From Pedobacter helvus (GTDB lineage Bacteria; Bacteroidota; Bacteroidia; Sphingobacteriales; Sphingobacteriaceae), in assembly GCF_005925325.1 (NCBI RefSeq), contig NZ_SRMP01000006.1, positions 124,001 to 188,000 on the forward strand: DNA of 64,000 bases. The letters are read 5' to 3'. Each line of letters begins with the position of its first letter. Positions within the stretch are counted from its first letter, which is position 1. A model generated the notes under the pieces. It had not been told where the DNA came from. It saw nothing but the letters and a program-made list of their open reading frames with translations, and searched no databases. The position numbers and the translations under genes were made by a program. Shown here one piece after another: positions 1 through 64,000 of the stretch.

Positions 1-524
1 AATGAGATTTAACCAAGGAAGCCGTAGAATAGAAACCAGGGTAAGAAATGCCGTACAAGCCTGCTTTACCGTTGTTGTTTTTAATGTTTTTCACTAGCCA
101 ATCGATGGTGTCGTAAGTGTCTGTGCTTTCGTCAATGTCTTTTTTGCCTTTGCCAAGGCTGGTAGGTCTAATGTCTTCAAAGTTTCCTTCGCTCATCCAA
201 CGGCCACGTACATCTTGGTAGACGAAGATAAAGCCATCACGCATTACCGCTGGGTAACCGCCTAAGCTAGTTTTGTATTCGTTTTCGCCATAAGGGCGCA
301 CTGTATAGGGTGTTCTGTTAATTAGAAAAGGATATTTTTTACTAGCAGAAATATCTTTCGGGATGTAGATTGCGGTGAAAAGCTTCGTGCCATCACGCAT
401 TGGAATTTGGCGTTCTATTTTAGTGTAATGACTGCGAACATAGGCCGAGTCGGTTTCTTGTGCAAAAGAGAATTCTGCGAAAAAGCAAGAAATTAGTAAT
501 AGGATGAATAGTAGTCGTTTCATT
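1..524 (-). CDS. CocE/NonD-family serine hydrolase, N-terminal part (cut by window start)
   Basis: The reading frame starts with ATG at 524 and stays open to base 1, so about 174 residues are visible. The N-terminus is a Sec signal peptide (basic MKRLL, hydrophobic core, then FAQ before a likely cleavage site), which suggests a periplasmic enzyme. The mature part has RQIPMRDGTKL, then YQDVRGRW, and GISYPG near residue 160. These are typical of X-Pro dipeptidyl-peptidase / alpha-amino-acid ester hydrolase (CocE/NonD) proteins, where the serine of GxSYxG is the nucleophile. The C-terminal half, with the catalytic Asp and His, lies outside the window. The substrate cannot be told: an acylase, ester hydrolase or peptidase are all possible. 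Confidence 0.85.
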
Positions 525-546
525 GTGGGTTGGGGTTTAGTCGTTT

Positions 547-625
547 CGTTATGCTGAATTTATTGCAGCATCAGCTATATTGAACTGTTGTAAAACCGAT
601 ACTGAAATAAATTCAGTATGACGGA
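547..625. repeat. Dispersed imperfect-palindrome intergenic repeat
   Basis: Two arms, ATGCTGAATTTATT at 551 and AATAAATTCAGTAT near 606-619, pair to form a long imperfect hairpin ending in the flank ATGACGG. Each arm also folds on itself (GCTG...CAGC). I recognise this pattern as a common dispersed intergenic element in Sphingobacteriaceae, but only this copy is clearly visible here. It lies upstream of the truncated hydrolase and downstream of the 57-aa ORF. Confidence 0.5.
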
Positions 626-668
626 GTGGAAAAAGAAAAGCTTCCCTTTTGAGAAGCTTTCTTAAATC

Positions 669-842
669 TTAGTGACCGCCGTCTGAGGTATCAATTGGTT
701 TGCGGAATGCGAAACCTAATACGAAATATACTAATGCAAGTATATACCAAACATAAGGGCAGTCATTTTTGAATGCCAATGCACCTAACAAAAAAACAGC
801 TAGGCCAACTGCAAAAAATGGAATGTTTCTTAAGCTAATCAT
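669..842 (-). CDS. Small two-helix membrane protein, hypothetical (57 aa)
   Basis: A 57-codon frame runs from ATG at 842 to TAA at 669. Residues about 8-23 (PFFAVGLAVFLLGALAF) and 29-46 (YVWYILALVYFVLGFAF) are hydrophobic helices separated by KNDCP, and the tail is short and polar (RKPIDTSDGGH). This is a plausible small inner-membrane protein. I cannot assign a family. Clean start, stop and amphipathic layout support it being real, but short membrane ORFs can arise by chance. Confidence 0.5.
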   Translation of the reverse strand: MISLRNIPFFAVGLAVFLLGALAFKNDCPYVWYILALVYFVLGFAFRKPIDTSDGGH

Positions 843-1131
843 ACTCAAACTTAGATAAAGTTGCTTAGATACGCAATAATAATTGTATGAAAAAACGACT
901 TTATCGATCTCTTCTCTGCCATTAAAGAAATTTCATTCACAGAGAAAATATAGGTATGGGGTTTTTATGGATGAAAATTAAATGAAAGTTTTGAGTAGTT
1001 ATTTTGAAACCTCTCGCTGTCCTTCGGCATCTATCCCCTAAAAGTAGAGAGAAATGTGCTTGGGGAAATTGGTGCATTTTTGAATACCTTAAAACCATGA
1101 CCAAGTTTTTACAACATTAAAACACTTAACT
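843..1131. other. Intergenic region with no recognised gene
   Basis: AT-rich spacer between the divergent 57-aa ORF and lpdA. I see no ORF, RNA gene or repeat in it. The lpdA promoter follows directly. Confidence 0.5.
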
Positions 1132-1162
1132 TTTGGTGTTTAAGCGGTAAAACGTACATTTG
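1132..1162 (+). promoter_or_regulatory. Bacteroidota-type promoter of lpdA
   Basis: TTTG (1132-1135) is followed by exactly 19 bases and then TACATTTG (1155-1162). This matches the Bacteroidota -33 TTTG / -7 TAnnTTTG consensus and spacing. The lpdA ATG is 26 bases downstream, leaving a short leader. Confidence 0.7.
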
Positions 1163-1187
1163 CCATAACAAAAATTCTTAAAAGATC

Positions 1188-2594
1188 ATGCAATACGATG
1201 TAGTTGTTATTGGCTCGGGTCCGGGCGGTTATGTAGGTGCCATCCGTTGTGCACAATTAGGTTTAAAAACGGCGGTAGTAGAAAAATATAAAACTTATGG
1301 CGGTACTTGCTTAAATGTAGGTTGTATCCCGTCTAAGGCTTTGTTAGATTCTTCTGAGCACTTTCACAACGCGGCTCATACATTCACTACTCACGGTATT
1401 AACCTTAAAGATTTAAAGGTTGATATGAAGCAAATGATTGCCCGTAAGGACGATGTTGTAGCACAAAATACTGCTGGTATCACCTATCTTTTCAAGAAAA
1501 ACAAAATTGACGCTTACGAAGGTGTAGGTTCTTTCGAGGATAAAAATACGATAATCGTTACTAAAGCAGATGGTTCTACAGAAAAGCTAACTACTAAAAA
1601 CGTAATTATTGCTACAGGTTCTAAACCTACGGCTTTGCCTTTCTTACCAATTGATAAAAAACGTATCATTACCAGTACCGAGGCTTTAAACCTGAAAGAA
1701 GTACCTAAAACCATGGTAGTAATTGGTGGTGGTGTAATTGGTTTAGAGTTAGGTTCCGTTTACGCCCGTTTGGGTACAAAAGTAACTGTAGTGGAGTTTG
1801 CTCCAGCTATTATCGGTACAATGGATGCTGGTTTAGGTAAAGAATTGCAACGTGTGTTAAAGAAATCTTTAGGCATGGAATTTTTAACTAACCACAAAGT
1901 AACTGGTGCATCTGTTAAAGGTAAGGTGGTAACAGTAACTGCTGATAATGCCAAAGGAGAAGCGGTTTCTTTAGAAGCGGATTACTGTATCGTAGCTGTA
2001 GGTAGAACGGCTTACACTGCTGGTTTAGGTTTAGATAAAATCGGGATTGCTACAGAAGAAAGAGGTAACAAAATTCCTGTTAACGACCATTTAGAGACTT
2101 CTGTGGCTGGTGTGTACGCTATCGGTGATGTGATTAAAGGTGCGATGTTGGCTCACAAAGCGGAAGACGAAGGTATTTACGTTGCAGAGCGTATTGCCGG
2201 ACAAAAACCACATATCAACTATAACTTAATTCCTGGTGTGGTTTACACTTGGCCAGAGGTTGCTTCTGTGGGTCAAACTGAGGAGCAATTGAAAGCTGCT
2301 GGAGTAAAATACAAAGCGGGTTCATTCCCTTTCAAAGCGAGCGGACGTGCGAAGGCAAGTATGGACACTGATGGTTTTGTAAAGGTGTTGGCTGATGAAA
2401 AAACGGATGAGATTTTAGGTATCCACATGATTGGTCCGCGTGCTGCTGACATGATTGCAGAGGCGGTGGTAGCCATGGAGTTCCGTGCTTCGGCAGAGGA
2501 TGTGGCTAGAATTTGCCATGCGCACCCAACTTATACTGAAGCTTTAAAAGAAGCTGCCTTGGCTGCTACTGAAAATAGAGCAATACATATTTAA
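1188..2594 (+). CDS. lpdA: Dihydrolipoyl dehydrogenase (E3)
   Basis: 468 aa, the usual length for E3, the FAD flavoprotein that reoxidises lipoyl groups of 2-oxo-acid dehydrogenase complexes and the glycine cleavage system with NAD+. The N-terminal FAD-binding motif GSGPGG is at residues 9-14. The redox-active disulfide sits in GGTCLNVGCIPSK (Cys41/Cys46). A second Rossmann motif GGGVIGLELG binds NAD, and GVYAIGDV is the second FAD contact. The C-terminal HAHPTYTE (about 444-451) holds the His-Glu pair of the dimer-interface active site. It stands alone with its own promoter and terminator; the E1/E2 genes are not in this window. Confidence 0.97.
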   Translation: MQYDVVVIGSGPGGYVGAIRCAQLGLKTAVVEKYKTYGGTCLNVGCIPSKALLDSSEHFHNAAHTFTTHGINLKDLKVDMKQMIARKDDVVAQNTAGITYLFKKNKIDAYEGVGSFEDKNTIIVTKADGSTEKLTTKNVIIATGSKPTALPFLPIDKKRIITSTEALNLKEVPKTMVVIGGGVIGLELGSVYARLGTKVTVVEFAPAIIGTMDAGLGKELQRVLKKSLGMEFLTNHKVTGASVKGKVVTVTADNAKGEAVSLEADYCIVAVGRTAYTAGLGLDKIGIATEERGNKIPVNDHLETSVAGVYAIGDVIKGAMLAHKAEDEGIYVAERIAGQKPHINYNLIPGVVYTWPEVASVGQTEEQLKAAGVKYKAGSFPFKASGRAKASMDTDGFVKVLADEKTDEILGIHMIGPRAADMIAEAVVAMEFRASAEDVARICHAHPTYTEALKEAALAATENRAIHI

Positions 2595-2648
2595 TTGAAG
2601 TGGTCAGGTATCAGTTGACAGTGGTCAGTTGGTACGACTAAATATCAT

Positions 2649-2682
2649 AAAAATCCTGCGGTTTGTGCCGTGGGATTTTTTT
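2649..2682 (+). terminator. Intrinsic terminator after lpdA
   Basis: AAAATCC...GGGATTTT stem with internal tgcgg/ccgt pairing, followed by a run of T. It lies about 55 bases after the lpdA stop, between convergent genes. Confidence 0.6.
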
Positions 2683-2709
2683 TAGCATTATATTTTTCTT
2701 TTGACGATA

Positions 2710-3609
2710 TTAAATGCGGTAAGTTCGAGGGGTTTGACTGGTCTGCTTTTTAAAGAAGTTATTGAAATGAGCGGGATCTTCGAAACCTAAAGTATAGCTA
2801 ATTTCCGAAATGTTCCAGTTCGTATGTTTTAGCAGTGCAATAGCTTCGGTTATTAAACGGTCTGCAATATGAGATGTAGTAGTTTTGCCAGTTGCTTTTT
2901 TTATTGCCCTGTTTAAATGATTGGTATGAACGTTCAGTTTTTCTGCAAAGTCTTTAGCAGAGCGAAGTTTGAATTGTTGCGATCGTGATTCTATAGGAAA
3001 CTGCCTTTCTAAAAGTTCTGTAAAAACTGCTGCGATACGAGAATTGGCATCGGCGTGTTTGTATAGCGTTTCTGAAGGTTGCAATTTCAAAGCACCATGG
3101 ATCATTTCCATAATATAATTGCGGATCAAATCAAATTTAAAAGCATAGTCTGATTTTAATTCCTCGATCATCTTCAAAAAAATGTGTGCAAAAGCATCGT
3201 CTTGCTGCTGCGTTAGTAAATAAGCCGGTTTCCCATTGGGCGAATACATCGGTAATTCTTTTAAGCTTCCACGGATATATTCTGCGAAAAAAGCATCCTT
3301 GAAAATACAGAAATAGCCTGTAGCATCTTCGGTTAGAGGCTCAAAAGTATAAGGCACTTCCGGATTAAAAAACATCAAAGTACTATCCGAAACTTCTAAG
3401 GTTTTATCGCCGTAATGGTAAAGATGTTTGCCTCTCATTAAGGCAATTTTGTAGAAATCTCTGCGGCTGTATTGTACTGGCGGTCTTCCGGGAGCATTAC
3501 ATTCCTCTAGCTTAAAAACATTAAAATGCCCCAAATCAGCGTTTATGCCATCAAACTTAAGATCGAACTTACGTTCGTAAAAATCTGCTAGGGTTTCTAA
3601 AGGTTCCAT
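2710..3609 (-). CDS. AraC-family transcriptional regulator
   Basis: 299 aa. The C-terminal ~80 residues contain the two helix-turn-helix units of AraC/XylS proteins: SAKDFAEKLNVHTNHLNRAI and then ISEISYTLGFEDPAHFNNFF, ending FKKQTSQTPRTYR. The N-terminal ~200 residues resemble a cupin-like sensing domain (STLMFFNPEVPYTFEPL). It lies 97 bases downstream of a short-chain dehydrogenase on the same strand, separated by a strong hairpin, so the two are probably separate transcripts. Such AraC plus SDR pairs are frequent in this phylum, and the regulator may control the dehydrogenase; that is inference. Confidence 0.88.
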   Translation of the reverse strand: MEPLETLADFYERKFDLKFDGINADLGHFNVFKLEECNAPGRPPVQYSRRDFYKIALMRGKHLYHYGDKTLEVSDSTLMFFNPEVPYTFEPLTEDATGYFCIFKDAFFAEYIRGSLKELPMYSPNGKPAYLLTQQQDDAFAHIFLKMIEELKSDYAFKFDLIRNYIMEMIHGALKLQPSETLYKHADANSRIAAVFTELLERQFPIESRSQQFKLRSAKDFAEKLNVHTNHLNRAIKKATGKTTTSHIADRLITEAIALLKHTNWNISEISYTLGFEDPAHFNNFFKKQTSQTPRTYRI

Positions 3610-3650
3610 ATTGTAAATTTAAAACATTTATATTTAGATTGCTAAACATG

Positions 3651-3681
3651 AAAACTCAATCAGTATTTGCGATTGAGTTTT
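3651..3681 (-). terminator. Terminator after the short-chain dehydrogenase
   Basis: Perfect 11-bp stem AAAACTCAATC / GATTGAGTTTT with a 9-base loop, 26 bases past the dehydrogenase stop. The T-rich arm serves the minus strand. Confidence 0.7.
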
Positions 3682-3706
3682 CTTTGAGGTGATCATTTGT
3701 CAAAAT

Positions 3707-4552
3707 TTAATTAATAAAAGCTGTATTAGTAGCTAGTGATTTAAACTCTTCCATATCTTTTTGTATTAAATCAATTTTATCATTTGCCACTTTGTATGCA
3801 TCTGCCCCTAAAAATAAATGTAATGCGGGATCGCTTTGGTTAGCAACTGCTATCATTACATCAGCTGCTTTTTCTGGATCACCAGGTTGGTTAGCGTTAA
3901 TATCTTGCAAGTGCGCATTTTGAACTGCCCTTACATTTTGGTAAGCCTCAATTTCATTTTTAGGTTTAACAATTGAGCCACCCTCTAAAAAGCTTGTTCT
4001 AAAATATCCAGGCATTACCAAGCTCACATTAATACCAAAAGGCCTTGCTTCGTGATAAAGCGATTCGGTAAAACCATGTACCGCAAATTTAGTTGCACAG
4101 TAGATGCCAAATGCAGGGAAGCCACCAGAAAAACCACCTATTGAAGAAATATTAAAGATGTGTCCGTTTTTTTGTGCTCTTAAATAGGGCAATGCTTTAC
4201 GAATTACATTAAGCGACCCAAAAACATTTACATCAAAATTTGCTCTTGCTTCTTCGTCGGTTAATTCTTCTAAGCCTCCAATTAATCCGTATCCCGCATT
4301 GTTTACCACTACGTCAATGCTTCCAAAATGTTCTACTGCTTTGTCAATGGCTTTTGCAACATCTGATTCGTCTACAACATTCATTGCTAATGGTAAAAAA
4401 TTCGTGGTGTTTTCTTGTACTGCTTCTCTTAAAGCATCGATGGTACGAGATGTTGCGGCTACATTATAGCCTTGTGCTAATAGTTTTTTTGCTAGTGTTA
4501 ATCCGAGTCCTTTAGAGGCTCCAGTGATTAACCATGTTTTTCTTGTGTTCAT
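3707..4552 (-). CDS. Short-chain dehydrogenase/reductase (SDR)
   Basis: Classical SDR, 281 aa from the ATG at 4552. A longer frame reaches 4594, but the SDR core begins right after MNTRKTWLITGASKG, so 4552 (or the preceding ATG at 4555) is preferred. TGASKGLG (about 10-17) binds NAD(P). NNAG is near 84-87. The catalytic set is Ser136/137 in NISSIGG and Tyr151/Lys155 in YCATK. Cytosolic NAD(P)-dependent oxidoreductase; the substrate is unknown. It is closest in feel to the oxidoreductases found beside AraC regulators, as here. Confidence 0.9.
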   Translation of the reverse strand: MNTRKTWLITGASKGLGLTLAKKLLAQGYNVAATSRTIDALREAVQENTTNFLPLAMNVVDESDVAKAIDKAVEHFGSIDVVVNNAGYGLIGGLEELTDEEARANFDVNVFGSLNVIRKALPYLRAQKNGHIFNISSIGGFSGGFPAFGIYCATKFAVHGFTESLYHEARPFGINVSLVMPGYFRTSFLEGGSIVKPKNEIEAYQNVRAVQNAHLQDINANQPGDPEKAADVMIAVANQSDPALHLFLGADAYKVANDKIDLIQKDMEEFKSLATNTAFIN

Positions 4553-4841
4553 CATTTTTGTTTTTTTTATATCACAAAGTTGATGGTATTTCAACTGTAG
4601 CAGTTAGTGTAGTTCAAACAGATTATTGCAAAATTCAAACAATTTACAGTGTTTGATATTTTTGTTGTGAAGAAAGCTAGATGTAGAAAGTTTTTGTGGT
4701 TAATCTCTTTTTAAACCTGTGGCTACGAAAGGAAATTGATGGAATATATCTAGGTTGAGGATAGGTTGAGTTATAATTAAACTTTTTTCATTTCAATCTT
4801 AAATTTGCTTAATGGTTTTATTTTAGATATGTATTTTAGCG

Positions 4842-6026
4842 ATGATGAAAAACACTTTTCTTCTTGCTGCAATTTTACTTTTTCTAACTGCCTGCGTACC
4901 GTTAAGGTCTATTAAATATTTAATCCCAGATTTGGGAGATAGTGCGAAATTTGAGAATGTAACGATCCAGAAATCTGTAACGCCATTTCATTTCAAATAC
5001 AATCTTCAGAACAGGGTCTACGATTCTTTGAAAAACCGTTTAGACACAGGCTTAATTGGAACAAAAACGAATGTTTTCTTAGTGATTAAGAACGATAGCA
5101 TCATTTATCAATATCTCTCTGAGGGAAATACTTTGGCGGTTAGGCAGCCAAGTTTCTCGATGGCTAAATCTTTTGTAGGTACTTTGATTGGGATATCGTT
5201 AGATCGAGGTGAAATCAAATCCACAGATGAGCTGGTGATTAATTATTTACCAGAATTGGCTAAAAATGATGAACATTTTAAAAGACTGACCATTCAGCAC
5301 GTGCTGGATATGCGAAGTGGATTTGATTTTAAAGAGCGTTCTTTCAGCCCGTTTTCTCAAATTACCAGAAGTTATTACGGTGCAGATCTAAGAAAGATCG
5401 TGGGTAAACTGAAGTTTAAAAATGAACCAGGAAAAGTTTTCGAATATCAGAGTATCAATACACAAGTGCTGGCTTTTATATTGGAAAAAGCAACTGGGAA
5501 AGGTATAAAAGAACTAATGCAAGAACGTTTGTGGAAACCTTTGGGTGCCGAAAGTGATGCGTTATGGAGTTTAGATAACGATAAAAATATCAAGGCTTTT
5601 TGTTGTATCAATGCTACGGCTTTAGACTTTGCTAAAATTGGTAGACTCTATTTAAATGGTGGCAATTGGGAAGGCAAACAACTAGTTTCTAAGAAATGGA
5701 CTGATATCACTACCAATCCAGACAGTTTGACCAAACTGAGATATAAGAACCAGTTTTGGGCTACCAGAGATTTTAAATTCTTTAAGGATTCGATAAGTGC
5801 GGTAAGCTCGCTTGGAAAAGAAGGATTGAAATATCCAGTGGAAAGAAATACTGATGGCAGATATTTCTATGCTAAGAAAGTTTATGATTACAAAGCGCAG
5901 GGAATGTTCGGTCAGTCGGTTTACGTCAATCCTCAAAACAAAGTAATTATTGTACGTTTGGGCGATAGGCAGAAGAAAGTGAACCTTCACAGTTTTGTGC
6001 AGGAAGTGGGAAGGAGCATAAAGTAA
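4842..6026 (+). CDS. Lipoprotein serine hydrolase, beta-lactamase/class C fold
   Basis: 394 aa. The N-terminus is a lipoprotein signal (LLFLTAC, Cys18), so the enzyme is probably membrane-anchored. Residues about 75-390 are a beta-lactamase-related hydrolase domain: SFSMAKS carries the SxxK nucleophile pair (Ser106, Lys109), EYQSINTQ fits the YxN-like position, and GMFGQSVYVNP is a typical late motif. Family members act as D,D-peptidases, esterases or remain uncharacterised; classical beta-lactamase activity should not be assumed. It is monocistronic. Confidence 0.88.
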   Translation: MMKNTFLLAAILLFLTACVPLRSIKYLIPDLGDSAKFENVTIQKSVTPFHFKYNLQNRVYDSLKNRLDTGLIGTKTNVFLVIKNDSIIYQYLSEGNTLAVRQPSFSMAKSFVGTLIGISLDRGEIKSTDELVINYLPELAKNDEHFKRLTIQHVLDMRSGFDFKERSFSPFSQITRSYYGADLRKIVGKLKFKNEPGKVFEYQSINTQVLAFILEKATGKGIKELMQERLWKPLGAESDALWSLDNDKNIKAFCCINATALDFAKIGRLYLNGGNWEGKQLVSKKWTDITTNPDSLTKLRYKNQFWATRDFKFFKDSISAVSSLGKEGLKYPVERNTDGRYFYAKKVYDYKAQGMFGQSVYVNPQNKVIIVRLGDRQKKVNLHSFVQEVGRSIK

Positions 6027-6282
6027 AAATTTAGTATGATTATTCCTGTTTAAAAATTGCTTCGTAAACTCGAAATGACATTAGTATTTCGTCATTGCAA
6101 AGAGTTGCAGCAAAAGAAATACAGTTATATTGTTGGTTGAAAACATATCTTTGTACGTGTAGAGCGTTTTCATTGCTTTAAAAGTAACCATTGTGTTAAA
6201 ATGACAAATAACAGGGTGGGTAAGTGTTTTTTTTGTAGGTTTTTACAGACCTTTGCAGAAAATTTAATCCCGCCGTTCTTTC

Positions 6283-7467
6283 ATGTCAACAATTGCAGAT
6301 AGTACCGATTTATCAGTTAAAGAAACTTCTCAATACAGTAGAAAAACCATTCGTTTAGCAGTGTCGCTTTTCTACTTTGGTCAAGGATTAGTTTTTGCCA
6401 GTTGGGCAAGCCGTATCCCAGATTTAAAAGCTGCTTTAAGCCTTTCTGATGCTGCTTTGGGAAGTATTTTATTGGCCCTGCCGATCGGTCAGCTAATTAC
6501 CATGCCACTTTCAGGGCGTTTGGTAGCCATTTATGGTAGCAAAAGAATTCTAACTTTAGCTACCCCAGTTTATGCGCTTTGCTTAACTAATTTGGCTTTG
6601 GCAACGCATGGTTGGCATTTGGCGTTGTTCCTTCTATTGTTCGGTATTTCTGGAAACTTATGTAACATCGCTTTGAACACGCAGGCGGTTACAGCCGAGG
6701 GGCACTACGGAAAACCAATCATGTCCTCATTTCATGGTTCTTGGAGTTTGGGACTTTTTACAGGTGCCTTGGTAGGCTTGTTAATGATGAACTTACACTT
6801 GGCTACCGCCGTACATTTTTGGATTATCGCTCCTTTGGCATGGGTTCATATATTTATCAATCATCGTTTTCTATTGATTGGTAAAGCTGCGCAAAAAGAG
6901 AAGCCTAAGTTTTTAATGAAGCCGCAAGGGATGTTGATACAATTGGGTATCATCGCTTTCTGTAGTATGGCTACCGAGGGCGCTTTGATGGATTGGAGTG
7001 GCGTTTACTTTAAAGAGATTGTGCATGCGCCTGCTAAATGGGTAATTTTAGGATATGCCTCTTACTCCGCTATGATGACCATCGGCCGTTTTATTGGAGA
7101 TAAATTTATTGCTTCTTTGGGTAGAAAAACAATGCTACAGCTTTGTGGTGTGATCATTTCCACAGGGATGTTTCTATCTGTAGCTTTTCCAACTGTAATT
7201 GTGGCGACCATCGGTTTTATGCTGGTGGGTATTGGTGTTTCGGTCATCATCCCAATGACTTATACCATTGCTGGTAACAACGACAAAATACCTTCAAGTT
7301 TAGCTATTGCGATGGTGTCTAGTATTGGTTACTTTGGTTTCTTAATGGGACCTCCGTTAATTGGTTACATTTCTGAGCTTTTCAACTTACGTTATTCTTT
7401 TGCTCTGATAGGCTGCTTTGGTATCCTGATTAGCTTGTTGGTGAGAAAAATTAGTGCGATAAAATAG
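6283..7467 (+). CDS. MFS transporter
   Basis: 394 aa with about 12 hydrophobic segments and little else, which is the major facilitator layout. The N-terminus (about 1-25) is cytoplasmic. GRLVAIYGSKRIL resembles the loop 2-3 MFS signature (GxLaDrxGrkxxL). The second half repeats it with IGRFIGDKFIASLGRKTML. The sequence recalls the sugar/fucose-permease-like subgroup of small MFS proteins, but the substrate cannot be read. No partner genes are adjacent. Confidence 0.88.
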   Translation: MSTIADSTDLSVKETSQYSRKTIRLAVSLFYFGQGLVFASWASRIPDLKAALSLSDAALGSILLALPIGQLITMPLSGRLVAIYGSKRILTLATPVYALCLTNLALATHGWHLALFLLLFGISGNLCNIALNTQAVTAEGHYGKPIMSSFHGSWSLGLFTGALVGLLMMNLHLATAVHFWIIAPLAWVHIFINHRFLLIGKAAQKEKPKFLMKPQGMLIQLGIIAFCSMATEGALMDWSGVYFKEIVHAPAKWVILGYASYSAMMTIGRFIGDKFIASLGRKTMLQLCGVIISTGMFLSVAFPTVIVATIGFMLVGIGVSVIIPMTYTIAGNNDKIPSSLAIAMVSSIGYFGFLMGPPLIGYISELFNLRYSFALIGCFGILISLLVRKISAIK

Positions 7468-7677
7468 GGAATAGGTTATAGGGGTTAATCTTGATGTTTA
7501 GCTTTCTAGGCTCCACGTCATTGCCAACTCGGCTGGCAATCTTGATGCGATAAAAGGTTAAAATATTTATATATCTATCATTTTAAGGTTCTCGCCCACG
7601 CGGGAATAGCAATATGTTTAAGATTTGAATTTAGCCCATCACAATTAAATTTTTAGACTTTATTATAGCACGTCGTC

Positions 7678-7716
7678 GGAGACGCCAACCTCTGATATTC
7701 TTTGGTTGGCGTCCCC
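7678..7716. repeat. Intergenic palindrome (long hairpin)
   Basis: GACGCCAACC (7681-7690) pairs perfectly with GGTTGGCGTC (7704-7713), extended on both sides by imperfect GC pairs. It lies between the convergent MFS and 184-aa genes, has no clear T-tract, and looks like a REP-type intergenic element more than a simple terminator. Confidence 0.5.
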
Positions 7717-7748
7717 GCCAATAAATATTTTGCTTTGCCCAGCAAGGT

Positions 7749-8303
7749 CTAATGAAAGCCCATCTTAAATTCTTCTAAAACCAACTCCAATCTGCTTATC
7801 CTTTTAGTCCAAATGTTATAAAGGAACCAGAGTTGTACACTAAAAACCACAATGATAAAACCCAAGGCCCAAAATTTATTTGCAGAAAAATTGACGTCAT
7901 AACTAAAGAAAGTGATCAGGGCAATAGCAAAGAAAACTCGTGCCATAACGGCCCCTAATCTATACGTTTTTAACCTGCTAGCGAAATTTTCCAAATCATT
8001 ATTAAGGTTTGTACTGCTTCTAAATTTGCTTTGCATTAAATAACCTTTGTATCCATAAAGTAATTGTAGCAATATCGCTGTAATGATCAAAAGGTTAGTT
8101 GCTATTGGTTTAGTTGCGCCATCAAACATGGTAAAATAGCAAAAGAGAAATGCAGTAAAACCAAATAGCTCCATAACAATCTGTTTTTTGATAGAGTTAA
8201 GGATTGGGTGACTGTTTTTCTTGATCATTAATTCCAACTCCTTTTTATCCTTTTCGTAAGTGGGTATTCCTTGCCAAACTGATTTTATATTATCTATTTC
8301 CAT
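7749..8303 (-). CDS. Four-helix membrane protein, possible anti-sigma partner
   Basis: 184 aa. A cytoplasmic N-terminus of about 45 residues (starting MEIDNIKSVWQGIP) is followed by four hydrophobic segments, about 45-65, 70-92, 120-137 and 142-165. The start overlaps the end of the upstream ECF sigma gene by 14 bases, which implies translational coupling. A membrane protein with a short cytoplasmic N-terminal domain coupled to an ECF sigma factor is the usual architecture of an anti-sigma factor. I do not recognise a zinc-binding anti-sigma motif, so this role is inferred from context only. Confidence 0.75.
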   Translation of the reverse strand: MEIDNIKSVWQGIPTYEKDKKELELMIKKNSHPILNSIKKQIVMELFGFTAFLFCYFTMFDGATKPIATNLLIITAILLQLLYGYKGYLMQSKFRSSTNLNNDLENFASRLKTYRLGAVMARVFFAIALITFFSYDVNFSANKFWALGFIIVVFSVQLWFLYNIWTKRISRLELVLEEFKMGFH

Positions 8304-8772
8304 GACTTAAAATTTGATAGAGTTTGTTCTTAATTCTATTGATTTTTACACCTACGTTATTTTCACTTATGCCAATAATTTCCGAAATTTCCTGATAACT
8401 CATTTCTTCTAAATAAAGTGTAATAATGGCTCTTTCGCCTTCATTTAATTGCTTAATTGCCCAAAGCAATTGCTGATGCTGCTCATTTTTTTCTACTGGA
8501 TGGTCAAGGTTGATGTCAGGTAAAACAGAGACAAGATCAATTGCCGGTTCCTTTTTTCTAAAAGAACTGATGGCGGTGTTTAAAGCAATACGATATAGCC
8601 AGGTGCTAAATTTAGATTCGCCCCTGAAGTTTTTGTAACCCCTCCAAGCATGATAAGTGATTTCTTGAAATAAATCTTCATAGTCTTCCCTTTGGTTGCA
8701 GTATATGCTACAAACCTTTCCAATAATACCTTGGTTGGCGGAAAGGAGTTGAAGAAATTCTATTTCGCTCAT
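8290..8772 (-). CDS. ECF sigma-70 factor
   Basis: 160 aa, the usual ECF size. Region 2 is DYEDLFQEITYHAWRGYKNF and continues with TWLYRIALNTA; region 4 is the C-terminal helix-turn-helix (MSYQEISEIIGISENNVGVK, ending INRIKNKL). The start codon shares one base with the stop of the upstream lipoprotein gene (TAATG), and its own end overlaps the downstream membrane-protein gene by 14 bases. So lipoprotein, sigma and membrane protein form a tightly coupled operon. It redirects RNA polymerase to a regulon that cannot be deduced here. Confidence 0.93.
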   Translation of the reverse strand: MSEIEFLQLLSANQGIIGKVCSIYCNQREDYEDLFQEITYHAWRGYKNFRGESKFSTWLYRIALNTAISSFRKKEPAIDLVSVLPDINLDHPVEKNEQHQQLLWAIKQLNEGERAIITLYLEEMSYQEISEIIGISENNVGVKINRIKNKLYQILSHGNR

Positions 8773-8978
8773 TATTTAGTGTGGTCAGTGTTTATCGTTG
8801 TTATTCTGTCGTTCAACAATCTGATACTATCTAAAATAACGATTTGCTTCTTTTCTAGTTCATCTATTCGTTGTGAAAGTTCCTGGTCTCTTAATTGTGC
8901 TCTTCCATCTGGTGATGAGTTTTGTCCGCAACTGGCCAAGCCAATTATAGTAATTAGTAATAATGCTGTACTTTTCAT
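8772..8978 (-). CDS. Small lipoprotein with coiled coil (68 aa)
   Basis: The frame is open from 9062, but the ATG at 8978 gives an ideal lipoprotein signal: MKSTALLLITIIGLASC with Cys17 in an LASC lipobox. The rest, about 30-65, is a charged heptad-like helix (LRDQELSQRIDELEKKQ). The stop overlaps the sigma factor start by one base. In its operon it could be an envelope sensor or stress-related lipoprotein; the function is unknown. Confidence 0.75.
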   Translation of the reverse strand: MKSTALLLITIIGLASCGQNSSPDGRAQLRDQELSQRIDELEKKQIVILDSIRLLNDRITTINTDHTK

Positions 8979-9072
8979 ATTTAATGTTCTTTTTATATAA
9001 GTAGCTACTTGGAAGAAATACTTACACTTGCTAAAAAAAATTAATATGAAAAATAGGCTCATGTTAAATAAA

Positions 9073-9092
9073 CGGGATTGTAGCGAATCCCG
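9073..9092 (-). terminator. Hairpin downstream of the PLDc_N-like gene
   Basis: CGGGATT / AATCCCG stem with a six-base loop. On the minus strand a T-rich stretch follows. It lies past the end of the 70-aa gene and before the lipoprotein start. Confidence 0.45.
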
Positions 9093-9229
9093 ATTTAAGT
9101 ATCTGTTCCTGTTCCTTTATGGTATGCTTGCTTGTTACGTCGGGTTATCGGGAGAATCGGAAAGCCCGACTAACCTTTGACGAAGACAGTAGCTTTGCTT
9201 TTCAATTACAAAGATATGTCGTTATGCAG

Positions 9230-9442
9230 CTATTTTAGCTCAGCCTGTTTTGGTCTAGTGATATTGTAGAATACATATATTAAAATTCCTACAATAGGAA
9301 TAAAAATAATTAATGCAGCCAATATCAGTTTATTGGCTAATGTGAGATTTTTGTTTGTTAATAGATGAAATATTGCAATAATTGGTAGAATTGCAATTAG
9401 TAACAGAATAAGTTCTGTAGTTGCGAGAACGGCTAATAGCAT
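9230..9442 (-). CDS. PLDc_N-like small membrane protein (70 aa)
   Basis: 70 aa with two long hydrophobic helices (about 3-28 and 38-62) joined by NKNLTLANK, ending in a short basic tail. The second helix FIPIVGILIYVFYN and its tail resemble the PLDc_N domain (the N-terminal membrane region of cardiolipin synthases), which also occurs as free-standing small proteins in Bacteroidota. The function of the stand-alone form is not established. Confidence 0.65.
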   Translation of the reverse strand: MLLAVLATTELILLLIAILPIIAIFHLLTNKNLTLANKLILAALIIFIPIVGILIYVFYNITRPKQAELK

Positions 9443-9510
9443 TTTATTTATTTTAGGTCTGATATAAAACTAAGTAAAGTTTACCAGAATACATTAAGCT
9501 AGACAAAAAA

Positions 9511-9539
9511 AGTCCCGATAACAATTTGCTATCGGGACT
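9511..9539 (-). terminator. Terminator of the RND efflux operon
   Basis: Perfect 10-bp stem AGTCCCGATA / TATCGGGACT with a 9-base loop. On the minus strand it is followed by TTTTTT. It lies 28 bases beyond the RND pump stop codon. Confidence 0.85.
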
Positions 9540-9566
9540 GACTTTATTGTGTGTTGGGAAAAATTC

Positions 9567-12500
9567 TTAGTGGTGTTGCTCCCACTCGTTAACATCTTTG
9601 TGGTCATAAGGTTCTACCATTAACTCTTCAATGGTTTGTCCTTTTTTGTTGAACCCAAACCTCTCTAAAATATTATCGAAGATTTGATACATCACTGGTA
9701 CAACCACCAAGGTTAAGAATAACGAACTCGTTAAACCGCCTATAATTACCCATGCTAGACCATTTTTCCAGTCGGCACCAGCGCCACTTGCTAATGCAAT
9801 AGGCAACATACCAATTACCATGGCGATGGTGGTCATTAAGATTGGACGTAAACGAGCGTGGTTAGCTAAAATCAATGCTTCGTGAGTAGTTTTGCCTTGA
9901 GCTTTCATTTGGTTGGTAAAATCTACCAAGATAATCGCATTCTTCGCTACTAGACCCATTAGCATGATAAAACCTAAGATGGTGAAGATACCCAATGCAT
10001 TATTAGTTAATGCTAGTGCAAGCAAAGCTCCAATTAACGCCAGCGGTAAAGAGAACATTACCACAAATGGATAAACGAAACTATCGTATAGTGCAACCAT
10101 GATTAAGTAAACCAAGATAATTGCCGCTAACAAAGCGATACCCAAAGTACCGAAACCTTCTGCCTGGTTTTCTTGATCACCAGCCCAATAGAAGCTAATA
10201 CCAGCAGGTTTTTGTAGCTTATCAAGCGCAGTCTGGAAGTCTTCCACTACAGAACCGGTTGGCCTACCCACGGTTTGTGCTTTTACGGTTACCGAAGTAG
10301 ATTTATTTAAACGTTCTAATAAACTAGGTCCAGAACCTTCTTTGATGTCAGCAAATTGTGAAAGCTTGATTTGTTTGCCTTCGCCATTTACGAAAATTAG
10401 GTTACGTACATCGTCAATATCCTTACGGTTAAAATCTTGGTATTGGATGTTGATGTCGTACTCGTACTCACCTTGACGGAATTTACCATCCGTATTACCC
10501 GCAAATGCAGTTTGCATAGTAGCACCTACTGTTTGTAGGCTTAATCCTAATGCCGACATTTTATCGCGATCTACTTTTACATTAATCTCTGGCGTTCCTT
10601 TTTCTACCGAAAGTTTAGTTTGCGTAGCACCAGGAATTTTAGCCATGATGTCTTCTGCTTTTTCAGCAAATGCCAATACGCTATCTAAATCAGAACCTAA
10701 AACTACAAATTGGATTGGAGCATCATCTGCAGTACCCAAAATACCAATTGGAACAGTCTTTATTTTGGCACCTACCAGTATTTTTTCTAGTTCACGAGTA
10801 AAAGTAGTAGAGATAATATCTGAAGAGATATTGCCAAGTTCTTTTTTGTCTTTCAACTTCACGTTAATCTCCGATTTGTAGGCGGTGGCTGTAGAACCTC
10901 CCATACCCTCGCTCGATTGGCCAACAGTAGTAATCATTTGAACTACCGTATCTTTTTTGCTGCTCAAATAGTTTTCAGCTTTTTGCGTATAAAAGTTGGT
11001 CTGCTCTAAAGAAGCGTCTTTAGGCATCTCAATTTGTAATAAGAATTCACCTTTATCAGATTTAGGGAAGAACTCGAAACCGATATATCCAGCACCTAAT
11101 AAACCACAAGAAGAAAGGAACAGCACTACCATCGTTACCAAAGTGATGGCTTTGTGTTTCAATGTCCACTCTAATAGATTAGTGATCCATTGGGTGAATT
11201 TGTGTAGTTGTTTTTCGAACCAAAGAATGAACTTTCCGAAAGCATTTTTGCCTTCGATACGTTCTAATTTACCGAAACGAGAGAAGATTAACGGTACAAT
11301 GGTAAATGAGGCTACTAACGATAGCAAGGTAGAGATAATTACCACCACACAGAACTGACGCAAAATGTTGGCCACCATACCTGTACTTACCGCAATAGGG
11401 AAGAACACTACCACAATTACGAACGTAATGGATACTACGGTAAAACCGATTTCACGTGTTCCGTCAATTGCTGCACGTACTTTGTTTTTACCCATCTCCA
11501 TGTGACGTTGGATATTTTCCAAAACCACAATCGCATCATCCACTAAGATACCTACTACAAGAGAGAGACCTAATAACGACATCAAGTTTAAAGTATAACC
11601 AAATAACGAGATACCAATGAACGTCGCAATTAACGATGCAGGTATAGAAACCATCACAATAACCGCATTACGCAGACTATGCAAGAAGAACAACATTACC
11701 ACGGCTACCAAAACAACGGCAAGCATTAAATCGTGGATTACCGCATCAGCAGATTGTAAAGTATAAACAGAACTGTCGTTTACAATCTTGATATCTAAAC
11801 CTATGTTTTTATAATCGGCTTTAAGCGTTTCGATGATAGCTTTTGTACCTTCACTTACAGTTACCGCATTGGCATCACTTTGTTTAATGATTTGAACGGC
11901 GATAGCGTTTGATCTGTTGATACGAGCAATTTTTTCTGTTTCCTTTTGTGTGTCTTGGATATCGGCAATGTCGCCTAAACGAATTTGGGCACCATCTTTA
12001 CCAGTGCTTACCACCAAGCTGCGCATTTCTTCTACGTTGGCATATTTACCAGATAAACGTACTAAAATGTCTTGCGCTTTGGTTTTTACACTTCCGGTAG
12101 GGAAGTCTAAGTTAGATGACAAGATCGCTTGCTGCACTGCAGGCACAGATAAGCCGTAACCTTGCATTGCTTTAGCGTCTAACGCCACTTTGATTTCACG
12201 CTCAGAACCGCCAATTAAGTTTACCTGCGCTACACCCGATACACGAGAAATGATGGGAGCAATACGTTTGTCCATTAAATCGTAGAACGAAATATCATCC
12301 ATTTTTGCAGAAGCAGACATGGTGATTACAGGGAAATCATCTAAAGAGAATTTACTCAGAGAGGGTTGTTTAACATCATCAGGTAAATCTGCTAAAATTG
12401 CATTTACTTTTCTCTGAGCATCATTTAAGGCGTTGTCAATAATTGCTGCGTCGGTTAAAGTAATGGTCACTACCGATAGGCCTTCGTACGAGTTGGCATT

Positions 12501-12740
12501 AATTTTCTTAATGTTCTCCATCGAAGAAACAGCGTCCTCAATTTTTTTCGTTACGGTACTCTCTACTTCGTTTGGTGAGGCACCAGGATAGATGGTTTGT
12601 ACGGTTACTACGTTTGGCGAGAACTTTGGTAAAAGCTCGTACCCCAAAGAGAAGTAACTCAATAGACCCATCAAGGTTAGTGCGGTAAATACCACAATTA
12701 CCAGCGACGGTCGTTTTATAGATATGTCAGTAATTTTCAT
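9567..12740 (-). CDS. RND multidrug efflux permease (HAE1/AcrB type)
   Basis: 1057 aa, the size of AcrB-type inner-membrane proton-driven pumps. TM1 follows the conserved start (SIKRPSLVIVVFTALTLMG); TM2-6 and TM8-12 clusters flank two large periplasmic loops. DDAIVVLENIQRH around TM4 contains the Asp pair of the proton relay, and GLVAKNAILVDF-type sequence occurs in the second half. It works as a trimer with the adaptor and TolC-like protein encoded just upstream. A 95-base gap with a T-rich repeated segment separates it from the adaptor gene, but all four genes point the same way and share one terminator. The exported compounds are unknown. Confidence 0.95.
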   Translation of the reverse strand: MKITDISIKRPSLVIVVFTALTLMGLLSYFSLGYELLPKFSPNVVTVQTIYPGASPNEVESTVTKKIEDAVSSMENIKKINANSYEGLSVVTITLTDAAIIDNALNDAQRKVNAILADLPDDVKQPSLSKFSLDDFPVITMSASAKMDDISFYDLMDKRIAPIISRVSGVAQVNLIGGSEREIKVALDAKAMQGYGLSVPAVQQAILSSNLDFPTGSVKTKAQDILVRLSGKYANVEEMRSLVVSTGKDGAQIRLGDIADIQDTQKETEKIARINRSNAIAVQIIKQSDANAVTVSEGTKAIIETLKADYKNIGLDIKIVNDSSVYTLQSADAVIHDLMLAVVLVAVVMLFFLHSLRNAVIVMVSIPASLIATFIGISLFGYTLNLMSLLGLSLVVGILVDDAIVVLENIQRHMEMGKNKVRAAIDGTREIGFTVVSITFVIVVVFFPIAVSTGMVANILRQFCVVVIISTLLSLVASFTIVPLIFSRFGKLERIEGKNAFGKFILWFEKQLHKFTQWITNLLEWTLKHKAITLVTMVVLFLSSCGLLGAGYIGFEFFPKSDKGEFLLQIEMPKDASLEQTNFYTQKAENYLSSKKDTVVQMITTVGQSSEGMGGSTATAYKSEINVKLKDKKELGNISSDIISTTFTRELEKILVGAKIKTVPIGILGTADDAPIQFVVLGSDLDSVLAFAEKAEDIMAKIPGATQTKLSVEKGTPEINVKVDRDKMSALGLSLQTVGATMQTAFAGNTDGKFRQGEYEYDINIQYQDFNRKDIDDVRNLIFVNGEGKQIKLSQFADIKEGSGPSLLERLNKSTSVTVKAQTVGRPTGSVVEDFQTALDKLQKPAGISFYWAGDQENQAEGFGTLGIALLAAIILVYLIMVALYDSFVYPFVVMFSLPLALIGALLALALTNNALGIFTILGFIMLMGLVAKNAIILVDFTNQMKAQGKTTHEALILANHARLRPILMTTIAMVIGMLPIALASGAGADWKNGLAWVIIGGLTSSLFLTLVVVPVMYQIFDNILERFGFNKKGQTIEELMVEPYDHKDVNEWEQHH

Positions 12741-12835
12741 CTTGTTAGTATTGTGTTTGGCGCACAGCGATTAGCGTTGGCCAGTTATGTGCCCAGCTTT
12801 ATGTGCTGAGCTTTTTACTTTTTACTTTCGACTTT

Positions 12836-13900
12836 TTACTTAATGATAGTAACCGGAGCGCCTTCTGTTAAGTTGATTTGGCCACTTGTAATTACAGTTT
12901 CGCCTTCTTTCAAGCCGTCTAAAATCTCAACGCTTTCACCTAGAATACGTCCAGACACTACTTTGCGGGTTTCGGCCACGTTTTTAGAAGTGTTGTATAC
13001 AAAAACCTCGTTACTACTTACACTACCAACAAACGAAGTACGAGGAACCAAAATTGCAGGTGCTTGCGCAGGGAATTTGAACACAGCAGTACCATACATA
13101 CCAGCTCTTAAGCTATTTTTAACGTTATTGGTTACTTCAACTTCGATAGGGAAGTTTAAGGTTTCATCAGCTTTTGCGGCAATGAAAGTTACCTTTCCAC
13201 TAAATTTATCGTTAGGGAATACGTTAGACTGGATTTCGATTTTATCGCCAATTTTTAAGTTCGCTACCTGACCTTCGTTCACATTAACTTTCAATTTCAA
13301 TTTAGAAACATCAACCAATTCAAATAATTTAGTGCCTGGCGCTACTACAGCTCCAACTTCAATCATTTTTTTGTTAACTACACCGTTGATAGACGAACGG
13401 ATATTCGCATCGCTTAATTTACGTTGTTGTTGTTGCAGCTTAAGTTTTGCATTTTCTGCAGCTAACTTAGCTTGGTCTAACTGCTGTTGGGTTACACCGC
13501 CAGTTTTGAAAGAACTTTCGTAACGGTTTAAATCTCTCACTGCATTTTGGTAAGTAGCTTCTGCAGTTTCTCTGTCGGTATTTAAAATTTCGGCGTCGAT
13601 ACGAGCTAAAACTGTACCTACACTAACTCTACTACCTTCTTCAACATAAACTTTAGTTACACGACCGCTGTTTTCTGCTGAAAACTCTAACTCCTTATTA
13701 GGCGCAAAAGTACCGTTAGCCGTAAAATCTAAATCAATTTCTTTACGCTCTACCTTAGCAACTTTTACAGCAACAGCACCACTACCTTTTGCGATAAATT
13801 CGGTGGTTTCTTGCTCTTTCTTCTTATTGTTGTTTAATACATAGCCAATTGCAGCTAGCACTACAATAACTACAATGATTATGGTGATTACTCTTTTCAT
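12836..13900 (-). CDS. RND efflux periplasmic adaptor (membrane fusion protein)
   Basis: 354 aa. An N-terminal anchor helix (about 3-22) is followed by the lipoyl/biotinyl half-motif and beta-barrel regions of HlyD/AcrA adaptors: GRVTKVYVEEGSRVSVGTVL (about 80-100), a Gln-rich alpha-hairpin (about 110-165, VTQQQLDQAKLAAENAKLK), a second lipoyl half (NGVVNKKMIEVGAVVAPG), and then the beta-barrel and membrane-proximal domains. It bridges the inner-membrane pump and the outer-membrane channel. It follows tolC by 32 bases. Confidence 0.95.
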   Translation of the reverse strand: MKRVITIIIVVIVVLAAIGYVLNNNKKKEQETTEFIAKGSGAVAVKVAKVERKEIDLDFTANGTFAPNKELEFSAENSGRVTKVYVEEGSRVSVGTVLARIDAEILNTDRETAEATYQNAVRDLNRYESSFKTGGVTQQQLDQAKLAAENAKLKLQQQQRKLSDANIRSSINGVVNKKMIEVGAVVAPGTKLFELVDVSKLKLKVNVNEGQVANLKIGDKIEIQSNVFPNDKFSGKVTFIAAKADETLNFPIEVEVTNNVKNSLRAGMYGTAVFKFPAQAPAILVPRTSFVGSVSSNEVFVYNTSKNVAETRKVVSGRILGESVEILDGLKEGETVITSGQINLTEGAPVTIIK

Positions 13901-13932
13901 TTTATTTGACGTTATTTCTTCTGTATTTTGGT

Positions 13933-15273
13933 TTATTGGGCTAAGGTGTTGATTTCGCCTTTAGATTTAATTAGCTGTATTTCGGCAATTTTATAATTTA
14001 ATAATGCTTGTGTATAGCTGTTTTGAGCTTGTGTTAATGCATTTTCTGTATCTAAAAGATCGGTCAATGTAGCTAATCCGTTATTGTAATTATTTTGTGT
14101 GCTTACATAAATTTCTCTAGCTAGCTCTGCATTTTTCTTTTGAGAATTGATGGTGTTGATACTGTTTCTCAATTGAATTTTAGCATTTTCATAAGCCATA
14201 TTTAATGAGTTGGCTGTTTCTCTGCGATCAACTTCATATTGTTTAATCTCAACATCTGCCTGTCTTACTTTAGAACGAGTTAAGAACCCGTTGAAGATTG
14301 GAATACTTAAAGTTAATCCAATCGCGGAAGCATCAAAACCAATGGCGTTGCGGTTTGATTTTAAGAAATCGAAACTATTTGATTGGCTGTTATAGTTGTA
14401 GTTTGCAGTTAATGCAAGTGAAGGATAATACTCAGAAACGTAAGCCTTACGTTGTAAGTTCAACAGTTTACCTTGCACATCCAATAATTTCATCTCCGTT
14501 CTCGAAGCTAAATTTAAAGTGTCAGCCAAAATTGGATTTTGGTTCACTTCGGTTAGTTCAGAAGCAGGAAGTGTAATTGGGGTATGAACCGACATTCCCA
14601 TCGCAAACTTTAGCTGGTTTTCTAACATAGTGATGCCATTCTCAGCTTCCGCTCTTTGCGTAGTTAAATTAGTTAAATTAACGTTGATACGGTCAACATC
14701 AATCTTTTTAGCTAAACCATTTTGGTATTGATTAGCTATGATTTTCTCAACTACTTTTACATTTTTAATGTTAGTGTCAATAACATTTAGTTGCTGCTTG
14801 TTTACTAAAACCTGATAGTAAGTATTGGCAACCTGCTCAATTACTTGCTCTTGGGTAAGTTGTGCATTTAGCCTATAATATGCTTCGCTTGATTTCGCAG
14901 CTTGCAAACCAGTAAATACCTGTTGGTTGAATAATTGCTGCGACAATTGCACGCCAGCAACAGAGTTCCAAGCTTGGCCCATCTTGAAAGATTGGGTTTG
15001 GCCGCCAATGTCTGCTACCAACTGACCGATAATAGCATTATAAGTTAAACCAGCATTACCAGTAATTTGTGGTAGGGCTTGGGCCCTAACTTCCTGAGTT
15101 TTAAATTTACCTTTATCAATTTCTAATACCGCTTTTTTGGCAGCAGCATTATTTTCTAAAGCATACTTTAACGCTTCCTTTAATGTTATCGGCTGTTGTG
15201 CGTAGGTTAATGCTGGCAAACCGAAACTGGTGAGTAGCAGTAACATCAGTTTTGCCGTTTTTATTCTAAACAT
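13933..15273 (-). CDS. TolC-family outer-membrane efflux protein
   Basis: 446 aa. It has a signal peptide (about 1-25, ending ALTYAQ) and then two homologous outer-membrane-efflux-protein repeats rich in Gln and Asn coiled-coil helices (for example LKEALKYALENNAAAKKAV near 30-50 and TQNNYNNGLATLTDLLDTE near 395-415). It forms the trimeric exit duct for the RND complex. It starts 38 bases after the tetR stop, so the regulator and pump genes are probably one transcript. Confidence 0.94.
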   Translation of the reverse strand: MFRIKTAKLMLLLLTSFGLPALTYAQQPITLKEALKYALENNAAAKKAVLEIDKGKFKTQEVRAQALPQITGNAGLTYNAIIGQLVADIGGQTQSFKMGQAWNSVAGVQLSQQLFNQQVFTGLQAAKSSEAYYRLNAQLTQEQVIEQVANTYYQVLVNKQQLNVIDTNIKNVKVVEKIIANQYQNGLAKKIDVDRINVNLTNLTTQRAEAENGITMLENQLKFAMGMSVHTPITLPASELTEVNQNPILADTLNLASRTEMKLLDVQGKLLNLQRKAYVSEYYPSLALTANYNYNSQSNSFDFLKSNRNAIGFDASAIGLTLSIPIFNGFLTRSKVRQADVEIKQYEVDRRETANSLNMAYENAKIQLRNSINTINSQKKNAELAREIYVSTQNNYNNGLATLTDLLDTENALTQAQNSYTQALLNYKIAEIQLIKSKGEINTLAQ

Positions 15274-15310
15274 AGTTGATTAATTGTTATTTTTTGGTTT
15301 TAAAGCTATA

Positions 15311-15949
15311 TTAATTGTTTTTTACTAGTTCTTTTTGGTTCAATAGTTCTTCGTCGTATTTATGGATTAACTTAAGCCCCTCATTGTTACAAATTCCAAA
15401 CAAAAAATGACGTGTTATTTCTACCATAATATTCGATAGACTATTTTTATTGGTATCGTAATGACCATTTTGTGTAAAAACTACATCTACCTGATCTAAC
15501 CTCATTCTCGCAATAATCTCTACATTTAGATCTTCTCTGTAAAGCCCTTCTTTTTTTCCTCTTTCCAGATTTTCTATAATTTTTCTACCAATCTCTTTTT
15601 CTTTAAAGGCAATAAATTTTAACCAAGCTTCTTGATGATACTTCTGTAAATCATAAAAAAGCATTGGGTTCATTGTAGCTAAAAAGTAATCCATGTCTTG
15701 CATACCTAAGTATAACTCTTGTACTGCATTTTCAGATTTTGCAAAACAATCATTCATTTGAAGATCTTGGTTCACAATTCTGTCTTTAATAAGGATGTTG
15801 ATCAATTCGTTCTTATCCTTAAAGTTCTGGTAGATTGTTTTTTTTGATATACCTAAATGCTTTGCGATATCATCCATCGTTACACTTTTAAAACCATATT
15901 GGCAAAAAAGCTTATCTGCTTCGTTAATGATATAATCTCTTACTTCCAA
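15311..15949 (-). CDS. TetR/AcrR-family repressor of the efflux operon
   Basis: 212 aa. The N-terminal helix-turn-helix is canonical: INEADKLFCQYGFKSVTMDD, then IAKHLGISKKTIYQNFKDKN (about 8-47). The C-terminal ~150 residues are the variable ligand-binding/dimerisation domain. It is the first gene of the efflux operon, and a perfect inverted repeat lies 38 bases upstream over the probable promoter, so it likely represses its own operon and is released by a ligand. The ligand is unknown. Confidence 0.92.
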   Translation of the reverse strand: MEVRDYIINEADKLFCQYGFKSVTMDDIAKHLGISKKTIYQNFKDKNELINILIKDRIVNQDLQMNDCFAKSENAVQELYLGMQDMDYFLATMNPMLFYDLQKYHQEAWLKFIAFKEKEIGRKIIENLERGKKEGLYREDLNVEIIARMRLDQVDVVFTQNGHYDTNKNSLSNIMVEITRHFLFGICNNEGLKLIHKYDEELLNQKELVKNN

Positions 15950-15977
15950 TTTTATTATCCTTTCAAAAAATCTGATG

Positions 15978-16014
15978 CAAAACTATGGAAACTTTTTTTA
16001 ATCTGAAAGTTTCC
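15978..16014 (-). promoter_or_regulatory. Promoter and palindromic operator of the tetR-efflux operon
   Basis: GGAAACTTT (15987-15995) and AAAGTTTCC (16006-16014) form a perfect 9-bp inverted repeat with a 10-base spacer, a size usual for TetR operators. On the minus strand TAGTTTTG (15985-15978) matches the -7 element TAnnTTTG; the -33 position falls inside the right arm (TTTC instead of TTTG). A bound repressor would cover the promoter. That the repressor is the adjacent TetR protein is inference. Confidence 0.6.
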
Positions 16015-16136
16015 TAGGCAATTTTTTTGGAAGCTTAGCAAATTGCACTTGAAAGACAAGGCTGTTTAGTCGAGATAGTTAGGTTCTTCGCCCCAAATTG
16101 CAAATCATTGTTACATTTGCACAAAACAACAGCTTT

Positions 16137-17150
16137 ATGCCACTTTTAGAAAATCACTCTTTACAACAGCTCAACACTTTCGGGATAGATGTAAATGCAA
16201 AACTTTTCACAAATATTTCTTCGGAGGCCGATCTGACTGAAATCTTTTCCAATCCGATAGTTAAGGAAAATAAGTTGTTGGTACTAGGGGGTGGCAGTAA
16301 TATGCTGTTTACTAAAGATTATGATGGACTTGTGCTCAAAATTAGTATCAAAGGTATTGATGTTAAAGAAGAGGGCGACGATGTATTAGTGACCGCGGGA
16401 GCAGGGGAGGTTTGGGATAGCTTGGTGAAGTATTGTGTGGCCAAGGGATATGCGGGGATAGAAAACCTGACGCTAATTCCTGGTACTGTTGGTGCATCGC
16501 CTATACAAAATATTGGAGCCTATGGCGTAGAAATAAAAGATGTCTTTGATAGTTGTACTGCTTTTGAGATAGCTACTGGTCAAATTAAAACCTTTTCTAA
16601 AGCAGACTGTGAATTTTCATATCGCGAAAGTGTGTTTAAAGGAAAGTTGAAAGGGCAGTTTATTGTTACTTCAGTTACTTATCGCTTGTCTCGTACGGGT
16701 AACCTGCAAACACACTACGGAGCTATCAATTCAGAACTAGAGCGTCGCAACATTAGCGAGCCTACAATGGCCGATGTTTCAGAAGTAGTAGCTGCCATTC
16801 GTGTGAGCAAGTTGCCAGATCCGAGCACTATTGGTAATGCAGGTAGTTTCTTCAAAAATCCAATTATAGATAAGGCAGTGTTTGATGAACTACTGCCGCA
16901 ATTCCCAGATATGCCGCATTATCCAGCTCCAGATGGAAGGGTGAAATTAGCTGCAGGTTGGTTAATTGAAACCTGCGGGTTTAAAGGGTTGGTAGATGGA
17001 AATACAGGTACATGGAAAAATCAAGCGTTGGTATTAGTTAATCATGGTGGCGCTACAGGACAGGAAGTGTATAGATTTTCAGAAAAAATAATTAATACTG
17101 TACAACAGAAATTTGGAGTTCTTTTAGAAAGAGAAGTGAACATACTTTAG
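16137..17150 (+). CDS. murB: UDP-N-acetylenolpyruvoylglucosamine reductase
   Basis: 337 aa from the ATG at 16137 (MPLLENHSLQQLNTFGIDV). The frame is open further upstream to 16098, but that part does not resemble MurB and overlaps a possible TACATTTG element at 16112-16119. FAD-binding motifs LGGGSNML and IPGTVGASPIQNIGAYG are present, as are YRESVFK and GSFFKNP, the latter holding the serine proton donor of the type I enzyme. It makes UDP-MurNAc for peptidoglycan with NADPH. Its length matches the E. coli-type enzyme. Confidence 0.95.
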   Translation: MPLLENHSLQQLNTFGIDVNAKLFTNISSEADLTEIFSNPIVKENKLLVLGGGSNMLFTKDYDGLVLKISIKGIDVKEEGDDVLVTAGAGEVWDSLVKYCVAKGYAGIENLTLIPGTVGASPIQNIGAYGVEIKDVFDSCTAFEIATGQIKTFSKADCEFSYRESVFKGKLKGQFIVTSVTYRLSRTGNLQTHYGAINSELERRNISEPTMADVSEVVAAIRVSKLPDPSTIGNAGSFFKNPIIDKAVFDELLPQFPDMPHYPAPDGRVKLAAGWLIETCGFKGLVDGNTGTWKNQALVLVNHGGATGQEVYRFSEKIINTVQQKFGVLLEREVNIL

Positions 17151-17220
17151 TTTAGAGCTTTTTTGAATAGTTTTTTCAAAATTTTAATTATTAGCGGGTA
17201 GATTTCATCGTTTTTGGTAT

Positions 17221-17248
17221 CATAGTTGTGTTGTCTTACACAACTATG
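17221..17248. promoter_or_regulatory. Perfect 11-bp inverted repeat upstream of an ECF sigma gene
   Basis: CATAGTTGTGT (17221-17231) and ACACAACTATG (17238-17248) pair perfectly around a six-base loop. No T-run follows, so it is a weak terminator candidate for murB. It lies 53 bases before the sigma factor ATG and could be an operator or a leader hairpin. Confidence 0.45.
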
Positions 17249-17301
17249 ACAGTTGCCACCCATCTAGCATCTGTTCTTTTTATTAACTAAAAACTAAGAA
17301 T

Positions 17302-17817
17302 ATGACACAGCTGCAATTTAACGAACAACTAAACGATTACTCTACCTCATTAAAGTCATTTGCTTTAAATTTTACGAAAGACCTAGAAGACGCGAATGAT
17401 TTGGTGCAGGACACCATGCTAAAGGCCGTAACATATTATAGTAAATTTAAAGAAGGCACCAATTTAAAAGGATGGCTGTTCACCATCATGCGTAATACTT
17501 TTATCAATAATTACAGACGTTTGGTAAAAACAAATGCCTTAATTACGCAGAGCGATGACATTACTTATGCTAATTTGCATTACAGCGCCACCAACAATGG
17601 CGTAGAAAGCAAATTTGTACTGAAAGACATTAACAAGGCCTTGGATTCTCTTGCGCCAGAATATTATATCCCATTCATTAAATATTTTGAAGGATTTAAA
17701 TACCACGAAATTGCGGAAGAATTAAACATTCCAATTGGCACTGTGAAAACTAGAATTCACGTAGCTAGAGGACAATTAAAAAAATACCTTAAAAATTACT
17801 CTGTTGACAGAGCTTAA
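17302..17817 (+). CDS. ECF RNA polymerase sigma factor
   Basis: 171 aa. Region 2: SFALNFTKDLEDANDLVQDT, then LKGWLFTIMRNTFINNYRR. Region 4: LAPEYYIPFIKYFEGFKYHE, then IAEELNIPIGTVKTRIHVAR. This short, well-conserved type of sigma factor is widespread in Bacteroidota and often lacks an adjacent anti-sigma gene, as here. A perfect palindrome precedes it and a strong terminator follows it, so it is monocistronic. Its regulon is unknown. Confidence 0.93.
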   Translation: MTQLQFNEQLNDYSTSLKSFALNFTKDLEDANDLVQDTMLKAVTYYSKFKEGTNLKGWLFTIMRNTFINNYRRLVKTNALITQSDDITYANLHYSATNNGVESKFVLKDINKALDSLAPEYYIPFIKYFEGFKYHEIAEELNIPIGTVKTRIHVARGQLKKYLKNYSVDRA

Positions 17818-17833
17818 GGTTTAGAAGATATAG

Positions 17834-17866
17834 AAGCCCCAAATTAATTGTTTGGGGCTTTTTTTT
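17834..17866 (+). terminator. Terminator after the ECF sigma gene
   Basis: AAGCCCCAAA / TTTGGGGCTT perfect 10-bp stem with a 7-base loop and a T8 tract. Confidence 0.9.
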
Positions 17867-17976
17867 GAGTTATTTGCTGTAAAGGACTTTGATAGGCTGA
17901 ATTCTAAAGTCATTTATTTAGCTATTATTTGAATGCTAATAAAGTTTACATTTGTGGAATAATACCCCACAACATC

Positions 17977-18654
17977 ATGAAGTTTACTTTTCTTTTATTA
18001 GCGCTCGGGCTTTTGATATTACCATTGGTTTTTCACTTAGATAAAAAGATATTTAAGGACGGCAATTTTAAAGCTGCTTTAGGTGCAAGCCTAATTTCAG
18101 CGATTGTTTTTGCTGCCATTACAGTAGTGCTTCAATTGTTAGGTATTGTTGCATTTGACGTAAATAATACTATTGGAGTAATTTTTAAGGATGTTCCGTT
18201 AGAGCAATATCTACTTCATTTCAGTTTTAGCTTTGTGGCGATAAGTGTTTATCTCTACTTCAATATTAAATTTCCTAATAATAATTTACAGAAGTATAGC
18301 TTAGCTTTAAGTAATTTATTGTTGGGCTTGTGTGTAGCTTTCTTATTTTTTAGTTATCCTAAATGGTACACATTGTCCGCTTTTGCCACACTTTTAATTT
18401 TGTTGTTTTTAATTGAATACGCTGGTCGGTTAAGGTTTATGTACCGAGCTTATAGGGCTTTTGCGTTAATGCTAATTCCGTTTTATATCGTTTATGGATT
18501 TTTGTTTTGGAACCAGACTTTGCTAATTGCTAAAAATCAACTTACTGGAATGTATGTTGCTAAAATTCCGGTAGAAAACCATTTCATCGCATTGTCTATG
18601 TTGTTGGTTGCTATTTATATGTTTGAGTTTTTTAAAAGCAAGAAGGCTGTCTAG
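17977..18654 (+). CDS. Lycopene cyclase-domain membrane protein (CrtYcd-like)
   Basis: 225 aa from the ATG at 17977; the frame is open from 17929 but that part carries a possible TACATTTG promoter element. The protein is almost entirely membrane segments (6-7). It contains two matching repeats of the lycopene beta-cyclase domain: VPLEQYLLHFSFSFVAISVY (about 75-95) and IPVENHFIALSMLLVAIYMF (about 195-220). Both have the P-(L/V)-E motif that is typical of the heterodimeric/fused CrtYc-CrtYd cyclases. Expected reaction: lycopene to beta-carotene at the membrane. No crtB, crtI or crtZ is adjacent, so any carotenoid role relies on genes elsewhere. Confidence 0.75.
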   Translation: MKFTFLLLALGLLILPLVFHLDKKIFKDGNFKAALGASLISAIVFAAITVVLQLLGIVAFDVNNTIGVIFKDVPLEQYLLHFSFSFVAISVYLYFNIKFPNNNLQKYSLALSNLLLGLCVAFLFFSYPKWYTLSAFATLLILLFLIEYAGRLRFMYRAYRAFALMLIPFYIVYGFLFWNQTLLIAKNQLTGMYVAKIPVENHFIALSMLLVAIYMFEFFKSKKAV

Positions 18655-18655
18655 A

Positions 18656-18898
18656 GTGGGTTTGCAAGTTTATACCAAGCAGCAATTGGCCTTGCGAAAT
18701 GGTCAAGATAAGCCTCAAATTTGGGTAGCTTTTAAAGGGATTATCTATGATGTTACCGAAAGTAGGCTATGGAAAAACGGTAAGCATTACGAACACTGGG
18801 CAGGGCAAGACTTAACCTCAGAATTAGCCGATGCACCACATACTGATGCTGTTTTTGAAAAATTTGAAAAGGTAGGGGTGTTGAGAGTAGAGAGTTAA
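18656..18898 (+). CDS. Cytochrome b5-like heme-binding protein (80 aa)
   Basis: 80 aa if GTG at 18656 is used, one base after the stop of the preceding gene; an ATG at 18608 would overlap that gene by 47 bases and add a non-homologous extension. The core WVAFKGIIYDVTESRLWKNG followed by KHYEHWAGQDLT is the cytochrome b5 fold, with His44 (or His47) and His62 (APHTD) as likely heme ligands. The spacing implies co-transcription with the lycopene cyclase-like gene, which suggests electron supply to a membrane enzyme of lipid or carotenoid metabolism. That link is inference. Confidence 0.75.
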   Translation: MGLQVYTKQQLALRNGQDKPQIWVAFKGIIYDVTESRLWKNGKHYEHWAGQDLTSELADAPHTDAVFEKFEKVGVLRVES

Positions 18899-18947
18899 AA
18901 GTATAAAGTTAAAAGTAGCTCGCTGCAAACTTTTAACTTTATACTTT
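18898..18947. terminator. 19-bp perfect-stem bidirectional terminator
   Basis: AAAGTATAAAGTTAAAAGT pairs without mismatch with 18929-18947 around a 12-base loop. It overlaps the last base of the cytochrome b5-like stop codon and lies 12 bases from the convergent kinase stop. AT-rich but long, it probably serves both genes. Confidence 0.7.
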
Positions 18948-18958
18948 GTGCTTTTAGC

Positions 18959-19879
18959 TTATTGCGTAATCTCGAAGCTGCTCAAGTTCACAAACTGTTG
19001 CAAACGGTTAGCAATTTCTTCTTGGCTAAGATCTAATAATCTTTCTGTACCGAATTTCTCTACACAGAATGACGCTAGGGCAGAACCATAGATCAAGGCA
19101 TTCTTCATGTTGTTGAAATTGATGGTGCCAACTTTTGCTAAATAACCGATGAAACCTCCGGCGAAAGTATCACCTGCACCAGTTGGATCAAAAACGTCTG
19201 CTAATGGCAGCGCAGGGGCAGAGAAAATTTTGTCCTCGTGGAATAACAAAGCGCCGTGTTCACCTTTTTTAATAATCAGGTATTTTGGCCCCATGGTTAA
19301 GATCTTGTTAGCTGCTTTCACTAAAGAGTATTCTCCTGACAACTGACGAGCTTCCGAATCGTTAATGGTTAATACATCTACCATTTTGATGGTTTCTAGT
19401 AGGTCATCCATCATGATGTCCATCCAGAAATTCATGGTATCTAGTACAATTAACTTAGGACGATTTTTCAGTCTCTTAATTACCGTTTGTTGTATTTGAG
19501 GTGTTAGGTTGCCCAACATCAAATATTCGCAATCTTGATAGCTTTCTGGGATAATTGGATCAAAGTTTTCTAATACATTCAACTCTGTAATTAAAGTATC
19601 GCGACTGTTCATGTCATTGTGGTATTTTCCACTCCAAAAGAAAGATTTTTCACCTTCTTTAATTTGTAAACCTTCGGTATCTACACCGTGGTTATTTAAC
19701 GTTTGGATATCTTCTTTTTTGAAATCATCGCCAACAACAGCAACAATTTTTGTCTTGTTATAGAAGTAAGAAGCAGCTAAACTAGCGAAAGTTGCAGCGC
19801 CACCAACGATTTTATCTGTTTTTCCGAATGGAGTTTCAATAGCATCGAATGCTACAGTACCTATGATTATCAGGCTCAT
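18959..19879 (-). CDS. PfkB-family sugar/nucleoside kinase
   Basis: 306 aa, normal for ribokinase-type kinases. N-terminal signature: VGGAATFAS (Gly26-Gly27 hinge). C-terminal signature: DVFDPTGAGDTFAGGFIGYL, with the GAGD aspartate as catalytic base and anion hole. ATP-dependent phosphorylation of a sugar or nucleoside is expected; the substrate is unknown. It is a single gene with no sugar-uptake neighbours, typical of the conserved Bacteroidota member. Confidence 0.9.
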   Translation of the reverse strand: MSLIIIGTVAFDAIETPFGKTDKIVGGAATFASLAASYFYNKTKIVAVVGDDFKKEDIQTLNNHGVDTEGLQIKEGEKSFFWSGKYHNDMNSRDTLITELNVLENFDPIIPESYQDCEYLMLGNLTPQIQQTVIKRLKNRPKLIVLDTMNFWMDIMMDDLLETIKMVDVLTINDSEARQLSGEYSLVKAANKILTMGPKYLIIKKGEHGALLFHEDKIFSAPALPLADVFDPTGAGDTFAGGFIGYLAKVGTINFNNMKNALIYGSALASFCVEKFGTERLLDLSQEEIANRLQQFVNLSSFEITQ

Positions 19880-20023
19880 ACGTTATTTATTGATGTTTTT
19901 ATCTTTTTTTTCGCTACAAATATTGCATAAATAATTTAAAAGCCCTAATATTGCATTCCCAAAACGAACGAGGGTGTTCAAAATCATAAAGCACACTTTT
20001 AGGCGTTAAGGGATTGCCAGCAT

Positions 20024-20097
20024 TCCTTCTTAGCTCAGCTGGTTAGAGCATCTGACTGTTAATCAGAGGGTCGCTGGTTCGAGCCCAGCAGAGGGAG
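20024..20097 (+). tRNA. tRNA-Asn (GTT), copy 1
   Basis: 74 nt cloverleaf: acceptor TCCTTCT / AGAGGGA, D arm GCTC...GAGC, anticodon loop CTGTTAA with GTT at 20058-20060, and T arm GCTGG-TTCGAGC-CCAGC. No CCA is encoded. It is identical to the second copy 63 bases downstream. Confidence 0.97.
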
Positions 20098-20098
20098 C

Positions 20099-20124
20099 AA
20101 AGCCTTACTTGAGTAGGGCTTTTT
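20099..20124 (+). terminator. Hairpin and T-tract after tRNA-Asn copy 1
   Basis: AGCC-t-TACT / AGTA-g-GGCT stem followed by TTTT. Confidence 0.65.
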
Positions 20125-20160
20125 ATTTGAAAAATTGATAACCATCCTTTCGAGGAAAAT

Positions 20161-20234
20161 TCCTTCTTAGCTCAGCTGGTTAGAGCATCTGACTGTTAAT
20201 CAGAGGGTCGCTGGTTCGAGCCCAGCAGAGGGAG
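20161..20234 (+). tRNA. tRNA-Asn (GTT), copy 2
   Basis: Identical in all 74 bases to the copy at 20024-20097; a tandem duplicate. It marks the left edge of the accessory island. Confidence 0.97.
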
Positions 20235-20250
20235 CTAATTATTCAATTCA

Positions 20251-20278
20251 AACCCATTCCGTCCGAATGGGTTTTTTT
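20251..20278 (+). terminator. Terminator after tRNA-Asn copy 2
   Basis: AACCCATTC / GAATGGGTT perfect 9-bp stem with a five-base loop and a T7 tract. Confidence 0.9.
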
Positions 20279-20324
20279 ATGTAATCATATTTTGAAAATC
20301 TTTTCGATAGGGCTATGTAGGTAT

Positions 20325-20352
20325 AAAAAAGCCTCGCATTTCTGCAAAGCTT
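20325..20352. repeat. Detached copy of the tRNA-Phe terminator (possible island end)
   Basis: The run of A, then GCCTCGCATTTCTGCAAAGCTT, matches the tRNA-Phe terminators at 25160 and 25397 with about two differences over 28 bases, in the same orientation, but no tRNA-Phe lies next to it. With 25160-25187 it forms a direct repeat bracketing the accessory region. Confidence 0.6.
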
Positions 20353-20553
20353 GATGCTAATAGTGTGGTTTTCTTAAACCACTTTTAAAACGCCACTATC
20401 TGCTCTTAAACTAGCCCCGTTTGTTGCTAAAAGAAGCGGGCTTGATAGGGGTGCCGCCAAATTTGCTATTTCCTCAGAATTGAGGTTTGATGTTGAGCAC
20501 TAAATTACCCCGGCCTAAAGCAATACCGAACTACATGGGGTGTAAAAAACCAT
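20353..20553. other. Leader region of the XRE gene, no gene
   Basis: It contains small hairpins (GTGGTTT/AAACCAC near 20365-20382, AGCCCCG/CGGGCT near 20413-20442) and a GC-rich CCCCGGCC patch. I see no ORF. One of the hairpins may be a leader or relic structure. Confidence 0.4.
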
Positions 20554-20970
20554 ATGGATATGGAAAACGCTACTAAAACTACACGCACTCACTTAGGAAG
20601 AAAGATTAGCCGCATACGCGAACTGCGTGGCATGAAACAGGATGCCTTAGCCGCAGAACTGGGCATTAGTCAACAAGCAGTAAGCAAACTAGAGCAGAGT
20701 GAAGAAATTGAGGACAGTACCTTGGAGAAAGTAGCGAAGGTTTTGGGAGTGACTAGCGAAGCTATAAAAAGTTTTACAGAAGAATCTGTGTTTAATTATT
20801 TCAATAATTTCAGCGGTCAAAGTATTAACCAAGGTCCCATTGGTTCCCATAATACTTGTAATTTCAATCCACTTGATAAATTGATGGAAGCTTTGGAAGC
20901 TAATAAAGAACTTTACGAGAGGTTGCTGGCAAGTGAGAGGGAAAAGGTAGAGATATTAAAGGGTAAGTAA
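20554..20970 (+). CDS. XRE-family helix-turn-helix regulator (138 aa)
   Basis: 138 aa. The HTH_3 domain is at about 13-68 (ISRIRELRGMKQDALAAELG, then ISQQAVSKLEQ). A linker with FNYFNNFSGQSINQGPIG leads into a C-terminal helical tail (PLDKLMEALEANKELYERLL, then a Glu/Lys-rich end) that may oligomerise. I recognise this regulator type as occurring in several copies in Sphingobacteriaceae genomes. It is on the plus strand, facing the minus-strand cassette genes. Its stop lies 13 bases from the boundary of the first cassette. An alternative start (MENATK) lies two codons in. Confidence 0.85.
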   Translation: MDMENATKTTRTHLGRKISRIRELRGMKQDALAAELGISQQAVSKLEQSEEIEDSTLEKVAKVLGVTSEAIKSFTEESVFNYFNNFSGQSINQGPIGSHNTCNFNPLDKLMEALEANKELYERLLASEREKVEILKGK

Positions 20971-20991
20971 CGCGTAGCTGCTGTTATGCGT
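20968..20991 (-). repeat. Truncated attC-like end of the cassette array
   Basis: On the minus strand ACGCATAACAGCAGC has the same left arm (TAACARC) as the complete sites, but only about 25 bases remain before the XRE stop codon, with a short AACGC/GCGTT pairing. Bases 20984-20991 (TTATGCGT) are the exact reverse complement of 21680-21687 at the other end of the segment. Confidence 0.6.
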
Positions 20992-21006
20992 TGCCATTCT
21001 TTCCAT

Positions 21007-21657
21007 TTAGATATTTCTCAAAGTCAAAAAGACGCCATTAACATCGTCAACAAATTGTCTAACTGATTTATTAAGTAGTTCAATTTTGTAAGGGTCGTGT
21101 AATAGCCCGAATACTTGTCCTCTGTTGTCAATTGCTATATAATTAACGTCTTCGAGGTCTTTTATTTGGTAGTAAGTCTTGCCGTCAACATCAAACTCTC
21201 CAAGATTTGTCAAGTCAAGTTGCTCACAAGTCAGACCGTTAACGAGTTTTTCGATTTTTGTGTCTGGGGCAAACTTGCTTTTACTTTTCTTAAATGATGA
21301 TAGGTCAATATGAAAATTGTTGAAGTCCAAAATATTTCTTTCAATCTCAAAGCCTATCCAAAGTCCTTCGTTAATCGTAATGTTCATTGGGAAAACCTGT
21401 CCGTCTTGTATAATAAGGATGCTTTCTAATTCAAAATGTTTCCCTTTGGTCATTGACTTATCGGATTGCGATGGGTCAAAGACTATGTAAAAGTGTCCTT
21501 TCAAAGAATGGTTTACTGAGAACCTTCTATAAAGTCCTTTATCAAGTCCGTTAGATAAAAATTGAAATTCAGCAGGCAACTGATTAAAGACTTTTCGGAA
21601 AAAGTCAAGTGCTTTTCCTTCAATCTTCCAACTTGTCTTTTTAAATAGCCCGAACAT
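21007..21657 (-). CDS. Cassette gene 1: hypothetical protein (216 aa)
   Basis: 216 aa, soluble, no signal peptide or membrane helix. It begins MFGLFKKTSWKIEG and is acidic/hydrophobic mixed. The middle region (VFPMNITINEGLWIGFEIER) reads as beta strands, and the end (YIAIDNRGQVFGLLHDPYKI) resembles the last strand and helix seen in SMI1/KNR4-type or other immunity-like proteins, but the match is too weak to name. It is the last cassette of the array in the minus direction; its stop is 15 bases from the array edge. The function is unknown. Confidence 0.8.
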   Translation of the reverse strand: MFGLFKKTSWKIEGKALDFFRKVFNQLPAEFQFLSNGLDKGLYRRFSVNHSLKGHFYIVFDPSQSDKSMTKGKHFELESILIIQDGQVFPMNITINEGLWIGFEIERNILDFNNFHIDLSSFKKSKSKFAPDTKIEKLVNGLTCEQLDLTNLGEFDVDGKTYYQIKDLEDVNYIAIDNRGQVFGLLHDPYKIELLNKSVRQFVDDVNGVFLTLRNI

Positions 21658-21680
21658 TGTTGTCTGTCTTTTTATGGTTA

Positions 21681-21812
21681 CGCATAACGGTTTGGGGCTT
21701 TGCGATGTTGGGGATTTTTAGCACTACTGTTCATACGAAGCACAAATATTGAGCCTTGTCCAAATGTTTCTACGAAGAACATCAGCCCCATAACGCAAAA
21801 CCGCTGTTATGT
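21681..21812 (-). repeat. attC-like site between cassettes 2 and 1
   Basis: 132 bases. Minus strand: outer arm ACATAAC...GTTATGCG. Inner pairings are GGTTT/AAACC, GGGGCT/AGCCCC and GATG/CATC, with unpaired bulges (an 8-base one and a GCAA), enclosing a variable loop of about 70 bases. Ends at 21806-21812 (GTTATGT) and 21681-21688 (CGCATAAC). Bulged imperfect stems of this kind are what an integron integrase recognises as folded single strand. Confidence 0.75.
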
Positions 21813-21821
21813 GATGTGTTT

Positions 21822-22517
21822 CTACTTAGTTTGATTTTTATGTCGCCCTGTTTTGAATATTTCCAATGCCGTTTCTTGTTGTTTTCTTGTCAAGTTACTT
21901 GTCTCCATAGATAGAGCCGAATGGCTGTTTATTGATTTATTAAACCCATTCAAGGCTCGAATATAAATTCCTGTTCTGCCTTTTTGTGTGTCTTTTGACC
22001 ACACAATTTTTCTGTATTGGTTGTCAACTGTGTCAATTGAGTAATTCATTAGCTTGATTTCGTTTGGGATATAAACAGGAAAGTCAAATTCTGTTTGGTT
22101 GTGTTTGCATTTTGCAATATAGTCACAACCTTTTCCTATGGCGCTGTCTTGTTTTTTCGCAGGTCGAATACTAATAACCTTAACCTTCGGTGTATTGGTT
22201 TGGTCGTAAGTTATTCCTTCTTTCATAAAACGGTATGACAAATCATTTCGCCAAAATCCATTTTCTAAATATTCTTGTGGAATTTGTTCAAAGTCGTTAG
22301 AATAATAGCCAAAGTCAAAACCAAACAACATACTATCGCCGTTAATTTTTCCAACGTAGGAGTCAATTCCCTTTTCAGTAACTAATTCAAAGTCGGGAGG
22401 AAAGTCGAAAAAGTAGTCGCCAACTTCAATGGTTTTCCATTGTTCTTCTGGCTTTTTCTCCGTCTGTCCACAGCCGAATAAAAATATAGTTATTAGAATA
22501 GTCAGCAGTCGTTTCAT
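21822..22517 (-). CDS. Cassette gene 2: lipoprotein, hypothetical (231 aa)
   Basis: 231 aa. The lipoprotein signal is MKRLLTILITIFLFGC with Cys16. The mature part, about 30-225, includes WKTIEVGDYFFDFPPDFELV followed by a series of likely beta strands; Lys, Asp and Gln-rich. It resembles secreted PsbP/DUF-type lipoproteins of Bacteroidota but I do not recognise a named family. It starts 32 bases after its cassette boundary and stops 9 bases before its attC-like site, a compact layout typical of cassette genes. Confidence 0.82.
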   Translation of the reverse strand: MKRLLTILITIFLFGCGQTEKKPEEQWKTIEVGDYFFDFPPDFELVTEKGIDSYVGKINGDSMLFGFDFGYYSNDFEQIPQEYLENGFWRNDLSYRFMKEGITYDQTNTPKVKVISIRPAKKQDSAIGKGCDYIAKCKHNQTEFDFPVYIPNEIKLMNYSIDTVDNQYRKIVWSKDTQKGRTGIYIRALNGFNKSINSHSALSMETSNLTRKQQETALEIFKTGRHKNQTK

Positions 22518-22543
22518 TTATCGGCGTGTTTTTTTAGCATAGT

Positions 22544-22676
22544 ACATAACGGTTTGCAGGTTTAAGTTGAGCCTATTTTCTTGCACCAACTGCCCACAGT
22601 ACTAATCTAATAAATGGCTTCAAATTTTCGTGTTTGCACTTCGCCCGAAGCGTAACTTAAACCTGTTGTTAGGTGT
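22544..22676 (-). repeat. attC-like site between cassettes 3 and 2
   Basis: 133 bases. It holds the best stem of the set: CAGGTTTAAGTT (22557-22568) pairs perfectly with AACTTAAACCTG (22654-22665). Outer ends are ACATAAC (22544-22550) and GTTAGGTGT (22668-22676). GTTAGGT fits the integron core GTTRRRY exactly. Confidence 0.78.
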
Positions 22677-22684
22677 AGCTATGT

Positions 22685-23128
22685 TTATTCTTTTAACAAA
22701 AGTTCACTTTTTATAAATGAAACTCTAGTCAACAAAAGGTCTGCATTTTTCATTGTAGGTTCAGCTTGTACGGGATAACTGTCAGTTAAAGATTTTCCAC
22801 TTTTAACATTTTCAGACCAATCTTCCATTAATTCGCAATATACTTCCAAAGCTTCTGATGCAGTCTTTACACTTTTGTCGAGATAAACTGACGGGAGGTC
22901 GCCATTAATAATCCAAATAAAGTTGTCAACCTCAGATGAAGTTGGTTCAATTTCAAAAAGGAAAACTCCAATTTGGTTATAAATACTAAATTCTTTGTCG
23001 TACCAGCTATTTTTTATTGACTTGCACCAATTAAAAGATTGCAAATAGTTCTGGGCTTTTATCTGTAATTCTAAAACACACTTGAGTTCCTCGATTTCAG
23101 ATAGATTTTCGGTAGAGATTTCGTCCAT
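22685..23128 (-). CDS. Cassette gene 3: hypothetical protein (147 aa)
   Basis: 147 aa, acidic, soluble, predicted mostly helical. It starts MDEISTENLSEIEELKCVLE. A central part (VGVFLFEI-like, then DNFIWIINGDLPSVYLD) suggests a small alpha/beta fold. I recognise the general type, a small DUF-like cytosolic protein with 'INGDLPSVYL' and a later 'ALEVYCELMEDW', but cannot give it a function. It starts 31 bases from the cassette boundary and stops 9 bases before the attC-like site. Confidence 0.8.
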   Translation of the reverse strand: MDEISTENLSEIEELKCVLELQIKAQNYLQSFNWCKSIKNSWYDKEFSIYNQIGVFLFEIEPTSSEVDNFIWIINGDLPSVYLDKSVKTASEALEVYCELMEDWSENVKSGKSLTDSYPVQAEPTMKNADLLLTRVSFIKSELLLKE

Positions 23129-23158
23129 TCAATTTTATGCTAAAGATTGTTAATAGTT

Positions 23159-23294
23159 ACACCTAACGATTTGGGGCTTTGCGTTCGGGCGGGTTTCGGA
23201 GCATAAAGTTTCAATTTATTACTAAAGTTCATTAGAAACACAAAACTTCAAGTTTGTACGTCAGCCCGCCTTTTGGGTAGGTGCTGTTACCAGC
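23159..23294 (-). repeat. attC-like site between cassettes 4 and 3
   Basis: 136 bases. Outer ends are ACACCTAAC (23159-23167) and GTTACCAGC (23286-23294). Inner GGCGGG/CCCGCC pairing and a small internal palindrome AAACTTCAAGTTT are present. Its left side shares AACGRTTTGGGGCTTTGCG with the site at 21681, so the sites are related although cassette contents are not. Confidence 0.75.
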
Positions 23295-23326
23295 CGGTGT
23301 TCTATCAGTCATATTCCAAATTTCAT

Positions 23327-23662
23327 TTACCATTTATAACTTTTTTTGTCCAAATTGCTTGGTAGGTTTCGGATTTCAGTCCAATATCCTTCCCTTGCAT
23401 CTTCGTCAATATGAATTGGAAGCCTTTCTCCATAAAGTCTGTCGCTACCGTCCTTTTTGCAGCCGGAAATCCAATAATGTTCTCCCGTTTCAACGTCAAA
23501 ATAATTTGCCTTAAATCCTCGTCCACTTAAAGTCTGGAAAGTTTTTCCATTGTAGTGAATGGACTTTCCAGTCTTTGAGAATGTAACACGACCAATTCTT
23601 GCGTCACCAATTAAGTCATTTTCGCCACTCTTATTTTCAATATACATTATTCGTGTTTTCAT
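23327..23662 (-). CDS. Cassette gene 4b: small conserved protein (111 aa)
   Basis: 111 aa. It contains ARIGRVTFSKTGKSIHYNGK, then GRGFKANYFDVETGEHYWIS and a C-terminal DEDAREGYWTEIR. I recognise this as a widespread small family of unknown function that occurs often on mobile and cassette DNA, and that some databases have mislabelled as a DXP synthase fragment; it has none of that enzyme's thiamine-diphosphate motifs. It lies 3 bases after the 92-aa gene, so both are one transcript inside one cassette. Confidence 0.85.
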   Translation of the reverse strand: MKTRIMYIENKSGENDLIGDARIGRVTFSKTGKSIHYNGKTFQTLSGRGFKANYFDVETGEHYWISGCKKDGSDRLYGERLPIHIDEDAREGYWTEIRNLPSNLDKKSYKW

Positions 23663-23665
23663 AAG

Positions 23666-23944
23666 TCAAAACCAAAGTGCATTCATTTCGCTTAAAAATT
23701 GTTTGTCTGTAATTGGAAATTTAGAACTTAGAACAGAGTCTATTCCACATTTCGGACAAATTGCAGTTACACCGTCAGCAATGTTTTCTTCAATCCATTC
23801 TTCAATTTCTTTAGGTTCAAATGTCTGTTCGCAATAGAAACAACCACATAAATTACTGGCGAGAATTTCGTCTTTATGTGTAGAGCAACTTTTATGTGCT
23901 TGTTCTAAAAAGTCTCTACTATATTTAGTTTCTGTCGGTTTCAT
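23666..23944 (-). CDS. Cassette gene 4a: zinc-ribbon-like protein (92 aa)
   Basis: 92 aa. Two Cys pairs, CGCFYCEQTF (about 33-42) and CPKCGIDSV (about 63-71), form a likely zinc ribbon, with a helical PKEIEEWIEENI segment between them. The family is found as a small cytoplasmic protein of unknown function. It starts 6 bases from the cassette boundary and is followed directly by the 111-aa gene, an unusual two-gene cassette. Confidence 0.85.
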   Translation of the reverse strand: MKPTETKYSRDFLEQAHKSCSTHKDEILASNLCGCFYCEQTFEPKEIEEWIEENIADGVTAICPKCGIDSVLSSKFPITDKQFLSEMNALWF

Positions 23945-23950
23945 ACACTT

Positions 23951-24030
23951 GCTGGTAACTCGTATATATGCACTACTCTATGGCGGCAATCCACCCAGAA
24001 TAGGAGGTATTTGCGAAGTTGAGTAGCGTA
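23951..24030 (-). repeat. Right-end recombination-site remnant of the array
   Basis: The boundary GCTGGTAAC (23951-23959) is complementary to the far end of cassette 4. Beyond it CTACTC (23973-23978) pairs with GAGTAG (24021-24026), extended by ATA/TAT. It is less like the other sites (minus strand ACGAGTTACC in place of AAAYCGTTA), so it may be a different attC, a primary attachment site or a degraded site. Confidence 0.5.
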
Positions 24031-24756
24031 TTATTTTATTCTAAATATAGAGAATATTCATCAAAATCCTTAAAAGAGCCGATTATGAATTAAGTGTTTC
24101 AATTCTAACCAAAACTTCATATCTTTTTACTATGGGTTTTTTAAGCGATTTGTTGACTTGCTTATATTAAATTGTAGGTTTGTCGGAAGAACACCGTCAA
24201 TCCAAAGTGGCTGAAAATCAAAATAACAGTTGCTTTCAAGAAAAAAAAGGCAGTTCCAAGCCTAAAGCGCAGTGATTTGGTGTAAACATCTCACCGTTCT
24301 TTCATTAAGCGCAAACTAACAAATTCCGAATGGCCCAATCAGGCAAATAAAATAGTAAAAGCTAATTAAACAAAGTGCGCTATTTTTTCGATAAGTATGG
24401 GAGCATGTGTGAAGCCGCTTAGCTGGATTGACAAGTATTTTTGTAAACTTTGGTGCCTCAGCCTGCGATGTAAGCGAGAGCTATTAAAAACATAAAAGTC
24501 AGTGAAAAAAGTAAAAGCGCCTGCGGCAGCGATCCATCATTAAACTCAAACGTAGCACCGACGGAGGACCGACGGTAGACCGACGGTGGAACAGCACCCC
24601 TTAAACGACAATTCCGACGATAACAGACAAAAAACGCAAAATAAACCACAAACCGCCAAACCCGACACGCCCTAATTTTCTACTGCCCAACTTTATACCA
24701 AGCATTCGCTACCAAGCGTGTAAATTTTACTCATTAATCACATTTTTAAACAGAAA
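24031..24756. other. Gene-poor island segment with a short tandem repeat
   Basis: About 730 bases without a credible gene; short frames here lack coding character. Three 11-base units, ACCGACGGAGG, ACCGACGGTAG and ACCGACGGTGG, lie in tandem at 24557-24589. The rest is unassigned; part may be the leader of the pseudogene that follows. Confidence 0.5.
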
Positions 24757-24760
24757 AAAC

Positions 24761-25098
24761 ATGGCAAAGTCAGAAAACAATGAAATAATGTTTGGTGCCC
24801 GCGGCAGAGTGGGCAACCTAGTGATTTTCAAAAAAATTGGAAGAACCAAACGGTAATCGCCAAAAGACCAAGACGACCAGACAATCCGGTGCATACAGCA
24901 AAACAGATAGAAGTAAAGCAAAAATTTAGGGAAGCGGTGGTTTGCGCAAAAGGCGTCATTAGCAACCCAGATCTAGCGGCTAGCTATTTGGTTTCCGCTA
25001 AGCCAGGTACATCCGTCTATAATTTGGCCTTGGCAGATTATGCGAAGCCGAAGAAATCACCTCGGCTAGAAATACTTAATGCCAGCGCAGCTCTCTAA
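24761..25098 (+). pseudogene. Frameshifted, truncated MAKSENN-type conserved protein
   Basis: Frame 1 from ATG at 24761 reads MAKSENNEIMFGARGRVGNL then VIFKK and stops at 24854. One base off, the reading continues NQTVIAKRPRRPDNPVHTAK, then QKFREAVVCAKGVISNPDLA, and later SVYNLALADYAK, ending at 25098. Adding one A to the A7 run near 24830 joins them. I recognise the whole as a Bacteroidota family of about 200 aa starting 'GRVGxLV.FK.W', of unknown function. Here the last ~90 residues are also missing, so it is a decayed copy. Confidence 0.75.
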
Positions 25099-25159
25099 AT
25101 AACAAGTTTGTATATGCATCGCAACTTTTTCTGTGCTGAGAAAATAAGCGCCATAAGAC

Positions 25160-25189
25160 AAAAAAGCCTCACATTTCTGCAAGGCTTTT
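25160..25189 (-). terminator. Terminator of tRNA-Phe copy 1
   Basis: AAAAGCCT / AGGCTTTT stem with TGCA/TGTG-type inner pairing and a minus-strand T tract; 7 bases past the tRNA 3' end. It is the right-hand member of the direct repeat with 20325-20352. Confidence 0.88.
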
Positions 25190-25195
25190 GGGAAG

Positions 25196-25268
25196 TGGTG
25201 CCTGCTGGGATCGAACCAGCGACACAAGGATTTTCAGTCCTTTGCTCTACCTACTGAGCTAAGGCACC
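25196..25268 (-). tRNA. tRNA-Phe (GAA), copy 1
   Basis: 73 nt cloverleaf: acceptor GGTGCCT / AGGCACC, D arm GCTC...GAGC, anticodon loop CTGAAAA (GAA is the complement of 25233-25235), and T arm GCTGG-TTCGATC-CCAGC. CCA is not encoded. The next copy is identical. Confidence 0.97.
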
Positions 25269-25396
25269 TCCCGTTTGGGAATGCAAATGTAACTTCTTTT
25301 TTCTAAAAGCAAAATTTTATTGATTTATTTTAATGAAGCCAAATGTCTAATTTATCTTCCAAAAACAATGATCTAGTTGTTGGAAAAAACAGAAAT

Positions 25397-25427
25397 AAAA
25401 AAGCCTCACATTTCTGCAAGGCTTTTG
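25397..25427 (-). terminator. Terminator of tRNA-Phe copy 2
   Basis: Same stem-loop as at 25160, followed by T on the minus strand; 4 bases past the tRNA 3' end. Confidence 0.88.
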
Positions 25428-25431
25428 GAAG

Positions 25432-25504
25432 TGGTGCCTGCTGGGATCGAACCAGCGACACAAGGATTTTCAGTCCTTTGCTCTACCTACTGAGCTAAGG
25501 CACC
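25432..25504 (-). tRNA. tRNA-Phe (GAA), copy 2
   Basis: Identical to 25196-25268. Similarity continues into the terminator and the 5' flank (CTCCCGTTTGGGA then TGCAAATGTA), so a unit of about 236 bases was duplicated in tandem. Confidence 0.97.
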
Positions 25505-25737
25505 TCCCGTTTGGGATTGCAAATGTAGCTATCTTTTTTTAAAGACAAAATTATTTTAAATAAATAATCTAAGTTGCGTGTGGAAAAAGCTTTCCAAGCC
25601 TAGAAATCAACTAATTAATTTTTACCAAATGCCTGCTGTAATTCATAACCGTTCTAAATTTTATAAATTATGCATGCATAGTAAATGTTTTAAAACGAAT
25701 TATTTTAACTTCGTTGTACCATTAGGGTAGATATATT

Positions 25738-27033
25738 ATGGTTTCACAAATTATATTCGTCATTTTGGCCTTGGCAGGCACTGCTCTATTTGCTTACAAT
25801 GCTCGCAAGGTAATTCGCAATATCAAATTGGGTAGAGCTGTTAATCGTACAGATAAACCTCAGGAGAGATTGTTTACTATGTTGAAGGTTGCTTTTGGGC
25901 AAACCAAGATGGCTGTGAGACCAGTGCCATTTTTCTTACACCTTATCGTTTACCTAGGTTTTGTGATCATCAACCTAGAGGTATTAGAAATTGTAATAGA
26001 CGGCGTTTTCGGAACACATCGTGTTTTTGCGGGCTTAGGTGGTTTCTATAACTTCCTTATAGGTAGCTTCGAGTTTTTAGCTGCGGGTGTGTGGCTTGCC
26101 TGCGCCATTTTTCTGATCCGTAGAAATGTTGTTAAAATCAAACGTTTCTCTGGTGTGGAGATGAAAAACTGGCCAAAGTCTGATGCCAATTATATTCTCA
26201 TCACAGAGATTTTGTTAATGACGGCTTTCTTAACTATGAACGCTGCCGATGTGAAATTACAAGCTTTAGGTGCAGCTCACTACATCGAGGCTGGTTCATT
26301 TCCAGTAAGTACTTGGCTGGTTAATTTGTTGCCAAGTAACGTTGATAGTTTAATTTTTATTGAACGTTTCTGTTGGTGGTTCCATATTGTAGGTATTTTC
26401 GCTTTCTTAAATTACCTGCCGTACTCTAAGCACTTCCATATCATGTTGGCTTTCCCTAACACTTACTTCTCTAACCTGAAGCCAAAGGGACAGTTCACTA
26501 ACATGGATAGTGTGACGAATGAAGTAAAAGCAATGCTTGATCCTTCTTTTGTACCAGCAGATGTTGCCCCGGGCAGATTCGGGGCGAAAGATGTTCAGGA
26601 TTTGAGCAGGGTAAATTTATTGAACGCTTATACCTGTACAGAATGTGGAAGATGTACTTCAGTGTGTCCAGCTAACATTACTGGCAAGCTGCTTTCTCCT
26701 CGTAAAATTATGATGGATACCCGCGATCGCATGGAGGAAGTAGGTAAAAACATCGATAAGTATGGAGTAGAACACCAAGATGGAAAATCGTTGTTAGACG
26801 ATTATATCACAAGAGAAGAAATTTGGGCTTGTACAAGTTGTAATGCCTGTGTAGAAGCCTGTCCAGTTAATATCGATCCTTTAGAAATTATTGTAGAATT
26901 GAGACGTTATGCGGTGATGGAAGAATCGGTCGCTCCAGCAAGTATCAATGCAATGCTAGGTAACGTAGAAAATAATGGCGCTCCTTGGAAATATTCTCCA
27001 GCCGATAGATTTAATTGGACGCAAGAGAGTTAA
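25738..27033 (+). CDS. Membrane-bound 4Fe-4S dicluster protein (HdrC-like fused to membrane domain)
   Basis: 431 aa. The N-terminal ~250 residues carry about five hydrophobic helices with His residues suitable for heme b (related to the NarI/HdrE-type membrane domain). The C-terminal part has two ferredoxin-type clusters, CTECGRCTSVCP (about 302-313) and CTSCNACVEACPVN (about 365-378). With the next gene it matches the HdrC/HdrB-like or GlpC-like modules that move electrons between the quinone pool and a soluble donor. The donor or acceptor is unknown. Confidence 0.85.
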   Translation: MVSQIIFVILALAGTALFAYNARKVIRNIKLGRAVNRTDKPQERLFTMLKVAFGQTKMAVRPVPFFLHLIVYLGFVIINLEVLEIVIDGVFGTHRVFAGLGGFYNFLIGSFEFLAAGVWLACAIFLIRRNVVKIKRFSGVEMKNWPKSDANYILITEILLMTAFLTMNAADVKLQALGAAHYIEAGSFPVSTWLVNLLPSNVDSLIFIERFCWWFHIVGIFAFLNYLPYSKHFHIMLAFPNTYFSNLKPKGQFTNMDSVTNEVKAMLDPSFVPADVAPGRFGAKDVQDLSRVNLLNAYTCTECGRCTSVCPANITGKLLSPRKIMMDTRDRMEEVGKNIDKYGVEHQDGKSLLDDYITREEIWACTSCNACVEACPVNIDPLEIIVELRRYAVMEESVAPASINAMLGNVENNGAPWKYSPADRFNWTQES

Positions 27034-27150
27034 TAGTTTAAAGACGAAAATTCCGAAGATAAGCTGAAAACAAAATATTAAGACTAAAGCATTTTGCGCA
27101 AAGCGATTAAAACCGTGCAGCGCTAAACGCCAAACGCAATACAAAGACAA

Positions 27151-27939
27151 ATGGAATTCAAAGTACCAACAATGGCCGAAATGATGGCCGCAGGAGAAGA
27201 ACCAGAAATATTATTTTGGGTGGGCTGTGCTGGAAGTTACGACGAAAGAGCGCAAAAAATCACCAGAGATATTTGTAAAATCCTACATCACGTTGGGCTA
27301 AAATATGCTGTTCTAGGCACTGAAGAAAGCTGTACTGGAGATCCCGCAAAAAGAGCAGGAAATGAATTCCTTTTCCAGATGCAGGCCATGGCCAATATCG
27401 AAGTGCTGAATGCTTACAATATCAAAAAAATTGTAACTGGTTGTCCGCATTGTTTCAATACCATTAAAAACGAATATCCAGGTTTGGGCGGTTCTTACGA
27501 GGTAATCCACCATACGCAATTGATACAGGATTTAATTAACGAAGGCAAGCTCAAAGCCGAAGGTGGCGAAAGTTTCAAAGGCAAAAAAATCACTTACCAC
27601 GATCCTTGCTACTTGGGTAGAGCTAATGGTGTTTACGAAGCGCCAAGAAAAGCTTTAGAAGTTTTAGATGCTGATTTGGTAGAGATGAAACGCTGCAAGG
27701 CAAACGGTTTGTGCTGTGGAGCTGGTGGTGCGCAAATGTTTAAAGAGCCTGAAAAAGGCAAAAAAGACGTCAACATTGAGCGTATTGAGGAAGCTTTATC
27801 AACCGAACCACAGTTTATTGCGGCTGGTTGTCCTTTCTGTATGACCATGTTAAACGATGGCGTGAAACTAAAAGACAAAGATCAAGAAGTTAAAGTTCTA
27901 GATATCGCAGAGATTACTGCGAGGGCAAATGGATTGTAG
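27151..27939 (+). CDS. CCG-domain Fe-S protein (HdrB/GlpC-like)
   Basis: 262 aa. It contains two cysteine-rich CCG-type domains: the first with WVGCAGSYDERAQ, EESCTGDPAKR and GCPHCFNTIKNEYP, the second with YHDPCYLGR, GLCCGAGGAQMF and GCPFCMTMLNDG. CCG domains in heterodisulfide reductase HdrB bind a non-cubane [4Fe-4S] cluster. Soluble; it probably docks on the membrane protein encoded 117 bases upstream. Its physiological substrate in Bacteroidota has not been settled as far as I know. Confidence 0.88.
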   Translation: MEFKVPTMAEMMAAGEEPEILFWVGCAGSYDERAQKITRDICKILHHVGLKYAVLGTEESCTGDPAKRAGNEFLFQMQAMANIEVLNAYNIKKIVTGCPHCFNTIKNEYPGLGGSYEVIHHTQLIQDLINEGKLKAEGGESFKGKKITYHDPCYLGRANGVYEAPRKALEVLDADLVEMKRCKANGLCCGAGGAQMFKEPEKGKKDVNIERIEEALSTEPQFIAAGCPFCMTMLNDGVKLKDKDQEVKVLDIAEITARANGL

Positions 27940-28017
27940 GAATTAGGTATATAAGGAACTAGTTGTCAAAAGTATTTTAACCGTGCAGTTTTTGCTTTAA
28001 ATTTTCCTAATCCTTTT

Positions 28018-28058
28018 CTCGCCCCTTTGGGGAGAGATGCCGAAGGCAGAGAGGGGCT
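28018..28058. terminator. GC-rich hairpin between convergent genes
   Basis: GCCCC near 28022 can pair with GGGGC near 28053, with the internal hairpin GCCGAAGGC between. Located between the CCG-domain gene and the 160-aa gene. I recognise this GC-rich intergenic sequence as common in Bacteroidota; termination is inferred. Confidence 0.45.
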
Positions 28059-28540
28059 TATTTATTTGCAACTAAACTAGCCTGGGTTAACTGCCTAAAG
28101 TGACTAGCAAGTTCATTTAGTTTTTCCTCATCTATTCCTTTTAAAGGAACAATCATGTAAGTTGACATGCTGTCTACAGCGCCTTGCTTGTCATTACGAG
28201 TTTGTACAATTACATCATCGTTTTTGGTGCGCAACCAAAGCTCGCCGCTTGTGGTGTTGCCATAGTAATCCATTGATGAAAATCTAGAAAGATTAAAAGA
28301 GAAAAACTCTTCTTTTCCGCTGGTGTAAACCTTTCTAAACCTACAGAAGCCGCTGTTAGTAACATTTAACTCGTAGCGCTTTAAAGCTTCTGTTTGGCCG
28401 TCTTTGTCATAGTATTTATTTAGCCAACCATGTATAAAAGCACGGCTATCTCCCGGATTAATAAAGCCGGAAAGCAGTATAATAGCTAAGCCAAACAAAA
28501 AGAAAACTAACTTTTTTAAGTCGAATGTAAACTTTTGCAT
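28058..28540 (-). CDS. Hypothetical membrane-anchored or secreted protein (160 aa)
   Basis: 160 aa. One hydrophobic segment (about 9-27, KKLVFFLFGLAIILLSGFIN) is followed by a periplasmic-type domain rich in beta strands: RYELNVTNSGFCRFRKVYTS, then GELWLRTKNDDVIVQTRND and a helical C-terminus. I do not recognise a named family. Divergent from the next gene; a real gene judging by length and composition. Confidence 0.72.
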   Translation of the reverse strand: MQKFTFDLKKLVFFLFGLAIILLSGFINPGDSRAFIHGWLNKYYDKDGQTEALKRYELNVTNSGFCRFRKVYTSGKEEFFSFNLSRFSSMDYYGNTTSGELWLRTKNDDVIVQTRNDKQGAVDSMSTYMIVPLKGIDEEKLNELASHFRQLTQASLVANK

Positions 28541-28591
28541 GAGAGTTACCGTTTAAAAGATGAAAGTTAAATATTTTGATAAATTTGGAAT

Positions 28592-29077
28592 ATGATTTTT
28601 TCTCCACAATCTAAAGTTTGGATCTACCAAAGCAACCGAAAATTTACTGGTCAAGAAACAACAGAAATACAAGATATTTTAAATCGTTTTGTTGACCAGT
28701 GGACTGCTCATGGGGCACAATTGAAAGCTAAAGCTGAGATTTACCATAACTACTTTATCGTGTTAACTGTAGATCAGGAAGTGGCAAATGCTACCGGTTG
28801 TTCAATAGATTCATCGGTAAGGGTAATCAAAGAGATTGAAAGTAAGTACGGATTAGATTTATTTGACCGTTTTAACATGGCTTACAAAATAAATGATGAA
28901 GTTTATGTTGCTCCGAAGGAAGATTTTGAGACTTTAATTAGCATCAAGAAAATAGGCTTGGAGACCACCGTTTTTAACAACTTGGTGCAAACCTTAGAGG
29001 AATTCGAAAATAAATGGGAAGTGCAATTGCAAGATAGCTGGCACAAAAACATTTTCGCCGAGCAACTGAATGCTTAA
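28592..29077 (+). CDS. Conserved Bacteroidota protein, often labelled 'ABC transporter ATPase' (161 aa)
   Basis: 161 aa, soluble. It begins MIFSPQSKVWIYQSNRKF and contains HNYFIVLTVDQEVANATGCS, then SSVRVIKEIESKYGLDLFDR. The family is conserved across Bacteroidota and is frequently annotated as an ABC transporter ATPase, but there is no Walker A or ABC signature here, so that name is unsupported. Function unknown. Confidence 0.85.
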   Translation: MIFSPQSKVWIYQSNRKFTGQETTEIQDILNRFVDQWTAHGAQLKAKAEIYHNYFIVLTVDQEVANATGCSIDSSVRVIKEIESKYGLDLFDRFNMAYKINDEVYVAPKEDFETLISIKKIGLETTVFNNLVQTLEEFENKWEVQLQDSWHKNIFAEQLNA

Positions 29078-29533
29078 AAGGAACTAGAATTTATAAATTA
29101 GTGGCTGAGTAAATCTTCGTTCAGTTTTTCAACGCAAATTAGTCCCGCTATCCGCTATATCTTTTCGCTGCGCTTCAAGTATGCCGCTCCTATCGGGTTT
29201 AAGAAACCTAAACCTGTGCACTGTATTTGCCAGCTAAACCCGATTGAAACGGTAATACTTTTTGTTTAATATCTTGTCATACCGAACGCTAGTGAAGGAT
29301 CTGTTTGTTAGAGAAGTTACAATATAGATTCCTCGTTCCTGGGAATGACAGGAGTAATTAATACAAAAAGATTATAGTGAAAAGCGGGACTACAGGAACC
29401 GATATCACATTGCAACTGCTTTTCTAATTAAAAATTCCCAGCACCTGAGCGCTGAAACCTAACCACTAGGTCCTAGTACCTGGAAAAAACAACCTTCATA
29501 ATTATTTGTTATCTTAACTTACAAATACCATTT
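29078..29533. other. Intergenic region made of dispersed repeats
   Basis: No gene. It holds a segment with AAACCCGATTG near 29233 and AGCGGGACTACAGG near 29382, which reappears in another form at 33870-33955, and TTGTCATACCGAACG...GGGAATGACA (29274-29350), a repeat pattern common in intergenic DNA of this family. The asmA-like gene follows. Confidence 0.55.
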
Positions 29534-31972
29534 ATGAAACGTTGGCTCAAAATTTCTTTGAAAATTATTGGTGGATTACTAGTTCTACTCATCATTGTTT
29601 GGTGCGGAGCCGCTTATTACATCAATAAAAACAACGAAACTATTTTAGCCAAAATCCTTAACCAGGTTAACACCAAAGTAAATGGAACAGTTAGAGTCGC
29701 TGGTATGGAAACTACCTTGCTGAAAGGGTTTCCAGGTATTTCGGTATCTCTTAAAGACGTTTCACTTCGTGATAGTTTATGGGGACAGCATAAAAAAGAA
29801 TTGTTGAGGGCGAAAGATATTGATGTTTCTTTGAACGCACTTTCTTTAATTGTAGGTACTATCAACATTCGGAAAGTAGCCATCAATAATGCCAGTATTT
29901 ACCTTTATACAGATTCTACAGGTTATACTAACACTAGCATGTTTCGCACTAAAGACAAAAAGAAAGCTGCCGAAAATGATGATAGTTCTAGCGATTTAGA
30001 GATAAGGATTATTGATCTAAACAAAGTTGATTTGGTAGTTGACAACCAAAAGCGCTTTAAACTTTTCAGCTTTTATGTAGATGAATTGAAAGGGAAAATT
30101 AAGTATCCTGCGGGTAGATGGGATGGTAATTTTAAGCTGAAAACTCAAGTGAGAAGTTTTGCATTTAACACTAGGAAAGGCAGCTTCTTAAAAGATAAAA
30201 CCATTGCTGGGAACATGACGGCCCACTACGACGATGAGGCAGAAGTAATCATCATTGATCAAAAGCCAATCAAAATTGGTGACGATACATTCAACATCGG
30301 TGCAAATATTAACATTGCTGAGCATAAATCTGCTTTTTCAATTGCAATTAAGGCGGATCAAATTTTGTATCGTAACGTAGCCCAGATATTAGCACCCAAT
30401 ATTTCTGAAAAACTGTTCAAATTTGGTATCGAAAAACCGATGGATGTTACTGCTAGTATTATTGATAACGGCGATAAAAATAGTGCTGATCCATTGATCA
30501 ACGTGAAAATGACGGTGCAGAATAACAAGGTTTCTATTCCATCTGGAGAGTTAACAGAGTGTTCTTTTACGGGATATTTTTCGAACCAAGATACCGCTAG
30601 TAAGCCAATTGGAGATGCCAACTCAATTATTCGCTTTTATGGACTTAAAGCCAATTATTACAATGCGCCAATTAAGGTTGATACCTTTACCGTTTCTAAC
30701 TTGGAGAAACCTTTGGCTCAAGGGTTAATCACTTCAAAATTTGATTTGGAGAAACTGAACAAATCTTTTGAGGAAGAAACATTCAAATTTGAAAAAGGTA
30801 CAGCCGATTTAAGTCTCTTTTGCCAAGCGGATATTGATAATTTCCTTTTTACCAAGCCTGTAATTCACGGTAAGGTGGTGGTAAAAGATGCTAATATCAC
30901 TTATGTGCCTCGTAATCTGAAGTTAGTAAACAGTTCTTTGGATTTGCATTTCAACCAAAAAGATTTAAATATTACCAACAGCAGGCTCCAACTCGGAAAA
31001 AGCGTATTGAACATGAATTGTTCTATTGCTAACTTTTTAAATTTCTATTATACTGATCCACAAAAGATAGAAGCCAAAGTAAATTTGAGTAGCCCCAATT
31101 TAAACTTGAGTGAATTTATGCCGTTTCTAGGTCCAAGGCAGGCAAGGCGTAAAAAAACTTCAAGTAAAAATGCAATCAAAGAAGCCTCGGAGCAATTAAG
31201 TGCAGCACTCGAAGCGTCAAAAGTTCATTTGCAGTTAAATGTTAAACAAGCTGTTTACAATAAGTTTGTGGCTCGTAATCTCAATGCAAAGATATCGCTG
31301 ATTGGAAATGGAGTTTATTTCAATAAGATAGGCGTGCAACATGCTGGCGGCTATGTTAATTTTAGCGGCAAGGTAGAGCAATTAGGTGCAATTAATAAGA
31401 TGCAGCTTAAGGCTAACATTGCTAAGGTAAGCATCAAAGAGTTTTTTCACGCTTTTGATAATTTCGGGCAGCAATCTATCACCAACAAAAACCTAAAAGG
31501 GTTTCTTTCTGCAAATGTAAATGCCTCGGGTAACGTGACCTCAAAAGGAAATATGGTACCAAAATCGATGCATGGAAAGGTGAATTTTACTTTGGATAAA
31601 GCTGCATTGGTTGGTTTTGAGCCTTTAGAGAAGGTGGGTAAATTTGTATTCAGAAGTCGTAATTTATCCAATGTAGAACTCGAAAAATTAAATGGCACAT
31701 TGATCTTACGAGGTGACAAGGTAGATATTAGTCCGATGAAAGTGAATTCTACGGCTCTCAATTTTGACGTAAAGGGTGTGTACGGATTTAATAGTGGTAC
31801 CAATATCGCTCTTGATATTCCGTTGAGAGATCCTAAGAAAAGTGCGGATATTATAGACAGAGAAGAGCGGGAACTTGCTAGAATGAAAGGTATCGTACTA
31901 CACCTAAAGGCTGTAGATGAAGACGGAGAGATTAAAATTAGATGGAATAAAAAAAAGGATAGAGAAAAATAG
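29534..31972 (+). CDS. AsmA-like outer-membrane biogenesis protein (812 aa)
   Basis: 812 aa. One N-terminal anchor helix (about 9-31) is followed by an AsmA domain (NGTVRVAGMETTLLKGFPGI, then SVSLKDVSLRD) and long stretches of repeating beta strands, ending in the AsmA_2-like C-terminus with GVYGFNSGTNIALDIPLRD. Such proteins form a periplasmic beta-groove bridge thought to move phospholipids between membranes, in the same superfamily as TamB. A second one, TamB-like, lies at 37.9 kb. The organism probably has several paralogues. Confidence 0.85.
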   Translation: MKRWLKISLKIIGGLLVLLIIVWCGAAYYINKNNETILAKILNQVNTKVNGTVRVAGMETTLLKGFPGISVSLKDVSLRDSLWGQHKKELLRAKDIDVSLNALSLIVGTINIRKVAINNASIYLYTDSTGYTNTSMFRTKDKKKAAENDDSSSDLEIRIIDLNKVDLVVDNQKRFKLFSFYVDELKGKIKYPAGRWDGNFKLKTQVRSFAFNTRKGSFLKDKTIAGNMTAHYDDEAEVIIIDQKPIKIGDDTFNIGANINIAEHKSAFSIAIKADQILYRNVAQILAPNISEKLFKFGIEKPMDVTASIIDNGDKNSADPLINVKMTVQNNKVSIPSGELTECSFTGYFSNQDTASKPIGDANSIIRFYGLKANYYNAPIKVDTFTVSNLEKPLAQGLITSKFDLEKLNKSFEEETFKFEKGTADLSLFCQADIDNFLFTKPVIHGKVVVKDANITYVPRNLKLVNSSLDLHFNQKDLNITNSRLQLGKSVLNMNCSIANFLNFYYTDPQKIEAKVNLSSPNLNLSEFMPFLGPRQARRKKTSSKNAIKEASEQLSAALEASKVHLQLNVKQAVYNKFVARNLNAKISLIGNGVYFNKIGVQHAGGYVNFSGKVEQLGAINKMQLKANIAKVSIKEFFHAFDNFGQQSITNKNLKGFLSANVNASGNVTSKGNMVPKSMHGKVNFTLDKAALVGFEPLEKVGKFVFRSRNLSNVELEKLNGTLILRGDKVDISPMKVNSTALNFDVKGVYGFNSGTNIALDIPLRDPKKSADIIDREERELARMKGIVLHLKAVDEDGEIKIRWNKKKDREK

Positions 31973-32021
31973 TAAGACTTACGAAGTTTTTGTGCACTTC
32001 GCAAGCCTCAACCTGATTTTA

Positions 32022-32708
32022 CTACGCAGTTTCTTCCGAACCGAAATATCTGTAGATTAATCCAGCTAAAATAGCTCCAACTATTGGTATAACAACAAAT
32101 AGCCACAATTGTGAAAGCGCCCAGTCGCCAACAAATAGTGCTTGGCTAATACTTCTCGCAGGGTTTACCGATGTGTTGGTAACAGGAATACTAATTAGGT
32201 GGATAAGTGTTAACGCCAAACCAATGGCTATCCCGGCAAAACCTTTAGGCGCTTTTTCATTTGTGGCGCCCAAGATTACCAATAAGAACATCAAGGTCAT
32301 CACCAGTTCAGTAAGTATGGCTGCACCCATGCTATATTTGCCGGGCGAGTGCTCCGCATATCCATTCGCGGCAAAATCTCCAATCTGGCTACCATTGCCA
32401 GTTACAATAAAGTACAGCACTGTTGCTGCCAATGTTGCTCCTCCAATTTGTGAAATTACATAAGGAAGGATTTCTTTCGCACTTATTCTGCCGCCGGCCC
32501 ATAAACCAAAGGTTACTGCAGGGTTAAGATGTGCTCCCGAAATGTGTCCAAAAGAATATGCAATGGTTAAAACGGTTAAACCAAATGCTAATGAAACTCC
32601 CAATAGGCCAATGCCTACACCAGGAAAACCAGCAGCCAATACAGCGCTGCCGCAACCGCCCAATACGAGCCAAAATGTTCCGATAAATTCTGCTAAATAC
32701 TTTTTCAT
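32022..32708 (-). CDS. aqpZ: Aquaporin Z-type water channel
   Basis: 228 aa with six membrane helices and two half-helices. NPA boxes are [12 protein letters not shown] (Asn62-Pro63-Ala64) and TSVNPARS (Asn182-Pro183-Ala184). His170 and Arg185 match the narrow aromatic/Arg filter of water-selective AqpZ rather than the glycerol facilitators. It is monocistronic. A long hairpin is 119 bases upstream of its start. Confidence 0.95.
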
Positions 32709-33016
32709 GTTAGATGTTTTTGTTTACAAAACGTTGGATGCTCGATCGTTTTAAAATAATTACCAAGCGATCTTAAATGAATTTATAAACTAAAAATTAG
32801 GAAAAGCATCGTAAGAAGAATATTTCCAACTCCCTGAGGTTGTATTTATTACAACTTCAGGGAGTTGTTATTGAGCAACAAATAATACTGTTTTAAGTTA
32901 GTAATTATAAGTTATCCTAAAATTAGGCAATGCAAGCCTAAATAGACGGTTAAATTCGTCGAATTGCAGAAAAAGTAAGTTGTGTTGCTCTTTTGATATT
33001 ACAACATTAGGTTGTG
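32709..33016. other. Intergenic region, aqpZ leader and mtgA 3' flank
   Basis: 308 bases without an ORF. The only clear structure is the hairpin at 32827-32867. Confidence 0.5.
32827..32867. repeat. Near-perfect 18-bp hairpin
   Basis: CAACTCCCTGAGGTTGTA pairs with TACAACTTCAGGGAGTTG (one mismatch) around a five-base loop. No T-tract follows on either strand. It lies upstream of aqpZ and downstream of mtgA. It may be a terminator variant, an operator or a repeat element. Confidence 0.6.
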
Positions 33017-33748
33017 TTAAAAATCCAAAGGACCTAAAACTCGCATATTCCTCATGATAAGGTATTTCCTATGTTTGATATATCGCGTAGGTTTATTTGG
33101 TGTCCATCGGCGAGGGTTTGGAAAGCAAGCAGCCAACAAAGCTGCTTCCGATCTGCTCATTTTCTTACAAGAATGTCCATAGTATTTTTGTGAAGCCGCC
33201 TCTGCACCATAAATGCCATCGCCCATCTCTATTACGTTGAGATAAACTTCTAAAATTCTTTCTTTGCTCCACAATACTTCAATTAGCAAAGTAAAATAGG
33301 CCTCAAAGGCTTTACGTACGTACGAACGCCCGGGCCATAGAAATACATTTTTCGCTGTTTGTTGCGAAATTGTACTTCCGCCTCTAATTTTCTTGGTTTT
33401 CTTTCCCTTCTTCTCGTTGCTTTTATACGCCTTTTCAATAGCTTTGATATCGAAGCCCATGTGTTTCAGGAAAAGTTGGTCTTCGGCAGATACCGCTGCA
33501 CGCTTCATGTTATCCGAAATATCCTCAAACTTTACCCATTCTTTCTTAATCTTGGCAGGTTTATCGTCGCCTTTGCGCTCCCAGTTACGCTGCATCATCA
33601 AAAACGTAATTGGCGGATTGATAAATCTATAAGCGAGCACCCAAATTACAGAGAATATAAAGAACCATAGCAACACCTTGCCTGCTATAGTTGCAATACG
33701 CTTAAATAAAGATTTCTTTTGCGATGATTTGGTTGATTTGCGAGCCAT
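33017..33748 (-). CDS. mtgA: Monofunctional peptidoglycan glycosyltransferase
   Basis: 243 aa, GT51 family. After a basic N-terminus and one membrane helix (about 24-45), the transglycosylase domain shows SAEDQLFLKHMGFD with the catalytic Glu (about residue 92), RGGSTISQQTAKN, and a later EVYLNVIEMGDGIYGAEAAS with the second key Glu. It polymerises lipid II into glycan strands at the inner membrane; there is no transpeptidase domain. Monocistronic. Confidence 0.94.
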   Translation of the reverse strand: MARKSTKSSQKKSLFKRIATIAGKVLLWFFIFSVIWVLAYRFINPPITFLMMQRNWERKGDDKPAKIKKEWVKFEDISDNMKRAAVSAEDQLFLKHMGFDIKAIEKAYKSNEKKGKKTKKIRGGSTISQQTAKNVFLWPGRSYVRKAFEAYFTLLIEVLWSKERILEVYLNVIEMGDGIYGAEAASQKYYGHSCKKMSRSEAALLAACFPNPRRWTPNKPTRYIKHRKYLIMRNMRVLGPLDF

Positions 33749-34049
33749 TAAACAAAGGTAAGATTTTTATAAGTGATCAGGAATCGGTATTGCGATTTAC
33801 TTTGTTTGCTGTTTGCTGTTTGATTTTTGTTTTAGGCATTAGCTTCGGAGTTCATTCGCACAGCTCTAAGTTTTTCAAACCCGATTGCAACGGCAGCCCC
33901 GAGAGAGCGTAGAGAGCGTAACGAAAGAGGGCTACAGTGTAAAGCGGGACTACAATTGCTATGAAATGCTAGTGCACCTTTTCGAGAGAATAACAAGTTA
34001 ATGAACCAATGACTAATGAACAATTGAACTAATAATCGTAAATTTGACG
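33749..34049. other. Intergenic region with a repeat fragment
   Basis: 300 bases with no gene. It contains AAACCCGATTGCAACGGCAG near 33877 and AAAGCGGGACTACA near 33940, a second copy of the element in the 29.1-29.4 kb spacer. TAAATTTG lies just before nth but is too close to the ATG to be a normal -7 element. Confidence 0.5.
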
Positions 34050-34709
34050 ATGCTAAAAAAAGAACGTTACCAGCATTTTGTTGAGCATTTTTCTACCAAA
34101 CAACCGCATGCCGAAACGGAACTACATTATAATAATCCATATCAGTTATTGGTTGCGGTAATTTTATCGGCACAATGTACCGACAAACGTATCAATCAGG
34201 TAACTCCAGCACTTTTTCAACGTTTTCCTAATGCAAAAGCACTGGCAGAAACCACTCCTGATATTGTTTTTGATTATATTAGAAGCGTAAGTTATCCCAA
34301 CAATAAGGCTAAACACTTGGTGGGCATGGCTAATATGTTGTTAAACGATTTTAATAACGAAGTGCCTTCTGATGTAAAAGAGCTCCAAAAAATGCCAGGT
34401 GTTGGGCGTAAAACGGCTAATGTAATTGCTTCGGTAGTTTATAACGAACCTGCAATGGCTGTAGACACGCATGTGTTTAGAGTGGCCAATCGTTTGGGGT
34501 TAACCAAGGGAAAAACACCTTTAGCGGTGGAAAAAGATTTAGTGAAAAATCTTCCCGAGCATACCATAGCGGTGGCTCATCATTGGTTGATTTTACATGG
34601 CCGATACATTTGTGTGGCTCGCAGTCCGAAATGTGAAATCTGCGAACTCACTTATTTTTGCCAATACTTCGAAAAACAACAAAAAGCTAAAAATCTGAGC
34701 AAATCCTAA
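34050..34709 (+). CDS. nth: Endonuclease III
   Basis: 219 aa from ATG at 34050 (a TTG at 34044 would add two residues). A bifunctional DNA glycosylase/AP lyase for oxidised pyrimidines. Helix-hairpin-helix LQKMPGVGRKTANVI holds the catalytic Lys, and AVDTHVFRVANRLGL the catalytic Asp. The C-terminal [4Fe-4S] motif C-x6-C-x2-C-x5-C is intact (CVARSPKCEICELTYFC). Length is normal. Upstream of recA but with a gap of 134 bases, so probably independent. Confidence 0.96.
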   Translation: MLKKERYQHFVEHFSTKQPHAETELHYNNPYQLLVAVILSAQCTDKRINQVTPALFQRFPNAKALAETTPDIVFDYIRSVSYPNNKAKHLVGMANMLLNDFNNEVPSDVKELQKMPGVGRKTANVIASVVYNEPAMAVDTHVFRVANRLGLTKGKTPLAVEKDLVKNLPEHTIAVAHHWLILHGRYICVARSPKCEICELTYFCQYFEKQQKAKNLSKS

Positions 34710-34735
34710 TAAAGTGAAAAATATTTCTAAAATTA

Positions 34736-34768
34736 TTTGCACTTAATGAAAACATTTTGATATGTTTG
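34736..34768 (+). promoter_or_regulatory. Candidate promoter of recA
   Basis: TTTG (34736-34739), 21 bases, then TATGTTTG (34761-34768), matching TTTG/TAnnTTTG with acceptable spacing. The recA ATG is 76 bases downstream. No clear LexA-like palindrome is visible. Confidence 0.5.
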
Positions 34769-34843
34769 CTAAAATTATTAGTTAATATAATTTAGATATT
34801 TGCCGAAACGTATTGTTATATTTATTACCAGAATTTAAAAGAC

Positions 34844-35857
34844 ATGAATCCGAATACAGAAAAATTAAAAGCATTACAGCTTACTTTAGATAAACTTGAA
34901 AAATCTTACGGTAAAGGTTCTATTATGAAACTTGGCGACCAAGCTGTAGAAAGCATGGAAGCTATTTCTACCGGCTCTATCAGTTTGGATATTGCTTTAG
35001 GTGTGGGTGGTGTGCCTAAGGGACGTATTATTGAAATTTATGGCCCGGAGTCTTCTGGTAAAACTACTTTAGCAACACACATTATTGCCGAGGCTCAAAA
35101 AAAAGGTGGTATTGCTGCAATTATAGATGCCGAGCATGCTTTCGATAAGTTTTATGCGAAAAAATTAGGGGTAGATACTGATAACCTATTAATTTCTCAG
35201 CCAGATAATGGTGAGCAGGCTTTAGAAATTGCAGATAACTTAATTCGTTCTGGAGCTATCGATGTAATTGTAATTGACTCGGTTGCTGCTTTGGTTCCTA
35301 AAGCGGAGATTGAAGGCGAAATGGGCGATAGCAGAATGGGCTTACAGGCTCGTTTAATGAGCCAGGCTTTACGTAAGTTAACGGGTACCATTGCAAAAAC
35401 TGGCTGTTGCTGTATCTTCATCAACCAATTACGTGAAAAAATTGGGGTAATGTTCGGAAACCCAGAAACTACTACTGGAGGTAATGCATTGAAGTTTTAC
35501 GCTTCGGTACGTTTAGATATCCGTAGAACTTCTCAAATTAAAGATTCTGATGAAGTATCTGGTAACCGTGTGAAAGTGAAGATCGTTAAGAATAAAGTTG
35601 CTCCACCTTTCCGTTTGGCAGAATTCGACATCATGTTTGGTGAGGGTATTTCTAAAGTTGGTGAAATTATAGATTTAGGTGTTGATTTCGGTATTGTTAA
35701 GAAAGCAGGATCTTGGTTCTCTTATGGAGATACTAAGTTAGGGCAAGGTAGAGATGCGGTTAAACAGTTGTTGTTAGATAACCCCGAATTGGCTGAAGAA
35801 ATTGAAACTCGTATTAGAGAGGAAGTAACTGGAGAGCAGTTAGAAGAACAACAATAG
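34844..35857 (+). CDS. recA: RecA recombinase
   Basis: 337 aa. Walker A is GPESSGKTT (67-75). The Walker B segment reads [20 protein letters not shown]. Loop L2 region: [20 protein letters not shown]. The C-terminal domain ends in an acidic tail ([13 protein letters not shown]). It forms filaments on single-stranded DNA for strand exchange and for the SOS response. Single gene with its own promoter and terminator. Confidence 0.98.
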
Positions 35858-35880
35858 TATTAGCTATTACAATAAAGATA

Positions 35881-35917
35881 AAGGTCGCAACTCATCAGAA
35901 TTGCGACCTTTTTTTAT
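35881..35917 (+). terminator. Terminator after recA
   Basis: AAGGTCGCAA / TTGCGACCTT perfect 10-bp stem with a 10-base loop and a T7 tract. Confidence 0.92.
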
Positions 35918-35948
35918 AATAAAACTAAAAGGCTTCTCTTTCGTAATG

Positions 35949-36596
35949 CTATTGGTTATCAATAAAATTCAAATTAGCATTTGCATACCGAGGTTTCTTC
36001 ACCTGTTCTTTCATTTTCTTGAAAGTTTCTTCTGGTCCGCTAGTAGCAAAAAGATTTACCAACCAGACAGGAATAGTTCCACCGGGATCTACCTCTAAAG
36101 TATAATCTATTTGAACAATATTATTTTTTGTAGGTGTTAAAACCCATTTCCCGTTAGAACGATTTACTCTTACAATATGCGGCTTAACTGGTAGGTAATT
36201 AGCTTCGGTTGGGCCATCAATTGTGACTACTTTGGTAAACGGATCTTGGCTAACTTTTAAATGAGCAATAAAATCTCGATTACTTATTGGCCAGGGAATA
36301 TCAACTTCAGAATAATAGTATAGCTCGGAAGGAGAGACTTTTTTTAGTAAATAACTAGACTTTGTACCATAAACCCATTCGCCTCCAGCATCTACATCCA
36401 TAATTAAAGCCACTACTTGAGACAGCTTTGCAGGCAAATTACATTTCACCCTAATACCTTTTAAACCAGTAGAGGAAACGGTTTTAGTATAAATGTTCAG
36501 TCCGTTTTTATCGCTTTTTAAAGTCCAGTCGGTTTGTCCAAATAAAGATTGATGAACAAGCACAAGCACTAAAAGGAAAAGCCCCTTTCTAAACAT
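35949..36596 (-). CDS. Secreted START-domain lipid-binding-type protein (215 aa)
   Basis: 215 aa. A signal peptide (about 1-20, ending LFGQ) is followed by a START/SRPBCC-like domain: DWTLKSDKNGLNIYTKTV, IPWPISNRDFIAHLKVS and IDYTLEVDPGGTIPVWLVNL. Exported proteins of this type probably bind a hydrophobic ligand; the ligand is unknown. Last gene of a minus-strand cluster tsaD, 73-aa, START with gaps of about 10-12 bases. Confidence 0.85.
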   Translation of the reverse strand: MFRKGLFLLVLVLVHQSLFGQTDWTLKSDKNGLNIYTKTVSSTGLKGIRVKCNLPAKLSQVVALIMDVDAGGEWVYGTKSSYLLKKVSPSELYYYSEVDIPWPISNRDFIAHLKVSQDPFTKVVTIDGPTEANYLPVKPHIVRVNRSNGKWVLTPTKNNIVQIDYTLEVDPGGTIPVWLVNLFATSGPEETFKKMKEQVKKPRYANANLNFIDNQ

Positions 36597-36606
36597 TTTA
36601 TTGATT

Positions 36607-36828
36607 TTATCTAAAGCTTGATGCTTTCGGTGCAGCGGCAGCAGGCATTTTCTCCTTCACAAAAGAAGAATCTAATCTAACAATAGTATAGGCTGCAATT
36701 ACAGCGCCAACTACTAATAACACTAAGCCTAGGTAATTCTTCTTCTTATCTTGTTTAATTACCCAAATTAAAAATGCAATTAAAGGTATCGCTAACAAGC
36801 CAAAAAAGATTAAACTATTCGTTTGCAT
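36607..36828 (-). CDS. Small two-helix membrane protein (73 aa)
   Basis: 73 aa: hydrophobic segments at about 5-24 and 31-50, then a short Ala/Pro/Lys tail (KEKMPAAAAPKASS). It lies 10 bases before the START gene and 12 bases after tsaD, so it is co-transcribed. No family recognised. Confidence 0.7.
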   Translation of the reverse strand: MQTNSLIFFGLLAIPLIAFLIWVIKQDKKKNYLGLVLLVVGAVIAAYTIVRLDSSFVKEKMPAAAAPKASSFR

Positions 36829-36840
36829 ATTCTTCTAATA

Positions 36841-37842
36841 TTAGAAATTCATTCTGGCCATAGGGGATACCTCTTGACCAACAAAATCATTTTGTAAAAA
36901 CTTTTGATAACCCGCAATAGCTATCATCGCTGCATTATCCGTACAATATTCAAATTTAGGGATAAACACTTCCCAGCCTAAGGTATCTTGTAAGCTTAGC
37001 AATGCGTTGCGTAAACCAGAATTTGCCGAAACACCACCCGCAATTGCAATTTGGTTACAATTATACTGCTTCGCAGCCTTCTTTAATTTATTAAGTAAGA
37101 TATTGACAATACTATGTTGTACCGAAGCGCAAATATCAGCTAAATTTTCTTGTACAAAAGCTGGGTTCTCCTTTTGATGATCTCTCACAAAGTAAAGAAT
37201 TGCCGTTTTAAATCCGCTGAAACTATAATTCAAACCTTGTATTTGAGGCTCTGGAAATTGATACTTGCTTGGGTTTCCATCTTTTGCATGCTTATCAATT
37301 AATGGCCCCCCCGGATAAGGTAAGTTCAAAATCTTCGCCGTTTTATCGAAAGCTTCTCCTGCCGCATCATCTAAAGTCTCACCTACAATTTCCATATCGA
37401 AATAATCTTTCACCAACACAATTTGTGTATGGCCGCCAGAAACAGTAAGGCATAAGAAAGGAAATTTCGGTTTTGGTTCGTCAATAAAATGAGCCAAAAT
37501 GTGTGCTTGCATGTGGTTTACAGAAATTAGTGGCAAGTTTAACGCTAAAGCAAAAGATTTTGCAAAAGAAACACCTACTAAAAGTGAACCTAAAAGGCCA
37601 GGTCCTTGCGTAAAAGCTACGCCATCTAGCTGTTTTTTGTTTACTCCTGCTATTGCTAAAGCCTGTTGTACAGCTGGTACTATATTCTGTTGGTGCACTC
37701 TCGATGCGAGCTCAGGAATTACACCTCCATAATTTTCATGAATTGTTTGGTTTGCAATAACATTGGCAGTAATTTTGCCGTTATCACAAATGGCAACTGA
37801 AGTTTCGTCGCAAGATGATTCTATAGCTAGTATAATGGGCAC
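36841..37842 (-). CDS. tsaD: tRNA N6-threonylcarbamoyladenosine transferase
   Basis: 333 aa from GTG at 37842; a TTG at 37848 would add two residues, but PIILAIESSCDETS at the very start fits the family. It transfers threonylcarbamoyl to A37 of tRNAs reading ANN codons, in complex with TsaB/TsaE. The metal-binding motif is SVNHMQAHILAH; ATP-grasp ASKHA-type elements include GPGLLGSLLVG, SGGHTQIVL and the C-terminal GGVSANSGLR with CTDNAAMIA. Leads the operon with the 73-aa and START proteins. Confidence 0.94.
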   Translation of the reverse strand: MPIILAIESSCDETSVAICDNGKITANVIANQTIHENYGGVIPELASRVHQQNIVPAVQQALAIAGVNKKQLDGVAFTQGPGLLGSLLVGVSFAKSFALALNLPLISVNHMQAHILAHFIDEPKPKFPFLCLTVSGGHTQIVLVKDYFDMEIVGETLDDAAGEAFDKTAKILNLPYPGGPLIDKHAKDGNPSKYQFPEPQIQGLNYSFSGFKTAILYFVRDHQKENPAFVQENLADICASVQHSIVNILLNKLKKAAKQYNCNQIAIAGGVSANSGLRNALLSLQDTLGWEVFIPKFEYCTDNAAMIAIAGYQKFLQNDFVGQEVSPMARMNF

Positions 37843-37919
37843 GTACAAGATATTTAAGCTACAAAATTATTAAAAAACTATTAAAAATACTTCTGTGGAT
37901 TATCGCTTCGATCATAATA

Positions 37920-40900
37920 TTGATTGCTGGCGTAGTTTTTTCCCTACAGTTTAAGCCCGTACAAACCTTTGTAGCCAAAAAAGCAGCAAATTATCTTTCT
38001 AAAGAATTAAAGACAACTGTTAAAGTTGGTGGCCTTTATGTAAAACCTTTTAAGTCTGTAGTGTTAGAAGAATTGTTGGTTTTAGACTTGCAAAACGACA
38101 CTTTAGCACACTTTCCAAAGTTTTTGGTAGATCTTAACCGATTTTCTTTAAAAGAGCGAATTGTAGATATCAATACCGTTCAGTTAAATAATGGTACTTT
38201 CTTTCTAAAAACTCAAAAAGATGGGAATACCAACTTAGATTTTATTATCGATTACTTTGATAGCGGTCAACCCAAGAAGCCTTCAAAAAAGAAGAAGTTC
38301 CAGATTCTATTTGATCGTATTATTTTGAATAACCTTCATTTCAAGTATAAAAATTTGAAGTATGATGAGAAGGTTAATGGCGTGAACTTCGAGGATATTG
38401 AAGTTACGGAGATGAACGGCATTTTTGAGGGATTAGATACGAAAAATCACCTTCTGCAAGCGAACATCAAGAACTTAACCCTAAAAGAAAAAAGTGGCTT
38501 TTATTTAAAGAATTTAAGTGCTTTTACTACTGTAGATAGCAATGCAATAGAACTTAAAAAGCTGCTATTGGTCACCAATAAAACTCGACTTACCGATTAT
38601 TATCAAATGAAGTTTAGAACCTTCCGCGATTTTAAGGATTACGAAAACAAGGTGAGGATGAAAGCCAATTTCAAGAACAGCCATATATCTTCTAGTGATG
38701 TAGCTTTCTTTGCTCCAGCTATGAAAAAGATGAAGTTGGATATCGATATTGATGGACAAATTACTGGCTTGGTAAATGATTTGAGGGCGAAAAAGCTTTC
38801 TGTTAAAGCGGGTAGGGCAACTTATGTAAAAGGCGACTTTTCGATGAAAGGACTTCCTAACTGGGATGAAACCTTTATGGACATGAGGATTGAATTGGCT
38901 GGAACTAACAAGAAAGATTTGGATGAAATTTTGACGGATCTAACCGGCAAGCGTGTAAAGTCAATTCCTGAAATCGTAAGCAAGTTTGGTAACATTAACT
39001 TTAACGGACATTTCACCGGTTTTCAAAATGATTTTATTGCTTTTGGTGAATTCAAAACGAAGTTAGGCAGAGTCAAGTCTGATGTGAACATGAAGATCGA
39101 CAAGAAAGGTATTCCATCGTATACAGGAAATGTGAAAACCTACGACTTTCATATTGGCGATCTTATTAACGAGAAATTGTTAGGTAGGGTTAGCTCTGAG
39201 CTGTACATTAAAGGTCGTGGTGCCGAAATTAAAGATTTGAGCGAAGAGCTTAAAGGTCAGATCAGTTATTTAGATTTCAAAGGTTATCGTTACCGCAATA
39301 TTGATATCAATGGTACTTTCGATAAAAAATTCTTCGATGGTAATTTAAAAATCAATGACAAAAACGTTCAATTAGATTTTGATGGTGGGGTAAATTTAAA
39401 CCCAGCATTGCCTGTTTTCAATTTTAAGGCAAACATTAGGAACGCTCGTTTAAAGACACTGAAACTCTATAAAGACTCGTTAAAAGTAGACGCAATTTTT
39501 AGCACTAATTTTTCTGGAACAAATCTCGATAATATCCAGGGCAGATTATTACTTCAAGAAATTACTTTAAACAACCTTAGAGGAATTTACAAAATTGATT
39601 CTGTCTTTTTGAATGCCAGAGGTACTGGAATGGATAGGAGTTTAAGTATCAACTCCGATATTTTAGAAGCGGGTATTAAAGGTCAATACGACTTAGGCAC
39701 CATTGTTTCTTATTTCAAAACCATAGGAAAAACCTATGTTCCTTCGTTAAAAACCCAGATTTATAAGTTCAATACACAGGTGTTTGATTTTAGGTTGAAG
39801 ATTAAAAACTTTGAACCTATTGCAGAGCTTGTATCGCCGGGATTAGAAATTGATAAAGAATCTTTGTTGGTAGGATCCTTTGATTCTAGAAATAACACCG
39901 CTACACTAGGAGGGGTAATTAAGCGGCTTAAGTTTAAAGGAATTGTGGCGAACAACATTATCATTGATGAGAATACTTCTCCGCAACAACTTACAGCTAT
40001 TGTCTCTTCAGATAGGGTTGATTTAAACGACAGCTTGTACATCAAGAATGTCAACATTTCTAATATTTTGCGTAACGATAGTTTGTCTCTTAACGTAAAA
40101 CTATCTAATGCAGATGATGCAAACCAACTCGATTTGAACGGCTTGATAGAGTTTTTACCAGATACCGCTAAAATCAGTATTCTTCCGTCTAACTTAAAAA
40201 TCAATTACCAAGATTGGACGATAGAGGATAAGGTGCAAATTGGTTTTAATAAAGGAAAAACACGAATAGATAACTTTTCGCTGAGTAATGGTAAACAGGA
40301 ATTGAAAATTAATGGAGTGCTTTCCGAAGATCCCACCGATGTGGTAACCCTCGCGTTAGAAAACTTCAATCTTAAAACCGTTAACCCGTTTTTAAAATCT
40401 AGTGGGATCAGCTTTGCAGGGATCGCCAATGGTAAAACCAAGGTTTTCGGGGCTTTAAAGTCTCCTCAAATTTCTGATAGTTTGAGAATTGATTCTTTAG
40501 GATTTAATAACACTTACATCGGCAGTTTAACAGATACTTCTTCGTTTAATAGCACCAGCAAAATTGCTACGGTGTATGCTAAAATTGTAGCTGCAGACCG
40601 CGAAACATTCAATATCACAGGGAATTTAAATGCTGCCGAGAAGCAAATTGATCTGAATGTAAAGCTCGATGATAGTGAACTGGCTCTCATTACTCCATTT
40701 GTACATAAATTGGTTTCAAACCTAAAAGGAAAAGTATCTGCAGATTTGACGGTAAAAGGTCCTTTTAGCGAGCCGCTAATTAACGGCGACATAGAGCTCG
40801 ATCAGGCCCAGGTGACCGTTAATTATCTTAAAACTACTTACATTATAGATGATAATGTTTCTGTAAACAACAGCGCAATACAGCTTAACAACCTAGTGCT

Positions 40901-42317
40901 TAAAGATCTGGAGGGGCATACTGGTACGGCTAATGGAAGTGTAGATTTAAAAAACATTGACAATCCGAATATTCAAGTTGAACTTGAAGCTAAAGGTTTA
41001 ATGGCTCTGAATACTACTTCAAAAGATAATGCTGTTTATTTTGGAAAGGCTTATGGAACCGGCAAGTTCTCGTTTAAAGGCCCAACCAATGATATGTTTA
41101 TTGATATTGATGCGAAAACGGAAAAAGGTACGGTATTTAGCTTGCCTTTAAATAGCTCGGAGACGATAAATGATAAAGACTTCATCACTTTTGTGAGTAA
41201 GGATACCACCAAGGTGGTAAAGAAACTATCTAGTTTCGAAGGATTAAGCATGAAGTTTAAACTAAGTGTCGATCCCAATACAACCGTAAATATTTTCACG
41301 GTTTTAGGGAAGCTTAGTGGCACAGGTAATGCTGATCTTGAATTAAACATCTCTAAAGTGGGTGATTTTGAGATGAAGGGCGATTACATTATCGAAAGTG
41401 GTGTGTTTGATTTTACCGCTCGAGAGGTTATCAATAAACGTTTCGATATTAGGCAAGGGGGAACCATAAGATGGACTGGAAACCCGACTAATGCGCAGAT
41501 TAACCTTAAAGCTATTTACACCTTGCGGGCGGCACTTGGCGATTTGTATCAGGCTGCTAACCGCGATGCAAGTAGTAATGCTACACAAACAGCGCAAACC
41601 GAAGTAGAGATGGGTTTAACTGGTCTTTTGATGAAACCCGATATTAAGCTAGATATTTTCTTCCCGGCCAATCCGGCAATTAAAGACGAGCTCCAATCTT
41701 ACTTTAACGATGGAAATAACATGAATACGCAAGCATTAAGTTTGATTATTCAGCGTAGGTTTGCGCCTGGTACAGGAGCCGAAAATTTAAGTCAGCAATT
41801 AGGGTCGGTGGGTACAGGTACAGCTACAGATTTAATTTTCAATCAGCTTAACAATGTACTTTCTAGTTTGAACCTCAACTTTGTGGATATTAACATTCGT
41901 TCGTTCAATGAAGCGAGTTTATCTGCCAAGTTCTTTAATGATAGGATTATTGTGAACGCAGGTATTACTGACATTAGCAAGAGTTCCATTGATAATACCA
42001 TTGGTTTTAGAAACGAAATTGGTCGTGAGGTAGAGATATTGGGCTTAATTAAAAAAGATGGTAGCCTGGTGGGTAAGGTAGCGAATAAACCGCCAACCAT
42101 CCAAAGTATTTTTGCGAATCCAGGGATCAATCCTTACCAAAATATCACCTCAATTGGACTAATTTACAACCAGCAGTTCGATACGTTTACAGAATTGCTT
42201 CAAAAAATTTCAGGGAAGTATCGCAAAGAGCAGAAGAAAAAAGAAGCCGAAAAAGAAAAACAGCGCCTTAACAAAGAAGCGATTATTAACGAGAGCAAGA
42301 AGAACCAAAAAAAATAG
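37920..42317 (+). CDS. TamB-like giant translocation/assembly or lipid-bridge protein
   Basis: At least 1465 aa. Repeating beta strands run almost throughout, and the C-terminal ~450 residues are the TamB (DUF490) domain with GTIRWTGNPTNAQINLKAIY and INIRSFNEASLSAKFFND, and a Lys/Glu-rich tail. The first ATG/GTG/TTG in frame is the TTG at 37920, but the open frame continues upstream to 37836 and there encodes KIIKKLLKILLWIIAS, the typical basic start plus anchor helix, with no conventional start codon. An ATG at 37835 is one base out of frame. The true start is therefore unclear: a rare ATT start or an indel. Function: envelope lipid transport or outer-membrane assembly. Confidence 0.88.
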   Translation: MIAGVVFSLQFKPVQTFVAKKAANYLSKELKTTVKVGGLYVKPFKSVVLEELLVLDLQNDTLAHFPKFLVDLNRFSLKERIVDINTVQLNNGTFFLKTQKDGNTNLDFIIDYFDSGQPKKPSKKKKFQILFDRIILNNLHFKYKNLKYDEKVNGVNFEDIEVTEMNGIFEGLDTKNHLLQANIKNLTLKEKSGFYLKNLSAFTTVDSNAIELKKLLLVTNKTRLTDYYQMKFRTFRDFKDYENKVRMKANFKNSHISSSDVAFFAPAMKKMKLDIDIDGQITGLVNDLRAKKLSVKAGRATYVKGDFSMKGLPNWDETFMDMRIELAGTNKKDLDEILTDLTGKRVKSIPEIVSKFGNINFNGHFTGFQNDFIAFGEFKTKLGRVKSDVNMKIDKKGIPSYTGNVKTYDFHIGDLINEKLLGRVSSELYIKGRGAEIKDLSEELKGQISYLDFKGYRYRNIDINGTFDKKFFDGNLKINDKNVQLDFDGGVNLNPALPVFNFKANIRNARLKTLKLYKDSLKVDAIFSTNFSGTNLDNIQGRLLLQEITLNNLRGIYKIDSVFLNARGTGMDRSLSINSDILEAGIKGQYDLGTIVSYFKTIGKTYVPSLKTQIYKFNTQVFDFRLKIKNFEPIAELVSPGLEIDKESLLVGSFDSRNNTATLGGVIKRLKFKGIVANNIIIDENTSPQQLTAIVSSDRVDLNDSLYIKNVNISNILRNDSLSLNVKLSNADDANQLDLNGLIEFLPDTAKISILPSNLKINYQDWTIEDKVQIGFNKGKTRIDNFSLSNGKQELKINGVLSEDPTDVVTLALENFNLKTVNPFLKSSGISFAGIANGKTKVFGALKSPQISDSLRIDSLGFNNTYIGSLTDTSSFNSTSKIATVYAKIVAADRETFNITGNLNAAEKQIDLNVKLDDSELALITPFVHKLVSNLKGKVSADLTVKGPFSEPLINGDIELDQAQVTVNYLKTTYIIDDNVSVNNSAIQLNNLVLKDLEGHTGTANGSVDLKNIDNPNIQVELEAKGLMALNTTSKDNAVYFGKAYGTGKFSFKGPTNDMFIDIDAKTEKGTVFSLPLNSSETINDKDFITFVSKDTTKVVKKLSSFEGLSMKFKLSVDPNTTVNIFTVLGKLSGTGNADLELNISKVGDFEMKGDYIIESGVFDFTAREVINKRFDIRQGGTIRWTGNPTNAQINLKAIYTLRAALGDLYQAANRDASSNATQTAQTEVEMGLTGLLMKPDIKLDIFFPANPAIKDELQSYFNDGNNMNTQALSLIIQRRFAPGTGAENLSQQLGSVGTGTATDLIFNQLNNVLSSLNLNFVDINIRSFNEASLSAKFFNDRIIVNAGITDISKSSIDNTIGFRNEIGREVEILGLIKKDGSLVGKVANKPPTIQSIFANPGINPYQNITSIGLIYNQQFDTFTELLQKISGKYRKEQKKKEAEKEKQRLNKEAIINESKKNQKK

Positions 42318-42373
42318 AGATATTTTAGGTTAAAGAGCTGCTACTGAAGATCTTTAGCGACGATACCCACAAT

Positions 42374-42412
42374 AAAAAAGCGCCAGAAGTATGTAGCTCC
42401 CGACGCTTTTTT
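42374..42412. terminator. Bidirectional terminator between tamB-like gene and ribBA
   Basis: AAAAAGCG / CGCTTTTT outer stem around a 21-base loop with partial inner pairing; A and T tracts on both sides serve both convergent genes. Confidence 0.75.
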
Positions 42413-42430
42413 ATTTTTTACTAAGAAGAA

Positions 42431-43642
42431 TTATCCTTTCAAGATTTGGTGTCCCATTTTATCTCTCTTGGCAATTAAATAAGATTCGTTATGCTTATTA
42501 CTTTCTATCTCAATAGGAATGTTTTCTACAATCTCCAAACCGTAGCCAATTAGGCCAGCTCTTTTGGTGGGGTTGTTAGACATTAACTTCATATTGGTAA
42601 TGCCTTGTGCTCTCAAAATCTGCGCACCCACGCCATAATCACGTTCATCACCTTTAAAACCTAACTGGATATTAGCCTCTACGGTATCCATACCAGCATC
42701 TTGTAGGTTGTAAGCATGTAGCTTATTTACCAAGCCAATACCTCTACCTTCTTGGTTCATGTACACAATTAATCCTTTTCCTTCCTTCTTAATCATCTCC
42801 ATAGCTTTGTGTAATTGCGGGCCGCAATCGCAGCGACAAGAGCCAAAGATATCGCCAGTAACACAAGAACTGTGGATACGGGTCAATACAGCTTCACCTT
42901 CTTCCCATTCGCCTTTAGAAATAGCCAAGTGCGTTGCGCCATTGCTCAATTGTGTATAAGCAGTCATCTTGAAATCGCCCCATTGTGTAGGCAAATTCAC
43001 GGTAACCTCTTCTTTAATTAAGCTCTCTGCAGCCAAACGGTAAGTGATCAAGTCTTTGATAGAAATGATTTTTAAATCGTGCTGTTTGGCAATTAACATC
43101 AAATCAGGTAACCGAGCCATGGTGCCATCCTCGTTCATGATTTCTACCAATACACCAGCAGGTTCAAAACCGGCTAAACGAGCAATATCAATGGTAGCTT
43201 CTGTATGACCAGTTCTACGCAATACACCTTCTTTTCTAGCTCTTAATGGGAAAATATGTCCAGGTCTGCCTAAGTCTTCTGGCTTGGTAGACGGATTAAT
43301 TAAAGCTTGTACGGTCTTAGCTCTATCGTGTGCCGAAATACCGGTTGTGCATCCCTGACCAATTAAATCTACCGATACAGTAAACGGGGTTTGGTGTAAA
43401 ACTGTATTGTTCTGAACCATCAAGTTCAGTTCCAGTCTGTCACACATTTCTTCGATTAGCGGCGCACAAATTAATCCACGTCCATATTTAGACATGAAAT
43501 TAATCACCTCTGGAGTTACATTTCTAGCTGCCGTTAAGAAATCACCTTCATTCTCACGATCTTCATCATCAACTACGATAATGATTTTGCCAGCTCTGAC
43601 GTCGGCAAGTGCCTCTTCTATTGTATTTAATTTGATTTCCAT
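42431..43642 (-). CDS. ribBA: RibBA: DHBP synthase / GTP cyclohydrolase II fusion
   Basis: 403 aa from the ATG at 43642 ([19 protein letters not shown]); the frame extends five codons more to 43657. The N-terminal RibB half has [13 protein letters not shown], with the Mg-binding acidic cluster, and [14 protein letters not shown]. The C-terminal RibA half has the zinc site [18 protein letters not shown] and [12 protein letters not shown]. It starts riboflavin synthesis from both precursors, GTP and ribulose 5-phosphate. No FMN riboswitch is visible upstream. Confidence 0.96.
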
Positions 43643-43947
43643 TTTGGATAATAGCAAAATGAATGAGGTTTTGCCCTCATTTTAATTGGCTACAAAGGTA
43701 CAACCTTTAGCAGCAATTATAATAGCTAATTATCATTAAGAAGTAAGTTTAATATTACAGTGATAAGTGCTTCGGTAATATGCTATAAACAATCGAGTTG
43801 TCTTTTAGAAAAACAAGTTGTTGCCACAATGAAAGCGTTACCCCGCTGTACATTTCTCCCGATTTGACATTGGATCAATTGCCATCGGGTTTAGTAAACA
43901 AAAACCTATACTTCTTTTCAAAAACGATAAAATTTTGGTCTTTCGAA
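43643..43947. other. Intergenic region between ribBA and the LptF/G gene
   Basis: 305 bases with no credible gene (a short plus-strand frame lacks coding character). AATGAGG/CCTCATT forms a small hairpin at 43662-43682, in the ribBA leader. Confidence 0.5.
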
Positions 43948-45417
43948 TTAGGATTTCTCCGATCGAGTATCAACGGCTTTCTTGCGGTTAAAAAGTTTCT
44001 TAAACACACCAACAATAAGCTGTTTATAATAGTCGATATCGAATAACGCAGAGTCTACAGTTGCTTTGTAAGTTAAGAAAGCGCCTACTGGTGTGAGAAT
44101 AATCACAGCCATCCACATCCCAATAACTGGATCTAAAGAACCTTCTTTCGCAGATTTTTCGGAAACGGTAGAAATAATGTGATAAAATAAGAAGAAAATA
44201 ACAGCAATTACCACAGGTAAACCTAATCCACCTTTTCGGATAATTGCCCCTAATGGTGCGCCAATAAAGAAAAGAAGTAAACAGGAGACCGCTAAAGTAT
44301 ATTTGCGCTGATATTCGATCTTGGCTTTTAGCACTTCTTTACTTCTAAACTCATAGTCGGGTAATTGACCTTTAATAGTTTGTTTCAAAGCCTCAATTTG
44401 GTCAAAAGCACTTTGTAGCGATTGTACTTTTTGATCTTTTGGGATCAGGTTAACCACACTTCCTTTAATTTCCTTTGGTGTGGTATTCACTTTTGTGTAA
44501 CCTTTTACAGAAGTGCTCTGCTTGAAATAAAATTGAGCATTCGTTTGTAGCGCTTTGCCCAAACTATCCAAACCTTTGCTCAGCGAATCTCTACGCTGTA
44601 TCAATTCTTTTCGATTGAGCATCGGTGCATTATTCTTGAAATTCTGCTCCTGTGTACGCGTCATGTCCTTAAAACTACTGAAATCGAATTTTACCTCGGT
44701 TTGCTTAAAACGCATTCTAGTAAACGTTTGGCGAGGGTTGTAGGGACCATTGTTAGAACCAGCTTCTTGATAGCGAACACCATTTACCAAGTTAAGTACC
44801 ATGTAATTACCATCAGAAGTTTTAGACATTTTGCCTTTTTCGGCCATGATAATTTGCGGAATGCCATTGCCGCCACTATGGTCATAAATCATAAGGCCGT
44901 AAAGCGAATCAATAGCTCCTTCGCCTTTGCGCTCTACACGCATAGAGTACCCAGGTATACTATTGTTAAACACTCCTGGTTTAATGAGGAAGGATAATTT
45001 TTTATTGCGGACATCCCATAAAAGCGAACCATATTTAAGGTTAGCCTTGGGCAGCATATAGTCTGAAAAGAAAAAAGACGCGACTGCGAGACCTAAGATA
45101 AGCACCAGCAGTGGTTGCATGGCTTTTCGTAAAGAAACACCTGCAGATTTGATGGCTACCAGCTCGTAGTTTTCGCCCAAATTACCAAAGGTCATGATAG
45201 ACGACAGCAGAATGGCCAATGGCAGTGCCATGGCTACATTCGAAGCCGATGCGTACATCATTAATTCGGCAATGACATACCATTCGAAACCTTTACCTAT
45301 CAAATCATCGACGTACTTAAACAAAAAGAACATCAATAAAATAAACATCACAATAAAAAATGTGACGGCAAAAGGTCTAATAAATGCCTTGATTAGCAGT
45401 AAATGGATCTTTTTCAA
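43948..45417 (-). CDS. LptF/LptG-family permease
   Basis: 489 aa. Six membrane helices: three near the N-terminus (about 12-33, 55-78, 100-122) and three near the C-terminus (about 375-395, 400-420, 435-455), with a ~250-residue periplasmic beta-jellyroll between, as in LptF/LptG. These form the ABC exporter LptB2FG that pulls LPS from the inner membrane. Start codon is TTG at 45417: an in-frame TAA lies directly upstream and the first ATG is only at residue 24, inside TM1. The second permease subunit is not in the window. Confidence 0.88.
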   Translation of the reverse strand: MKKIHLLLIKAFIRPFAVTFFIVMFILLMFFLFKYVDDLIGKGFEWYVIAELMMYASASNVAMALPLAILLSSIMTFGNLGENYELVAIKSAGVSLRKAMQPLLVLILGLAVASFFFSDYMLPKANLKYGSLLWDVRNKKLSFLIKPGVFNNSIPGYSMRVERKGEGAIDSLYGLMIYDHSGGNGIPQIIMAEKGKMSKTSDGNYMVLNLVNGVRYQEAGSNNGPYNPRQTFTRMRFKQTEVKFDFSSFKDMTRTQEQNFKNNAPMLNRKELIQRRDSLSKGLDSLGKALQTNAQFYFKQSTSVKGYTKVNTTPKEIKGSVVNLIPKDQKVQSLQSAFDQIEALKQTIKGQLPDYEFRSKEVLKAKIEYQRKYTLAVSCLLLFFIGAPLGAIIRKGGLGLPVVIAVIFFLFYHIISTVSEKSAKEGSLDPVIGMWMAVIILTPVGAFLTYKATVDSALFDIDYYKQLIVGVFKKLFNRKKAVDTRSEKS

Positions 45418-45542
45418 TTATGCAAAGATAGGCGTTTTTTGCAGAAATTGGAGGCTAATACTTGGTTAGTTTTTATGCTTTAAGCTATAATTATCGATAT
45501 CACTGTCGTCAGTAATTTGCAGACATAAACTTAAAGTTTGAA

Positions 45543-45923
45543 TTATGCGCCTAATACGCTTAGCAAATACGTGATCTGATTATCCCAAATCTGCTTTCTT
45601 TCTTGCATGGTATCATCTGTAGCAAAATCGGTGATGGCAAGGGCTACATCGTTAGTTAGCTCGTCTTGTACAATCTCCATTTCGAAGTAGCAATAAGGTT
45701 CATCATCCACCCATCTAAACTTTACTAGTTTATTTTCTTTGGCGCTAATTAGTTTTGCTTTTTGTACTTCTCCGTCCCAAGTAAAAGTATAGGTTTGGTC
45801 TCTAAAGATCACATCGTCTGCAAACCATTGCGACAAGCCGTTAGGCTCGCTTAAAAAACTATATAGTATACGAGGCGACGACCTTATGGCATATTCTAAT
45901 GTAAATTTCTTCTTTTCTGACAT
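45543..45923 (-). CDS. START/AHSA1-like small protein (126 aa)
   Basis: 126 aa, a single SRPBCC/START-like domain: FTLEYAIRSSPRILYSFLSE, LSQWFADDV and FRWVDDEPYCYFEMEIV. Widespread conserved cytosolic Bacteroidota protein; ligand unknown. It lies 125 bases from the LptF/G gene on the same strand. Confidence 0.85.
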   Translation of the reverse strand: MSEKKKFTLEYAIRSSPRILYSFLSEPNGLSQWFADDVIFRDQTYTFTWDGEVQKAKLISAKENKLVKFRWVDDEPYCYFEMEIVQDELTNDVALAITDFATDDTMQERKQIWDNQITYLLSVLGA

Positions 45924-46131
45924 CCTTACTTTCGATTTTAGTACTGATCTATTTTTTCTAAAGAAAAGTAATTTCTTTTATAAATGCAAAGTTTTAGAAA
46001 ATAAGTGTTTTTTCACCCAAGAGCTTATAGATTTAGCGTTTAAAAGCATTGTTCGCAATAGGCTCTGATAATTAAATCTCACTAGAATAAAGAGTTAAAC
46101 ATAGTTGAGAAAACCTTTTTAAAAATTTTTC

Positions 46132-46159
46132 TTGTTTATAGTATTAAATCCTATATTTG
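46132..46159 (+). promoter_or_regulatory. Promoter of tRNA-Met
   Basis: TTG (46132-46134), 17 bases, then TATATTTG (46152-46159), a good TTG/TAnnTTTG match. The tRNA starts 17 bases downstream. Confidence 0.65.
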
Positions 46160-46175
46160 CAGCTCGAAATTTTTC

Positions 46176-46249
46176 GGCGGGGTAGCTCAGATGGTTAGAG
46201 CGCAGGATTCATAACCCTGAGGTCGGCAGTTCGATCCTGCTCCCCGCTA
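46176..46249 (+). tRNA. tRNA-Met (CAT)
   Basis: 74 nt. Acceptor GGCGGGG / CCCCGCT (first pair G-T), D arm GCTC...GAGC, anticodon loop TTCATAA with CAT at 46210-46212, and T arm GGCAG-TTCGATC-CTGCT. The anticodon stem has one A-C mismatch, next to the loop. It is probably an elongator methionine tRNA; a CAT anticodon could also be an isoleucine tRNA with lysidine. A degraded copy lies 375 bases downstream. Confidence 0.93.
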
Positions 46250-46255
46250 CTAGGC

Positions 46256-46284
46256 AAAAGCTCACAGCAATGTGGGCTTTTTTG
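46256..46284 (+). terminator. Terminator after tRNA-Met
   Basis: AAAAGC-t-CACA / TGTG-g-GCTTTT stem with a GCAA tetraloop and T tract. An identical copy is at 46635-46663 after the tRNA-like remnant. Confidence 0.85.
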
Positions 46285-46285
46285 T

Positions 46286-46602
46286 ATGATAGGATGTTTA
46301 CCGTTTACATTTTATATTCTAAACAGTTTAACAAGGTCTATATTGGCTACACCAGCAATCTAGAACAAAGGCTGTTGTCCCACAACGTATTGGCGACGAA
46401 AGGTTACACTATAAAATTCAGGCCTTGGGAAATTCTCCATACAGAACTTTTCGAAACCAAATCAGAAGCACTTAAGAGAGAAAAGCAGCTAAAGTCTGCG
46501 AAAGGCAGGGAGTTTATCAGAAAGCAATTGTTAATTTAATAAGGACATTCTTGCGCCACTTAGATGGTTAGAGCGCAGCATTCATATCCGCCAGCTGGCG
46601 GA
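46286..46602 (+). mobile_element. Candidate GIY-YIG nuclease unit at tRNA-Met
   Basis: The segment carries only a GIY-YIG gene and the damaged front part of a tRNA-Met copy, ending in the perfect 16-bp palindrome TCCGCCAGCTGGCGGA (46587-46602). It is bracketed by a perfect 62-bp direct repeat (46224-46285 and 46603-46664) that covers the tRNA 3' half and its terminator. It could be a homing-type insertion or the trace of a tandem duplication. No transposase. Confidence 0.55.
46294..46539 (+). CDS. GIY-YIG nuclease family protein (81 aa)
   Basis: 81 aa from ATG at 46294. The frame runs on to 46270, but that ATG is inside the tRNA terminator hairpin. The GIY-YIG domain is nearly the whole protein: FTVYILYSKQFNKVYIGYTS (the GIY and YIG strands), Arg26 in EQRL, and the later ETKSEALKREKQLK segment with the family's Glu. 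This is the small single-domain (URI/UPF0213-like) class, not UvrC. It sits between tRNA-Met and a damaged tRNA-Met copy, suggesting a role in an element that targets tRNA. Confidence 0.88.
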   Translation: MFTVYILYSKQFNKVYIGYTSNLEQRLLSHNVLATKGYTIKFRPWEILHTELFETKSEALKREKQLKSAKGREFIRKQLLI

Positions 46603-46628
46603 CGGCAGTTCGATCCTGCTCCCCGCTA
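46553..46628 (+). pseudogene. Degenerate tRNA-Met copy
   Basis: Shares AGATGGTTAGAGCGCAG and ATTCATA with the intact tRNA-Met, and all of its 3' part from CGGCAG on, but the acceptor 5' strand and D stem are changed, and the anticodon stem's 3' side is replaced by the palindrome TCCGCCAGCTGGCGGA. It cannot fold as a normal cloverleaf. Its terminator copy is intact. Confidence 0.8.
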
Positions 46629-46734
46629 CTAGGCAAAAGCTCACAGCAATGTGGGCTTTTTTGTTTCTATGTATTTTAAAGGTAAATCTTGTCTTCTGTG
46701 CAACATATCCAAAAAAAGTGCGTCTTTTTAATTG

Positions 46735-47568
46735 ATGAGAGTATTTGAAACACTAAAACCAACGCATCAACTTATACAACAATATGTAAGCTATTATTAC
46801 CTGGATATTGCTGATGACGAAGATTATTTTAACGAATATATCTGTTATCCTCATTACAATAATACCGTCTCGATCTATCAAAACCACACAGCCTCTCTAC
46901 ATCACAATCATTCCATTATTAACTTTGAAAAGGAGGCTTTGCCACTTCAAATTTTCACTCCTTTAAGAGAGGATATACTAAAAGTTACACAACGAGGTCC
47001 CGTCTGTAAAGTAGGTATCGTTTTCGAGCCGTTCGGAGTTAATCAGTTTTTGCCTAAAGGAACTCCTATCCACCAAATATCTTGTACCCCAACATTTCAG
47101 TTTCTGGATAATGAGTTTGTGCTAAGTCTTTTCGATGAGCATGAATTTAAGAGCATGGTTTCTTTGTTAGAAAAACAATTGCTGCAGTTGCTGAGACCTG
47201 TTGAAAACCAGTACGTAACTAATGCTATACAGATTTTAAATTTAACGGAAACCGAAATGAGCATAGATGAACTTGCAGAAGTTAAATTAGGCATCAGCAG
47301 GAAGCATTTGAATAGGTTGTTTAAACAATACCTTGGGGTTAGCATACAGAAATATCGCAGTATCGTTCGCTTTAGGCAATTAATGAACTACAAACTTAAC
47401 CAGGTTGAGCAACGCAACCTCACTACCTTGTCGCATCAGGCACATTACACCGATCAATCTCATTTTATTAAAGCGTGTAAGCAACTTACCGGCTTAACTC
47501 CCTCTCAATTTTTTAAAGAGGGTAAAATTGTAGGTTCAGAAGATACGTTCTGGAACTTTGCGAAATAA
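46735..47568 (+). CDS. AraC-family transcriptional regulator
   Basis: 277 aa from ATG at 46735 (a TTG lies one codon earlier). The C-terminal double helix-turn-helix is at about 178-265: DELAEVKLGISRKHLNRLFK and LTTLSHQAHYTDQSHFIKAC, then TGLTPSQFF. The N-terminal ~150 residues are a sensor domain of the DUF6597-like type (start MRVFETLKPTHQLIQQYVSY). It is 66 bases upstream of the esterase gene on the same strand and may regulate it. Similar to the AraC at 52.1 kb. Confidence 0.88.
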   Translation: MRVFETLKPTHQLIQQYVSYYYLDIADDEDYFNEYICYPHYNNTVSIYQNHTASLHHNHSIINFEKEALPLQIFTPLREDILKVTQRGPVCKVGIVFEPFGVNQFLPKGTPIHQISCTPTFQFLDNEFVLSLFDEHEFKSMVSLLEKQLLQLLRPVENQYVTNAIQILNLTETEMSIDELAEVKLGISRKHLNRLFKQYLGVSIQKYRSIVRFRQLMNYKLNQVEQRNLTTLSHQAHYTDQSHFIKACKQLTGLTPSQFFKEGKIVGSEDTFWNFAK

Positions 47569-47634
47569 AAGTCCCAATTTTACAATTTTCGATTTTCATG
47601 ATGAGCTAATTTTGATTTAATAAGTTAAGACATC

Positions 47635-49308
47635 ATGAGAAAATATCTAATCATAGGCATATTGTTAATTGCTGTTTGCCAATCTAAAGCGCAATCTTAT
47701 GCTAAACTTGCTGATAGTGCATTACGTATTATGTGGAATGCAAAAGACACCGTTGGTTATCGTAAATCTTTGAACTTGTATGAAAAAGCCTTCAGACTAT
47801 ATCCAGAGAAAATCAATTCTTTAGGCTTCTATAAAGCTGCAGTTTTAGCTGGCGAACTAAAAGATTTTGATAAAGCTTTTGATTATTTAGAGCGTTTGCT
47901 AGCCTTAAATAAAGATATCAATACCACTTGGAGCTCTTTGACTAGCAGGTATGTTAACTCAGAATATAAAAATCTACTATTGGATAAACGTTGGCCCGCT
48001 ATCTCCGAAAAGGCTCAAAAAATGAAAGCGTCATTTCTTAAGGCATTAAGAGATAAGCAGGAAGAATTTCAAAGCGGAGGTTTAAATAATATAGATTTCG
48101 CCAAGGCCAAAGATGGAAAACAAGCGTACCAACTGATTACATCATTTCAAGATTTTCAATACAAAGAAGCGAATAACTATTCCATCAAGTTTAGGGTGAT
48201 AGATAGTACCTATACATCCTATTTTGTGAGTTTACCGAAGAGTTATAATCCTAAAAAGAGCTATCCAGTACTATTTTTCTTGCATGGTGCGGTACAGGGC
48301 AATGCCTTGTCTGAGTATCAGAATGAAACCATATTGGGCGATTGGAACAGGTATTATACTAAATATGCTGCGCTAAATGATGTGATTATGGTATATCCTA
48401 AAGGGTCTAAGCAATATAATTGGATGAACCCCGACCAAGGTTTCTTTATGGTGCCGTCTATGTTAAAAGAAATGAAGCAGTCTATCAACATAGATGATGA
48501 CAAAGTTTTTATTACGGGGCATTCTAATGGTGCAACCGGATCTTTTTCTTACTTAATGAAGCAGCAAAGTCCATTTGCAGGATTTTACGGATTTAATACT
48601 CAGCCAAAGGTTAGAACCGGGGGGACTTTCATTCGCAATATTCTGAATCGTTCTTATTTCAATGTATCAACAGACGAAGATTACTATTATCCACCAGAGG
48701 CCAATGACAGTTTAAATGTGATCATGAAACGTATTAAGGCAGATTACCAAGATCATCGATATAATGGTTGGCCACATTGGTTTCCTCAGTTTGATGAATC
48801 GGAACCTGTTTATCCTATGATTTTTAGGGACATAGTTACAAGAAACAGAAATGCTTTTAAACCAACTATTTATTGGGAATGTGATGATGTAAAGTATGGT
48901 AAGGCCGACTGGGTTCAAATCAATCAATTAGATACCATTGCCAAGCCAGCCGACTGGCACCAGCGCATCAATTTTAATATCTATAAATTGCTAAGCTACA
49001 ATAAACAAGACAGTTTGATTGCTAAAGATACCTTGGTAAAAGCTTTTAATTTCCCAAGAAAATCCGGTGTGATTAAGGGGAGTTATCAGAACAATGTATT
49101 TCATTTAGAAACCTCATCCGTAAAAGAAATCACCGTGTTTATTTCTCCAAAAATGGTGGATATGGGTAAACCTGTGACCGTGTTTGTAAACGGGGTTAAA
49201 AAGCTAAGTCGAAAACCGATTTACAATAAGGAGTTGATTATATCTGGTTTTAAAGACACCTACGATAGGAAAGTAATTTGGGTAGATGAATTTAAGATAA
49301 CTATTTAA
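47635..49308 (+). CDS. Secreted alpha/beta hydrolase (esterase-like, 557 aa)
   Basis: 557 aa. Signal peptide (about 1-19, ending CQSKAQ). A TPR-like N-terminal part (about 20-130: LYEKAFRLYPEKINSLGFYK, then FDKAFDYLERLLALNK) precedes the hydrolase domain with LFFLHGAVQG (oxyanion loop) and ITGHSNGATGSF (GxSxG nucleophile near Ser296). The C-terminal ~90 residues look like an extra beta domain. Resembles feruloyl-esterase/PHB depolymerase-like hydrolases with helper repeats; substrate unknown. Confidence 0.85.
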   Translation: MRKYLIIGILLIAVCQSKAQSYAKLADSALRIMWNAKDTVGYRKSLNLYEKAFRLYPEKINSLGFYKAAVLAGELKDFDKAFDYLERLLALNKDINTTWSSLTSRYVNSEYKNLLLDKRWPAISEKAQKMKASFLKALRDKQEEFQSGGLNNIDFAKAKDGKQAYQLITSFQDFQYKEANNYSIKFRVIDSTYTSYFVSLPKSYNPKKSYPVLFFLHGAVQGNALSEYQNETILGDWNRYYTKYAALNDVIMVYPKGSKQYNWMNPDQGFFMVPSMLKEMKQSINIDDDKVFITGHSNGATGSFSYLMKQQSPFAGFYGFNTQPKVRTGGTFIRNILNRSYFNVSTDEDYYYPPEANDSLNVIMKRIKADYQDHRYNGWPHWFPQFDESEPVYPMIFRDIVTRNRNAFKPTIYWECDDVKYGKADWVQINQLDTIAKPADWHQRINFNIYKLLSYNKQDSLIAKDTLVKAFNFPRKSGVIKGSYQNNVFHLETSSVKEITVFISPKMVDMGKPVTVFVNGVKKLSRKPIYNKELIISGFKDTYDRKVIWVDEFKITI

Positions 49309-49361
49309 TGTTCGTCTATTTATGGTATTATTAAAAGCTCGCAATAAGGTGAGCTTTTGTT

Positions 49362-50390
49362 TTATCCAAACAACTCTTTCAAAATTGGAACTCTTTCTTC
49401 GTTACGAATAATTAAAGGTGTAAGTAGAATGGGAACAATTACAGATACCAAAAAGGCGTCCCAACCAAAATAGCTTACTTCTTTAAAAATTAGTGAGTAT
49501 AAAAAGAATACAATCATGTGGGTGAAATATAGAACTGTACTGCATTTTCGTAAAAACGCATTGCTTTTTACATTTTCTAACCTCAAGCCAAGCGTTAAAT
49601 AGAACAAAACTATGGGGAAAAACGCAAATAGGAGTGGCGAAATAATTTCGATTTTAAAGAACTGAAATACCAGTGCCGAAACAACTATTATAAATAGCAT
49701 TGAGTTAGAAAAACGGATTTTTCCAAGACCAATTAACCCACCAATCATTAGGTAAAACATTCCAGTAAATAACCTTCCCGTTAAGAATAAATATTTTACA
49801 GCCCTGCCTACAGCTAACAAAAATTCGTTTTCACTTTCTTGCCGAACCAAATAATTGAATATCGTGGCCATTATGAAAAGCAAAATGGAAACTATGAAAA
49901 TCGTCTTTAATCTAAAATTAATTAGGGTTAGTAAATAGATTACTGCTATGGAGTAAGTCATGGATAGTAAAAACCATAGCGGCCAAGAGTAGTAATTTTC
50001 GCCGAAGAATAAGGTTCCTCTTACGAAGAGAACAAGATCTTTTTGGAAGGTTAGGTCATCCGTAGCGTATCGCCAAATGGTAATGGGGAGAAATATGATA
50101 GTCCAATAGATGTAAAGCTTGAAAATCCTTTTTAAGTAAGGCCAAATAGTAGCTAATTGATAGGCTTTGTCTGGTTGTTTGTAGACCTTAGTGAATAGGA
50201 AAAAACCAGCAGCCATAAAAAAATAAGGAACTACCAAGAGTAGCGAAGATTCCCATATCTCTACAAAAATTGGGTTTTGGATATCTTTGAATGGATGGGT
50301 ATGTCCAGCAACTACAAAAAGTGCTAAAATGAACTTGGTGACATCAATTCCTTTAAATTCTTTTCTCCCAATTGGACGCGTTGTTTCCAT
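49362..50390 (-). CDS. Acyltransferase family 3 membrane protein
   Basis: 342 aa with about ten hydrophobic segments. It starts GRKEFKGIDVTKFILALFVV, with a following GHTHPF motif, the conserved His region of acyltransferase-3 (OafA/WecH-like) enzymes that O-acetylate surface sugars at the inner membrane. Single gene; the acceptor cannot be told. Confidence 0.85.
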   Translation of the reverse strand: METTRPIGRKEFKGIDVTKFILALFVVAGHTHPFKDIQNPIFVEIWESSLLLVVPYFFMAAGFFLFTKVYKQPDKAYQLATIWPYLKRIFKLYIYWTIIFLPITIWRYATDDLTFQKDLVLFVRGTLFFGENYYSWPLWFLLSMTYSIAVIYLLTLINFRLKTIFIVSILLFIMATIFNYLVRQESENEFLLAVGRAVKYLFLTGRLFTGMFYLMIGGLIGLGKIRFSNSMLFIIVVSALVFQFFKIEIISPLLFAFFPIVLFYLTLGLRLENVKSNAFLRKCSTVLYFTHMIVFFLYSLIFKEVSYFGWDAFLVSVIVPILLTPLIIRNEERVPILKELFG

Positions 50391-50643
50391 GAGTAGCCGT
50401 CTAATTTAGAATTAGCCAAAAGCTAATTTGACCTAATCACTTGGTTAAAGCGATAGTCAAATGGTTTTGGTAATTATTCCTTCTTTAAATTTATTCAAGG
50501 GTAGGATGTAATATTTGGCATAGTAAGTAGCAATAAATCGATTGTTTCTTCTGCCATCTCACTTCTTCGAATTTAATCAATTGCTGTACATATTAACAAG
50601 TGGTTTTTACGATTTGTTTTGGTAATGGGATGGCGTAAATAAA

Positions 50644-50670
50644 AATGGCGCCCATATATTGAGCGCCATT
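50644..50670 (-). terminator. Terminator of the S41 peptidase gene
   Basis: AATGGCGC / GCGCCATT perfect 8-bp stem, 11-base loop, T5 on the minus strand, 2 bases after the stop codon. Confidence 0.85.
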
Positions 50671-50672
50671 AG

Positions 50673-52079
50673 TTAATTTTCCAAATAGTTGACTGCAAAG
50701 CTTATCCAGTCTTTTACTGATTTATCTAAATGAACATCGGGTTGTATACCTATGTTATCTATCGGATAATCTGGCAAACGCAAAGCTCGATAGGTTGGCA
50801 TTAAGATTTGATAATTTGCACAACCGAAATCTACCAGATAAGCGTTGCCGTAATCTAACGCACCGTAACTTGGAATACCCATTAGCTTTACTTTTTTACT
50901 TTGTTTAGCGATGAATAGAAAATATTCTGCCGAGCTTCCAGTTCTTTTATTGGCAAGTATCACCACATTTTTTGGACTTTTTGCTGCTGGCATAACCTCT
51001 TGGATTTGCACAAGCTCACCATCTCCATTGAAGTTTACGAACTTACCTAGGTTGGCTTTTAAGGTAGCGATGTTCTTATCGGTTCCTGCTGTAGATACAT
51101 TCTTATCGAGCGTTTTCTTGTAGCGTTCTAAGTTGTCTATATAAGTTTGCGTAGCTAAAAACTCAGCGCCGGAGTTGCGGATGTTCTTTCCCATGATGTA
51201 AGGCAGGAGTTTTTTGTAAGCATCAGTAGTACCACCTGGATTGCCACGCAAATCGATAATCAGGTTTTCGGTATTTTCAATTTGAGTTTTGTTTTGCTCG
51301 ATCAGTTGGTCTATCTCTTTTAGGTGTTGATATTCGAAACTCGGTAACTTAAGCACTGCGGTTTTGGCGGTGATTTGCTTGAAATAAAAACCTTCCAGCT
51401 CTTTCAGTTTTTCAGCAACTTTGGCTTCTTCCACTTTCGACTTTTTACCTTGCTTTACTAGGGCAACGCTTACCTCATCAAAAAAAAGAATGCCCGCATC
51501 ATCATATTGATAAGATCCACTTTTTAGTGTTTTATCCCTCAGTGCATATTCGAAATTTCCATTTGTGAACAACTTGAATTTGATCTCTTTCGGCTTCCAA
51601 ACAGCGGCATCTGCCGAGATGATGAAACCTACATAATTGTTTTCGCTAGTCTTTTTGATACCGATTTTATAACCGTCAGTCGTCCAAATTCCTTCGAGTT
51701 TATCTTCAGCGTATTGCACTTTGTTTTGAAATTCGTTGAGATCTACTTCGAAAGACGAGACGGTGCCGGCAGGAGTATTGGCCGAAGCAAATGGTGCGCC
51801 ATTTACCCCAACCCACAAATGCGGATCTTTAAAAAAATCGGTATAGCGTTTCAATATTTGCTGGCAAGCCAATTCATCTGCTTTTTTTGTTTCAATCGTT
51901 AAGTTGTCCTTAAATCCATTGTACATGAAAGTATCTTTTGTTTTTGCAGAAAACCCAGGATATTCGGTTTCTACTTTATAAATCAGCTTTGCTAAGGTTT
52001 GCTCGCAATTGCATTTAGGTTGTTGCGCATGCAGCGATTGGGTAAGTAAAATTGCAGCGAGATAGAGTATTTTCTTCAT
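50673..52079 (-). CDS. S41 family peptidase (secreted, 468 aa)
   Basis: 468 aa. Signal peptide (about 1-19, ending SLHAQ). An extended N-terminal region of about 230 residues precedes the S41/tail-specific protease core: NLIIDLRGNPGGTTDAYKKL (about 270-290) and ILANKRTGSSAEYFLF with the nucleophile Ser near residue 380. No PDZ domain is clear. Periplasmic or cell-surface protease-like protein; a second S41 protein is encoded at 61.5 kb. Confidence 0.87.
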   Translation of the reverse strand: MKKILYLAAILLTQSLHAQQPKCNCEQTLAKLIYKVETEYPGFSAKTKDTFMYNGFKDNLTIETKKADELACQQILKRYTDFFKDPHLWVGVNGAPFASANTPAGTVSSFEVDLNEFQNKVQYAEDKLEGIWTTDGYKIGIKKTSENNYVGFIISADAAVWKPKEIKFKLFTNGNFEYALRDKTLKSGSYQYDDAGILFFDEVSVALVKQGKKSKVEEAKVAEKLKELEGFYFKQITAKTAVLKLPSFEYQHLKEIDQLIEQNKTQIENTENLIIDLRGNPGGTTDAYKKLLPYIMGKNIRNSGAEFLATQTYIDNLERYKKTLDKNVSTAGTDKNIATLKANLGKFVNFNGDGELVQIQEVMPAAKSPKNVVILANKRTGSSAEYFLFIAKQSKKVKLMGIPSYGALDYGNAYLVDFGCANYQILMPTYRALRLPDYPIDNIGIQPDVHLDKSVKDWISFAVNYLEN

Positions 52080-52144
52080 TTAATTTCGATTATGATGCAA
52101 ATGTAGATTTGCCGAAACAATCAAAATTGTAAAAATGTAAACTG

Positions 52145-52951
52145 CTAAATAAAAAGCCAGATGTATTCTTTAGCAGTATCTACTTTCTTGAAAAACGAGT
52201 TTGGGCTAACCTTCGCTAGTTTTTTGAAATCTTTGATCAAATGCGATTGATCGTAGAATAAACTCTCGTAAGATAATTTGGTTAGATTATCTATTTGTTT
52301 GCGTTTGGTTATCGCATTTCTAAAGCGATGTATTTTTCGATATTCTGTAGGAGATTTGCCCAGCGCTTGCGTGAATAATTTATTCAGGTATTGTCTAGAG
52401 AAGTTGTGCTTACGAGCAATTTCTTCAATTTTTAAATCAGCTTCTACGTCGGCAACAATTTTTTCTATTAATGAAGGTTGAACAATACCTACTTTAGAAA
52501 GCCAGTACTGCTCTAGTTGGTTTTGTTGCAATTCTCTGTCTGCTTGCTGCAGTATAGTTGTCATTGTTGCTGCGAAATCTGGAAAAGGATTAAAATCCAT
52601 GGCACTTTTTTGGTGAAGCAACTCATCCGCATTAGCAATAAAATGATTGATGCCTAAAGGCTTGAAATAGATAGTAATTTCCTTGACGGCACCTTCGTAG
52701 CTAACTTCGATAGGAGTGGTATAACGCGAAACGTAATTAGCTGTCAAGTTTTTTTGCCGAGATTGCTTAATGATGATCTTATTATCGGCAATTTCCAGTT
52801 CAGTATTAGCATTTACCGAAACAATGAAAAAGTTATTAGGAAAAGTCCAGTAATGTAAAGGTGGTGAACTTTCTGAATGTGAAATAAAATAATAACCTTC
52901 TATATATCTTTGTAAGATCTGGTTTTTAGGCTTGTAAAACTCCATCTGCAT
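52145..52951 (-). CDS. AraC-family transcriptional regulator
   Basis: 268 aa. Double helix-turn-helix at the C-terminus: LKIEEIARKHNFSRQYLNKL, and later LTKLSYESLFYDQSHLIKDF, then KVSPNSFF. N-terminal domain is the DUF6597-like sensor (MQMEFYKPKNQILQRYIEGY). The same architecture as 46735-47568. A DUF2200 gene lies 23 bases upstream on the same strand, so they may be co-transcribed. Confidence 0.88.
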   Translation of the reverse strand: MQMEFYKPKNQILQRYIEGYYFISHSESSPPLHYWTFPNNFFIVSVNANTELEIADNKIIIKQSRQKNLTANYVSRYTTPIEVSYEGAVKEITIYFKPLGINHFIANADELLHQKSAMDFNPFPDFAATMTTILQQADRELQQNQLEQYWLSKVGIVQPSLIEKIVADVEADLKIEEIARKHNFSRQYLNKLFTQALGKSPTEYRKIHRFRNAITKRKQIDNLTKLSYESLFYDQSHLIKDFKKLAKVSPNSFFKKVDTAKEYIWLFI

Positions 52952-52974
52952 CTAAATCTCAAGCTATTGGAATA

Positions 52975-53328
52975 TTATTTTCTCAATATTTTCTCCATTG
53001 CCTTGCCTTTGGCCAATTCATCAACCAATTTATCTAAATAACGAACTTGTCTCATTACTTCATCTTCTATTTCTTCAATTCGATAACCGCAAATTACACC
53101 GGTAATTTTAGAAACATTGGGATGAAGATCAGCTTGCGCAAAGAAATCTTGGAAATTGGTTTTGCTGTCTATGTGCTTTTGGATTGCTTGCTCGTCATAG
53201 CCAGTTAACCAAGTTATCACCTCATGAAGTTCTGCAATGTTGCGTCCTTTTTTTTCTACCTTGGTAATGTAATGCGGATAAACACTGGCAAAAGACATCT
53301 TGTAAACTCGCTCGTTATTGCTCTTCAT
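52975..53328 (-). CDS. DUF2200 family protein (117 aa)
   Basis: 117 aa. [19 protein letters not shown], then [13 protein letters not shown] and [20 protein letters not shown] match DUF2200, a small soluble family related in part to YehU/MmcQ-like folds of unknown function. It precedes an AraC gene by 23 bases. Confidence 0.87.
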
Positions 53329-53415
53329 TTTAATCGTCTTTAATATTCAAATTTAATCAAATTATTGAAGCTTGTAACGAAGTTTGATGCATTTACTTTT
53401 ACCAGACCTCTTGGG

Positions 53416-53850
53416 CTAAAGTGATATCTGTTTAAACTCAAAGTTAAGATCGACCGCAGTTTTTTGATGTCCTATGATAAATATCCTTTTGTTGAGCTCA
53501 TTAAAAGCGACGGGCAATTTTCTAAGAAATTCGATACCGATTGGATCAACACCGCTAGTCGCTATAAAAAAGTAATCGTACTCGAAGAAGTTATTAATTA
53601 CTCCAGAAATAGCTTGCAAAGCATTGTTTCCTTTTATTTTAAGCTTGCGCAGTTCACATAACGAAATGTTTTTAGCCCTGTTGCTACTTAAGGGAAAGCC
53701 GATGAATATTATTTTTTTGAATTTGCTCTGGTCTATCTCTAAAAACTCAACTTTGATGGTAGGATAGCCATAAAATAAATCATCGATTTCATAGTAGGTT
53801 TCTTCAGCATCTAGCCGAATATCTATTTCATTTATTCTAACTATCGCCAT
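53416..53850 (-). CDS. Hypothetical protein (144 aa)
   Basis: 144 aa, soluble, no signal. It alternates strands and helices: VRINEIDIRLDAEETYYEID at the start, FKKIIFIGFPLSSNRAKNIS in the middle, FNELNKRIFIIGHQ late. I do not recognise a family. It starts 21 bases downstream of a lipoprotein gene on the same strand, so both are likely one transcript. Confidence 0.72.
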   Translation of the reverse strand: MAIVRINEIDIRLDAEETYYEIDDLFYGYPTIKVEFLEIDQSKFKKIIFIGFPLSSNRAKNISLCELRKLKIKGNNALQAISGVINNFFEYDYFFIATSGVDPIGIEFLRKLPVAFNELNKRIFIIGHQKTAVDLNFEFKQISL

Positions 53851-53871
53851 CTACTTGTAAAAGTAGTTATT

Positions 53872-54321
53872 TTAAGCTTGCTCTTGCGTTTTGCTCTTGG
53901 AAAGTTTTGCCTCTAAGCTGTCTTTATTCGTAGTTACAATCCTTAAAACCACATCATGTTTGTTTTTTTTCAGATTGCCATAAGGAAGGATAATCCTTAC
54001 TTTGTTGCCGTTGTACTCACCATCGTACACCTGTGTTAGTCGTTCATCTTCAGTTGTTTCTATCGTATTTACGCTCATCGGATTTACATTTAAACAGACA
54101 ATTTTTGCATCTTTTAGCTCGATGTTTTTAGCTACAGAGATACAAGTTAGCTGAATACGAACGGATGTTTCGTTTCTATTTAGTATCGAAACTTCTACTT
54201 GGTTTTCGTTATCTTGATTGTAGAAGGTGACTTTGTTTTTCTTTGAGTTTACACAGGAAGTGATTAAAAATAAAGCATAAAAACATACGATGTGGAGCGA
54301 CGTTTTTCTTTTGGTAGACAT
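53872..54321 (-). CDS. Hypothetical lipoprotein (149 aa)
   Basis: 149 aa. Lipoprotein signal with FYALFLITSC (Cys at about 23), preceded by a basic stretch (STKRKTS). The mature part looks like an immunoglobulin-like beta sandwich (VEVSILNRNETSVRIQLTCI) with a C-terminal Lys/Gln tail. Function unknown. Confidence 0.75.
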   Translation of the reverse strand: MSTKRKTSLHIVCFYALFLITSCVNSKKNKVTFYNQDNENQVEVSILNRNETSVRIQLTCISVAKNIELKDAKIVCLNVNPMSVNTIETTEDERLTQVYDGEYNGNKVRIILPYGNLKKNKHDVVLRIVTTNKDSLEAKLSKSKTQEQA

Positions 54322-54508
54322 GATGGGGTTTAAAATATACTACAAATTACTAGAAGAACGCCGGGCAAATATACGGCAATACACTCTATTTAGTTTGTCA
54401 AGTTAAAGTAAACAAAAGCTTAATGTGTTGAAAGTGTGTTGATTGTGTTAAAATGAAGAAAAGCTTTGTAAAAGGCATCAGCTCAATGCAAAATCACTAA
54501 ATTTGAAT

Positions 54509-54946
54509 ATGCAAACCATACAAGAATTAAACTCTCCTAACGCTACTCCTTTTGTACAAACTTATTTTCATGGTACCAAAGCAGATTTAAAAGTTGGCGA
54601 TTTGATAACAGTGGGCTATAATTCTAACTACGGCCAGCGAAAAAATGCCAAATACATTTTCTTAACTGCTACTTTAGATGCTGCCATTTGGGGCGCAGAA
54701 CTTGCGTTTGGAGACGGAAAGGAGCGGATTTACTTGGTTGAACCAACTGGTGAGCTCGAAGATGATCCCGATGTGACTGATAAAAAGTTTCCAGGTAATC
54801 CCACAAAATCTTATCGTTCTACAGCAGCTTTTAAAGTTGTTGGCGAAGTAAGTAATTGGCAAAGTAATCCAGCAGAACTTTTAATGGTCATGAAAGCAAA
54901 CCTGGAAAAATTAAGACAACAAGGTATCAATTCACTAAATGATTAA
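54509..54946 (+). CDS. arr: NAD+--rifampin ADP-ribosyltransferase
   Basis: 145 aa from ATG at 54509; TTG at 54503 would add two residues. YFHGTKADLKVGDLITVGY, AKYIFLTATLDAAIWGAELA and RIYLVEPTGELEDDPDVTDK with FPGNPTKSYRS are the family's conserved blocks. Arr proteins inactivate rifamycins by ADP-ribosylation of the ansa-bridge hydroxyl. Size matches the small bacterial Arr enzymes. A DinB-like gene follows by 15 bases. Activity on rifampin is expected from the family; not shown by sequence alone. Confidence 0.93.
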   Translation: MQTIQELNSPNATPFVQTYFHGTKADLKVGDLITVGYNSNYGQRKNAKYIFLTATLDAAIWGAELAFGDGKERIYLVEPTGELEDDPDVTDKKFPGNPTKSYRSTAAFKVVGEVSNWQSNPAELLMVMKANLEKLRQQGINSLND

Positions 54947-54961
54947 AACGCCCATAAATTT

Positions 54962-55408
54962 ATGCTAACAGAAACGTTAATTGCACTCTTTGAAAGAGAT
55001 TTAAATAGAGTGGTTAAAGAACTTCAACTTTATAAAAATGAAACTGATATTTGGCGTGTCGAAAAGGATATTGCCAATTCAGCTGGTAATTTGGTGCTAC
55101 ACCTTATCGGAAATTTGAATACTTATATTGGTAATGAAATCGGTAAAACAGGATATGTTAGAAATCGAGAGCTGGAGTTTTCTCTGAAAGACATTCCGAG
55201 AGAAGAGTTAATTGCGCAACTCATTGATACAAGAGATATTGTCAAAAATGCCCTTAGTTTGCTAACAACTAATGATTATGATAAGGAATATCCAATGTTG
55301 GTGTTATCAGAAAAAACTACTACCGAATTTTTTATGGTGCATCTGTTAACCCACTTAAACTATCATTTAGGTCAAATCAATTACCATAGGAGACTAATCG
55401 AAAAATAG
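54962..55408 (+). CDS. DinB superfamily protein (DUF1572-like)
   Basis: 148 aa. Four-helix-bundle metal-binding fold: NLVLHLIGNLNTYIGNEIGK in the middle (His as first ligand) and the C-terminal MVHLLTHLNYHLGQINYHRR with the typical HxxxH-type metal ligands. Members are thiol-dependent or nuclease-like proteins of mostly unknown reaction. Likely an operon partner of arr. Confidence 0.87.
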   Translation: MLTETLIALFERDLNRVVKELQLYKNETDIWRVEKDIANSAGNLVLHLIGNLNTYIGNEIGKTGYVRNRELEFSLKDIPREELIAQLIDTRDIVKNALSLLTTNDYDKEYPMLVLSEKTTTEFFMVHLLTHLNYHLGQINYHRRLIEK

Positions 55409-55457
55409 CAGCAGTTAGCTTGCAAAGCTATTTTTCACCCTTGCATTTGGTTGAAAT

Positions 55458-55667
55458 CTATTCGTCTCTATTGTCAGCGGCATCGCCGCCATATTGTTCA
55501 TCTACGCCTTCATCCTGGCTACTATCGTCGTGAGTAGAAATGATTTCTTTTGAAGTATCTTCTTCAGTAGATTTTTCAGTGCTGTACTTTCCAGCTTTAG
55601 GAACATAAGTTTGCTTCTCTATATCGATAGATTGTTCTTTTTCTTTCTTCTGATTTTGATCTTTCAT
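55458..55667 (-). CDS. Hydrophilic disordered protein (69 aa)
   Basis: 69 aa, almost entirely charged or polar: MKDQNQKKEKEQSIDIEKQT, then a Ser/Thr/Asp/Glu-rich middle, ending DEQYGGDAADNRDE. Predicted disordered, no hydrophobic core. Similar small acidic proteins occur beside envelope genes in this group; role unknown. Confidence 0.65.
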   Translation of the reverse strand: MKDQNQKKEKEQSIDIEKQTYVPKAGKYSTEKSTEEDTSKEIISTHDDSSQDEGVDEQYGGDAADNRDE

Positions 55668-55846
55668 GACTTTTAATTTTTTTATTAATAAATAGCCAAA
55701 GACCGTAAAAAGTTTGCATCATCTATAGTTGTTTTCCATTTGTAAATACAGCCAATCCATTCATCGATACCCCCTAAATCGCCGAATTTGAACTTTTAGC
55801 AAACATTTTTTAACGCGAATGGGTTAGGTTAAGACAATTCGACGAG

Positions 55847-56278
55847 ATGAAGAAAAAACTACTTAGCCTATTTCCCAATTATTGGAGAGCCGTAAAACGC
55901 CACATAAAAGCCAGACTGAAGATCCAAAAATACAGGACTGTATTGGCTGTTAGTCAGCTGCTGGCAGATTTAATTACCAATGCCACTATTGTATTGATTT
56001 TGTTGTTGGTGATCTTTTTAACCAGTATTACGTTATCGTTTTCATTATCAGTTTTTTTTGGTAGCCACGTGTTAGGGTTTTTGGCAGCTACACTTTGCCT
56101 TACACTAGCAGCATTATTAGTGCTTTGGAAACGCTCTAGGGTAGAAGCGTATTTCGCCGGTTTAACTATTGCCAGATACTTTGAAAAGATCAGAGCTGGT
56201 CATCCCAAGAGATCGGTGAAAAATACTTCAGAATTCGAATCCTTAATGAATGCCATAGATCATAAAGAAAAAAGATGA
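55847..56278 (+). CDS. Holin-like/phage-holin-family membrane protein (143 aa)
   Basis: 143 aa. Two hydrophobic helices (about 45-70 and 72-96) between basic cytoplasmic segments, the layout of the Actinobacterial holin-X/'phage holin' family in cellular genomes. Its stop overlaps the start of the YihY gene by 4 bases (ATGA), so they are coupled. It is not evidence of a prophage; the family is housekeeping-like in Bacteroidota. Confidence 0.8.
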   Translation: MKKKLLSLFPNYWRAVKRHIKARLKIQKYRTVLAVSQLLADLITNATIVLILLLVIFLTSITLSFSLSVFFGSHVLGFLAATLCLTLAALLVLWKRSRVEAYFAGLTIARYFEKIRAGHPKRSVKNTSEFESLMNAIDHKEKR

Positions 56279-57225
56279 AAAAAAATAAGCTCACCTTCAA
56301 AGGAATTTTTCAGGTATTGAAAGCGACCTTCAGCGGCTTTAGCGATCATAACGTTACGAAACTTAGCGGCTCACTTGCCTATTATACTGTTTTTTCAATG
56401 GCGCCATTGCTTGTTGTGATCATTTCACTTTGTGGTATCTTTCTGGGTCAAGAAGCTGCCGAGGGACAAATTTACCAACAATTAAGTGGTTTCATGGGAA
56501 AAGAAACTGCTTTACAGTTGCAGGATATCGTTAAAAAGGCCGCTGTTGGTAACAAGGGCAACATTGCTTTCATCATTGGTATCGTTACTTTATTGGTGGG
56601 TGCTACTACGGTCTTCGCAGATATTCAAGACTCCATTAATACCATTTGGGGTATCAAACCGAAACCAAAAAGAGGTTGGTTAAAGCTGTTACAAAATAGA
56701 TTTTTATCATTTTCTGTCATCATTAGTTTAGGCTTCCTGTTATTGGTTTCGTTAGCGGTTACGTCTGTGTTAGATGGATTTAGTAAACAGTTAGAAGTAC
56801 GTTTTTCTGATGTTTCTGTAGTGGTTTTCTATATACTTAACCAAACAGTAACGTTGTTGGTTATTTCGTTGATATTCGGTGTGATTTTTAAGGTTTTGCC
56901 AGATGCAGAGATCAAATGGCGTGATGTAGGGCTCGGTTCTTTAGTTACTGCCATACTTTTTATGATTGGCAAGTTCGGTATCTCCATCTATATTGGACAG
57001 AGCGATGTAGGTAGCACTTATGGTGCTGCGGGTTCGTTGGTTATTCTATTACTGTGGACCTACTATTCATCGATCATTTTATACATCGGTGCAGAGTTTA
57101 CCAAAGCTTATGCCGTTGCCTATGGTTCAGAGATACGCCCATCACATTATGCCGTGAGCACAAAACAAGTAGAAATCGAGACCGGAAATGCGCCAGTTGA
57201 GGACGCCACTATATCAAAAGAATAA
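56275..57225 (+). CDS. YihY/BrkB-family membrane protein
   Basis: 316 aa, about six membrane helices. Conserved LSGSLAYYTVFSMAPLLVVI (about 35-55) and GSTYGAAGSLVILLLWTYYS, then YIGAEFTKAYA, identify the YihY/virulence-factor BrkB family, formerly misnamed ribonuclease BN. Some members are proposed flippases or transporters; function here unknown. Coupled to the upstream holin-like gene. Confidence 0.92.
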   Translation: MKKNKLTFKGIFQVLKATFSGFSDHNVTKLSGSLAYYTVFSMAPLLVVIISLCGIFLGQEAAEGQIYQQLSGFMGKETALQLQDIVKKAAVGNKGNIAFIIGIVTLLVGATTVFADIQDSINTIWGIKPKPKRGWLKLLQNRFLSFSVIISLGFLLLVSLAVTSVLDGFSKQLEVRFSDVSVVVFYILNQTVTLLVISLIFGVIFKVLPDAEIKWRDVGLGSLVTAILFMIGKFGISIYIGQSDVGSTYGAAGSLVILLLWTYYSSIILYIGAEFTKAYAVAYGSEIRPSHYAVSTKQVEIETGNAPVEDATISKE

Positions 57226-57263
57226 TTGGTGTTTTCTAAGTTTAGATAATAAAATCACAACGG

Positions 57264-57527
57264 ATGGAAACTAAACTGCTTATAGGTATCGCCGCAGGTT
57301 CATTAACCGCTATCTCTGCCATACCGCAGATTGTTAAGGTTTTGCGAACAAAAAAAGTAGACCATGTTTCGCCGTTTATGTTCGTTATACTTGCTTTGGG
57401 CAACGGAACTTGGGTTTGGTATGGTTTATTGCTCGAAGATTTGCCCATCATCATCACCAATGCATTTTCACTAATGATGGATATTTTAATGCTTGTGCTA
57501 AAATTTATCTACGGCCATAAAAAGTGA
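57264..57527 (+). CDS. SemiSWEET-type sugar transporter (87 aa)
   Basis: 87 aa, three helices of one PQ-loop unit: AISAIPQIVKVLRTKKVDHV (PQ motif) and ALGNGTWVWYGLLLED with the usual Asn and Trp of SemiSWEETs. Dimerises to form a facilitative sugar pore in related proteins. Lies 38 bases after the YihY gene, same strand. Confidence 0.9.
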   Translation: METKLLIGIAAGSLTAISAIPQIVKVLRTKKVDHVSPFMFVILALGNGTWVWYGLLLEDLPIIITNAFSLMMDILMLVLKFIYGHKK

Positions 57528-57550
57528 AACTCTTTGATATTGTTTAGCCG

Positions 57551-58270
57551 ATGAAGGTACTATTGACATGTATAATCGCCATTCTCTACTATTTGCCAGT
57601 TCGGGCTCAATTTAATGATAGCACCTATTATCATTTAGGACTAAGTGCTACTGGTTCGCTCAATAAAACCAACACAAGCGATGCTTATCTGTTAAATAAT
57701 GGCTTAAACTTTGGCGTCAAGAAGAAAGATGCCGTGCTAAACTTCAATTCGACTTGGCTTTATGGCAAACAGAATAGGCAACTCAGCAACAACGATTTTT
57801 CTTCGACGTTAAACTTCAATCTCTACAAAACCTTTCCGCACTTCTATTACTGGGGCTTACTCAATTATGCCACTAGTTTTTCACTCAAGATCAACCACCA
57901 AACACAGGCGGGTTTAGGCATTGCCTATAATTTAATCGATAAAGAAAATTTTAATATCAATATTAGTGATGGTGTTTTGTATGATACAAGTAATCTACTG
58001 GCGGATGATCGCTACGATACTTTCCGAAATTCCTTTAGACTACAATATAGGATGCTTATTAAAGATCTGATACTTTTTGAAGGTAATAACTTCCTTCAAA
58101 ATTCATTTGCCAATGGTAGCGACTATATCATCAGAAGCACGAACAAATTGGGTATAAAGCTGAAAAAGTGGATCAGTTTAACCAGTTCGCTCAATTACAA
58201 CCGCATGAATATTACTCGTAGTGAAAACCTTAATCTCACCTACGGTATCACTATCGATCAATATTTTTAA
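57551..58270 (+). CDS. DUF481 outer-membrane-like protein (239 aa)
   Basis: 239 aa. Signal peptide (about 1-19, ending VRAQ), then alternating beta-strand sequence with aromatic girdle residues: FPHFYYWGLLNYATSFSLKI and IRSTNKLGIKLKKWISLTSS, ending in a C-terminal Phe (DQYF). Fits DUF481, salt-induced beta-barrel-type proteins of the outer membrane. It is 24 bases from the SemiSWEET gene; ligand unknown. Confidence 0.83.
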   Translation: MKVLLTCIIAILYYLPVRAQFNDSTYYHLGLSATGSLNKTNTSDAYLLNNGLNFGVKKKDAVLNFNSTWLYGKQNRQLSNNDFSSTLNFNLYKTFPHFYYWGLLNYATSFSLKINHQTQAGLGIAYNLIDKENFNINISDGVLYDTSNLLADDRYDTFRNSFRLQYRMLIKDLILFEGNNFLQNSFANGSDYIIRSTNKLGIKLKKWISLTSSLNYNRMNITRSENLNLTYGITIDQYF

Positions 58271-58335
58271 GCAAAGGATGGATAGGTTTTGGCTGAGCTT
58301 GATGTAATGTCTATCTTCGAACTAAATAACCCCCA

Positions 58336-58803
58336 ATGGCAGTAGAGATAGAACATAAATATTTGGTAGAAGTAGAAGATTGGAATAATGTAGTAGCTGT
58401 CAAGAATGTGCAGATTAGGCAAGGCTATTTGCAAACAGACCCTAACAAAACTATTAGGGTAAGAACCAAAGGAAATCAAGCTTACATCACCATTAAAGGG
58501 AAGTCGGTTGGTGCCAGCAGACTGGAGTTTGAGTATGAGATACCCGTTGCCGATGCTAATGAATTGCTGGATAAATTCTGTTCCAATTTAATTGAGAAAG
58601 TGAGACATTACGTTATCCACGATGGTAAAACTTGGGAGGTAGATGTTTTTACAGGCCTAAACGCTGGACTGATTGTTGCAGAAATTGAATTAAATAATGA
58701 AGACGAAACTTACACCTTGCCAAACTGGGTAGGCGATAACGTGACTAGCGAAGTGAAGTACGCGAATTCTAACCTCTCGGTTACGCCGTTTTCCAAATGG
58801 TAG
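58336..58803 (+). CDS. CYTH-domain triphosphate-binding protein
   Basis: 155 aa. The N-terminal ExExK motif is MAVEIEHKYLVEVEDW (Glu4, Glu6, Lys8), followed by RQGYLQTDPNKTIRVRTKGN and ITIKGKSVGASRLEFEYEIP, all CYTH-barrel hallmarks. Members are inorganic triphosphatases or class IV adenylate cyclases; substrate cannot be read. The next gene is 24 bases downstream. Confidence 0.92.
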   Translation: MAVEIEHKYLVEVEDWNNVVAVKNVQIRQGYLQTDPNKTIRVRTKGNQAYITIKGKSVGASRLEFEYEIPVADANELLDKFCSNLIEKVRHYVIHDGKTWEVDVFTGLNAGLIVAEIELNNEDETYTLPNWVGDNVTSEVKYANSNLSVTPFSKW

Positions 58804-58827
58804 AAAATTTCGAAATGAAATAGCACA

Positions 58828-59427
58828 ATGATTTACGAGGATATTGCTAAAAATATAATTGAACTTAAAAATGCTGATTTAGCATTAAGAGATGAGCTTA
58901 TTCAACGTGGGAGACTTAGTGAAGGATACGACGAGGAAATGAAAGCTCTACATAATAGAAATGCCATAGCTTTAAATGCCATCATCAACTATATCGGATA
59001 TCCTACAATAACTAAGGTTGGTAAAGAAGCCAGTGAAGCTGCTTGGTTGGTAATACAGCATGCTATTGAGCAGCCTCAATTCATGAAACGATGCGTACAG
59101 TTATTGCAAACTGCTGTGCATGAAAACGAAGCAGACCCAAAAAGTTTAGCTTACCTTACTGATCGGATTGCCGTTTTCGAAGGCAAACCTCAAAGCTACG
59201 GAACTCAATTCGATTGGGATGAAAATGGAGACTTAAGTCCTAACGCCTTTGATAATTTGTTGGAAGTAAACAAAAGGAGAAAAATGCTGGGCCTTAATAC
59301 GCTAGAAGAGCAGACTGAACTGATTAGAAGGAATGCACGAAATGAAAATCAATACGCACCGAAAAACTTTGAAGAACGGAAACGAGAAATAGAAGTATGG
59401 AAAAAAAGCGTAGGTTGGATTAAGTAA
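58828..59427 (+). CDS. DUF6624-like protein (199 aa)
   Basis: 199 aa, soluble, helical. NRNAIALNAIINYIGYPTIT, then EASEAAWLVIQHAIEQPQFM and AYLTDRIAVFEGKPQSYGTQ match the DUF6624 family of unknown function. It lies 24 bases after the CYTH gene and is probably co-transcribed. No signal peptide. Confidence 0.82.
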   Translation: MIYEDIAKNIIELKNADLALRDELIQRGRLSEGYDEEMKALHNRNAIALNAIINYIGYPTITKVGKEASEAAWLVIQHAIEQPQFMKRCVQLLQTAVHENEADPKSLAYLTDRIAVFEGKPQSYGTQFDWDENGDLSPNAFDNLLEVNKRRKMLGLNTLEEQTELIRRNARNENQYAPKNFEERKREIEVWKKSVGWIK

Positions 59428-59571
59428 GGTTTATTTGCTAATTTTTTCTACGAGATTAAACTTAATTGCTGAATATCTACTTTTGCTAATCAGGGTTTTA
59501 AATTAATACTGGGCAAAACTATCAACTTTTAAAGTGCTTAACGGTAAATTGCGGCGAATATTGATCTAGAA

Positions 59572-60255
59572 ATGGAAGAAGAAAAGTTAGACAACCCAAC
59601 ATGGTATGCTTTAACAGAAACGCATGCAGATTTCGCCATTGACTTTGATGGTGCAAAGTTTTATAACCCTACATATTGTCCTTTTGGAGGGTTTACCAAC
59701 CCGGATATTGTCGAAACAGCTATTGCTCAATATGCACTGTTAATCGAAAACTTTTTTGTGGTTGGGCAAAAGCCTGGGTATACTGCCAAAGTACAATTAC
59801 AGAACGAGTTGGTTTGCAATCAGATGTTGGTTGCTCGGCCAATTGAAATAGAGATCACCAATCAAATTGTAATACTGCAAACTGCAAAACAAAAGGAAGA
59901 TCTGTTGGCGTTGGTTAATTTGGTTCAACCTGGATATTTTAAGTCCAAAACCGCAGATTTAGGCAATTATTACGGTATCTATCAAAACGATGTGCTGGTG
60001 GCAGTTACTGGCGAACGTATGAAAATGCACAGCTTTACCGACGTAAGTGCAGTAGTTACCCATCCAAATTATACAGGAAAAGGTTATGCAAAACAATTGG
60101 TTGCACAGGTAAGCAACAACATCTTTAAAGAAAATAAATTGCCATTTTTGCATGTTGCAGATACCAATATCGGCGCCATAAAATTATATGAAAAGCTTGG
60201 ATTCGAGACGAGAAGAAAAATTAGTTTCTGGAATTTTACAGTAAATGGGGCTTAG
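59572..60255 (+). CDS. GNAT family N-acetyltransferase (227 aa)
   Basis: 227 aa. The N-terminal ~105 residues are an unassigned extension; the C-terminal ~110 hold the GNAT core: VSAVVTHPNYTGKGYAKQLV contains the acetyl-CoA-binding Q/RxxGxG/A-type loop, and LPFLHVADTNIGAIKLYEKL, then GFETRRK, is the usual C-terminal strand-helix. The acceptor is unknown. Monocistronic. Confidence 0.86.
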   Translation: MEEEKLDNPTWYALTETHADFAIDFDGAKFYNPTYCPFGGFTNPDIVETAIAQYALLIENFFVVGQKPGYTAKVQLQNELVCNQMLVARPIEIEITNQIVILQTAKQKEDLLALVNLVQPGYFKSKTADLGNYYGIYQNDVLVAVTGERMKMHSFTDVSAVVTHPNYTGKGYAKQLVAQVSNNIFKENKLPFLHVADTNIGAIKLYEKLGFETRRKISFWNFTVNGA

Positions 60256-60282
60256 TAAGAAGCTTTTTTAACTTAACGATCT

Positions 60283-61059
60283 ATGATTAAATTATTAAGA
60301 TTTACTTCAATTATTATACTGGCAATTTCTTTTTTGGAGAACGGCCATGCCCAAGAAAAAGCAACGTCAAACTTCTATGAACAAATTAAAAAGCATGACC
60401 TTTCTAAGGTGTTTATGGCGAAGAGCTTTTTGGCCGAAGATAGAGAAGGTAGCAAGGATAAAATTGAACGAGCTGAGATTTTAGGTTTTATTGGAAATGA
60501 TTACCGAAGACTTTTTATCCATTTTATTTCAGCAACTCGTAATCCCAAAAATCCTTTCGAATATTTGGTAAAAGGCAAAACAAAGGTGAGAGAAAATATT
60601 TGTTCATTCGAGGGCAAAATTACTGTTAAACAAGCCAGAATTTATAAAAGAGGCGATTTTCCTACTTATCAACAAGGTTATGCAGATTGCGATGTGGTTC
60701 TTTATGAAGACAAAAAGAAAGCTGCCACAGGCATATTTAAAGGTAAACTAAGAAGTGGGTTTTTAATTGACGACAAAGGTGAATTTAGATATGATGGCAT
60801 CATGTTCGTAGCAGACGGTTTTTCAAACAATCAGTTTGTAGGTACTTGGACAAGTTACAGAACCAAAGTGGCTAAAAAATGTAACTGGGGCGATTATAGA
60901 ATTCCAAATTCTGGTGACCTTGATATTGGTGCTGGTGAGTTTAGCGTAAACGAAAAATATGTGAATAATGGCTGGCTAAGTTATATGCTAGAAAGAAGAA
61001 CTCCCAATGGGGGCATAGAATCAAATAATAACAAAGTTGTGAAATGGTGGGAGCAATAG
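60283..61059 (+). CDS. Hypothetical secreted protein (258 aa)
   Basis: 258 aa. Signal peptide (about 1-23, ending GHAQ), no lipobox. The mature protein begins KATSNFYEQIKKHDLSKV and has a late repeat-like beta region (FKGKLRSGFLIDDKGEFRYD) followed by FVGTWTSYRTKVAKKCNWGD, with a C-terminal GWLSYMLERRTPNG. I do not recognise a family; the layout suggests a periplasmic lipocalin-like or toxin-adjacent protein, which is speculative. Confidence 0.78.
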   Translation: MIKLLRFTSIIILAISFLENGHAQEKATSNFYEQIKKHDLSKVFMAKSFLAEDREGSKDKIERAEILGFIGNDYRRLFIHFISATRNPKNPFEYLVKGKTKVRENICSFEGKITVKQARIYKRGDFPTYQQGYADCDVVLYEDKKKAATGIFKGKLRSGFLIDDKGEFRYDGIMFVADGFSNNQFVGTWTSYRTKVAKKCNWGDYRIPNSGDLDIGAGEFSVNEKYVNNGWLSYMLERRTPNGGIESNNNKVVKWWEQ

Positions 61060-61198
61060 AGGTTGACTTGGGCGAAAGCATTAAGTTGTATAAAGGTGAA
61101 GTTTTGAAAAAAATACCCCTAACTATTTGCTCAAATACATTGCTATTCAAGTGCCAAACTAAAAAAATACTAAGTTAAGAAGACAATTAAATCAAACA

Positions 61199-61456
61199 AT
61201 GAATACAACAGAACTTGCAGAATTAAGTAACGAAGCACTTTTAAAAAAGAGTAAAGAGTTAAAAAATAGCAAAATAATTAATGCAGTAATCATCGGTTTT
61301 ACGGTGGGTATATTTTGTTTTAGTGCCGTAAATAATGGTTTTGGGGTTTTTACGTTTTTTCCTCTAATTATCGCTTATCTAATCATTAAAAACTCTAAAA
61401 ACGATAAACTTTTAGAGACTGAAATCCAAAAGGAAATAAAAGCTCGAAATCTATAA
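61199..61456 (+). CDS. Small membrane protein (85 aa)
   Basis: 85 aa: a helical Leu/Glu-rich N-terminus (TTELAELSNEALLKKSKELK), two membrane helices (about 25-43 and 47-66), then a charged tail. Family not recognised; typical small inner-membrane protein of this phylum. Confidence 0.72.
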   Translation: MNTTELAELSNEALLKKSKELKNSKIINAVIIGFTVGIFCFSAVNNGFGVFTFFPLIIAYLIIKNSKNDKLLETEIQKEIKARNL

Positions 61457-61541
61457 AATAGATGATATGGTCTTAAAAACTGTTTAACATATTGCAACTG
61501 TTTTGTGGTGGCTGTCGTCTTATTATTGTTGAAACATAATT

Positions 61542-62552
61542 ATGAAGCATAAATACTTTTTCCTACTGGCTATTTTTTGGTTTTTTTCTGCACCTTTATT
61601 TGCTCAGCAATTTGTAAACGATAGCGTTAAACTTTTCGTAGATAAGTCAGTTGAGCTTATCAAAACGCATTCCATTAATAGAGAAAACATCGATGTAATT
61701 AGGGAAGACCTATATCGCAAATCAGTCAATCTGAGTTCGGTAGATCAGGTTGCACCTCTTTTTGCAGGTGTGTTTAAACAACTTCAAGATTATCATGGCA
61801 ACTTAAAGTACAAAGGTAAAACCTACGGATGGGAAAAGTCTACAGATTTGGATAATAAGTATCTTAAAGAACGTCTTAAAGGTGGGAAAAGAGTGCATAG
61901 CGAGGTGATCAATAAAAATATTGCTTATCTGCGTATTCCAGGAAATAATGACTTCCGGTCGAAAAAAATAGATAGCATTGCAGATGATATTGTGAAGCAT
62001 GTCAACGCAGTTAACGCTAAACACATCAAAGGTTGGATCATTGATTTGCGCTTAAATACTGGGGGGAATATGTATCCTATTTTGCTTGGCCTTAAAGAAT
62101 TCATTGGAGATAACCTTGTGTTTGGTGGTTTTGAAAATACTCACAATCAACCGACGGGAACATGGGAAGTTAAGGAAGGCAAGATGATAATTGACGGCGT
62201 AACCTTAGATAGAAAAACAGTACTTGAGCATACGATCAAGAGTGATATCCCTGTGGTAATATTAACCAGTTGTTATACCGCCAGTGCTGGTGAAATGACA
62301 GCCATTGCCCTCATTGGAAGAAAAAACACAACGATTGTTGGCGAGCCTACTGCCAATTACACTACCGCCGTGCAAGGTTTTTCAATCGACGATCAAACTG
62401 GTATTAATTTATCTACAGATTACGTAGTAGATAGAAATCATAAGATTTATAAAGGAAATATTACTCCAGATGTTGAGGTTTTAGGGGGAGACCAGTTGGA
62501 AGACTTAAAAAACGATCGCAAGATCTTAGAAGCCTTGTCATTCATTAAATAG
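61542..62552 (+). CDS. S41 family peptidase (secreted, 336 aa)
   Basis: 336 aa. Signal peptide (about 1-22, ending LFAQ). S41 core: KGWIIDLRLNTGGNMYPILL (about 165-185), and VILTSCYTASAGEMTAIALI with the nucleophile Ser near 248, followed by GRKNTTIVGEPTA. No PDZ domain is evident. Shorter than the S41 protein at 50.7 kb. Confidence 0.9.
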   Translation: MKHKYFFLLAIFWFFSAPLFAQQFVNDSVKLFVDKSVELIKTHSINRENIDVIREDLYRKSVNLSSVDQVAPLFAGVFKQLQDYHGNLKYKGKTYGWEKSTDLDNKYLKERLKGGKRVHSEVINKNIAYLRIPGNNDFRSKKIDSIADDIVKHVNAVNAKHIKGWIIDLRLNTGGNMYPILLGLKEFIGDNLVFGGFENTHNQPTGTWEVKEGKMIIDGVTLDRKTVLEHTIKSDIPVVILTSCYTASAGEMTAIALIGRKNTTIVGEPTANYTTAVQGFSIDDQTGINLSTDYVVDRNHKIYKGNITPDVEVLGGDQLEDLKNDRKILEALSFIK

Positions 62553-62574
62553 CGATTGGTTTGCGCAATAATGA

Positions 62575-62712
62575 AAATTTAGTCGGCTCGGCACAGCCTT
62601 TAACATCCGAGCCGAAAATTTTTATAGAAAAGCAGGCTGGACTGAGAGAGGAATAAATGGTGAGAAGGAAATTAAATTTGAAATGACCTATAACGATTGG
62701 CTAAGAAGTTAA
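62575..62712 (+). pseudogene. C-terminal remnant of a GNAT acetyltransferase
   Basis: The open frame after a TGA at 62572 reads, from about 62599, FNIRAENFYRKAGWTERG and then EIKFEMTYNDWLRS, ending TAA at 62710. The FYRKAGW unit is the usual C-terminal segment of GNAT proteins (NxxAxxFYxKxGF). No N-terminal part or start exists, so this is the leftover of a lost gene. The hairpin CGGCTCGG/CCGAGCCG (62584-62614) overlaps it and may be the terminator of the upstream protease gene. Confidence 0.6.
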
Positions 62713-62723
62713 AGACAAAGATT

Positions 62724-63329
62724 ATGCTCGAAATAAACAAGAAAGAAGATATCATCATTCCGTTTAAAAAAATCGGCGAGGCTGATTGGGAAATCAAAAC
62801 ATCATTAATTCTTAATGCCATAGCCGATAATTGGGGCGATGATTTGAAAGATCCAGTTTCTGTTGATGAAATTGAAAAACTTGAAAACCGTTTGGGAACA
62901 ACATTGCCCCATGGCATTAAGACATTCTATGAGAACTTTGGGATTGCTGATATAGGAGAGCAATTACAAGATTTTAGTGAAATTGGTTGGATAAAAGATA
63001 TTTGGGCAGAGAACCCCCAATATGGGCCTAATTTTACGGAGGTGGATCAACAATATCTGCCTTTTTTAGTGACATTTAGTGATTATTTAGGTAATGGAAA
63101 TATGTTTTGCTTTCATAGCGAAACAAAAGAAATTTTCTATTACGATCACGAAAGTCGGCCGTATTTTACAAAAATGTTTGATACTGTTGATGAATATCTA
63201 AAATGTTGCTTAATTTTCGCTCAATCAGATCTTTTTGCTGAAGCTGAACAAAGCAAGGTTGAGGAATGGACGGAAGAAATTGTTGCTGAAATTATCGGTG
63301 CAGAAACAGTAAAGAAGTGGCGGTATTAA
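62724..63329 (+). CDS. SMI1/KNR4 (SUKH) family protein (201 aa)
   Basis: 201 aa from ATG at 62724 (TTG at 62697 would overlap the GNAT remnant). EIEKLENRLGTTLPHGIKTF, then FYENFG and YLPFLVTFSDYLGNGNMFCF, then FYYDHESR, are the characteristic blocks of SUKH proteins. Many act as immunity proteins against polymorphic toxins, others are regulatory. No toxin gene is visible in the window, so its partner is not known. 19 bases from the next gene. Confidence 0.87.
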   Translation: MLEINKKEDIIIPFKKIGEADWEIKTSLILNAIADNWGDDLKDPVSVDEIEKLENRLGTTLPHGIKTFYENFGIADIGEQLQDFSEIGWIKDIWAENPQYGPNFTEVDQQYLPFLVTFSDYLGNGNMFCFHSETKEIFYYDHESRPYFTKMFDTVDEYLKCCLIFAQSDLFAEAEQSKVEEWTEEIVAEIIGAETVKKWRY

Positions 63330-63348
63330 CTTAAAACTAAAACAAACT

Positions 63349-64000
63349 ATGAGCTATTTTGGCGGACTAGGCGCAGGAAAAGGATGGAGTACATTTAGTT
63401 TCATCTTAACTCCAGCTGAATTTGAACTTTTATTTAAAGACCTGCAGTTTAACTTTGTGATCGATAATGAGAGAGTGGAAATTGATTATCAGCAGACTGA
63501 GAGGAGTATTGTTTTTAATGGCTATAAACAATTTTTTGAGCAAATTTTAACTGGAAAAAAAAAGCTAAGCGAAAAAGCAAAATGGGAAATCGAAAGTTTG
63601 ATTAGGATTTCAATAATAGATGACCTAAAGAAGATCGAATTCGATGATATCATTGGTAAAAAAGGACTGGTTTCGAAAGATTATAAATTAGTTAAACCCA
63701 CAGAGCCAGTAATCAATATTGGTCCTTTTTATATCACACTAACCGGCAACGAAAAACTAAGCACCACTTTCTTCAACACAGATGGTATAATTGGTCTACA
63801 GCTTTCCTACCCGAAGGCAGTTAGTTGGAAAACAGATAACTTTGAAACTGTTCAGGACACAAAATCATTCCCAGCAAGTCAATTATTTGAGGTTTTGGTG
63901 AAAAGGATTAAGAGTGTAGCTCATAAAGCTAAAGTTACTTTTAATACCACTACCTTTAATCCGAATTTTTGGATCTCAAACGAAGCTGCCGCGGTAATAA
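63349..64000 (+). CDS. Hypothetical protein, cut by window end (N-terminal ~217 aa)
   Basis: The frame opens at ATG 63349 (MSYFGGLGAGKGWSTFSFIL) and is still open at 64000. A Glu/Lys-rich soluble protein, with IGPFYITLTGNEKLSTTFFN in the middle. No family recognised. It follows the SUKH gene by 19 bases in the same direction, so it may belong to the same transcript and share its role. Confidence 0.75.
   Translation, partial: MSYFGGLGAGKGWSTFSFILTPAEFELLFKDLQFNFVIDNERVEIDYQQTERSIVFNGYKQFFEQILTGKKKLSEKAKWEIESLIRISIIDDLKKIEFDDIIGKKGLVSKDYKLVKPTEPVINIGPFYITLTGNEKLSTTFFNTDGIIGLQLSYPKAVSWKTDNFETVQDTKSFPASQLFEVLVKRIKSVAHKAKVTFNTTTFNPNFWISNEAAAVI

What the first reader, a model, noticed from the sequence alone, without database searches (positions are those of the whole stretch)
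20984..24030. Orphan integron-like cassette array in a Bacteroidota chromosome
Seen: four gene-bearing segments are each bounded by 6-8 bp that are exact reverse complements (TTATGCGT/ACGCATAA, TTATGT/ACATAA, TTAGGTGT/ACACCTAA, TTACCAGC/GCTGGTAA), and the pairs differ from segment to segment. Between them lie ~132-136-bp imperfect palindromes with G|TT at each junction. All five genes are on one strand with short leaders and stops 3-15 bases from the sites. Known: integron cassettes have precisely this relation, because crossover falls between G and TT of GTTRRRY, making the cassette start complementary to its own attC 5' end. Inference: an orphan (integrase-less) array, possibly with sites specific to this phylum. 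This is the best candidate in the window for an undescribed system.
Basis: partly seen in the sequence, partly recalled or inferred. Interest (0 to 1): 0.87.

Follow-up and report, generated by a model that had tools for sequence, protein, structure and literature searches.

The report
Bacteroidota integron with a different recombinase
A chromosomal row of swappable gene cassettes in a Bacteroidota bacterium belongs to a widespread integron-like gene-capture system that appears to use a recombinase lacking the hallmark part of known integron enzymes.

Summary
Window 20984-23958 carries four cassettes (five genes, minus strand). Each cassette's first bases are the reverse complement of its own 3' end. 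An attI-like leader (23949-24060) precedes them. No recombinase gene lies nearby, but contig C1 of the same genome has a complete system: a 349-aa tyrosine recombinase, an attI-like core and eight sites of the same kind. A covariance model finds 16 sites genome-wide, all in four clusters.

In 79 mapped family loci, 131 sites lie downstream of the recombinase on its strand and 1 upstream. Cassette starts match their own ends (6.04 of 7 bases), not the other arm of the same palindrome (3.12; random 2.80). Another species of the genus has the same flanks and leader with other contents; identity stops at AG|TTA.

The recombinase lacks the insert that 12 of 12 compared IntIs carry, scores below the IntI cut-off and is co-oriented with its array. 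Sites occur in 28 of 30 genomes with the core family, and in 4 of 59 with IntI but no family member. It works like an integron but is not an IntI integron. Ten literature searches found no description. Catalysis, single-strand substrate and promoter function are inferred.

The parts
23949..24060 (-). attI-like leader; insertion point between G 23959 and T 23958 (core TATATACGAG|TTACC at 23968-23959)
   Evidence: 94.6% identical to own contig C8 (L115:2553-2664) and 93.3% over 105 nt to G393:C49; against G393 identity ends at AG|TTA, against C8 ten bases after the G; a core TA[AT][AT]N4AG|TT follows the recombinase gene in 65 of 80 loci
24042..24049 (-). promoter-like TATATTTA in the leader (possible Pc)
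   Evidence: sequence only; TAnnTTTG precedes the core in 39 of 65 loci against 175 of 3000 random pieces; that this is a Bacteroidota promoter motif is recalled
23167..23958 (-). cassette 1 (two genes)
   Evidence: starts TTACCAGC, own 3' arm GCTGGTAA
23666..23944 (-). gene 5, 92 aa, Cys-rich
   Evidence: ORF; no Pfam or NCBIfam match; weak PADLOC PtuB match E 2.8e-4; 93% identical copy in G393:C24 behind unrelated DNA
23327..23662 (-). gene 4, 111 aa
   Evidence: ORF; DUF7376 E 0.025, below cut-off
23159..23294 (-). attC-like site of cassette 1
   Evidence: R2 57.6 bits; not used to build R2
22550..23166 (-). cassette 2
   Evidence: starts TTAGGTGT, own arm ACACCTAA
22685..23128 (-). gene 3, 147 aa
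   Evidence: ORF; DUF4826 E 8e-4, below cut-off
22544..22676 (-). attC-like site of cassette 2
   Evidence: R2 76 bits; used to build R2
21688..22549 (-). cassette 3
   Evidence: starts TTATGT, own arm ACATAA
21822..22517 (-). gene 2, 231 aa, lipoprotein-like N-terminus (by eye)
   Evidence: ORF; no Pfam match
21680..21812 (-). attC-like site of cassette 3
   Evidence: R2 94.3 bits; used to build R2
20984..21687 (-). cassette 4, 3' site truncated to its first arm
   Evidence: starts TTATGCGT, arm ACGCATAA; no R2 match follows
21007..21657 (-). gene 1, 216 aa
   Evidence: ORF; no Pfam match
20554..20970 (+). HTH gene closing the platform; conserved flank
   Evidence: HTH_3; 81% identical DNA in G393:C49 (420 nt) and 91% at own C8 (266 nt)

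Best explanation
The locus is a cassette platform without its own recombinase gene, part of an integron-type system. A fixed attI-like leader (probably with its own promoter) receives circular gene cassettes. Each cassette ends in a site (133-136 nt in the window; about 90-210 nt elsewhere) that folds into one imperfect hairpin. Crossover falls between G and TT, so each cassette carries TTRnnnn at its start and the complementary arm at its end. The enzyme is most likely the tyrosine recombinase of contig C1 or a close relative, acting in trans: XerA/IntI-like catalytic part, no IntI insert, extra N-terminal domain. It probably recognises the folded bottom strand by hairpin geometry. Shown here by comparison: junction rule, hairpin architecture, different contents behind one leader, association of the sites with this recombinase family, absence of the IntI insert. 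Inferred: that this enzyme catalyses the reaction, that the substrate is single-stranded, that the leader has a promoter, that the N-terminal domain binds hairpins.
For: Junction rule: start vs own 3' arm 6.04/7 (76 of 93 cassettes at 6 or 7) against 3.12/7 for the same palindrome's arms (10 of 144 at 6 or 7) and 2.80/7 random; first cassettes behind the attI core 5.71/7, 29 of 35 at 6 or 7. Exchange: three loci share the leader (93-95%) and then carry different genes; G393:C49 and own C8 keep leader, upstream flank and HTH gene, with no window cassette found in them at E 1e-8; a gene-5 copy (93%) lies in G393:C24 behind unrelated DNA, visible identity starting at GAG|TTACC. Association: of the aligned matches, 131 are downstream on the recombinase's strand and 1 upstream in 79 loci; 38 of 43 loci with at least 1.5 kb of downstream DNA have a site, 44 of 79 in all. 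In 296 genomes: sites in 28 of 30 with the core family, 89 of 266 without it, 4 of 59 with IntI but no family match. Hairpin: on 136 sites anchored only on AAC and GTT, strong base-pair excess occurs at one offset (summed z 147; every other offset under 18), with a nearly fixed unpaired A and a common A.C mismatch. Bottom strand more stable in 118 of 144 sites (control 67 of 153). G393 also carries a core-family recombinase elsewhere.
Against: No recombination was observed. 89 of 266 genomes without a core recombinase still have sites, and 11 of 13 genomes picked for carrying sites or window-like DNA lack a core-family gene, so the enzyme may be lost, missing from assemblies, or another one. 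35 of 79 family loci show no R2 site, mostly those with little downstream DNA, but 5 of 43 with 1.5 kb or more also show none. The own-genome enzyme has Arg where 18 of 18 other rows of A2 have His (LLGH motif), so this copy may be impaired. The distal end of the array is not a clean G|TT in C8 and G393, and R2 finds only two sites in the 6 kb behind the G393 leader. The first cassettes of window and C8 share ten bases after the G. R2 was built from own-genome sites; its specificity outside the phylum was not measured (one search failed).
Confidence: 0.85

Rival explanations
1. A classical CALIN: cassettes made and moved by ordinary IntI integrases of other bacteria and dropped here; the linked recombinase is coincidental.
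For: True IntI (over cut-off) occurs in 84 of 296 phylum genomes, and 21 of those 84 also have R2 sites. The sites share AAC...GTT and the G|TT crossover with attC.
Against: R2 finds only 3 weak matches in 2 of 12 fetched IntI loci; genomes with IntI but no family match have sites in 4 of 59; sites sit behind the recombinase on its strand in 44 of 79 loci. No IntI over cut-off in this genome.
Confidence: 0.08
2. The palindromes are ordinary repeats (REP/ERIC-type or terminator-like) that happen to separate genes.
For: They are palindromic, lie between genes and recur across genomes.
Against: The outer arms of one palindrome match each other only slightly better than random, while a cassette's start and end match; all 16 own-genome sites found are in four clusters; contents between fixed flanks change.
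Confidence: 0.02
3. A dead platform: sites and leader are relics of past activity; nothing recombines now in this strain. This does not exclude the best explanation, which concerns how the array arose.
For: The window array's last site is truncated; the own recombinase has an unusual Arg in the LLGH motif; several genomes have sites without a core recombinase.
Against: The C1 recombinase frame is intact and adjoins an array of eight sites.
Confidence: 0.3
4. XerC/XerD of the host, not the linked recombinase, catalyse cassette movement.
For: Genomes with sites but no core family still have weaker matches of 152-179 bits, which I take for Xer proteins; use of Xer by other elements is recalled.
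Against: Linkage and co-occurrence of sites with the core family; attI-like core directly behind its gene.
Confidence: 0.05

Closest known systems
Integron (IntI / attI / attC), sedentary chromosomal type
   Same: Recombinase, attI-like point and cassette array; crossover at G|TT; each cassette carries its own hairpin site; hairpin geometry kept while sequence changes; bottom strand more stable; longest frame in array direction in 85 of 93 cassettes.
   Different: Recombinase lacks the IntI insert and scores 185 bits against a cut-off of 265; it has an extra N-terminal domain and is co-oriented with the array, whereas classical intI usually points away (recalled); attI and site sequences are their own.
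CALIN (attC cluster lacking IntI)
   Same: Site cluster without a recombinase gene.
   Different: Has an attI-like leader; its sites go with another recombinase family than IntI.
XerA-type tyrosine recombinases (NCBIfam NF040815; PDB 4a8e, 5hxy)
   Same: Best NCBIfam score and best sequence and structure matches of the catalytic part.
   Different: 203.3 bits, below the cut-off of 220; N-terminal domain and linked cassette array.
Homology-free capture of a resistance gene in Riemerella anatipestifer (PMC13148043; passages and section 11 read)
   Same: In a Bacteroidota species a gene with 27-bp 5' and 140-bp 3' flanks, the latter with attC-like folding, enters the chromosome without homology; the authors call the mechanism not fully elucidated.
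   Different: No recombinase is named in the section read; I did not test whether its 140-bp flank matches R2.

Membership tests
Integron (IntI type) | Integrase with the IntI-specific insert / TIGR02249 over cut-off | tested here: not met
   No match over cut-off in own genome; recombinase 185.4 of 265 bits; insert present in IntI1 and 11 phylum IntIs, absent from the four family rows printed beside them and from 19 of 19 rows of A2
Integron (IntI type) | attI point next to the recombinase gene where first cassettes enter at G|TT | tested here: met
   Core within 220 nt in 65 of 80 loci, random 210 of 4000; first cassettes complementary at 6 or 7 of 7 bases in 29 of 35
Integron (IntI type) | Cassette starts with the complement of its own site's first arm | tested here: met
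   6.04/7 against 3.12/7 and 2.80/7
Integron (IntI type) | Folded site with conserved unpaired landmarks, bottom strand more stable | tested here: met
   single-sequence folding is weak
Integron (IntI type) | Recombination through single-stranded bottom strand | not testable with these tools
   Needs an assay
Integron (IntI type) | Exchange of cassettes at the junction | tested here: met
   Comparative only, three leaders and one reciprocal case:
Integron (IntI type) | Integrase gene transcribed away from the array (typical, recalled) | tested here: not met
   Sites lie downstream on the same strand
CALIN | At least two attC sites by the IntegronFinder model, no IntI | not testable with these tools
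   That model is not on hand; own model R2 finds three sites in the window
XerA (NF040815) | Score over cut-off 220 | tested here: not met
   203.3 bits
HARP domain (N-terminus of the recombinase) | HARP profile or fold | tested here: inconclusive

The most novel reading that the evidence does not exclude
Bacteroidota carry their own integron lineage, in which a XerA/IntI-like recombinase without the IntI helix recombines folded single-stranded cassette sites, with an N-terminal HARP/XPB-like domain doing the hairpin recognition that the insert does in IntI. It feeds several platforms without their own recombinase gene in trans, and it is the unknown engine of homology-free gene capture reported in this phylum.
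Probability: 0.4. Interest if true: 0.95.

Novelty: new variant of a known kind. Interest (0 to 1): 0.88.

Why it matters
Integrons are the classic gene-capture machines of bacteria, and their enzyme is thought to need the IntI insert (a passage of PMC8138268 calls it essential for integron function). A large recombinase family without it, sitting on cassette arrays and present in about a tenth of the sampled phylum genomes (30 of 296 with the core family) and on at least one plasmid with sites, would be a gene-exchange system that detection by the insert misses. It makes the origin of single-strand recombination in integrons directly testable, and it offers a candidate mechanism for homology-free gene capture in this phylum.

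Tried and rejected

One search scored only the 8000 best candidates and listed 120; one search kept 80 of 549; one search scored at most 11 candidates a genome.
Full report
1. Observation. The four complementary pairs, the three palindromes and the five minus-strand genes are in the sequence as described. Read on the minus strand, the order is: attI-like leader 24060-23949, then cassettes 23958-23167, 23166-22550, 22549-21688 and 21687-20984. The last one ends in a truncated site next to the stop codon of an HTH gene (20554-20970, plus strand). Rfam has no family here at its gathering scores.

2. The rest of the genome. NCBIfam's integron integrase model has no match over its cut-off in the genome; its best piece is a 349-aa frame on contig C1. 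The right arm of the window's sites recurs 2.4 and 4.4 kb behind that frame (up to 3 mismatches, 6 matches in all; the reversed control pattern had 5). That locus (L015) is a complete system: recombinase 3216-4265, an attI-like AAG|TTACCTGC about 100 nt after it, and eight sites, all on one strand. Covariance model R2 was built from 7 C1 and 2 window sites with a hand-written structure. On those nine, 82.7% of cells pair, against 31-43% when the partner is slid, and 12 of 25 pairs change on both sides. R2 finds 16 sites genome-wide: C1 eight, window three, C6 three, C8 two (150 of 911 candidates scored). Nine of them were used to build it and match by construction; the other seven were not.

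3. The recombinase family. The enzyme has Phage_int_SAM_4 and Phage_integrase domains. It scores 203 of 220 bits for the XerA-type model and 185 of 265 for IntI, the latter in two pieces. IntI1 of R388 and 11 IntIs from the phylum all carry the insert; the four family rows printed beside them and the 19 rows of A2 do not. The 120 best homologs listed are 64-98% identical (8000 scored, capped). A scan of genome contigs with 19 of them kept the best 80 of 549 loci, among them Flavobacterium, Pedobacter, Kaistella, Algoriphagus, Cyclobacterium, Chitinophagaceae, Bacteroidales and Ignavibacteria records. It also occurs on two Chryseobacterium plasmids: L116 has five R2 matches downstream, L117 none.

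4. Sites follow the recombinase. R2 gives 155 matches in 84 sources at E 0.1; the 150 best were aligned. In the 79 family loci whose recombinase end could be mapped, 131 are downstream on its strand, 1 is upstream and 3 are on the other strand, although there is twice as much upstream DNA. Sites occur in 44 of 79 loci, and in 38 of 43 with at least 1.5 kb downstream. In 296 genomes of the phylum R2 matches 117 at E 1e-5 (a lower bound). Sites are in 28 of 30 genomes with the core family and 89 of 266 others; in 21 of 84 genomes with IntI, and in 4 of 59 with IntI but no family match. Twelve IntI loci gave three weak matches in two loci. Against my reading: many genomes have sites without a core recombinase; of 13 genomes picked for sites or window-like DNA, G393 and G418 have one, G080 has a more distant match (311 bits), eight have only matches of 152-179 bits, and two have none at E 1e-40.

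5. The junction rule. If the elements were plain palindromes, their two outer arms would match each other. If they are cassette junctions, a cassette's start should match its own end instead. Over seven bases beyond the anchor, starts match own ends 6.04 of 7 (93 cassettes, 76 at 6 or 7), the same palindrome's arms 3.12 (144 sites, 10 at 6 or 7), random pairs 2.80. First cassettes behind the attI core give 5.71 of 7 (29 of 35 at 6 or 7). This places the crossover between G and TT.

6. attI and promoter. A core TA[AT][AT]N4AG|TT lies within 220 nt of the recombinase's last aligned residue in 65 of 80 loci, median 92 nt, against 210 of 4000 random pieces. TAnnTTTG lies before it in 39 of 65, against 175 of 3000. 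That this motif is a Bacteroidota promoter element is recalled, not tested.

7. Exchange. The window leader is 94.6% identical to a second copy on own contig C8 and 93.3% to G393:C49. Against G393 the alignment breaks at AG|TTA; window and C8 first cassettes share ten bases (TTACCAGCAA) after the G and then differ. G393:C49 has the flanks of the window locus in the same order: window 24539-26000 at 79-82%, the leader at 90%, the HTH gene at 81%. Between leader and HTH gene lie about 6 kb there, against 3 kb here; no window cassette matches at E 1e-8. R2 finds two sites in that stretch, so only part of it is shown to be cassettes. C8 has the same flanks (88-91%) and again other genes. Conversely, a gene-5 copy at 93% lies in G393:C24 behind unrelated DNA; visible identity begins at GAG|TTACC, although BLAST carries the match some ten A+T-rich bases further. 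The distal boundary is the HTH stop codon and not a clean G|TT in C8 and G393.

8. Hairpin. To avoid fitting to a model, 136 sites were anchored only on AAC and GTT, without gaps (they had been found with R2). Strong excess of base pairing occurs at one offset (summed z 147; all other offsets below 18). An A (134 of 136) without partner faces about five bases mostly ending in AAC or ACC. An A.C mismatch (98 of 136) sits 15 bases in, while its two neighbours pair at 70 and 72% with changing letters. The strand opposite to the genes is more stable in 118 of 144 sites, against 67 of 153 random pieces, and in 6 of 6 sites folded one by one. I read this as recognition of a folded bottom strand, as in attC. 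No experiment here shows it.

9. N-terminal domain. Residues 1-58 are predicted as beta-beta-alpha-beta-beta-alpha (pLDDT 90). Their profile's best PDB sequence match is the HARP domain of SMARCAL1, E 0.012. HARP as a structure-specific DNA-binding domain is recalled. The structural second look did not settle it. This is a lead only.

10. Relation to IntI. In a quick tree the family (50 rows) and IntI (12 rows) are separate supported groups among other phylum recombinases, with the host's Xer proteins outside. The outgroup is thin and on a long branch, so whether IntI arose from this stock is open.

11. Literature. Ten searches in a library of open PMC papers without preprints listed no description of such a system. 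Seen as passages: PMC9024848 (only In0 in Bacteroidetes before; now a complete integron in Salinibacter, besides Chlorobi and Ignavibacteriae), PMC8138268 (integron-like subgroup, insert not fully conserved yet called essential), PMC8352920, PMC9668308, PMC8618304, PMC2426708, PMC4792948. PMC13148043: passages and section 11.

12. Verdict. It works like an integron; it is not an IntI integron. New variant of a known kind.

Noticed in passing
window 20024-20234 and 25196-25504: The platform lies between two tandem pairs of equally scoring tRNA genes (20024 and 20161; 25196 and 25432).
   Followed up: no
window 29137-29395: Two Flavo-1 RNA matches over the gathering score on opposite strands.
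   Followed up: no
296 phylum genomes: IntI over the NCBIfam cut-off in 84 of 296 genomes, 83 of them outside the window's class.
   Followed up: partly
L245, L246: Recombinases without an N-terminal match whose nearby sites lie on the opposite strand and point away, like the classical integron layout.
   Followed up: no
plasmids H3-H27: Acinetobacter and related plasmid recombinases (one named TnpF) are 49% identical over residues 83-349 only, so seem to lack the N-terminal domain.
   Followed up: no
L015:5178-5732: A C1 cassette gene scores over the cut-off for RNA 2'-phosphotransferase.
   Followed up: no
L058: A contig filed as an Azoarcus MAG carries a family recombinase: mis-binning or transfer between phyla.
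   Followed up: no
G079, G126, G132, G137, G269: Genomes with 9-10 matched sites but no core-family recombinase found.
   Followed up: partly
L015:3216-4265, residue 322: Own recombinase has Arg where the 18 other rows of A2 have His.
   Followed up: no
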